Source: Deltaproteobacteria bacterium
Lineage (GTDB): Bacteria > Desulfobacterota > Binatia > UTPRO1
NCBI GenBank assembly: GCA_029262315.1
Contig: JAJCZP010000182.1
Location: forward strand, 1 to 33,299
Reading direction: 5' to 3'
Length of the DNA: 33,299 bases
Of the stretch, positions 1 to 33,299 are shown one piece after another (the stretch's first letter is position 1; each line of letters opens with the position of its first letter). Both the position numbers and the translations under genes were made by a program. Below the pieces are notes generated by a model. That model saw only the letters and a list, made by a program, of their open reading frames with translations. It was not told the DNA's origin and ran no database searches.

Positions 1-59
1 GTGAGCATGAACAGGTTCGAGATAGTGAGAAGCGCGATCGTGCGTGCGAGGACGGACAT
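1..59 (-). CDS. DUF486-like small membrane protein (DMT family), N-terminal fragment
   Basis: Only the first 19 codons lie in the window, reading leftward from an ATG at 59. The peptide (MSVLARTIALLTISNLFML) is a hydrophobic first membrane helix. Its S-N-x-F-M core is typical of the start of DUF486 (DMT-superfamily) proteins of about 110 residues. There is no clear Shine-Dalgarno sequence. It follows the efflux trio on the same strand, separated by 96 bp that contain a small hairpin. The family assignment rests on a very short match. Confidence 0.4.
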   Translation of the reverse strand, partial: MSVLARTIALLTISNLFML

Positions 60-82
60 AGTCGCGGGAGCTTAGCGAACCT

Positions 83-102
83 GCGGGCATATTCTAGCCC
101 GC
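83..102. terminator. GC-rich hairpin between the efflux trio and the DUF486-like gene
   Basis: A perfect 6-bp inverted repeat (GCGGGC / GCCCGC) with an 8-nt AT-rich loop lies 54 bp past the TolC stop and 24 bp before the next start. It may end the efflux transcript. No U-tract follows, so termination is inferred from position only. Confidence 0.3.
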
Positions 103-155
103 GCGGCACCGGCCGCCACATCGACCATGTACCTGCGCCGGGCAATCTCAGGCGC

Positions 156-1559
156 TTAGGCGCCGGATGACCACTCGGAAGCAGTGCCGATGGCCCAGCG
201 GTAGCTGATCACCGCACGCAAATACTCCGCCTTGGCATTCACCAAGCGATTGGCCGCCTCTGCGGCCGCGCGCTCGCGGAGGTTGACGACGAGAAGCGAG
301 CTCTCCCCAGCATCGAAGCGTTCGCGCTCGGCGGCCGCCAGGCGATCTGCGAGTTGGGCGTCACGCTCGACGGTACCGTAGCGCTCGAGCGTCCGTTCGA
401 GGCCGACAAGGGCGCGATCGACATCGGCGTCGACCGCACGTTGTGCGGTCAGCTGCTTGAGCCAGGCGCGGTTTGCGGCAATCCTCGCCAAGGTACGCTG
501 CGCGTTCGGTTGGCGGAACCACAAGGGGTGACTGATACTGAAGCCGACCTTGAACTGATCACCGTCCGGCGAACCAAGATCGCTCTGAATCGACTCGGCG
601 AAGGCCTCAACCTTCGGCCACCAAAGCTCGTTGGCAAGCGCCACGTCAATTTCGGCGCGCGCCAGGGCTAGCCTGGCGCGCGCGATCTCTGGCCGCAGCC
701 GCGCCGCTTCCAGGCGCTCTTCGGCGATCCGAGCCGCTTCGAGCTGGGCTGGCGCCGGGACCGGTTCGGGCACGCCGACGAGGCTGCGCGGGCTCCCGTC
801 TCCGTTCCACAGATAGACGGCAACGTCGATCGCCGACTGCTCTAGCTTGCTGCGTGCCTTCAGCACGTCGCCCTCGCGCTGTGCCAACTGCTGAGCCGCC
901 TCGACAGAGGCGATCGGCGCCGCCTCCCCCTCTGCCACGCGGCGCTCGACGAACTCGGCCCGCTTCTTCGCAAGCGACAGCAGATCCTGCTGAATCGCAA
1001 CGACCTCGGTCGCTTCAGCCCATTCGCTGTACTTGATGGCGGCCGCTCGCACGAGGCTGTTGCGTTCGAATCGGCGCACAGCCTCGGCGAGATCCGGACG
1101 TAACTCCGCCTTCGACAGCGCAGCCCGCCGAGAGTCGGTACGGACTCCCTGCAACAGGGACAGCGCAACGCCGACCTTCGACTCGCCACTATCGGTCGTC
1201 ACGTCCTCGGCGTTGATGTTGGTACCAACGTTCCGCCGATAGCCGGCATAGACCCGCGGTCCGAACCGCCACGGCAACGGCATTTCGATCACTGTGTTGC
1301 TACGGTCCGTCTTGCTGCGACCGTCTTTCTGCTTAAAGTCGGTCTTGCTGCGAAGCATGGGGCCGAACGCCCCCTCCGCCGCACGCAACTCCGCTCCGGC
1401 GACGTCGCGCTCGAGGTCGGCCGCGCGCGCCTTGGGGTTCGCCTCCAAAACCTGTGCGACGAACTCCGCGAGAGGAACCACCGCGAGCGACTCGGCCGCC
1501 GCAAACACGGGCCACAGCGCAAGCACCAGAAACGCGCCCACCTGCCCTCCCGACCGCAT
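156..1559 (-). CDS. TolC-family outer-membrane efflux protein
   Basis: This 467-residue exported protein is the likely outer-membrane channel of the ABC/HlyD/TolC trio. A signal peptide covers about residues 1-23 (hydrophobic core AFLVLALWPVF, then AAA). The rest is two related halves of long amphipathic helices rich in Ala, Glu and Arg, the usual outer-membrane-factor layout, with short beta-like segments between them. I chose ATG 1559 because it overlaps the HlyD stop as TGATG, which implies translational coupling, and because it places the signal peptide at the N-terminus. A longer reading to 1715 would only run antiparallel-free through the HlyD gene and has no signal peptide. The substrate cannot be read from the sequence. 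Confidence 0.85.
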   Translation of the reverse strand: MRSGGQVGAFLVLALWPVFAAAESLAVVPLAEFVAQVLEANPKARAADLERDVAGAELRAAEGAFGPMLRSKTDFKQKDGRSKTDRSNTVIEMPLPWRFGPRVYAGYRRNVGTNINAEDVTTDSGESKVGVALSLLQGVRTDSRRAALSKAELRPDLAEAVRRFERNSLVRAAAIKYSEWAEATEVVAIQQDLLSLAKKRAEFVERRVAEGEAAPIASVEAAQQLAQREGDVLKARSKLEQSAIDVAVYLWNGDGSPRSLVGVPEPVPAPAQLEAARIAEERLEAARLRPEIARARLALARAEIDVALANELWWPKVEAFAESIQSDLGSPDGDQFKVGFSISHPLWFRQPNAQRTLARIAANRAWLKQLTAQRAVDADVDRALVGLERTLERYGTVERDAQLADRLAAAERERFDAGESSLLVVNLRERAAAEAANRLVNAKAEYLRAVISYRWAIGTASEWSSGA

Positions 1560-2821
1560 CACTTCCCGTGGCCTTTCCCCGCGTTGACACGCACCGGGAT
1601 GGTCGGCGGCAGTCCATTCAGCTGTCGCCAGATCTCCCACCCAACACGCACCTCCTGCATCAGCACCCACGCCGATGCGGCCGTGCCCTGGCGCAAGAAC
1701 CTGCGAGAAGGCCACGGAGCTTCCTCCGGATCGGGGACTACGAGCACCCGGTAACTGCCCTTGCCGTCATCGACGGCATCGACCACTGCGACCTTGCCGC
1801 CGTACGTACCGATCGCGACCGAAGACCAGCCGGAGACCTGCAGAGCCGGGAACCCAGCGAACTGGAGCCGCACCCGCGCGCCGGGCTGAATGAGCGCGGC
1901 GTGGAGGGCGCTGACGGCGATCTGGACGGCGACATCGTCGGTCGCCGGGACCACGAGGGCAAGCTCGGTGCCTTGCGACACGGTATCGCCGGGACCAGCA
2001 CTCGCCACGCGGACCACGGTGCCGTCAATCGGTGCGCGTACCAGACGCGCCTCCGCGCGCGCACGCGCATTCGCAACATGGAGCTCCGCCTCGGCAACCA
2101 CCACATCGCCTACGGACGAGGCACGCTCCTCATCCTTGCGATACACCTCGAGGTCCTGCGCAGCCGCGGCCCGCGTCGTCGTGGCGCGAACCAGATCAGC
2201 CTCGCTCTGACGTAGCGCCAAAACCGCGGTTTCCAGCTCACGCGTCGAGACGAGGCCGCGGCTGGCCAGTCGCTTTGCCCGACGCTCCCGTACTCGGGCC
2301 GTATCGCGCGCGATCACGGCGTTCTGCTCGACGGCCTCCGCACCAGCGAGGCGCTCGACCGCCTGCCGAGTACGCTCGCGCGCCACCTCGACCGAAAGAC
2401 GCTGCGCATCGACCTTCGCTGCCTGCACCAACCCGATCTTGTCCGCAAACCCTGCATCCATGTAGCTCGGGCTGAGGTCGTGAAGTTCGGCAATCAAGTC
2501 TCCGGCCTTGACGTCCTGTCCCTCGACGATCTGCCAGACGCCAATGCGGCCACTAATCTGGGCCTCGATCCTTTGCGGACGCACGCCCGGAGTGAACGCG
2601 GTCACGCTCCCGGAGCCCGCGGCCGTCTGCTGCCACGGAGCCAGCAGGAACGCGCAGAAGAGCACCAACAAAGCGATCAGCAACACCGCCAGCGTACGTG
2701 CGCGCCGGGGCGAACGAACGAGACGCAGCGAGGCTGCCCCAGCGTGCCCGGCTCGGGATTCCGTGCCGAGAATCTCTCTTTCGAGTTCCGCCGGTGTCAG
2801 CGAGACACTGCGATCAAGCAT
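1559..2821 (-). CDS. HlyD-family periplasmic adaptor (membrane fusion protein)
   Basis: This 420-residue adaptor should link the inner-membrane ABC protein to the TolC channel. A cytoplasmic N-terminus of about 42 residues is followed by one transmembrane helix (about 43-64), then a barrel-sandwich half with the hallmark G-x-V-x-x-I-x-V-x-E-G-x-x-V-x-x-G-x-x-L pattern (GQDVKAGDLIAEL). A long coiled-coil hairpin rich in Arg, Glu and Ala comes next, then the second lipoyl half (ARLVRAPIDGTV) and a beta-barrel. Start ATG 2821 has a strong GGAGG six bases upstream and overlaps the ABC gene by 8 bp; the ATG at 2851 lies deeper inside that gene. The gene ends in a TGATG overlap with the TolC gene, so all three are probably one transcript. 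Confidence 0.87.
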   Translation of the reverse strand: MLDRSVSLTPAELEREILGTESRAGHAGAASLRLVRSPRRARTLAVLLIALLVLFCAFLLAPWQQTAAGSGSVTAFTPGVRPQRIEAQISGRIGVWQIVEGQDVKAGDLIAELHDLSPSYMDAGFADKIGLVQAAKVDAQRLSVEVARERTRQAVERLAGAEAVEQNAVIARDTARVRERRAKRLASRGLVSTRELETAVLALRQSEADLVRATTTRAAAAQDLEVYRKDEERASSVGDVVVAEAELHVANARARAEARLVRAPIDGTVVRVASAGPGDTVSQGTELALVVPATDDVAVQIAVSALHAALIQPGARVRLQFAGFPALQVSGWSSVAIGTYGGKVAVVDAVDDGKGSYRVLVVPDPEEAPWPSRRFLRQGTAASAWVLMQEVRVGWEIWRQLNGLPPTIPVRVNAGKGHGK

Positions 2822-4535
2822 AAGTCCCCTCCGGCTCGACGACACGTCCATCGACCAGCGCCAGCGTACGCCCGCACCGAATCCCCAGGCGAGGATCCTG
2901 CGAAAGATCGATCAACGTCCAGCAGGGCTCCCGCCACAACGCGGCGAGGAGCCCCTCATGCATATCCGGCGGCATGCCTGTCAGCGCATCGTCGACAAGC
3001 AGGAGCCGTGGACGGCCAACGATGGCGCGGGCGCAGAGCATCCGCGTGCATACGGACTCGCTCAGTGTTCCGCCGGTGGCGGGCAGTCTGGTCTGCAGCC
3101 CCGCTGGAAGCAGCCCGATCTCGTCGGCCAGTTGAGCTGTCGCGATCGCCCATCGCACATCGGCATGCGAGAGGTCACGGCCCATCGTAATGTTCTCCTC
3201 GACCGTCCCCTCGAAAATTTGATCCCGGCGGCCCTCGACAATCCCGACCTGCACTCTGAGCACCTCAGGGTCGATGGTGCGAATGTCGATGCCGTCGATC
3301 TCGATCAATCCGCTCGCAGGGTCGAGAAGGCGCGTCACCAGCGCAACGAGCGAGGACTTTCCTCGCCCCACCAGACTGACGCGCTCGCCCGGTTCGATTG
3401 TCGCGCTCGCGCCATCGAGAAGCGGACGCCGCCCCGCGTACGAGAACACGACCTCCTGCAATCGCAGGCCGGCCGGGCCGGACGGAAGCGGCGGCGCCTC
3501 GCGGGTGGCCTCCCCCTCCAGCGGCATGTCCGTAATGATGCCGAGTTTGTGAAGTGAGGTGAGCAGATCGTAGACTTGCTCGATCTGGGCCACCAACTTC
3601 TGGAGCGCGCTCCCCACGTAGAGCACGACGACCTCGGCAGCGACGAATTGACCGAGCGAGAGCTGCTGCTCGATGACCAAACTTCCACCGATCCCGAGCG
3701 CGCCGACAACCAGGAACGCGCGGAAAATCTCCGAGCCGACGAGCTGCCGGGCGAGAACACGGAAGTGAGCGTGCCGTGCTTTGACGTACCACGAGGCGAG
3801 CGTATCGACGCGCTCGAAGACGGCCTCCGGGTTTCCGGCCAACTTCATCGGCACGCGACAGCGCGCGATCTCCTCGAGCCAGTTCGCCACTTCATATTTG
3901 TTCGTCGACTCGTCCAAACTCGTCGCCAACCCACCACGACCGAGCACGAACAGGGCGAACGGCAGGAACATCAACACGATCAAATCGAAGACGAGGAAGA
4001 TCGGATGGTAGGCGGCGAGAAGAATCATGCCGAACAGAACTGTCAGGGCTGCTGAAGAGCCGTCCAATGTGACCTTGCCCAGCGTCTTCTGGAGGGTCAG
4101 CACGTCGAAGAAGCGGTTCACGAGCTCGGGCGCGTAGTGCTCTCCAAGAGCCGCTTCACGAATTCGCGGCAACCGGTAAGCAATGTCGAAGGTCGTGCGA
4201 ACGAACAGCCGCCGCTGCAGCAGGTCGATCACGTAGCGTTCCATCACGAACAGGCCGCCCCCCGCGAGGAGTCCGACGAGAACGAGGAGGCAAAGCACCC
4301 AGAGGTTCGGCGTAAAGACACCAAACGCGACCGTGTTGACCACGGCCTGCGTGCCCAGCGGCAACACCAACGAAAGAAGACCCCCAAGGACAGCATAGAC
4401 GAGGACCGTGGCGAGATCGCGACGCTCCTGCATGAGCAGCCGCCAGAGCTGCCCTAGCTCGCGTCCGGTTGGACCGTGGTGAGAATCGGGACTCGCTCGG
4501 ATATCGAGACCTGCTATTGGATACCGGATTTGCAT
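2814..4535 (-). CDS. ABC exporter half-transporter with a degenerate ATPase domain
   Basis: This 573-residue type-I-secretion/efflux-like ABC protein has a six-helix membrane domain (about 30-330) followed by a nucleotide-binding domain (about 355-573). The ATPase motifs are eroded. Walker A reads G390-R-G-K-S394, three residues shorter than G-x4-G-K-S/T. The LSGGQ signature is LSESV (491-495). Walker B ends D-D instead of D-E (LLLVDDAL). The H-loop histidine is absent (LSQDPR where T-H-D-P is expected). The frame is nevertheless open throughout and overlaps the HlyD gene. The start is uncertain: ATG 4535 has no Shine-Dalgarno sequence, sits in the loop of an inverted repeat, and has a stop five codons upstream, while the conserved region begins only near residue 25. 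The native 5' end may have been replaced by a rearrangement. Confidence 0.8.
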   Translation of the reverse strand: MQIRYPIAGLDIRASPDSHHGPTGRELGQLWRLLMQERRDLATVLVYAVLGGLLSLVLPLGTQAVVNTVAFGVFTPNLWVLCLLVLVGLLAGGGLFVMERYVIDLLQRRLFVRTTFDIAYRLPRIREAALGEHYAPELVNRFFDVLTLQKTLGKVTLDGSSAALTVLFGMILLAAYHPIFLVFDLIVLMFLPFALFVLGRGGLATSLDESTNKYEVANWLEEIARCRVPMKLAGNPEAVFERVDTLASWYVKARHAHFRVLARQLVGSEIFRAFLVVGALGIGGSLVIEQQLSLGQFVAAEVVVLYVGSALQKLVAQIEQVYDLLTSLHKLGIITDMPLEGEATREAPPLPSGPAGLRLQEVVFSYAGRRPLLDGASATIEPGERVSLVGRGKSSLVALVTRLLDPASGLIEIDGIDIRTIDPEVLRVQVGIVEGRRDQIFEGTVEENITMGRDLSHADVRWAIATAQLADEIGLLPAGLQTRLPATGGTLSESVCTRMLCARAIVGRPRLLLVDDALTGMPPDMHEGLLAALWREPCWTLIDLSQDPRLGIRCGRTLALVDGRVVEPEGTYA

Positions 4536-4551
4536 TTCCGGTATCTAATAG
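4514..4551. repeat. 15-bp inverted repeat spanning the ABC start codon
   Basis: Arms 4514-4528 and 4537-4551 match at 14 of 15 positions around an 8-bp loop. The single mismatch becomes a G-U pair in plus-strand RNA. The proposed ABC start codon (4533-4535) lies in the loop. The repeat is more AT-rich than its surroundings and abuts a second hairpin. It could be a regulatory structure or the scar of a small mobile or REP-like element. Confidence 0.6.
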
Positions 4552-4584
4552 CCAGAAAAGCCTGTCTAGGCAAGCCTCTCTGGC
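4551..4584 (-). repeat. Second hairpin abutting the first (14-bp arms)
   Basis: Arms 4551-4564 and 4571-4584 enclose a 6-nt loop. Eleven of 14 positions are complementary, and the other three become G-U pairs only in minus-strand RNA, so the leftward transcript can form a complete 14-bp stem. It lies just upstream of the ABC gene in its reading direction and could act as a terminator or leader structure. No U-run follows. Confidence 0.5.
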
Positions 4585-4650
4585 CAGATCCATGGGACAG
4601 GGCCCTACACTGATCATCCCACCCCGGATACCTGCCGAATGGTCTGGCCC

Positions 4651-4809
4651 AGCTGGCGCGATCAGAATGTCGGCCAGGAATGCGCTGACCGTCGCGAAGA
4701 AGGCGAGCCGGCCAAAGGCGACGACATCGTGCAGGTAGCCGAGGGTGAGCACCGCCCATCCGGCGGTCAACACGAGCGACGCGAAGAGGAGGGCCGAACC
4801 CGTCGCGGT
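4651..4809 (-). pseudogene. Remnant of an MMPL/RND transporter C-terminus
   Basis: The minus strand encodes about 53 residues that align without gaps to the last membrane helices of the MMPL permease at 9110-11548 (matching segment 9170-9328). I count 37 identities over the final 51 residues, including FGRLAFFAT and AFLADILIAPA. The match starts just after the stop codon of the selenoprotein gene and stops abruptly at IAPA, where the intact paralogue continues with its cytoplasmic tail. Downstream the frame runs into unrelated sequence and then out of frame over the ABC gene. There is no start or Shine-Dalgarno sequence, so this is an orphan fragment left by a duplication or deletion. Confidence 0.7.
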
Positions 4810-4810
4810 G

Positions 4811-5617
4811 TCAGCTCGCGGGCTTCGGGTCCTTGTCTACGGCGCCGAAAGCGTCGGCGTGCTCGATCAATGCCACCATGCGGCGCAGGGTCTCCTTCTG
4901 GCCGTCGACATCGTGCGGACGTCCGACGGTCGCACCGATGTTCAGGCGTCGGATCACCTGGCGCGGCGGACGCGCCGTGCTGCTAAGCGGCGGCATGACC
5001 GAGACCAGTGCCGTGGGCATCCCCGCGAACTCGAGCCCTCTTGCGATCAGACTCACGGTCTGATGGCAGACAGGTCACGAGGGGACGAGCAGCACGGCTT
5101 CGACCCCGTCATTCTGCAGCTTCTCGACGATGCGCGGGATCGTGTGCTCGACGAGCGGGACGACGTTCGGCGCCAGCCCCATCAGCACGAGCGAGTCGTG
5201 CGCGACCGAGGCCAGCTCGCCGTCGGCGGCCATCTCCTTCAGGCGGTCGAGCGGCAGGTTCGCATTGAAGTCCTCTTTGGCAAAGCGATGATCATAGCCG
5301 AAGTGATCGATCCGGAACCTCGACGAATCGGCATCCAGGCCGATCACGTGAAAGTCGGGAGGTGCGTCGCCGAATTCCGGGAGTCCGGTGAACGGCACAT
5401 GCTCGCCCTCGATCGAGTAGCCGCCGGTCGTCACCAGACCGAACCGCGTCGCCGCCGCCGGCTTGGTCAGGCGCACGAACGGGTCGCCCGTCGTCTCGAC
5501 CCACGGATAGGTGGCGAAAGCTTCCTTTGCCTTCCCCTGGGAGAACAGCGCGGTCGCCGCGTCCTTCCAAACCTCGAACTTCGGCATCCACGCCGCGAGA
5601 GCGGCTGCATCACTCAT
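4811..5617 (-). CDS. Selenoprotein of the glycine/sarcosine/betaine reductase B family (in-frame UGA = Sec)
   Basis: The gene encodes 268 residues if the TGA at 5077-5075 is read as selenocysteine 181. The two flanking open stretches are in the same frame, and the bridge reads Sec-Pro-Val-Cys-His-Gln-Thr, the redox U-x-x-C-H-Q motif of GrdB-like (GSGR_B) proteins. The N-terminal half has family features: GLVTTGGYSIEG, an FGYDHRF segment, then NLPLDRLKEMAADGEL. The C-terminal half continues through IARGLEFAGMPTALVSV. ATG 5617 has GGAGG seven bases upstream, whereas an in-frame start at 5710 adds a non-conserved extension. A SECIS-like hairpin begins just after the UGA. These short family members are probable thiol/selenol oxidoreductases; the true substrate is unknown, and the multi-subunit glycine reductase genes are absent here. 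The organism must carry SelA-D elsewhere. Confidence 0.85.
5042..5077 (-). promoter_or_regulatory. Sec codon and SECIS-like hairpin
   Basis: The UGA codon occupies 5077-5075. The RNA downstream folds into a perfect 7-bp stem (AUCAGAC / GUCUGAU) with loop CGUGA at 5057-5053. Beyond one C-C mismatch the stem continues for three more pairs, spanning 5068-5042. The loop begins 18 nt after the UGA and carries a G at its second position followed by U. This fits what is known of bacterial SECIS elements: hairpin directly 3' of the UGA, apical loop about 16-37 nt away, G and U in the loop. Confidence 0.75.
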
Positions 5618-5739
5618 TGAGTGCCTCCGATGCGTGTCCGTGCCGCCCGGAACAGGCCGGACGATCTCGTCGGGTTCGTAACGGAGACGTCCCCCCAATT
5701 CAATCCGCATGGATCAACGGACTGCGCCCCGCGTCGGCT

Positions 5740-6279
5740 TCAGGGCGCCCACAGGGCGGGCTGGCGCCATGGCCGTGGGACGGCAAGCGTGCCGCGGCTT
5801 GGTGTCGCAGCGTTGCACAGGTCAAGCGACTGCCATGCTCCGCTCCACTGCGCCGGCAGGGGATACGGCGGCGCGACGCGTGTCTCAGACACGAAGCCCA
5901 AGCGGCCGTAGTAGGCGGGGTCGCCGAGCACGTAGACGTGGACCACGCCGACGGTTTCTAGCCGTTGCAAGCCGGCGCGGACAAGCGCGCGGCCGATGCC
6001 CTGCTTCTGCCGGGCGGGGGCGACGGCGAGCGGCCCCAGGAGGGCGACCTTGTTCCTACTCCCGCCAACACTGCATGTCGTGAAGATGACATGCCCCACC
6101 AACGACGAGCCGATGAACCCGGCGAGCGAGAGCACGACTGGCGCTTCCTGCAACAGCGCCCTCACCACCGGCAGCAGATCCTCGTCCGGAAACGCTTCCG
6201 GATAGAGCGCCTCGATCAAGGCCAACTCGCGAGGGTCACTCTTGCGGATTTCAATCTGTTCCGTTTGGAGGTCGGCCAC
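5740..6279 (-). CDS. GNAT-family N-acetyltransferase (YhbS-like)
   Basis: This 179-residue cytoplasmic protein has the GNAT fold order. An N-terminal substrate helix region (EALYPEAFPDEDL) is followed by a beta strand (LVGHVIFTTC) and the acetyl-CoA pyrophosphate loop Q91-K-Q-G-I-G96 with the following helix RALVRAGL. A YYGRLGF segment typical of the YhbS branch comes next, and the C-terminal PWRQPALWAP is also common there. The acceptor substrate is unknown. The apparent start is GTG 6279, 6 bp after the upstream MMPL stop, with no clear Shine-Dalgarno sequence, so translation is probably coupled to the MMPL-cNMP gene. Confidence 0.85.
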   Translation of the reverse strand: MADLQTEQIEIRKSDPRELALIEALYPEAFPDEDLLPVVRALLQEAPVVLSLAGFIGSSLVGHVIFTTCSVGGSRNKVALLGPLAVAPARQKQGIGRALVRAGLQRLETVGVVHVYVLGDPAYYGRLGFVSETRVAPPYPLPAQWSGAWQSLDLCNAATPSRGTLAVPRPWRQPALWAP

Positions 6280-6285
6280 TCGAAG

Positions 6286-9045
6286 CTACGCGGCCACGCG
6301 CGAGGTCATCGACACCAGGCGGGTTGCAATGACTTCGTTCAGGTTCGCGTAGATACGGGCGCCAATTCTCGGATAGCGACTGCACAACCGCTCCAGGTTC
6401 TCGTTCGTGAGACCCAAGAGACGAGTATCGGCGATCGCATGGACGTTTGCCGTCCTTCGTCCTTGAAAGTAGGGAGCGATCTCCCCCACGACATCCCCAC
6501 GCTTCATCAAGAGCAACGGCACTTCGCGGGCCTCCCGACTCGATGTGGCGAGCAGCTCGCCGTCGAGCACCACGTACAGGCTGTCTCCGAGATCTCCCTC
6601 TTTGAAGAGTTGCTGACCCGCATCCACGCTTCGGATACTCGTCATCAGTGCCACGATCCGCGCCTGGTAGGGACGCAATCCCCGAAACAGTGGAATCGAC
6701 AGATGCGGGGCATCCCCGAGGTCGAGCGTCAGGACGTCCCAAATCGTGACGACGCGCATCCGCGACGCCAGGGCCGGTGTGAACGTCAGGTCGACGACCC
6801 ACGCTACCGCGAGCGTAAAGGCAGCCAGCATGCCGAACTCGATCTGCGACTTCATGCTGCTCAGCATCAGACAAGAGAACCCGAGACACAGCGCCACGGT
6901 AGTATAGGTCACGGGCCGCCCGACCACGCAGATCGCCTCGATGATGCCCCGCGTCTGATCAGCGTACTTCTTCGACGCCGCGTTGAAGTGCGCCATCAAG
7001 TGGATCGTATCGTCGACCGCGATTCCAAGGACCAAACACGCCACCAACCCCGTCGTCGTATTGAGCGTGATGCCCGACCAGCCAAGGACGCCGAAGTAAA
7101 TCAAGACCGGGAGTGCATTCGGTATGAGTGCGACGAAACCGGACCGCACCGACATGAACATCAGGGACAGAATCGCGAAGATGATGACAAACGCCGTACC
7201 GAGGCTCAGCGCTTGCCCAACCGCGATGTCGTCCATCGTCTTGCCGAGGAGTACGGTGTTTCCTGTCACCGCCGTCTGCAGATGTGCCGGCACAGACTCC
7301 AAATAGCCTTCGATGCGTTCCACGAGGCGCATGATGGCCGCGGAGTCCATCGCCGTCGTCCGCACGACGACATTGGCAACCTGGTAGTCGAAGTCGACGA
7401 ATGTGGTGATCTCGTCGTTGGCGCCAATGACGAGCAACTGGCTCACCAACTCCCTCGAATCGGGAATCCTCCATTCCTCCTCGGAGCCGTCCTGTAACCC
7501 TTGATGAATGACCTTGACGTAGTCGGCGAGCGACGTACTGCCACCGATCTCGGGCTGCTCCGACAGCCACGCCTGCAGCTTCTCGAGCACCCGGAGATTC
7601 GCGGGCTCCTTGAAGGCGCTCTCCGACGTCGTCTCGAGGATGACATTGAACGCGTTGGCGCCTTCCAAGTGATCGTTCACGCGCTCGAAGTCGGACCGCA
7701 CCACATTGTCGCGCTTGAAGTTGCTGACCATGTCCGTGCCCACTTCGATGGAGAACATTCCGACGAAGGCCAGCACGGCTGCGATCGCCCCCGCGATCAG
7801 AATCCGTCTGCCGTGCTGCAAATCGAACCTCGCAACGTCTTCGAAGAGCGCATCGAAGAAATCCTTGCCCGTGCGCTCTCTGACCTTCTCCGGCACTGCA
7901 AGCAGTTGCAGCAGCGCTGGCGCAAAGGTCAGGGTGACGAGCACCGTGACCATCACGCCCACGCCACAGAAAGCGCCGAACTGGACGATGGCCTCCAATG
8001 GGCTGGTCATCAGGGAGAGAAAGCCCGCCGCGGTGGTGATCCCCGTGAAGAGCACCGGGGTCGCGACCTCGGAGATCGCGACCCCCGTCGGGCTCGTCAG
8101 CTGTTCAGCGTCGTGGGACCCGAGCCGAATGGCGTCGTAGTAGGCGGACAGGACGTGGATCGAGTACGCGAAACCCACGACCAGCATGATCGGCGGCGCC
8201 GCGATGGTGATCTGATTCAACTGCTCGAAAGCAACCGCGACGAACGACATCGTGATGAGAACCGAGATCCCCACCGTGAGTAACGGAATCAGTACGCCGC
8301 GCACGGACCGGAACGAGAGGAACGCCACGAGGGACATGACGAACACGGAAAGCGGCATCGTCAGTGCGAGGTCACGCAACATCAACCGGTGCATCTCGGC
8401 CTTGACGTGCGCCCCACCCGCAACCCAGACCTCGAGATCTCCCTTCTCTTCGTTCGCGATCCTCTGAATCTGCTCGTCGATGCCGCTTTCCTGAATCTCC
8501 TTCGCGGGAAGATCGAGCAGCGTCACGGCGATGACGGACACGCGTCCGTCCTTCGAGACCAGGTTGCCGGCGTAGATCGGGTCGGACAGCGCGCGCCGGC
8601 GAAGATCGGCCAACCCCGCGGCGTCCTCGGGGACATCCTCGAAAAACGGCTCGATCAGCAGCGAGCCGTCCTCCCCGCGAATGTTTAGCGCGGTCGACAG
8701 ACTCGAGACGCGGTCCACCTGCTCGAGGCCTTCGATGCGCTCGCTGATGACCTGAATGCGCTCGAGGCTCTCGGCGGTGAACACATCGTCGCTCGAGAGC
8801 GCGACGAGCGTCGTCTCACCCGAGTCCAGGAGCGACTTGATGCGCTCGAAATACACCCTCCCCTCGTCGTGCTTGGGGAGCATGCTATCGGTAGACGAGT
8901 CGATATCGATCCGCGGCTGACCGGTACGCACGTCGATCATGAGCAACGCGCTGAACACCGTCGCAGCAAAGACGATCGCGAGCGTCGTCCTGGGATGCGT
9001 CAGCACATTGCCCAGAATCCGATCTTTCAGCTGTTGCTTCGCCAT
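6286..9045 (-). CDS. MMPL/RND permease with C-terminal cyclic-nucleotide-binding domain
   Basis: This 919-residue inner-membrane protein shows the two-fold RND/MMPL pattern: helix 1 (about 18-36), a periplasmic loop, a five-helix block, then a second copy. The proton-relay motif is present only in the second half (GIAVDDTIHLM); the equivalent first-half site is GFAYSIHVL. Residues about 780-919 form a cNMP-binding domain. Its phosphate-binding cassette, V-G-E-I-A then G-R-R-T-A-N-V, retains the Glu and Arg used to bind cyclic nucleotides. The family usually moves lipids or hydrophobic compounds. I favour ATG 9045 (MAKQQLKDRIL); an in-frame GTG at 9087 is possible, and neither has a good ribosome site. 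The gene lies 64 bp after another MMPL gene and 6 bp before the GNAT gene. Confidence 0.85.
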   Translation of the reverse strand: MAKQQLKDRILGNVLTHPRTTLAIVFAATVFSALLMIDVRTGQPRIDIDSSTDSMLPKHDEGRVYFERIKSLLDSGETTLVALSSDDVFTAESLERIQVISERIEGLEQVDRVSSLSTALNIRGEDGSLLIEPFFEDVPEDAAGLADLRRRALSDPIYAGNLVSKDGRVSVIAVTLLDLPAKEIQESGIDEQIQRIANEEKGDLEVWVAGGAHVKAEMHRLMLRDLALTMPLSVFVMSLVAFLSFRSVRGVLIPLLTVGISVLITMSFVAVAFEQLNQITIAAPPIMLVVGFAYSIHVLSAYYDAIRLGSHDAEQLTSPTGVAISEVATPVLFTGITTAAGFLSLMTSPLEAIVQFGAFCGVGVMVTVLVTLTFAPALLQLLAVPEKVRERTGKDFFDALFEDVARFDLQHGRRILIAGAIAAVLAFVGMFSIEVGTDMVSNFKRDNVVRSDFERVNDHLEGANAFNVILETTSESAFKEPANLRVLEKLQAWLSEQPEIGGSTSLADYVKVIHQGLQDGSEEEWRIPDSRELVSQLLVIGANDEITTFVDFDYQVANVVVRTTAMDSAAIMRLVERIEGYLESVPAHLQTAVTGNTVLLGKTMDDIAVGQALSLGTAFVIIFAILSLMFMSVRSGFVALIPNALPVLIYFGVLGWSGITLNTTTGLVACLVLGIAVDDTIHLMAHFNAASKKYADQTRGIIEAICVVGRPVTYTTVALCLGFSCLMLSSMKSQIEFGMLAAFTLAVAWVVDLTFTPALASRMRVVTIWDVLTLDLGDAPHLSIPLFRGLRPYQARIVALMTSIRSVDAGQQLFKEGDLGDSLYVVLDGELLATSSREAREVPLLLMKRGDVVGEIAPYFQGRRTANVHAIADTRLLGLTNENLERLCSRYPRIGARIYANLNEVIATRLVSMTSRVAA

Positions 9046-9073
9046 GGGCCCAGCACATCTGGCCGATAAGTCA

Positions 9074-9092
9074 GAGAGGCGCAACACCTCTC
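9074..9092. terminator. Small hairpin between the two MMPL genes
   Basis: A perfect 6-bp inverted repeat (GAGAGG / CCTCTC) with a 7-nt loop lies 18 bp past the stop of the upstream MMPL gene and overlaps the alternative GTG start of the next gene. It could attenuate read-through or hide a ribosome site. No U-tract is present. Confidence 0.3.
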
Positions 9093-9109
9093 AGATCCAG
9101 GCCCTTGGG

Positions 9110-11548
9110 TCAGCCTTCAGCCTTCGATTGTGGCGTGCCGTCGCGCGGGCGGGACACGAGCACCATCATCGCTGGGGCGATCAGAATGTCAGCAAGGAAC
9201 GCGACGGTCGTCGCAAAGAAAGCGAGCCGGCCGAAGTTCATGACGTTCTGCATGTAGGAGACGATGAGCACGAGCCAGCCAGCGGCCAGCACAACCGAAG
9301 TGAAGAGAAGCGCCGACCCCGTCGTCTCGAGCGTCAAGCGCACGGCTTCATGCGCATCCCCGCTGCCCTCATAGTAGCGCTGGAACTTGTGCATGAAGTG
9401 GATCGTGTCATCGACGACGAGACCAATGAGCACGCAACCAATCAGCAGCGTCGAGTTGTCGATGGGGATGTCGAGCCAGCCCATGAGGCCAAGTGTCATC
9501 AAGATGGGGACGAGGTTCGGGATCATGGCGAGGAGTCCCCGCTTGAGATTGCCGATCAGCACGACCATGAGCGGCGTGATAATGAGCAACGCGATGACAT
9601 AGGAGCGCGCCATCGTGACGTTCACTACCGCGAAGGTCCGCGCGAAGAGCGTCGTAAGCCCCGTCGAGCTGATCTCCGCGCGGTTCCCGAGAATCCGCCG
9701 GAAACGGTCCTCCACGCGCTCGACAAAGTCTGCGTAGTGGATCGCGTCCACCATCGGAATGCGCAGGCTCACGCGCGCCAGGCGAAACTGGCTGTCTGTC
9801 AGTTCTTCGAGGTCGTCGGTCCCGCTCTGTTCGAAGAGGAGGAGTTCCTGGGCAACGAGCGCGCGGCTCTCGGGGATCGCGTAGTGGGTCTGGCGGTTCT
9901 CGTTCAGCGCCCGGTGGGTCTCCTTGACCACGTCGGTGATCGATATTGCCTTACCGATCAGAATCTCCGGATCTTCCATGGCCTCGACCGACAGCATGGC
10001 GCGCTCGATGCGTCGCAGAGTCTCGGGGTCATGGAGACCGTTCTCGCGGCCGGTGTCCACGACCATCTCGAGGGTGTCCGAACCACCCAGGTGCGCCTCC
10101 AAATACTCCACGTCGAGGCGCACGGGATCGTCTTCAGGGAACCAGCCCAAGTAGTACTGAGAGAAGCGCAAGTTGCCGATACCTGCGGAACAGACGGCCG
10201 CGACCACGGCGCAAGCCGCCAGCACGCGCCAGGGATGGCGGGTCGACATGCCGCCGAGTTGCGCGAGGAAGCGGCCTAGCAAGCGTTCGATGTGCGTCAC
10301 GCCGGCACGCCGAGGCTTCAAGGGGACCATCGCAAGCAATGCCGGCAGCAATGTCACCGAATAGACGAAGGCCAACATGATGCCAATCGGCGCAACTCGG
10401 CCCAGATTGGCCACCTGCGCGAGATCCGCTGACGCGAAGGAGATCAATCCCCCCGCCGTCGTCAGCGCTGCCATCATGACGGCCAGCCCCGAGTGGCCGA
10501 GAGCCATGGGAATGGCGTCTTCTTTGGCCTCACCCGCGGCCAGCCGTTGGTAAACGATGGTGAGGACGTGGACCGTGCTGCAGATTCCTACGGTGAGCAA
10601 AAGCGAGGGCAAAATCTGTCCCGAGACGGAGGTCGGAATTCGGGCCACAGCCATGATGCCGAAGGTCGTCAGTTGTGAGGCAAGGACGACGAACAGCGGC
10701 AACACCACCCCGGAGATGCGACGGAAGAGCACGTAGAGCAGGAACGCAATGGCGCACAGCGCTCCCGGCATGGTCCGCATCATGTCACGCATCATGTTCT
10801 GGTTGGTGTGGTAGCTCGTGACGTTGCCACCCGACAGGTGAATCTCGAAGTCGGGCGCCTGGTGCCGGGCTATCACGCGCGTGACCGCGCGGACGAGTTC
10901 CCCACGTTCCTCCTCGGTCAGGAGCGCGAGGTCGAGACTGCCAGCCCCAGTATCATCGGCACGATTCTCATCGTCGAAGCCCGCGAGCACTTCGTCGGAG
11001 GATTCGTCCGTGCTGGAATGCATCTGCGATCTAATGGTGACAGTCGTGATCGTCCCGGCCGCATCGATGAGGGTGTTCTCGTAGAGTGGGGTGTCCCGGA
11101 CCCGACGCTCGAGCTGTGCCAGATCCGCGTCGCTCTCGGGCCAGGTCTCGGTCAGGTCTTCGACGATCAGCTGATCACCTTCCCCGCGCGTGTTGCGCGC
11201 ATTGAGCAGGCTCGTCACTTCGTCCAGATGGGGGAGTTCGCGCTCGAGGTCCTCGTGGAGGGCGCGCAACTTTTCGAGAAAAGCGAGATCAAAAACGCGC
11301 GGCGGGTGAATCGCGAGCAAGATCATCTGGTCCTGGCCAAATTGGTCTCGGAACTGGTCGTAAGTCTCGCGCGCCGGATCGTTGGGCCGCAAGAAGCTCT
11401 CGACGGAATTGTCCGCTGTGAGATTCGGAACCTGGGAGATGAAGAGTCCGCTGACCAACAGCATGGCAACCGCGACAACCAACCGCCGGCGCACCACGAA
11501 GTGCCCCCATCGCTCGAAAGCCTGCTCGATGTTCGCGTGGATTCGCAA
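9110..11548 (-). CDS. MMPL/RND-family permease
   Basis: This 812-residue inner-membrane permease is a close paralogue, across the whole length, of the protein at 15912-18356 (814 residues). Both begin with RWGHFVVRRR and share DTGRENGLH, DVVKETH.ALNENR and GLMGWLDIP. Two repeats of one-plus-five helices flank large periplasmic loops. The second half carries the DD proton-relay site (GLVVDDTIHFMHKF); the first half has GICSTVHVL instead. The start is inferred as TTG 11548 because it reproduces the paralogue's N-terminus; the frame stays open to 11899, but that part is antisense to the divergent isomerase gene and shows no homology. It is the first gene of the leftward group. Confidence 0.85.
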   Translation of the reverse strand: MRIHANIEQAFERWGHFVVRRRLVVAVAMLLVSGLFISQVPNLTADNSVESFLRPNDPARETYDQFRDQFGQDQMILLAIHPPRVFDLAFLEKLRALHEDLERELPHLDEVTSLLNARNTRGEGDQLIVEDLTETWPESDADLAQLERRVRDTPLYENTLIDAAGTITTVTIRSQMHSSTDESSDEVLAGFDDENRADDTGAGSLDLALLTEEERGELVRAVTRVIARHQAPDFEIHLSGGNVTSYHTNQNMMRDMMRTMPGALCAIAFLLYVLFRRISGVVLPLFVVLASQLTTFGIMAVARIPTSVSGQILPSLLLTVGICSTVHVLTIVYQRLAAGEAKEDAIPMALGHSGLAVMMAALTTAGGLISFASADLAQVANLGRVAPIGIMLAFVYSVTLLPALLAMVPLKPRRAGVTHIERLLGRFLAQLGGMSTRHPWRVLAACAVVAAVCSAGIGNLRFSQYYLGWFPEDDPVRLDVEYLEAHLGGSDTLEMVVDTGRENGLHDPETLRRIERAMLSVEAMEDPEILIGKAISITDVVKETHRALNENRQTHYAIPESRALVAQELLLFEQSGTDDLEELTDSQFRLARVSLRIPMVDAIHYADFVERVEDRFRRILGNRAEISSTGLTTLFARTFAVVNVTMARSYVIALLIITPLMVVLIGNLKRGLLAMIPNLVPILMTLGLMGWLDIPIDNSTLLIGCVLIGLVVDDTIHFMHKFQRYYEGSGDAHEAVRLTLETTGSALLFTSVVLAAGWLVLIVSYMQNVMNFGRLAFFATTVAFLADILIAPAMMVLVSRPRDGTPQSKAEG

Positions 11549-11792
11549 TGCTCCGCTTCGCCTCCCGCCACGCGACGCGTGGGCCCATAGAAGTGGGATG
11601 ATCGCGCCCGCCAAGAATGCGGAACCGACGTGCCGGTGCGGCTTCCGAGCTAGCGGTCCGGTCGACTGTCCTCGTAGGCGCGCGAGACGAAGATACAGGA
11701 GTCGGCGGGAATTGAAATCACTTCCTCCACGGTCGCTTCCCGCCACCGCTGCTGTTGGAGTATGTAAGGCGTCACGTGGGCGATACGCGGCG
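11549..11792. promoter_or_regulatory. Divergent intergenic region, MMPL / isomerase
   Basis: These 244 bp separate two divergently transcribed starts (TTG 11548 leftward, ATG 11793 rightward) and must hold both promoters. I could not pick out a convincing -35/-10 pair, operator dyad or small gene. Confidence 0.4.
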
Positions 11793-12671
11793 ATGAAACT
11801 ACTCCGAGAACCCCTCGTGCACTTTCTGATACTGGGCGCGGGGCTGTTCCTGCTCTTCAGCATCGTCGGTGATTCGGGCGACCGACCAACCGACAGCATC
11901 GTGGTCTCCGCCGGCCGGGTCTCGCAACTGACCGAAGCCTTTGCGCGGAGCCGGCAGCGACCACCGACGGAGGAAGAGCTGGAGGGGCTGATCGAGGATC
12001 ACATCCGCGAAGAAGTCTACTACCGCCAGGCGCTGGCGATGGGCCTCGACCGGGACGACACGATCGTACGACGGCGTCTGTGCCAGAAGCTCGAGTTTTT
12101 CTCGAACGATCTCGTGGCCGCAGTCACTCCGACTGAGAAGCAACTCCAAACCTACCTCAGCGAACACGACGACGTCTTCCGGCGTCCCACGCGGTTGTCC
12201 TTCCACCAGATCTACTTCGACCAGAATCGTCGTGGCGGGCAGGCGGCTCGGAACGCCAACGCTCTCCTTGCACGACTGAACGCGGTGGGTTCGGAGGTCG
12301 ATACGGCTGCTCTCGGAGACTCGCTGATGCTACCCCGTGACTACGACCTGATTCCCGAGGTCGAGATCGCCAATCGATTGGGCAACGAGTTTGCCCTCGC
12401 GTTGGTCGAACTTCCCGTCGGACGATGGTCGGGCCCTGTGGAGTCAGGCTTCGGGCTGCACCTGGTCTTGGTTCGCGAGCGACGATCGGGCTCGCTTCCG
12501 GCGCTGACCGAGGTCCGTGACGCAGTGGAGCGCGAATGGCGGAACATGCGCCGCCAAGAAGCGAGCGTGGTGTTCTACCGGGGGCTCCGTGACCGCTACG
12601 AAATCCATGTCGAACGCCCCCGAGTCGGCGAGGGTGAGTACGATTCGAAGGTGGCGGAGCTGCAAAGGTGA
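11793..12671 (+). CDS. Membrane-anchored parvulin-type peptidyl-prolyl isomerase
   Basis: This 292-residue protein has a single N-terminal membrane anchor (about 8-26, LVHFLILGAGLFLLF) and a periplasmic body. A SurA/PpiD-like helical part (about 35-120, with PTEEELEGLIEDHIREEVYYRQALAMGLDRDD spread over its middle) precedes a parvulin domain (about 128-255, SFHQIYF to FGLHLVLVRE), followed by a C-terminal helix. It probably assists folding of exported proteins. ATG 11793 places the anchor directly at the N-terminus; the frame is open upstream but antisense to the MMPL gene. The stop overlaps the HupE gene start by four bases (GTGA), so the two are co-translated. Confidence 0.82.
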   Translation: MKLLREPLVHFLILGAGLFLLFSIVGDSGDRPTDSIVVSAGRVSQLTEAFARSRQRPPTEEELEGLIEDHIREEVYYRQALAMGLDRDDTIVRRRLCQKLEFFSNDLVAAVTPTEKQLQTYLSEHDDVFRRPTRLSFHQIYFDQNRRGGQAARNANALLARLNAVGSEVDTAALGDSLMLPRDYDLIPEVEIANRLGNEFALALVELPVGRWSGPVESGFGLHLVLVRERRSGSLPALTEVRDAVEREWRNMRRQEASVVFYRGLRDRYEIHVERPRVGEGEYDSKVAELQR

Positions 12672-13663
12672 GGCGAGGTCGACTGCTGCTCGCCGCGCTT
12701 CTTTTCGCCGGCTTCGTTGCTGGCGCCGAGGCGCACGAGGTGCGGCCAGGCTATCTTGCAGTACACCAGACCGACACGGAGAGCTTCGACGTCCTGTGGA
12801 AGGTCCCGGCAAAGGGGGGCATGCGGCTGCGCCTCGACGCCCGGTTGCCCGAGACCTGCCGCGAGTTGGCTCCCCGGTCGCGCGATCTCGGTCGCGCCGC
12901 TTCCACAGAGCGCTGGTCGATCATCTGCCCCGGCGGCCTCACCAGCGGAACCATCGCCATCGATGGCCTGAGCGCTACGCTCACCGACGTTCTGGTCCGT
13001 ATCGAACGAACGGACGGCACAACCCAGGTAACGCGGCTGTCGCCGGACGCACCCTCGTTCGTGCTCGAGGCCTCCCCTTCCGCGATAGGGATAGTGGGCA
13101 CCTACCTGAGTTTGGGCATCGAGCACATCCTACTCGGAATCGACCACCTGCTGTTCGTGCTCGCGCTGCTGATACTCGTCGAGGGCCGGCGACGTCTCGT
13201 AGAGACGATCACCGCGTTCACCGTCGCGCACAGCATGACGTTGGCCGCGGCGACACTGGGCGTCGTGCACGTGCCGCAAACGCCGGTGGAAGCGATCATC
13301 GCCCTGAGCATCGTCTTCGTTGCCTGCGAGATCGTGCACGCGCGACAGGGCCACCCGGGGTTGACGCAGCGCTGGCCATGGATCGTTGCCTTCACCTTCG
13401 GCCTGCTGCACGGCTTCGGTTTCGCGGGGGCGCTGACCGAGATCGGACTGCCGGAGCAAGCCGTTCCCCTTGCCTTGCTGTTTTTCAACGTCGGTGTCGA
13501 ACTGGGACAACTGCTGTTCATCACCGCAGTCAGCGTCGTCGTCGTCGTTGCGCGCCGTGCATCGATACCGCAGCCGGCCTGGGCGTGGAGGCTCCCGGTC
13601 TACGGCATCGGCGCGATCGCCGCATTCTGGATGATCGAACGGGTCGCGGGATTCTGGAACTGA
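12668..13663 (+). CDS. HupE/UreJ-family membrane protein
   Basis: This 331-residue protein has a signal peptide (about 1-22, ending AEAHEVRPG), a periplasmic domain of about 115 residues with a beta-rich pattern, and then six or seven membrane helices. Family hallmarks are present: GIDHLLFVLALL, FTVAHSMTLA, GLLHGFGFAG and FNVGVELGQL. The conserved His and Asp residues in these helices suggest metal (nickel- or cobalt-like) transport, as proposed for HupE, but no hydrogenase or urease genes are nearby. GTG 12668 overlaps the isomerase stop and has GGAG about eight bases upstream. The gene converges with the DUF3604 gene, leaving 31 bp between their stops. Confidence 0.85.
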   Translation: MRRGRLLLAALLFAGFVAGAEAHEVRPGYLAVHQTDTESFDVLWKVPAKGGMRLRLDARLPETCRELAPRSRDLGRAASTERWSIICPGGLTSGTIAIDGLSATLTDVLVRIERTDGTTQVTRLSPDAPSFVLEASPSAIGIVGTYLSLGIEHILLGIDHLLFVLALLILVEGRRRLVETITAFTVAHSMTLAAATLGVVHVPQTPVEAIIALSIVFVACEIVHARQGHPGLTQRWPWIVAFTFGLLHGFGFAGALTEIGLPEQAVPLALLFFNVGVELGQLLFITAVSVVVVVARRASIPQPAWAWRLPVYGIGAIAAFWMIERVAGFWN

Positions 13664-13694
13664 CAGGAGCACGACCGTCTCATGTGACCTCTGA

Positions 13695-15629
13695 TCAGGG
13701 GTTGTACCAGATGGGTGACGTGTAGGCCCTCTCTTGCGTCGAGACAGGGGCGCCCTCAGGAATGGAAATCCCAAACCGGAAAGCCTCGTGCGTGGACCAC
13801 CGGGGCGTTGGTATCTCGATCACGCGAGCGTAGTAGAACGCACGCTGCTTCGCATTGAACTCGGGGTCTGTCCACACCGTGGCCAACTCGGGCAAGCCGA
13901 TGGTGTTCGTATAACTGGCGGTCGCAGCATCCACGGTGTTGCCCACCGCCGGAAGCGTGCCCTTTCTTCCGGGCTTGCGGTCTCCCGACCAGGCCACGTC
14001 GTACACCTGCTCGTGTGTCTCGCCCTTCTCGTCCAGCCAGCCCTTGATGATCTGGATGCGGTCGAGGTTGCCACCAATCGGATCCCGGAGAGCGAACACC
14101 ATGAACGACGGCGCTGCATCACCCGTGCGGGCTTTCAGGTCGCCACCCATCGGCACGCCCTTCTTGTACCCCGCAAACGCTGGCTGCCGGTTGTCGAGAT
14201 CCGTATCGGTGAAGTCCCAGCCGCCAAAGAATCGGACGGTCATACGGCTTCCGGTCGTGCCGTAGACTTCCTTGCGTTCCATTGCGTCGAAGATGGACTT
14301 GCGTGTGTTCTCTTTGGCGTACACCGCCGCAAGCCCCGATGAGACCATACCCCACCCCATGATCGTGCCTTTTGCATTCTTCAGGAACGGGTGGTCCATC
14401 CGCGAGGGTTTCGGCTCGGCGCCGCTGTGCTTGCCGAAGAAATTGTCTTCCTGCGCGGTGGCCAGGCCGGTGTGGCTATCCGTGGAGCCAACCACACCGA
14501 ACTTGTAGGGGTTGGTCCCCAACCTCGCTTCGATCGCCAGACCGTTCTTGAGTGCTTCGCGGGCGTACTCGCCGGCCAGCATCTCGTTCGTCTTCACCGT
14601 GGGGACCGTATCCAGATTTCCGATGTCCCATGTCTCATAGTCGGCGAACTCGTCTTCGGGCGAGAGGTAAGGGTGGGCTTCGCCATCACCCTTGATCTGG
14701 GTGATTTCGTAGAGCGGTTCCCACTTGATGCGCTCGGTGACGTAGTCGTCGTCCAGCTTCCGGCCATCGTACTGGGCGTCGACCGGGAACATGATCCCGT
14801 TGGACAGGTTGCCGTTGTGTGCCAACGCCAACACGTCGCCGCCGGTCTTCGCCTCGTAGCTGGCAAGCCACTTCCATAGATCACGCGGGTTGGGACTGCC
14901 GAACGGAGGATAGGTCGTGTAGGGCACCATCTGTGAGCCCTTGTCCGCCCCGTCGCGATAGATGACGACCCGGTGCATGTTGTTGCCGGTGACCAGCGAG
15001 GTCCATTCGTAACCAATAAAAGCGGTGTAGGTGCCCGGATCGTTGTATTCCTCGGCGGCATCGATCGTTCGTTGCCACACATCCCTGTACGGAGCCGTGT
15101 CCGGCCAGTACATCAAGTTGTCGGGGAACTTGCCGTTCGCGAATAACCCGATCATTTCATACGCGACCTCGGGACCCTCGCCCGCCTTGATCCGGTCGTA
15201 CCAGTCCTTGCCTTTCGGGACATCGAGGATGTGCTTCTTGCCTGCGAACAAGTCGAGGAAGAAACCCATGTTGTCCGAGTGGTCCGCAACTACGAGCCAG
15301 TCCAGCGGCCTGGACAGTCGCACCGGGATCCCCGTAGAAGAAATCACTTCGTCGCCACGAGCAAAGCGATGGGCGTCTTCCGGAGTCAACCGGGCACCAA
15401 AGGCACCGGCATCGAACGAGTTGCCGGTATGCAGGTGCGAATCGCCCCACAGCGGCCGGGTTCCGAAACCGCGCCCAGCATAGGGCGAATAGCTCTCCCC
15501 GGTGTACTGCTCCGAAAGCATGTCCTTGGGGTCCTGCGGGGGTGGAATCTGCGCCTGGACCAGGCTGGCAAGAAGCATACACGCCACGAACGCGAAGACC
15601 GTCATCGCCGACCGCGAATCTGTATTCAT
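13695..15629 (-). CDS. DUF3604-domain secreted protein (PHP-like metal site)
   Basis: This 644-residue exported protein has a signal peptide (about 1-26, cut after LVQA). The rest is one DUF3604 domain with PHP-phosphoesterase-like metal-ligand motifs in order: WGDSHLHTG, VADHSDNMG, ALAHNGNLSNG and GSTDSHTG. These His/Asp clusters could bind a two- or three-metal centre, making a periplasmic hydrolase likely, but no substrate is established for the family. ATG 15629 has AGGTGG seven bases upstream. It sits between the HupE gene (convergent) and the MMPL/LolA/DUF1302 operon (divergent, 282 bp apart). Confidence 0.88.
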   Translation of the reverse strand: MNTDSRSAMTVFAFVACMLLASLVQAQIPPPQDPKDMLSEQYTGESYSPYAGRGFGTRPLWGDSHLHTGNSFDAGAFGARLTPEDAHRFARGDEVISSTGIPVRLSRPLDWLVVADHSDNMGFFLDLFAGKKHILDVPKGKDWYDRIKAGEGPEVAYEMIGLFANGKFPDNLMYWPDTAPYRDVWQRTIDAAEEYNDPGTYTAFIGYEWTSLVTGNNMHRVVIYRDGADKGSQMVPYTTYPPFGSPNPRDLWKWLASYEAKTGGDVLALAHNGNLSNGIMFPVDAQYDGRKLDDDYVTERIKWEPLYEITQIKGDGEAHPYLSPEDEFADYETWDIGNLDTVPTVKTNEMLAGEYAREALKNGLAIEARLGTNPYKFGVVGSTDSHTGLATAQEDNFFGKHSGAEPKPSRMDHPFLKNAKGTIMGWGMVSSGLAAVYAKENTRKSIFDAMERKEVYGTTGSRMTVRFFGGWDFTDTDLDNRQPAFAGYKKGVPMGGDLKARTGDAAPSFMVFALRDPIGGNLDRIQIIKGWLDEKGETHEQVYDVAWSGDRKPGRKGTLPAVGNTVDAATASYTNTIGLPELATVWTDPEFNAKQRAFYYARVIEIPTPRWSTHEAFRFGISIPEGAPVSTQERAYTSPIWYNP

Positions 15630-15911
15630 TCACCCACCTCGCTGTGTCTTCACTGGGGATGACCCCCCGAGCAGGAAGTCTCTATCTTCTTTCGGACGAG
15701 TCTCAAACTGCCGACCGGACGACTCGGTCACGCTCTATCGATTCTTGCGGTGACTCCCCAGTTGCCGCGGCGCCGGTACGGCGGCGGATTCGAGGGTTCG
15801 AGCACAGTCAAGAACCGTCGCGATAACACTGACCAGGGAGCACTGTAGTCACAACACTGCGCCGCCGGCATAGTCATCAGCTTCCGGTGCCAGGAATGTG
15901 CACGTAACGTC
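15630..15911. promoter_or_regulatory. Divergent control region, DUF3604 / MMPL operon
   Basis: These 282 bp between divergent starts hold no ORF with recognisable coding character. A perfect 8-bp inverted pair, ACTGGGGA (15652-15659) and TCCCCAGT (15755-15762), is spaced about 95 bp apart, and the near-direct repeats CGGACGAGTC and CGGACGACTC lie between the arms. These could be paired operator sites for looping. No convincing promoter boxes were found. Confidence 0.35.
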
Positions 15912-18356
15912 ATGACGGGTCGCGATCGCATCGAGAGACTGTTTACGCGCTGGGGGCATTTCGTCGTCCGCCGGCGCTGGGCCACGCTTGCGCTCACCCT
16001 GGCCGTGACGGCGGGGCTCCTGAGCTTTCTCCCCAATCTCCGCCTCGACAACGCCGTCGAGGCGTTCCTGAAGCGTGACGATCCGGAGCGCCTCCGCTAC
16101 GACGAGTTTCGCGCCCGCTTCGGCGGCGACAACGATGTCCTGGTGATCCTCCACCCGCCCGAGATCTTCGACCTCGGCTTCCTCGATACCATGAAGCGTT
16201 TCCACGAGGACATCGAGCGTGAGGTGCCGTACGTCGAGGAAGTCACGAGTCTCGTCAATGCCCGGAGCACGTACGGGAAGGATGAGGAACTGGTCGTTGA
16301 AGATCTGATGGAGGCGTGGCCCGAGACGGCCGCGGAGCTCGTTGCGCTCGAACAGCGGGTGCTCGCCAACCCGCTCTACCAGAACATCCTCATTGCGGAG
16401 TCCGGTGCGTACACCACGGTAACCATCACGCCGTTCACCTACTCCGCGGCCGGCCCGACAGGCGGCGAGCTGGCGGGGTTCGACGACGCGCAGGCAGACA
16501 CTGCGTTCCCAGAAACCCTGACCGACCGCGAGGGGAGGGAGCTGGTTGTCGCCTTGCGCCAGGTGGTCGCACGGTACGAGGGGCCCACCTTCGAGGCCCA
16601 CATGGTCGGCGGTCCGGTCGAGAACTACCACCTGGATGCTGCCATGACACGAGACGTCGCGGTGTTTCAGACCCTGTCGATTCTCATCGTGGCCGCCCTG
16701 CTCTTCCTGCTCTTTCGAAGGGTCTCCGGCGTGGTCCTGCCCGTTGTCGTCGTCAACGCCGCCATGCTCGCCACGCTCGGTGTCATGGCGTGGATCGACA
16801 TCCCCATGTCGATGACGCTGCAGATCGTGCCCCCGTTCCTGACGGTGGTGGGAATCTGCGATGCGATCCACATCCTGGCGATCGTCTATCGGCGCATGGG
16901 CGAGGGAGAGTCGCAGGAGGAGGCCATCCCATACGCGCTTGGTCATTCCGGGTTGGCGGTCGTCATGACGAGCGTCACGACCGCTGCGGGCCTCCTGAGC
17001 TTCAGCGTCGCCGAGATGCTCCCGATCGCGAACCTCGGCATCATCGCGCCAATCGGCGTCATGCTGGCCATGGCCTACAGCCTGGTCTTGCTGCCCGCGC
17101 TCCTCGCGGTCCTCCGACTGAGGCCTGCGGTCCCCGGCGACGTCCGTACGCGCCGCGGCGCGACCGATCGCTTTCTCGACTGGGCAACGAGGGTTTCCAC
17201 CACGTACCCGTGGCGCGTCGTCGGCGTCGCCGCGGGGATCCTCGTCGTCTTCGCGGGCGGGGTCTCTAAAGTCTACTTCTCCCAGGACATTATCCGGTGG
17301 TTCCCGGTGGGTGACCCACTGCGGACCGCTGCGGAGCTTGTCGATCGCGAGTTCGGGGGTGCGTCGACGCTCGACGTACTGATCGACACGGGGCGCGAGA
17401 ACGGACTGCACGAGCCTGACACCCTCCAGCGCATCGAGCGGGCGATGCGCCATGTCGAGACACTCGCGATCGGGGACCGGCCGATCGGCAAATCGGTCTC
17501 GATCGTGGACGTGGTGAAGGAGACCCACCAGGCGTTGAACGAGAACCGCGCCGCGTACTATCGGCTGCCCGACGAGCGCATGTTGATCGCGCAGGAGATG
17601 CTACTGTTCGAGAACAGCGGCACCGACGATCTCGAGGACTTGACCGACAGTCGGTTCCAGACGGTCCGCATGATCGTGCGGACCCCGTGGGTGGATGCCA
17701 TGCTCTACCCCGACTTCCTCGACGAGGTCCGCCGGGACTTCAGCGAGATTCTGGGCCCAGGCCTCCCGTTCGAGCTCACGGGCGGGGCACCGCTGTACTC
17801 CCAGGTGTTCAAGAACATCGTCCTCAGCATGGCCCGCTCGTACGTGTTCGCGCTCGTGGTCATCACGCCGCTGCTCGTGCTGCTGGTCGGGAACCTGCGG
17901 CGCGGCCTTGTGGCAATGATCCCCAACCTGATTCCGGTGTTCATGGTGCTGGGTCTCATGGGGTGGTTGGACATTCCGCTCGACATGACGAGCCTGCTGA
18001 TCGGCGGCATCGTGATCGGCCTGGCGGTCGACGACACGATCCACTTCATGCACAAGTTCAACCGGTACTATGAGGACACCGGGAGTGCGACGGAGGCCGT
18101 GCGGGAGACGCTCGCCACGACCGGCCGCGCCCTCCTGTTCACGTCGCTGGTCCTCGGACTGGGCTTCGCCGTGTTCTTCTTCGCCTACATGAACAACACC
18201 TCCTGGTTCGGAGTGCTCGTGAGTTTCGCGTGCCTGGTGGCGTTTCTGGCCGACGTTCTGGTGGGGCCGGCCCTGATGGTGCTAGTTACTCCCGAGGTCG
18301 AGCCGAGCGCTCAGCCTGCGCGTGAAGACACGGCAGCATGGGGCGCCGTGCACTGA
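15912..18356 (+). CDS. MMPL/RND-family permease of an MMPL / LolA-like / DUF1302 operon
   Basis: This 814-residue inner-membrane permease is a paralogue of the minus-strand protein at 9110-11548. It has twelve predicted helices in two 1+5 blocks. The first block has GICDAIHILAIVYRR, with one acidic residue; the second has GLAVDDTIHFMHKF, the full DD proton-relay motif. The large periplasmic loops (about 40-220 and 445-620) would bind the cargo. Because the next two genes encode a LolA-like carrier and an outer-membrane barrel, it probably energises lipid or hydrophobic-molecule movement across the envelope. ATG 15912 has only a weak AGGA about 13 bases upstream. Confidence 0.87.
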   Translation: MTGRDRIERLFTRWGHFVVRRRWATLALTLAVTAGLLSFLPNLRLDNAVEAFLKRDDPERLRYDEFRARFGGDNDVLVILHPPEIFDLGFLDTMKRFHEDIEREVPYVEEVTSLVNARSTYGKDEELVVEDLMEAWPETAAELVALEQRVLANPLYQNILIAESGAYTTVTITPFTYSAAGPTGGELAGFDDAQADTAFPETLTDREGRELVVALRQVVARYEGPTFEAHMVGGPVENYHLDAAMTRDVAVFQTLSILIVAALLFLLFRRVSGVVLPVVVVNAAMLATLGVMAWIDIPMSMTLQIVPPFLTVVGICDAIHILAIVYRRMGEGESQEEAIPYALGHSGLAVVMTSVTTAAGLLSFSVAEMLPIANLGIIAPIGVMLAMAYSLVLLPALLAVLRLRPAVPGDVRTRRGATDRFLDWATRVSTTYPWRVVGVAAGILVVFAGGVSKVYFSQDIIRWFPVGDPLRTAAELVDREFGGASTLDVLIDTGRENGLHEPDTLQRIERAMRHVETLAIGDRPIGKSVSIVDVVKETHQALNENRAAYYRLPDERMLIAQEMLLFENSGTDDLEDLTDSRFQTVRMIVRTPWVDAMLYPDFLDEVRRDFSEILGPGLPFELTGGAPLYSQVFKNIVLSMARSYVFALVVITPLLVLLVGNLRRGLVAMIPNLIPVFMVLGLMGWLDIPLDMTSLLIGGIVIGLAVDDTIHFMHKFNRYYEDTGSATEAVRETLATTGRALLFTSLVLGLGFAVFFFAYMNNTSWFGVLVSFACLVAFLADVLVGPALMVLVTPEVEPSAQPAREDTAAWGAVH

Positions 18357-18406
18357 GCGACCAGGACCCGGCAAACGGGCCGCCTGGTATCGGAGGATCC
18401 ATCACG

Positions 18407-19192
18407 ATGACGATCGTACTTGCCCTGCTGCTCTGCGCCCTGACGCCTGCGCTGGTACACGCCGCCCCGACGGGCCGCGAGATCATGGAGCGGGTCGACG
18501 CTCGCGACGACGGCGACCGGCAGACCCAGGACATGGAGATGACCCTGATCGACAAACGGGGCAACCAACGGGTCCGGACGATCCGCCTGTGGAGTCGCGA
18601 CGACGGCGAGAACGAGCACGGGATCCTCTTCTACCTGAGCCCGGCGGACGTGAAGGACACGGGTCTGCTCACCTACGACTACGACGACCCCGATCGCGAC
18701 GACGACCAGTGGCTGTACCTCCCGGCGCTCAAGAAGACGAAGCGCATCGCCTCCACCGACAAGAGCGGCAGCTTCATGGGCTCCGACTTCTCCTATGCCG
18801 ACATGACCGAGCGCGACCTCGACCGGTACACCTACCGTCTGATGAAAGAGGACGAGGTCGGCGGGGTCAAAGTGTGGCAAGTCGAGGCCATTCCCAACGA
18901 GAAGGAGATGGACGAGACCGGCTATACGAAGTCCGTGGTGTTCGTCCGTCAGGACAACGACTTCGTCATCCGAGGCGTTCACTGGCTGAAGAAGGGCAAT
19001 CGCCTCAAGTACCTCGACGTGAAGAAGCTCGAGCAGATCGACGGCATCTGGGTGGCGACGGAAACGCACATGACGACCAAGGCCGGCAAGGCGACGCTGC
19101 ACAAAACGGTGATCCGCACCCGTAACGTGCGCTTCGACCAGGAAATGGATCCCGACGACTTCACCCTCCGCAAGCTCGAGGCCGGACTCTGA
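18407..19192 (+). CDS. LolA-like outer-membrane lipoprotein-sorting family protein
   Basis: This 261-residue periplasmic protein has a signal peptide (about 1-20, cut before APTG). The mature part follows the LolA_like plan: GREIMERVDARDDG, a long antiparallel beta sheet, then the conserved block WLYLPALKKTKRI, GSFMGSDFSYADM and DLDRYTYRL. Such proteins are thought to hold a lipid or acyl group in a half-barrel, so this is the natural periplasmic carrier between the MMPL permease and the barrel. ATG 18407 has GGAGG ten bases upstream; a longer reading from 18338 overlaps the permease stop and buries the signal peptide. It lies 50 bp after the permease and 38 bp before the barrel gene. Confidence 0.87.
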   Translation: MTIVLALLLCALTPALVHAAPTGREIMERVDARDDGDRQTQDMEMTLIDKRGNQRVRTIRLWSRDDGENEHGILFYLSPADVKDTGLLTYDYDDPDRDDDQWLYLPALKKTKRIASTDKSGSFMGSDFSYADMTERDLDRYTYRLMKEDEVGGVKVWQVEAIPNEKEMDETGYTKSVVFVRQDNDFVIRGVHWLKKGNRLKYLDVKKLEQIDGIWVATETHMTTKAGKATLHKTVIRTRNVRFDQEMDPDDFTLRKLEAGL

Positions 19193-19230
19193 CCTGGCAC
19201 GGGAGGGCGCCGCGTCTCGGCGCATGTACC

Positions 19231-20625
19231 GTGCTCCTCGTAGGAACGCTGCTCGCTCCGCTCGTCACGTGCGCGACCGAGCTCGATGACGCGCTCGAGG
19301 GTTTCGAGGAAGACGAGGAGGCCTTCGCCGTCGACGACGCGTCGACCTCGTTCGCGGATACCACTGAGCCGGAACGCCCGTGGAGCCTGACCGGGAGCGT
19401 AAGCCTCGCCGCGGCCATCAACTACCTCGATCACGAGTCCGCGACCGGTACCGACTACACCGGCCTGCAGAAGCTGCGCACCCGCCTGAACCTGCAGCTC
19501 GACTTCGACCTCCCGTGGTCCTGGCAGGGGCGATTCGCGGGCTACACCTTCTACGACGCCGCCTATCGCATCCAGGGCCGGAACGACTACACCGACGCCG
19601 TCATCGACACCTACGAGTGGGAGATCGACTCGCAGGAGATGTGGCTGCAGGGCGAGGTCGTCGAGGATCTGGATCTCAAGATTGGTCGGCAGATCGTGAA
19701 CTGGGGGCGCTCGGAGACTCTACGGGTCCTCGATGTCCTAAACCCGCTCGACAACCGGGAGCCGGGACTCGCCGACATCGAGGATCTGCGTCTGCCGGTG
19801 ACGATGGTGCGGGCGGACTACTATTGGAACGCCTGGTCGCTGAGTCTGATTTCCCTCCCCGAGATACGTTTCGACCGGCGACCGCCGGTCGGCAGTGATT
19901 TCGTACCGTTCGAGGCCCAGCCCCCGGAGCGGAAGCCCGGCACATCGTTCGCGGACACCGAGTGGGCCGCGAGGGCGGCGGGCGTCTTCGAGGGCTGGGA
20001 CGTCTCGCTGCACGTCGCGCGCTACTGGAACGACACGCCCTACGTGGTCTCGCGCGCGACATCGCCAACGGGTCTCGTCGAGAAACACAGCCGCCTCTTT
20101 CTGGCCGGCGCCGGCGGCAACTACACGATCGGGAGTTGGCTCTTGAAAGCGGAACTCGCCTATCTCAGCGGCATCGACTACCCGGTCGTCGACCGCGTCG
20201 AGGCGACTCCCGCGGGCCCGAGACCCGTCGTCGGCACGCTCGAGCGCTCGCGCCTCGATGTCATGGGGGGCATCGAGTACTACGGCATCATCGACACGAC
20301 CATCAGCCTCGATGTCGCGAATCGCTATATCAACGACTTCGACAGCCGGATGCGAACGTTCGATGCGCAGGAGAACTCGCTCGAGAGCGCGCTCCGAATC
20401 AGCTCCGACTTCATGAACGCACGCCTCCACACCACAGTGCTCGGCATCATGTTCGGCGAGCGCGCCCAGGACGGCAGTGTCGTCCGCCTCCAGGCCAGCT
20501 ACGATCTCCGCGACGCCCTGGTGCTGACCGGGGGGATTCTCCTCTTTTGGAACGGGGATCCGGAGATCGTCAGCGACATCGACGACAACGACCGGATCTT
20601 CTTCGACATCAAGTACAGCTTCTAG
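19231..20625 (+). CDS. DUF1302-family outer-membrane beta-barrel protein
   Basis: This protein of 464 residues has a signal sequence (about 1-16), an acidic linker (DDALEGFEEDEEAF), then alternating-hydrophobicity strands ending in a C-terminal aromatic (FFDIKYSF), the signature of an outer-membrane barrel. Family features include KIGRQIVNWGRSE and LNPLDNREPG. It is the third gene of the MMPL/LolA-like/DUF1302 unit and would give the outer-membrane step. The start, GTG 19231, is tentative: a GGGAGGG lies too far upstream (19201-19207), and an ATG at 19224 is out of frame. Confidence 0.83.
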   Translation: MLLVGTLLAPLVTCATELDDALEGFEEDEEAFAVDDASTSFADTTEPERPWSLTGSVSLAAAINYLDHESATGTDYTGLQKLRTRLNLQLDFDLPWSWQGRFAGYTFYDAAYRIQGRNDYTDAVIDTYEWEIDSQEMWLQGEVVEDLDLKIGRQIVNWGRSETLRVLDVLNPLDNREPGLADIEDLRLPVTMVRADYYWNAWSLSLISLPEIRFDRRPPVGSDFVPFEAQPPERKPGTSFADTEWAARAAGVFEGWDVSLHVARYWNDTPYVVSRATSPTGLVEKHSRLFLAGAGGNYTIGSWLLKAELAYLSGIDYPVVDRVEATPAGPRPVVGTLERSRLDVMGGIEYYGIIDTTISLDVANRYINDFDSRMRTFDAQENSLESALRISSDFMNARLHTTVLGIMFGERAQDGSVVRLQASYDLRDALVLTGGILLFWNGDPEIVSDIDDNDRIFFDIKYSF

Positions 20626-20631
20626 CCTACC

Positions 20632-20656
20632 GCGGAAGCTCGGCGCTGAGCTCCGC
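20632..20656 (+). terminator. Hairpin after the DUF1302 gene
   Basis: Seven bases past the DUF1302 stop, GCGGAAGCTC and GAGCTCCGC form a 9-bp stem with one bulged A around a 6-nt loop. Position fits a terminator for the rightward operon, although no U-tract follows. Confidence 0.4.
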
Positions 20657-20681
20657 CGCCCCCCTGTACTCGGCGGACTGC

Positions 20682-20741
20682 GAACCCGCACGTCCCGCCA
20701 GCTTGCGGATTCTCGTACAAGCTGGGCAGGCGCGCGGGTTC
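20682..20741. terminator. Long two-part hairpin between convergent genes
   Basis: Outer arms GAACCCGC (20682-20689) and GCGGGTTC (20734-20741) and inner arms CCAGCTTG (20698-20705) and CAAGCTGG (20718-20725) are each perfect over 8 bp, with a 12-nt terminal loop. Being symmetric and placed between the convergent DUF1302 and beta-helix genes, it may terminate both transcripts. No U-tract is seen on either strand. Confidence 0.45.
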
Positions 20742-20763
20742 CTGCCAAGAGCCGCCCTCGCTC

Positions 20764-23700
20764 TCAGTCGCACACGAGTTTCGTCTCACGTCTGTTCCAC
20801 CGACACTGCGACGGCGTAAACTCATGCACGGCGCACGCGCCGGCCTGGCCGTCCGCGGAGTCCGCGCCGAGCACGACCGTCATCCGGAGCGGTCCGACCG
20901 GCGAAGTGAGCGTCGCCCGCTGCGCCGCCAGGTTGAAACGAACCTGCCCGGAGGTGGCCCGACGGTCCTTGAGCGCCAACCGGCGAAGGCCCTGGGCCGA
21001 GCCCGGTGCGCATCCGTCGGAGACGAACGCGCCGGTCTTGTTCTGATACACGTAGGCGCGCTGGTTCCGGCTGGACTTCCAACCGTCCTTCTTCTTCGCG
21101 CGCGGATCGCACGGCGACGTGGCCATTGCCCCCGGGGGCACGGGATGCGTCTCCGTCGTGAGGTCGAAGAGCACGGCGCCGGTGCCGAGATCCTCGATGC
21201 GCACTTGCGCGCCCCGAGTCGCGGCGTCGAGCGTGGTCAGCCCACTCGGGGATCCGGAAGCGAACTCGAGATCTCCCTTGAGCATGATCCGCTCGTTGCC
21301 GATCGGCCCACCGAGGGCGCCGAGCACGATCCGCGGCTTGACGATCGTCGTCCCGCCAAGGCAGAGCGGCGCGGTCGGAGCCGCTGTATCGTCGTCGAGA
21401 ATCACGCCCTCGCCAACACCGTCGGTCACGGTCGCGTTGACCACCCCCGTGGGCCGCAGGAAGAAGAATTCGTGCTCTTCAGGGTCGCCGTCGCCGAGGA
21501 CGGGGACGAGGATCGTCTTCTCGGTATCCCCCGGGTTGAATTGGAGCTGACCGCTGGTGCTCTCGTAGTCGACGCCGGCCACCGCGGTCCCGTCGACAGT
21601 CTCGAAATCGACCGTGACGGCCACCGTGCTCGGGGAGAGCCGTACCGTGAACGAGGCCTCGGTGAGACCGGCATCGCCCTCGACGATCTCCGCGTCCGAG
21701 AAGAACAGGGTGGGAAGCTCCGGATCGCCATCCGCGAGGAACAGCGACGCCGTCGCGCGCCCGAGCGTCGCCCCGCCGGTCGGGTTGGCGAGCATGAGGC
21801 CGATCGTCTCTCCGTGGTCGGGAACCAAGTCGAGCACGACCGGCACGTCGAAGGTCTTCAACACCTCGCCCGGCCCGAACGTGAGCGCTCCCGAGACCGC
21901 AGTGTAGTCCGCCGGTGCCGTGGCCACGTCGTCGATCGTCGCGTAGTCGACGCGCACCGTTCCCGTCAAACCGTGGGAACGGGTGACGGTGATCGTCACG
22001 ACGCCGTCGTACTCCCACCCGACGAAAGGATCGATCGACAGCTGCAGGACGCCGGGATTCGGGCCACCAACGAGAGCGCAGGGCGAGAACTCGGAGGTGT
22101 CGCCCTGCGCGCTCGTCGCGGTGGCGGTCACGTAGAGATCCGTGAGCGCTACCGGCAGTGTCTCGTCGATGGGCGCCCGACCGGTACCATCGCTGAGCAC
22201 GGTCGTCGCACCGAGAAAGGTGCGCCCCTGACCGAACCCCGAGGGGTCACAGCCCGGGCTCGAGAAGAACTCGATCCGGTACGAGGCGTTCGGCGCGCTC
22301 GCCAGCTCGCCGACAATCGTCGTCTCGGCGGGACTCGCAAGGACCGACTCGAGGAGCGGATGGTTCTGGCCGAGATTAGGCCCGAAGTCTGTATCGCCCA
22401 CATCATTCGCGGTGGGACCATACAGGTGATGATCGATACCCAAAAGTCTGTTCTCGAAGATCGAATTCCCGAGGATACCATTGCCCGTGCCGCTCTCTAC
22501 GAACACGCCCCAGCTTCCGTTGCCAGCGATGACATTTCCGGCGCCGGGCGCCGTACCGCCGATGATGTTGTCGAAGGCATTCGAGATACGCACGCCCGCC
22601 GTCCCGTTCCGGAGCGGGCTCCCGCCCGGAACCACGGTACCGATCTCGTTCCCTTCGATCGCGTTCCCGGAGGCGGCGGCTCCCCAGAGAACCACACCGT
22701 ACAAGCGATTTCCCGAGATCACGTTGCCCGCACCGGGCGCGCTTCCGCCGACCTGGTTGTCGGGCCCCTGAACCCCGACACCCGTCTCAGCGTTTTCCAC
22801 GACCGACGTCCCGGACGCATCGAGTCCGATGATGTTGCCCTGGACGATGCTCGCCGACGCGTCCTCCTTGAGGGTCACACCCCGCAGGTTGCCTGAGATG
22901 ACGTTGCCGGCTCCAGCATCGACGCCACCGACGCGATTGCCGGTGCCGCTGACGACACGCACGCCCGACCAGAGGTTGCCACGCCCGTATGCCCCCGAGG
23001 CCCCCGTGCCGATCAGGTTTCCGACGATCGCATTGTCGTTCGACGATACGCCCCCGATGTATACACCCGTGTCATTGGCCGAGATCACGTTGCCGGCGCC
23101 GGGATCGACCCCGCCGACGGTGTTCCCCGAACCCGAGATCAGGACGCCAGACTCGCTGTTGCCGAGCGCATGCACGCCGCTCGGGTCGAGTCCAATCACG
23201 TTCCCCAGCACCAGATTGCCGATGGATTCGATATTCACGCCGCGGCCGTTGGCGGAAATGACGTTGCCCTCGCCCGCGCCACTGCCGCCAACGACGTTCG
23301 CGTCGCCGATCACGCGGATCCCCGCGCCGTTGCCGAGTTCCCGAGCGCCACTGGCGGTGGTGCCGATGTAGTTCCCCTGCACGAAGTTGAGCGACCCGGT
23401 CACTGTAATGATGATCCCGCTCCCGTTGGCCGCGATCACGTTGCCGGCGCCAGGATCGGCCCCGCCGACGGTATTCTTCGAGCCCGAAATGCGGACACCA
23501 GACTCGCTATTGCCGAGAGCCCGCACACCGCTCGGATCGAGCCCGATGACGTTGCCCAGCACCCGGTTGGCGAGAGATTCGAGCGTCACACCGCGGGTGT
23601 TCGCGGAGATCACGTTGCCCTCCCCGGCCGTCCGTCCACCGATGACGTTCTTTTCGCCAAGCACGCGTACCCCCGTGCCGTTGCCGAGTTCCGAAGCTCC

Positions 23701-24699
23701 GGTGGCGACGGTGCCAATGTAGTTTCCCTGCACGGAGTTAACCGATCCCGTATCGGTGATCATGACCCCGATGCCGTTGGCCGCGATCACGTTGCCGGCA
23801 GCGGACTCGGCCCCGCCGACGGAATTTTGCGAGCCCGAGATGCGGACACCCGACTCGCTGTTGCCGAGCGCGTGCACGCCGCTCACGTCGAGCCCGATCA
23901 CATTGCCGCGCACTGTATTGTCGTCGGAGTCGAGCACCACCCCGCGGAAGTTCGCGGAGATGATGTTGCCCTCGCCGGCTCCGCTCCCACCGATGACGTT
24001 CGTCTCGCCCAGCACGCGCACGCCGGTGTTGTTGCCGAGCGCGTCCGCACCAGTTGCCGTCGTACCGATGTAGTTCCCAACGACGACATTCCCCGATCCG
24101 ACGCTGGAGATCACCACGCCGGTCCCGTTGGCCGCGATCACGTTGCGCTCGACCGGCGTGGTCCCGCCAATGCGATTGTCATTGGCGGAGATCCGAATCC
24201 CCGTCTCGGCGTTCCCGAGGGGAAGCGTGCCGGCCGGGTCCGTGCCGATGTGGCAACCCCAGACCTCGTTCCCGCCGTTGGTAAGGATCGCGATGCCGCG
24301 ATTGAACCCGTTGATGGCAAGCCCCGCGATCGTGCTGTCGCCGGCAACGACGAAGAGCCCTTGGCCCCCGGCAATGTTGCCGTCGATCTCGACGAGAGGC
24401 CTGCCGGACCACCCCGGCTGCGAGGTGCCATCCAGGATCAGAGGATCGGTGATCGTCGGCAGCGGCGACAGGGGAACGATGACGAGATCTGCCGGAGCGA
24501 GCGCGAACTCGATCGTGTCGACGCCAGGAGTCGCGTTGGACGCCAGGATCGCCTGCCGCAGCGAGCCGGCGCCGGCGTCGGCGTTGGTCGTCACCTGAAG
24601 CGCAGCGCTGGCTGGGGCCGCGAGAACTGCGGTCAGTACCAGCGCGCCAAAGGCCTTGGAACATCCAACCGCGATCGCTTGTGCAGTAGTCGTGTTCAT
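20764..24699 (-). CDS. Secreted right-handed beta-helix protein with Calx-beta domains and an unnamed C-terminal module
   Basis: This 1311-residue surface or secreted protein has a signal peptide (about 1-33, ending APASA). Residues about 35-780 are parallel beta-helix repeats built from two alternating units, NVIGLDPSGVHALGNSESGV-type and NYIGTTATGA-type, each with GG...GAGNVI(A/S)AN turns. Two Calx-beta domains follow (about 890-1000 and 1005-1120; DYTAVSGALTFGPGE and DYESTSGQLQFNPGD mark them). The last about 180 residues are a basic Cys-containing module (GWKSSRNQ ... CRWNRRETKLVC) shared with the metalloprotease at 28776-30662. The likely role is adhesion or surface structure; no pectin-lyase catalytic set is evident. 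ATG 24699 has AGGAG about ten bases upstream. A 59-bp element shared with the OsmC gene lies upstream. Confidence 0.85.
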   Translation of the reverse strand: MNTTTAQAIAVGCSKAFGALVLTAVLAAPASAALQVTTNADAGAGSLRQAILASNATPGVDTIEFALAPADLVIVPLSPLPTITDPLILDGTSQPGWSGRPLVEIDGNIAGGQGLFVVAGDSTIAGLAINGFNRGIAILTNGGNEVWGCHIGTDPAGTLPLGNAETGIRISANDNRIGGTTPVERNVIAANGTGVVISSVGSGNVVVGNYIGTTATGADALGNNTGVRVLGETNVIGGSGAGEGNIISANFRGVVLDSDDNTVRGNVIGLDVSGVHALGNSESGVRISGSQNSVGGAESAAGNVIAANGIGVMITDTGSVNSVQGNYIGTVATGASELGNGTGVRVLGEKNVIGGRTAGEGNVISANTRGVTLESLANRVLGNVIGLDPSGVRALGNSESGVRISGSKNTVGGADPGAGNVIAANGSGIIITVTGSLNFVQGNYIGTTASGARELGNGAGIRVIGDANVVGGSGAGEGNVISANGRGVNIESIGNLVLGNVIGLDPSGVHALGNSESGVLISGSGNTVGGVDPGAGNVISANDTGVYIGGVSSNDNAIVGNLIGTGASGAYGRGNLWSGVRVVSGTGNRVGGVDAGAGNVISGNLRGVTLKEDASASIVQGNIIGLDASGTSVVENAETGVGVQGPDNQVGGSAPGAGNVISGNRLYGVVLWGAAASGNAIEGNEIGTVVPGGSPLRNGTAGVRISNAFDNIIGGTAPGAGNVIAGNGSWGVFVESGTGNGILGNSIFENRLLGIDHHLYGPTANDVGDTDFGPNLGQNHPLLESVLASPAETTIVGELASAPNASYRIEFFSSPGCDPSGFGQGRTFLGATTVLSDGTGRAPIDETLPVALTDLYVTATATSAQGDTSEFSPCALVGGPNPGVLQLSIDPFVGWEYDGVVTITVTRSHGLTGTVRVDYATIDDVATAPADYTAVSGALTFGPGEVLKTFDVPVVLDLVPDHGETIGLMLANPTGGATLGRATASLFLADGDPELPTLFFSDAEIVEGDAGLTEASFTVRLSPSTVAVTVDFETVDGTAVAGVDYESTSGQLQFNPGDTEKTILVPVLGDGDPEEHEFFFLRPTGVVNATVTDGVGEGVILDDDTAAPTAPLCLGGTTIVKPRIVLGALGGPIGNERIMLKGDLEFASGSPSGLTTLDAATRGAQVRIEDLGTGAVLFDLTTETHPVPPGAMATSPCDPRAKKKDGWKSSRNQRAYVYQNKTGAFVSDGCAPGSAQGLRRLALKDRRATSGQVRFNLAAQRATLTSPVGPLRMTVVLGADSADGQAGACAVHEFTPSQCRWNRRETKLVCD
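23100..24240. repeat. 351-bp tandem repeats inside the beta-helix gene
   Basis: Equivalent segments recur at exactly 351 bp (117 codons): anchors at 23181, 23532, 23883 and, more diverged, 24234. The middle units are very similar in DNA as well as protein, so they arose by recent in-frame duplication. The copy nearest 22820 is offset by 15 bp and more diverged. Confidence 0.75.
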
Positions 24700-24759
24700 C
24701 GTCGTGCTCTCCTATCGTCCTTGCCGTGGGTGGCTCGGCTCGTTGTCTTGAGGCGTCTG

Positions 24760-24818
24760 TGCCCCTACCCCCGAGGCGCCAGAACCGGCGTGGCTCGAAG
24801 CTAGAGCGGACCTAGCGA
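24760..24818 (-). promoter_or_regulatory. Shared upstream element, copy A (beta-helix gene)
   Basis: This 59-bp segment matches 27016-27074 without gaps at 45 positions. In gene orientation it begins with a dyad (GCTAG, 7-nt spacer, CTAGC; 24800-24816) and ends in a motif CTGGCGCCT(C/T)GGGGGT. It sits about 61-119 bp upstream of ATG 24699. Likely an operator plus promoter or activator site; the regulator is unknown. Confidence 0.6.
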
Positions 24819-24895
24819 AGCTCACGTCGAACTGCGCAGAAGAAAGCTCCGGCAAATCCATGGCTTAGCGAACGGCCTCAGATAAAGTCGCACCG

Positions 24896-24916
24896 TCGCG
24901 CGCGTAGAGCGCGCGA
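24896..24916 (-). terminator. GC hairpin after the methyltransferase gene
   Basis: A perfect 8-bp inverted repeat (TCGCGCGC / GCGCGCGA) with a 5-nt loop begins 12 bp past the methyltransferase stop. A short T-containing stretch (CTTTATC) follows about 13 bases later in the leftward direction. A plausible terminator that would separate this gene from the beta-helix transcript. Confidence 0.5.
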
Positions 24917-24928
24917 ACAGCGTGCGGT

Positions 24929-25759
24929 TCAGCGCTTGGAGACGACGACCTCCACGTACTCGGCAGGCACGCGCATCGAGCCGTCGGCAGCGGTATCGAA
25001 CCGTTCGATGGTGGCGAGGAGATCCGCCTCCAGGGCGCGGCGTCCCGCTTCGTCGAGCGCGAGAAACGCCTTGTGCACCGGGCCGTAGAAGGTCCGAAAG
25101 AAGTCCACGAAATGCTGCGGTGATCGATAGCGGAAAATGAAGTCGCGCGGGGTGGTCGCTACGGCGCGCGCCGTGGGGCCGAAGACCTCTTCGATCCACT
25201 CGGGTTGGCCCCATCGTGCGGGCGAGCTGACGCCAACGGGGGGCGGTACGTGCAGGGCAAGCGTCACGAAGAGCTGGCCGATGAATCCGCTCGCCGTCCA
25301 GTTGGCGAGTCCGATCTTTCCGCCCGATCGGCAGACGCGCACCAGTTCGCTGGCGGCCTGCTTCTGGTTTGGGGTGAACATGACGCCGAACGTGGACACG
25401 ACGGCGTCGTAGGTGTCGTCGGCGAACGGCAGGGCTTCGGCGTCAGCGGCTTGAAAGACAACGTCGGCTCCCTCGGCGGCGGCCCGACGGCAGCCCTGCT
25501 CTAGTAGCGCGTCGACGTAGTCCGTAGAGGTCACCTGACACCACCGGCGCGCGAACGCGAGCGTTGCGTTGCCATTGCCGGCGGCCACGTCGAGGACAGT
25601 CGCGTCGGGGGGAAGATCCATGCGCTCGGCGAGGTGCTCGCCGACGATCTGCAGAGTTGCGCCGATCTTGGCGTAGTTGCCTGACGCCCAGGCCGCGTTC
25701 TGCTTCGTCTTGATGGCCTCGTAGTTCGGGGTGGGATCGATTCGGGCTGCGCTTTGCAT
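24929..25759 (-). CDS. Class I SAM-dependent methyltransferase
   Basis: This 276-residue cytoplasmic enzyme has Rossmann motif I at about 55-69 (VLDVAAGNGNATLAF), an acidic residue ending strand 2 (TSTDYVDALL), motif II AADAEALPFADDTYDAVVSTFGVMF and the following helix with ELVRVCRSGGKIGLANW. This pattern is typical of UbiE/COQ5-like small-molecule methyltransferases; the acceptor is not predictable. ATG 25759 has GGAG about eight bases upstream. It is 72 bp after the Cys-rich secreted protein gene on the same strand. A 7-bp GC hairpin (25790-25820) lies in that gap. Confidence 0.85.
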   Translation of the reverse strand: MQSAARIDPTPNYEAIKTKQNAAWASGNYAKIGATLQIVGEHLAERMDLPPDATVLDVAAGNGNATLAFARRWCQVTSTDYVDALLEQGCRRAAAEGADVVFQAADAEALPFADDTYDAVVSTFGVMFTPNQKQAASELVRVCRSGGKIGLANWTASGFIGQLFVTLALHVPPPVGVSSPARWGQPEWIEEVFGPTARAVATTPRDFIFRYRSPQHFVDFFRTFYGPVHKAFLALDEAGRRALEADLLATIERFDTAADGSMRVPAEYVEVVVSKR

Positions 25760-25831
25760 GGTGGTCTCCTTGTGATCCGTGGTCGTTCTGCGCGCCCTGC
25801 TGTGCATCTCCTTGGCGCGCTGCGGTTGTCG

Positions 25832-26338
25832 TCAGGCGCCTTTCTGCTTCTTGAGCACAGCCTGGAGTGGGACAACGACCGGACCCGGGGTCGAGCCACC
25901 ACAGGCGCATTCGATGATGCCCGTGCATGCGAGTTTCTTTGACGCCGAACAGACCCTGGCAGTGGCGGCGACTGACCCGTCAATCCCAGCTGAAACCCAC
26001 GGGGGCCGGATGCCCAGCGGAGAATCTGACGACATGCCGAGCGTCCGACCCTGCCCCGAGGGAATCAGGACCGACACCCCTCCTTGGTAGCTGCTGGCGA
26101 GTGCGTTGTAGAATTCGAGCGCCACCTGGGATTCGTTCTTGGACAGATTGGTACAGGTGATGACCGTGTTGCATTCGCAGGGGAAGCTGTCGGTGCGCGC
26201 CCCGACGAAGAGTGCAAAGTCGTTCTTGGCCTCAGCGGGACAGGGTGGGAAGGGAGTGGCGAGCACGTCGGTGCCGGCAAGCACCGCGAGCGCGACGAAC
26301 GCGGTGCGGGCGAGATGCATACTGGTCTGTGGTCTCAT
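25832..26338 (-). CDS. Secreted Cys-containing protein of unknown function
   Basis: I do not recognise the family. The 168-residue precursor has a signal peptide (about 1-28, TAFVALAVLAGTDVLA). The mature part, of about 140 residues, holds eight cysteines in pairs (PPCPAE; FPCECNTVITCTN; RVCSASKKLACTGIIECACG), consistent with disulfides outside the cytoplasm. The CTN....VALEFYNA segment suggests a small beta sandwich. It ends KKQKGA. ATG 26338 has GGAGGAG about eight bases upstream, so initiation should be efficient unless the hairpins just upstream mask it. Its neighbours are the OsmC gene (67 bp upstream) and the methyltransferase gene (downstream). Confidence 0.7.
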   Translation of the reverse strand: MRPQTSMHLARTAFVALAVLAGTDVLATPFPPCPAEAKNDFALFVGARTDSFPCECNTVITCTNLSKNESQVALEFYNALASSYQGGVSVLIPSGQGRTLGMSSDSPLGIRPPWVSAGIDGSVAATARVCSASKKLACTGIIECACGGSTPGPVVVPLQAVLKKQKGA

Positions 26339-26354
26339 GGTGTTCTCCTCCGTT

Positions 26355-26387
26355 GAGGTCTGGGTAGACCTCGGTGAGGGCCGAGGT
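26355..26387 (-). promoter_or_regulatory. Two mutually exclusive hairpins ahead of the Cys-rich gene
   Basis: In the leftward RNA, ACCUCGG (26387-26381) can pair with CCGAGGU (26374-26368). Alternatively, GAGGUCU within the overlapping middle segment (26372-26366) can pair with AGACCUC (26361-26355). Both stems are perfect over 7 bp and share the middle arm, so they exclude each other. The second ends 9 bases before the Shine-Dalgarno region. This is an attenuator- or switch-like layout; no known riboswitch class is recognised. Confidence 0.5.
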
Positions 26388-26405
26388 TTCCCAGCCCGGT
26401 TCGGG

Positions 26406-26984
26406 TTAACGTTCGGCGGCGACGGTTTGCGGAGTTTCGTCATTCACCGTCCCAACCGCGTGGTCGGCGAGCTGTAGGTCCACCGGAATGGCGCGGCGCA
26501 GCGTCTGATAGACGACGCAGCAGTGTTCCGCGGTCTGCAGAAGCCGGTCGCGCATGCGGGGCGCGGTGCCCTCGGCCAGCTGGAGATGGACCCGGACGGT
26601 CATCCGTTGGAACGCAACGGGTACGCTCGCGTCCAGGCAGAGCGTGCCGCGCACATCCACCTCGGCGGTGGCATGGACCGCGAGGGCGTCGAGCCTGACC
26701 CGAAAGCGATTGGCAACCACGCGCAGCGTCGAATCGAGGCAACTCGCCAGCGCCGCGCACAGGATGTCGCCCGGCACGGGACCATCACCGTCCCCGCCCA
26801 CGGCCTTGTGGACCGCGAAGGGATAGACGCCGCTCTCGTCGGGACCGAGCACCACACTGCCGTGGAGCGGATCATCGGGCGATCCCACGGTCCGCGCGAC
26901 ATCGGTCACCCAAGCGCGGGTGGGGGCATCTTCGTAGAGCTTCGCCAGCGGCTGCTGGCGGTCTTCCATCACTGAAGGGGTCAT
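26406..26984 (-). CDS. OsmC-family protein (peroxide/thiol stress)
   Basis: This 192-residue protein matches OsmC/Ohr folds: a beta-rich start, the long central helix GDILCAALASCLDSTLRVVANRF with Cys76 and Cys82, then a sheet, and a second helix EHCCVVYQTLR with Cys155-Cys156. Family members reduce organic hydroperoxides through one cysteine in each of these helices; Cys82 and Cys155 or 156 are the candidates. The extra cysteine in each place is unusual. ATG 26984 has AAGGAG about eight bases upstream. The gene carries a 59-bp upstream element matching the one before the beta-helix gene. Confidence 0.85.
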   Translation of the reverse strand: MTPSVMEDRQQPLAKLYEDAPTRAWVTDVARTVGSPDDPLHGSVVLGPDESGVYPFAVHKAVGGDGDGPVPGDILCAALASCLDSTLRVVANRFRVRLDALAVHATAEVDVRGTLCLDASVPVAFQRMTVRVHLQLAEGTAPRMRDRLLQTAEHCCVVYQTLRRAIPVDLQLADHAVGTVNDETPQTVAAER

Positions 26985-27015
26985 GAGTCCGGCTCCTTGC
27001 TGGGGAGGGCGACAT

Positions 27016-27074
27016 TGCCCTCACCCCCAAGGCGCCAGAGCCGATTTGGCACGCCGCTAGGGCGGGTCTAGCGG
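27016..27074 (-). promoter_or_regulatory. Shared upstream element, copy B (OsmC gene)
   Basis: This copy aligns ungapped with 24760-24818. The dyad here is perfect over 7 bp (CCGCTAG 27054-27060, CTAGCGG 27068-27074, 7-nt spacer). It straddles the stop codon of the hydrolase gene, so the OsmC control site begins inside that gene's end. The consensus of the two dyads in gene orientation is CGCTAGRYCCGCYCTAGC. Confidence 0.6.
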
Positions 27075-28453
27075 ACGTCCCAGTGCATACCCTCTGGCGG
27101 GCGATAACTGCAGAAGGTGCCCGTAGTTATCGTCGTAGTCAGGTGGGCGCCGGCGGCGGGAAGAGCCTGGGAAATTTTCTCGATGCTCGCGCGCAAGCGC
27201 GCCGTGACCGCCTTGCGGGCGCGTTCGGAGGAGGAGTCGAGTTCGCGACGGCGCCCGCCGAGTCCGAGCGCGGCGCGCAACTCCCGCGACAGGGCCTCGC
27301 GTTCGTCCAAGAGCGCATCGGCGCGGGGCCCGTCGGTACTGGCCAGCTCGTCTTCGAGCGCTCGCAGTCGTTCGCGGTAGGTTTGGAGCGCCGTGTGATC
27401 GAGGATGGGGTCATCGGTCTGGGCGAGAGGACCCGCCGTGTCGTCTCCGGTCCAGAGACTATCGGCCGGAATGTCCTGGCTCGGGTTGGTCAGAAGAGTC
27501 GCGAGATCCGACAATCCGCGCGCGTGTTTCAAGTGAACCGAAACACCATCGAAGGTGAGCATCCAGACATCACCAGTCCGGTGCAGTGCGCACCCCGACG
27601 CCGTCTGCTCGGTTGGGGTTGGTGGCGGCGATGACGACGTATGATCGAAGAAGCGGAGCATGGCCTCGAGCGCAGCATCGACGTCGCCTGCCCACGGGAC
27701 GTGCGCGCTGCCTTCGAGCGGTTGGAAGGTCGCGTTGGGGAGAGTGGCGGCCATCTCGCGCCCGGCCGCAAAGGGGATCGTCCGATCGCCCTTGCGGTGC
27801 AACACGAGTGCCGGAGTACGGACCGATGGCGCGAGTTCGGAGACATCGGATTCGAAAGTCAGCTTCAGGAGGAGGGCCGCCATCTCACTGCTCGCCGACA
27901 TGCGCTGCACCCGGCACATTTCCTTTCGCTCGGATCCATCCACGTCGGGGTCGAGCAGGTCGGTGAGCAACTTCGCACCCATGCCCCAATGCACTCGCAC
28001 GATCTGGGACAGCGCTTCTTGCACGTTCGGCGGAGCGACCTCCGGTCCCCGGAGGTAGCTCCCGAACAGAATCAGCTTGTCGACCCGTTCGGGCTGACGC
28101 GCTGCGAAGTCCAGTGCCGGAGGACAAGCACACGTGAGGCCGAAGAGCGACAGGCGCTCGAGCGCCAGGTGATCGATCAATGCGGCGAGGGTGGCGACCT
28201 CGTCTGCCGGCTCGACCCGCTCCCGCTCCCGGTCGCTCAACCCCGAGCCCGCGCGGTCGTACCGATAGACCGTGAAGTGCTCGCCGAGACCCTCGAAGAA
28301 TTTCCGGAAACCTTCCTGCTTCCAGTCCTCTTCCAGATGACTGACCCACCAGGCCGAGCAGACGAGTGCCGGGCCCGTCCCGTGCTCGGCGTACGCCACG
28401 CGGTGCCCCGTGGGGCCCTTGAAGAAACGAATCGTGGGGTCGCGCGTGGCCAT
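27068..28453 (-). CDS. Alpha/beta-hydrolase with a regulator-type C-terminal domain; nucleophile serine missing
   Basis: In this 461-residue protein, residues about 8-275 have the alpha/beta-hydrolase fold (YRYDRAGSGLSD, DFAARQPERVDKLILFGSY). The elbow expected as G-x-S-x-G reads G105-L-T-C-A109, so the serine is replaced by Thr; Asp223 and His251 of the triad are in place. Residues about 290-461 resemble the C-terminal domain often seen after adenylate-cyclase, ATPase or regulator proteins (TFDGVSVHLKHARGLSDLATLL, a coiled coil, then AALGLGGRRRE and TTITTGTFCSYRP). It may be a ligand sensor rather than an enzyme. ATG 28453 is favoured; 28465 and 28498 are in-frame alternatives. Confidence 0.75.
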   Translation of the reverse strand: MATRDPTIRFFKGPTGHRVAYAEHGTGPALVCSAWWVSHLEEDWKQEGFRKFFEGLGEHFTVYRYDRAGSGLSDRERERVEPADEVATLAALIDHLALERLSLFGLTCACPPALDFAARQPERVDKLILFGSYLRGPEVAPPNVQEALSQIVRVHWGMGAKLLTDLLDPDVDGSERKEMCRVQRMSASSEMAALLLKLTFESDVSELAPSVRTPALVLHRKGDRTIPFAAGREMAATLPNATFQPLEGSAHVPWAGDVDAALEAMLRFFDHTSSSPPPTPTEQTASGCALHRTGDVWMLTFDGVSVHLKHARGLSDLATLLTNPSQDIPADSLWTGDDTAGPLAQTDDPILDHTALQTYRERLRALEDELASTDGPRADALLDEREALSRELRAALGLGGRRRELDSSSERARKAVTARLRASIEKISQALPAAGAHLTTTITTGTFCSYRPPEGMHWDVR

Positions 28454-28775
28454 CGCACCTAGCATCGCAATGCTGCGATCGTCGTGCAAGGTGGCCATCG
28501 GCGTGCCGACGAGATCAGCCTGTGCGCGTTTCCACGATGTAGTCTGCGAGCCTGAAGCGGCAGGTCCGACGAGAGGTCCAGAGGGAACGCTGCGACCAGC
28601 TCTCGCCCATCCATTGATTTTCGACGGCGTATCCCGCATCACGGGCCTCGGCGGAGGTGATGTCGCAGCCCCCGCATTCCCGGTGGAGCGCGGCTTCATC
28701 CGGGAGGCTCTGGAGTTCGCTCGCACGATCCTGCGCTGGCGGCCCCACAGCGGCGTCGTCAGAGGAGAGGATGGG
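28454..28775. other. Divergent intergenic region, hydrolase / metalloprotease
   Basis: These 322 bp separate divergent starts. They include ATCGCA-ATGC-TGCGAT, a perfect 6-bp dyad near 28464-28479 just upstream of the hydrolase start. The minus strand is open from a GTG at 28748 to a stop at 28515 (77 codons, Trp-rich near its end, e.g. NQWMGESWSQRSLW), but it has no Shine-Dalgarno sequence and the opposite strand is open as well, so I do not call a gene. No other feature is seen. Confidence 0.4.
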
Positions 28776-30662
28776 ATGAGGAGGAGGACCCGCTGGATGG
28801 TTCGAGGCGTGACGCTGCTCGGACTCTTCATCGCCCTGCTCACTCCGGCGCGCGCCACGATGATGGTGCGGATGGACGATGCGTCGCTCGTCCTCGGGTC
28901 TGATGCGATCGTCAGCGGCACGGTCACCGACATCCGGAGCGGACGGGGCCGCCGCGGCCAGATCCACACGTACATCACCCTCGCCGTCAATGAAGTGCTC
29001 AAGGGCTATCTTCCCCATGCTGCGGTCACGATCCGCGAACACGGCGGGCAGGTTGGCGACGAGGCGCTCCGGCTGTTCGGCACACCACGGTACAAACTCG
29101 GAGAATCGACGATCGTCTTCCTCGACCAGGACGACGAGGGGCTCCTGCGCACCAACCAGATGGCACTCGGCAAGTTCGGCATCGCGTACGACCACGCCGG
29201 CCAGCTGACCGCCACACGGCAGCTCGATGAGGTCAGTGTCCTCGCCCTCGGCAGCGCCGCCCTGCAGTCCCACGCGGCTGACGACAGCCGACCCGCCGAC
29301 GCGTTCAAAGCGCGGCTCCGGGATCTCGTACGCGGCCAGCCGGTGCCGCGTTCGCTGCGGCCGCTCGCCGTTGTTCCGGCAGCCGCCACCGACGGCCAGA
29401 GCGCCACGTCCGGTTTCACACTCTCCAACAACGTCCGGTGGTTCGAACCCGATGATGGCATCCCGATACGCTATTGGATCGATCGCACGGGTGACGCGCG
29501 CTTGGGGCCGGCGGCATCTGAAGCGGCCATGCTCGCCGCATTCGCCGCATGGACCGATGTCCCGAGTTCGAGCCTCGCGATCGAGGCAGCCGGTCCGACC
29601 GACGCAACGCCCGACACGTTCTGCGACGGCACCAACAAGATCATCTTCGACGATCCCTACGATCAGGTCACAGATCCCACCGGGTGCAGCGGCATACTCG
29701 CGGTCGGCGGCTACTGCGTGGGGTTGAGCTTTCGCACCGTCAACGGCATCGCCTTCCGCCAGGCCACAGAGGGCGACCTCGTCTTCAACGACGGTTGGAG
29801 CAACTGCCCGTCCTGGACCAGCACCAACGTCGCCGAGGTCGCCACGCACGAGTTGGGGCACACGATCGGCCTCGGACACTCGACCGACGAGACCGCCACG
29901 ATGCGTATGTTCGCCCATTTCGATGGGCGCGGCGCCGCGCTTCGCCCGGACGACGAGGCCGGCGTCTCGTTCATCTACCCGAGCACCGTGGACAACGGTG
30001 AGCACACGCCGACGCCAACGCCAACCGCACCGACGCCCACACCGCCGGATGCCGACGGCGACGGAATCGCGAGCGACGACGACAACTGCCCCGCGACGTC
30101 CAATGCGACGCAGACCGACATCGACCACGATGGGATCGGCGACATGTGCGACAACTGCGTCGCGGGCGCCAACCCGACACAGCAGTCGGCCGAGGCCTGC
30201 GCACGGCTCTCACTGAAGAGCATACGGATCAGCGTGAGCCGCCGCGGAACCGGCGATCGGCTTGCCCTCCGAGCCAGCTTCGACTCGACCGCCGCGGAGA
30301 CGACCCTCGACGCCATCGCTCGGCAGCCCGTGACGATGGTCCTTCTCAACGGCCTCGGCGACCCAATCCTGGACGTCACCATTCCTGCGAGCGTTTGGAA
30401 GAGCAACCGCCGTGGCACGCGGCTACAGGTGAAAGATCGGACCGGCGCACTACTCGGAGGCCTGACGCAGGTCACGCTTCGAGCAAAGCGTGGGGCCCGT
30501 GTCGACATCTCGGCCGCGGCGAAGATACTGGACCTCGCTGGCGCCTTCGGCCCCGAGCTGACGATGGCCCTCGACGTCGCCGACGAGGCCTACGTCGGCC
30601 TCGATAGGTGTACGACGAATCGGCGGGCGACGCGTCTGCGCTGCTCGCCAGGGTTGAAGTAG
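28776..30662 (+). CDS. Secreted matrixin-like zinc metalloprotease with thrombospondin-3 repeats and an unnamed C-terminal module
   Basis: This 628-residue exported protein has a signal peptide (about 1-25, ending PARA). Residues about 28-200 form a beta-rich N-domain (SLVLGSDAIVSGTVTDI). The protease domain (about 215-410) contains the full metzincin zinc motif HELGHTIGLGHS at 358-369 (His358, Glu359, His362, His368) and a downstream Met candidate (ATMRMF). A Thr-Pro linker is followed by Asp-rich thrombospondin type-3 repeats (DADGDGIASDDDNC, DIDHDGIGDMCDNC). The last about 150 residues match the C-terminal module of the beta-helix protein (VWKSNRRG ... DRTGALLGG ... CTTNRRATRLRC). ATG 28776 has a GGAG-rich tract six to ten bases upstream. 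A longer reading to 28410 adds no recognisable sequence. Confidence 0.85.
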   Translation: MRRRTRWMVRGVTLLGLFIALLTPARATMMVRMDDASLVLGSDAIVSGTVTDIRSGRGRRGQIHTYITLAVNEVLKGYLPHAAVTIREHGGQVGDEALRLFGTPRYKLGESTIVFLDQDDEGLLRTNQMALGKFGIAYDHAGQLTATRQLDEVSVLALGSAALQSHAADDSRPADAFKARLRDLVRGQPVPRSLRPLAVVPAAATDGQSATSGFTLSNNVRWFEPDDGIPIRYWIDRTGDARLGPAASEAAMLAAFAAWTDVPSSSLAIEAAGPTDATPDTFCDGTNKIIFDDPYDQVTDPTGCSGILAVGGYCVGLSFRTVNGIAFRQATEGDLVFNDGWSNCPSWTSTNVAEVATHELGHTIGLGHSTDETATMRMFAHFDGRGAALRPDDEAGVSFIYPSTVDNGEHTPTPTPTAPTPTPPDADGDGIASDDDNCPATSNATQTDIDHDGIGDMCDNCVAGANPTQQSAEACARLSLKSIRISVSRRGTGDRLALRASFDSTAAETTLDAIARQPVTMVLLNGLGDPILDVTIPASVWKSNRRGTRLQVKDRTGALLGGLTQVTLRAKRGARVDISAAAKILDLAGAFGPELTMALDVADEAYVGLDRCTTNRRATRLRCSPGLK

Positions 30663-30702
30663 CGCCGCTCGAGGTCGACGTAGCACCGCTCGGACGACGG
30701 AC

Positions 30703-32073
30703 TCACTCGAGCGCCACCACCTCACCAGTGACGAGGTTCAGCTCGAAGCTCTTCATCGTGAATCCTGGAGGGCTCGGAATAAACGCCGTGATGATGACCG
30801 TATCCGAGCCATCGAAGGGAAATGAGAAGTCGCTGAACACGCCAGGGAAGTACGAGCGCACATTCCCCACGAAGGTAGTGCCAAACTCGCCGCTCCCCGA
30901 CGCGCCTGGGTCGATGCTGACCTCGTCGAACTCGAGGCCGAATCCGACGCCGCCAGACTGCTCGGTGTCGACGATGCCGATCATCGCACCACCCGAGGAC
31001 GTCGACACCAGTTCAAGGTCGGTGAAGAGGTCGAAGGTCCGGTCGCGGTCGAGATCGACGCACGACAGCTGCGCGGTAAATGCCCCTCCCGATGCGGAGC
31101 CGGTCCCAGTACACACGACGCTTCCGACGCGACAATCCTCGTACTCGATCATGTCGCCGCTGGTCTCCATGGTACCACCGCCAGGACACGACGCGGTTTG
31201 CGCGTCGGTCAAGCCGGCGCGTGCCGTGCCCGCCTGCCCTGCCCCCGATCCGGTCGGGATCGGGGCGACGCCGATGCGGATCAAGCTCGTCAGCGCGTCG
31301 GTCGCGCCGAAGGCATTCGCCGCCTGTGTCACCTCCTGGTCCAGCACGAAAAAGTCCGCAGGGAGCGTCACCTCGGCACTGAATCCTCCGAAGGTGCACT
31401 CGGCCGGCGGCGCGGGACACGAATCCGCAACCTCACACTGCCATCGATGCTCGTCAGGCTCCCCGAGAGGGTCACAGACAATGAACTTGGGAGGAACGTC
31501 GGGGCCGACGAAGACGTTGCCCGTGATCGTGCGGTCAGCCGTAAACTGAGCGATCGCGTAGCGTTGCCCGTCGACGTCCTTGTTGACGAAAACCCGTGCA
31601 CCGTCATCGGAAATCTGCAGGGCCCGTGAGGCCGTGGGGCAGAGTTCGCTCTCACCTTTGGGCTCTTCCTCGGAATCGGGCGCGCTCGTCGGCACCTGGA
31701 AGAAGTCCGCGGGAAGTGTCACCTCGGTGAGAAAGGCTCCTTCGAAACCGCACGGCGGCGCCTCACAGGCTGTCGCCACTGCGCACGAGAAATCATTCTC
31801 GATCTCGGCTGGAGAGCAAACGATGAACTTCGGCCTGCGACAGTCCTCGAAGAACACGTTGCCCGTCAAGGTCTCGTCCGCCTCCCGGGTGATCGCGAAG
31901 CGCTGGCCGCTGACATCCTTGTTGACGAAGGTGAGGCTCCCATCCGGGGAGAATTGTACTCCGCGCGGAGGGTCGACCGCGTGCGCCGGCCCGGCGAACA
32001 GCATCAACGCCACAACCCATACAGGCCACGACGCTCGTCCACGAAACGGTAGGGCGCATGCTATTCGAATCAT
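30703..32073 (-). CDS. Secreted protein of unknown function with an internal domain duplication
   Basis: I do not recognise the family. The 456-residue precursor has a signal peptide (about 1-32, VVALMLFAGPAHA). Two copies of a domain of about 90-95 residues follow, at about 38-127 and 150-245. Each has FVNKDV.GQR(F/Y)AI, then TGNVF, KFIVC, C.VA..C.APP, and ends EVTLPADFF. The remaining about 200 residues are Gly/Ser/Thr-rich and beta-like with four more cysteines, ending EVVALE. ATG 32073 has AGGAG nine bases upstream. It converges with the metalloprotease gene (40 bp between stops) and diverges from the Dabb gene. Confidence 0.7.
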   Translation of the reverse strand: MIRIACALPFRGRASWPVWVVALMLFAGPAHAVDPPRGVQFSPDGSLTFVNKDVSGQRFAITREADETLTGNVFFEDCRRPKFIVCSPAEIENDFSCAVATACEAPPCGFEGAFLTEVTLPADFFQVPTSAPDSEEEPKGESELCPTASRALQISDDGARVFVNKDVDGQRYAIAQFTADRTITGNVFVGPDVPPKFIVCDPLGEPDEHRWQCEVADSCPAPPAECTFGGFSAEVTLPADFFVLDQEVTQAANAFGATDALTSLIRIGVAPIPTGSGAGQAGTARAGLTDAQTASCPGGGTMETSGDMIEYEDCRVGSVVCTGTGSASGGAFTAQLSCVDLDRDRTFDLFTDLELVSTSSGGAMIGIVDTEQSGGVGFGLEFDEVSIDPGASGSGEFGTTFVGNVRSYFPGVFSDFSFPFDGSDTVIITAFIPSPPGFTMKSFELNLVTGEVVALE

Positions 32074-32238
32074 ATCCAACACTCCTTTGGGTCGCTCGGA
32101 GGGGGTCGTTTGCAACGGAGACCGGGAGACAACTCTACGCAGTAGAACGAGCCGTGCTCGCACAGTCAAGGAGGTCGAGCTCCAGGACGAAACCAGCTAC
32201 CATCTCGAGCGCGAGAATCACAAAGATCGGAGAGCACG
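32074..32238. promoter_or_regulatory. Divergent intergenic region, duplicated-domain protein / Dabb
   Basis: These 165 bp hold the ribosome sites of both divergent genes (AGGAG for the leftward one, GGAGAG for the rightward one). Both promoters must lie here; I cannot define their boxes. Confidence 0.35.
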
Positions 32239-32547
32239 ATGGAGAAGGCCACATTCCGACATGTCGTCCTGCTGCGCTTCCGAGCCGATGCGAGCGAACA
32301 GGCCAAGCAGGCGCTCCGAGACGGCCTCGGCGCACTGCCCAGCCAGATCCCCGAGCTTCGAAGCTATCGTTTCGGCGATGATGCAGGGCTCGCGGCGGGA
32401 AACTTCGATTTCGCGATCGTGGCGGATCTCGACGACGAACAGGCCTGGCGGACCTACGCCGGACACCCGGCGCACCAGGCCGCCATCGAGCAGTTCATTC
32501 GACCGATTCTCGAGGAACGCGTCGCGGTCCAGTACCGACTCGATTGA
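32239..32547 (+). CDS. Dabb-family (stress-responsive A/B-barrel) protein
   Basis: This is a small 102-residue protein with the dimeric alpha/beta-barrel signature: FRHVVLLRFRADASEQAKQAL at the start, PELRSYRFGDDAG in the middle, then NFDFAIVADLDDEQAWRTYAGHPAHQ and a closing helix. Members act as small enzymes or stress proteins, and no specific reaction can be assigned. ATG 32239 has GGAGAG about seven bases upstream. It is followed after 109 bp by the glutathione-transferase gene on the same strand. Confidence 0.87.
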   Translation: MEKATFRHVVLLRFRADASEQAKQALRDGLGALPSQIPELRSYRFGDDAGLAAGNFDFAIVADLDDEQAWRTYAGHPAHQAAIEQFIRPILEERVAVQYRLD

Positions 32548-32616
32548 CCGACGCCCCACGCAGAAAACCACGCTGCCTTGCGCTTGCCCTACGCCAATGG
32601 CAGCAACAGATCGGAC

Positions 32617-32633
32617 GGGGCACCCGATGCCCC
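32617..32633. other. Small hairpin before the glutathione transferase gene
   Basis: GGGGCA and TGCCCC form a perfect 6-bp stem with a 5-nt loop, 24 bp ahead of ATG 32657. Too short to assign a function. Confidence 0.25.
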
Positions 32634-32656
32634 CGCGCAATCTGAAAGGGCTCGCC

Positions 32657-33299
32657 ATGACTGACTCCTCCTCCTACCCGCCACCGAAAGTCTGGAAATG
32701 GGATGCTGAGAGTGGCGGGCGTTTCGCCAACATCAATCGGCCGATCGCCGGGGCGACCCATGAAAAAGAGTTGCCGGTGGGCGAGCACCCTCTGCAGGTC
32801 TACTCGCTCGCGACGCCAAACGGCGTGAAGGTCACGGTCCTCCTGGAAGAACTGTTGGCACTCGGCAAGCAGGGCGCCGAGTACGACGCGTACTTCATCA
32901 ATATAGGCACTGGCGATCAGTTTGGCAGTGACTTTGTCGCGGCCAATCCCAATTCCAAGATCCCCGCCCTGGTCGATCACAGCACTGCGCCGCCCACCCG
33001 CGTATTCGAATCGGGCGCGATCCTCATCTACCTGGCGGAGAAGTTCGATGCGTTTCTCCCCAAAGAGCCATCGGCGCGGGCGGAGTGCATGTCCTGGCTC
33101 TTCTGGCAGATGGGCAGCGCCCCGTATCTGGGTGGGGGCTTCGGCCATTTCTACGCCTACGCCCCCGAGAAATTCGAGTACCCGATCAATCGCTTCGCCA
33201 TGGAGGTGAAGCGCCAACTCGATGTGTTGGATCGCAACCTCGCCGATCGGAAGTATCTCGGCGGCGACGAATACACGATCGCCGACATCTCGACCTACC
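32657..33299 (+). CDS. yghU: YghU-type glutathione S-transferase / disulfide-bond oxidoreductase (3' end cut)
   Basis: The first 214 residues are present and the window ends before the stop. The sequence follows E. coli YghU closely: a pre-domain extension (PPKVWKWDAESGG, FANINRPIAG, THEKELPVGEHPLQVYSL), a thioredoxin-like domain with TPNGVKVTVLLEELLALG, the NPNSKIPALVDH and FESGAILIYLAEKF glutathione-binding segments, and the helical domain with WLFWQMGSAPYLGGGFGHFY and GGDEYTIADIS. YghU proteins bind two glutathiones and reduce disulfides and organic peroxides. ATG 32657 is preceded by GAAAGG. The full length should be about 280-290 residues. Confidence 0.9.
   Translation, partial: MTDSSSYPPPKVWKWDAESGGRFANINRPIAGATHEKELPVGEHPLQVYSLATPNGVKVTVLLEELLALGKQGAEYDAYFINIGTGDQFGSDFVAANPNSKIPALVDHSTAPPTRVFESGAILIYLAEKFDAFLPKEPSARAECMSWLFWQMGSAPYLGGGFGHFYAYAPEKFEYPINRFAMEVKRQLDVLDRNLADRKYLGGDEYTIADISTY

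What the first reader, a model, noticed from the sequence alone, without database searches (positions are those of the whole stretch)
5042..5617. Selenoprotein: GrdB-like oxidoreductase with UGA-encoded Sec and an adjacent SECIS-like hairpin
The sequence shows an in-frame TGA inside a conserved segment, giving a Sec-Pro-Val-Cys-His-Gln redox motif. A hairpin whose loop begins 18 nt after the UGA carries G and U in its loop. Automated annotation would split it into two genes or call a pseudogene. It is a short, stand-alone member, away from any glycine reductase complex, next to a GNAT and transport genes.
Basis: partly seen in the sequence, partly recalled or inferred. Interest (0 to 1): 0.7.

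Follow-up and report, generated by a model that had tools for sequence, protein, structure and literature searches.

The report
Stand-alone PrdB-like selenoprotein gene
A bacterial gene reads an in-frame UGA stop codon as the 21st amino acid selenocysteine, helped by an RNA hairpin just after it; it is a distant member of a selenoprotein family known since 2005, so it is real but not surprising.

Summary
On the minus strand a 268-residue gene (5617 to 4811) is interrupted only by UGA at 5077-5075 (residue 181), inside U-P-V-C-H-Q-T. In 30 genes of the family (this one included) the same codon is UGA; in 80 others it is Cys. A 7-bp hairpin with a 5-nt loop (5064-5046) follows 10 nt after the UGA. 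It pairs fully in 27 of 30 UGA genes, with compensatory changes, but in only 3 of 80 Cys genes, as expected of a bacterial SECIS element. The genome has selA and selB side by side and a fused selD. No tRNA-Sec was found in the 298-contig draft, most likely an assembly gap. The protein is closest to D-proline reductase PrdB (TIGR04483, 119 bits, below its cut-off of 300) rather than GrdB proper. It resembles the "PrdB" UxxC selenoproteins already catalogued in Sargasso Sea and Global Ocean Sampling data (PMC1088965, PMC2398784). Most likely role: a stand-alone selenol/thiol oxidoreductase with unknown substrate. It is a new, quite divergent member of a known kind; interest is low.

The parts
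4811..5617 (-). PrdB-like selenoprotein gene, 268 residues with U181, ATG start, terminal TGA
5075..5077 (-). in-frame UGA read as selenocysteine (residue 181)
   Evidence: same codon is TGA in 30 genes of the family (this one included) and TGC/TGT in 80
5046..5064 (-). SECIS-like hairpin: stem AUCAGAC/GUCUGAU, loop CGUGA
   Evidence: covariation in Sec homologues, lost in Cys homologues
5624..5628 (-). Shine-Dalgarno GGAGG, 6 nt before the ATG
   Evidence: read directly
5740..6279 (-). GNAT acetyltransferase gene upstream; neighbour, functional link not shown
   Evidence: PF00583
6286..9087 (-). MMPL/RND transporter with cNMP-binding domain; neighbour

Best explanation
A functional selenoprotein of the short, stand-alone PrdB-like branch of the GrdB/PrdB superfamily. 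Ribosomes meet UGA at codon 181, and SelB with Sec-tRNA recognises the hairpin 11-29 nt downstream and inserts Sec (inferred from homology and covariation; not shown biochemically). The Sec lies in a loop between a strand and a helix of an alpha/beta domain and forms a U-x-x-C pair with Cys184. It most likely works as a selenenyl-sulfide/thiol redox centre that reduces a small substrate or exchanges electrons with a thiol partner (inferred); the substrate is unknown. It is probably not a D-proline reductase subunit, since the PrdB cut-off is not met and no PrdA match was found.
For: Sec/Cys exchange at exactly this column in 110 genes. Hairpin pairing 98.8% in Sec homologues with 20 double-change cells (shuffled mean 7.7, 0/500 reach it), against 68.8% in Cys homologues, about the same as shuffled (67.9%). 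All seven pairs in 27/30 Sec against 3/80 Cys genes. Residues beyond the UGA invariant in the aligned set: P218, R219, G228, G232, P234, Q240. selA, selB and selD over cut-off. Profile matches to PrdB and GRDB. UxxC PrdB selenoproteins described before. Structure model mean pLDDT 84, Sec181 just before helix 184-197.
Against: No tRNA-Sec found in the draft by Rfam model, two whole-genome patterns, or ARAGORN on part of the genome. Five genomes of the same family lack the gene, tRNA-Sec and selA. The protein is a very long branch without close relatives, so selection on this very gene could not be measured. No solved structure matches by sequence, and fold matches are weak.
Confidence: 0.9

Rival explanations
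1. A gene recently broken by a nonsense mutation (Cys codon TGC/TGT to TGA), or a sequencing error, in a Cys-type homologue.
For: tRNA-Sec not found in the assembly; one base separates TGA from TGC/TGT; the gene shares the Ser that follows QTV with the Cys homologues.
Against: The complete 7-bp stem is rare in Cys homologues (3/80) and rare by synonymous chance (1.1%); 29 relatives carry UGA at the same codon; selA, selB and selD are present; the frame downstream is open and conserved.
Confidence: 0.06
2. A true PrdB subunit of a D-proline reductase.
For: Best NCBIfam match is TIGR04483 PrdB over residues 47-260.
Against: Score 119 against a cut-off of 300; no PrdA match in the genome, though that search had no positive control; no prd genes among the neighbours tested.
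Confidence: 0.04

Closest known systems
PrdB UxxC selenoproteins of the Sargasso Sea and Global Ocean Sampling sets (PMC1088965, PMC2398784)
   Same: UxxC motif, pfam07355, Sec and Cys members, common in environmental bacteria
   Different: Those sequences were not compared directly here; this one is a divergent lineage, at most 39% identical to any relative found
D-proline reductase PrdB (TIGR04483)
   Same: Similar length (profile 238 positions) and alignment over residues 47-260; PrdB is also a UxxC selenoprotein
   Different: Far below the curated cut-off; no PrdA found; no prd operon
Glycine/sarcosine/betaine reductase GrdB/GrdF/GrdH (PF07355, TIGR01917/01918)
   Same: C-terminal part aligns, including the Sec region
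   Different: Lacks the first 250 or so profile positions; the UxxCxxC reported for GrdB is UPVCHQT here

Membership tests
Bacterial selenoprotein (UGA = Sec) | in-frame UGA aligned with Sec/Cys in homologues, conserved downstream frame | tested here: met
Bacterial selenoprotein (UGA = Sec) | hairpin just 3' of the UGA, conserved by compensatory change | tested here: met
   no Rfam family matches it
Bacterial selenoprotein (UGA = Sec) | SelA, SelB, SelD in the genome | tested here: met
Bacterial selenoprotein (UGA = Sec) | tRNA-Sec in the genome | tested here: inconclusive
   not found (ARAGORN on about 1.7 Mb fetched); draft of 298 contigs; 30/30 relatives' tRNA-Sec recognised as control
Bacterial selenoprotein (UGA = Sec) | selenium present in the protein | not testable with these tools
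   needs labelling or mass spectrometry
GRDB superfamily (PF07355) | score over Pfam gathering cut-off | tested here: met
   33.6 bits against 22, residues 97-178 to profile 265-345 of 347
D-proline reductase PrdB (TIGR04483 equivalog) | score over curated cut-off 300 | tested here: not met
   118.7 bits
D-proline reductase PrdB (TIGR04483 equivalog) | PrdA partner in genome | tested here: inconclusive
   no match, but nothing matched in the controls either
Glycine reductase GrdB (TIGR01917/01918) | full-length match over cut-off | tested here: not met
   36.8 and 43.7 bits against 602.2 and 65.45

The most novel reading that the evidence does not exclude
The organism makes selenocysteine with SelA and SelB but with a tRNA-Sec so unusual that Rfam, ARAGORN and pattern searches miss it, and this gene is one of its Sec genes.
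Probability: 0.05. Interest if true: 0.5.

Novelty: new member of a known kind. Interest (0 to 1): 0.2.

Why it matters
It adds a very divergent UGA-bearing lineage to the PrdB-like selenoproteins, a family abundant in environmental bacteria whose substrate is not established for the stand-alone members, and the Sec/Cys pairs give a clean set for defining the SECIS hairpin of this family. Standard annotation would cut the gene at residue 180.

Tried and rejected
First tRNA-Sec pattern used a gap that was too long for the variable arm and was replaced (then; its four hits have three mismatches each in the anticodon part, about what chance gives, as the reversed control also hit once). The nine RF01852 hits in the genome lie below the gathering score, and in the eight fetched loci ARAGORN finds only ordinary tRNAs such as Ser, Leu, Tyr, Thr and Gly. 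No PDB relative by sequence; Foldseek's best hit has TM 0.31 and VIA's best Z is 8.6 (LacI-type domain), judged a common alpha/beta arrangement only. Conserved operon partner: none seen; neighbours of the sampled homologues differ (luciferase-like oxidoreductases, SBF transporter, cyclase, PPK2, peptidase S58). In the quick tree all Sec genes fall on one side and all Cys genes on the other, but this gene's branch is about 6.4 changes per site, so its place and the direction of Sec/Cys change are left open (the careful tree was not finished).

Full report
What is there. On the minus strand an ORF with ATG at 5617, preceded by GGAGG (5628-5624), runs to UGA at 5077-5075 and, in the same frame, on to a terminal UGA at 4813-4811, giving 268 residues with U181. 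The finding's interval stops at 5042, but the gene goes on for 87 codons past the UGA.

Is the UGA a Sec codon? A search of 98 genomes (the window's own and relatives) found the family in 59, nearly every match with exactly one TGA inside. A scan of named bacterial genomes gave 80 loci, mostly Bradyrhizobium, Rhodopseudomonas and other Pseudomonadota. Aligned to the window protein, residue 181 is TGA in 30 loci (including this one) and TGC or TGT in the other 80, and nothing else. The two sets were found by different searches, so their proportions say nothing about nature. The codons after the UGA encode residues conserved in both sets.

Is the hairpin a SECIS? It lies at 5064-5046: stem AUCAGAC/GUCUGAU, loop CGUGA. 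Energy alone is unremarkable. The comparison decides: all seven pairs form in 27/30 UGA genes and in 3/80 Cys genes. On 29 ungapped UGA sequences 98.8% of cells pair; two pairs change on both sides (for example CAGAC/GUCUG, CAGUC/GACUG, CAGGC/GCCUG), 20 double-change cells against 7.7 in shuffles (0 of 500 reach it), and sliding the partner by one to three columns drops pairing to 45% or less. On 33 Cys sequences pairing is 68.8%, close to shuffles. Caveat: the UGA sequences are related, so the shuffle counts are not probabilities. The loop G and U are invariant in both sets and so do not discriminate. Rfam has no family for the element.

Machinery. selA and selB lie side by side on contig 145 and selD, fused behind an NADH-dehydrogenase-like domain (named from the sequence, not profile-tested), on contig 79; all exceed their cut-offs. 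tRNA-Sec was not found with RF01852, two whole-genome patterns, or ARAGORN on the parts fetched (the same program recognised 30 of 30 relatives' tRNA-Sec). In several relatives tRNA-Sec lies next to selA, but it does not here. Two other relatives, G007 and G024, also have selA and the UGA gene but no detected tRNA-Sec, so drop-out from drafts seems likely. Five same-family genomes lack gene, selA and tRNA-Sec together, which is consistent with the trait being held or lost as a whole.

What it is. NCBIfam puts PrdB first (TIGR04483, 2.6e-34, 118.7 bits, cut-off 300), then GrdF/GrdH/GrdB at 37 to 52 bits; Pfam GRDB passes its gathering score over the C-terminal end of the profile. Two Cys homologues also score PrdB first and below cut-off. 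It is therefore a member of the superfamily but not shown to be a D-proline or glycine reductase. PrdA was not found, without a working control. The model (mean pLDDT 84) places residue 181 at the turn between strand 174-178 and helix 184-197, a usual place for a redox pair (general knowledge of thiol redox motifs); the role is inferred.

Known? Yes. PrdB UxxC selenoproteins were the third most abundant known family in the Sargasso Sea set (42 genes, PMC1088965) and had 235 Sec and 110 Cys members in the GOS set (PMC2398784). A Sec-containing proline reductase is listed for Anaeromyxobacter dehalogenans and Geobacter uraniumreducens (PMC1794560), and reviews of 2022 and 2026 list the family. 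What is particular here is the divergence (at most 39% identity to any relative found, long branch).

Noticed in passing
window 4651-4803 (-): Remnant of an MMPL/RND transporter C-terminus, 73% identical over 51 residues to the end of the MMPL gene at 9110-11899, starting just past the selenoprotein stop; the selenoprotein and GNAT genes may sit inside an old tandem transporter array.
   Followed up: partly
L018 1393-3651 (-), own genome contig 79: SelD is fused behind what looks like an NADH-dehydrogenase-type domain (752 residues), with Cys, not Sec, in its motif MRCGGCAAK.
   Followed up: partly
own genome, 298 contigs: selA and selB are present but no tRNA-Sec was found; relatives G007 and G024 show the same for selA.
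   Followed up: yes
window 13695-15629 (-): Full-length DUF3604 protein (1e-239), near a third MMPL gene, a LolA-like lipoprotein-sorting gene and a DUF1302 gene at 15912-20625 (+).
   Followed up: no
L050 (relative G007): A UGA homologue whose motif is U-P-L-D-H-Q-T: the resolving Cys of UxxC is Asp.
   Followed up: no
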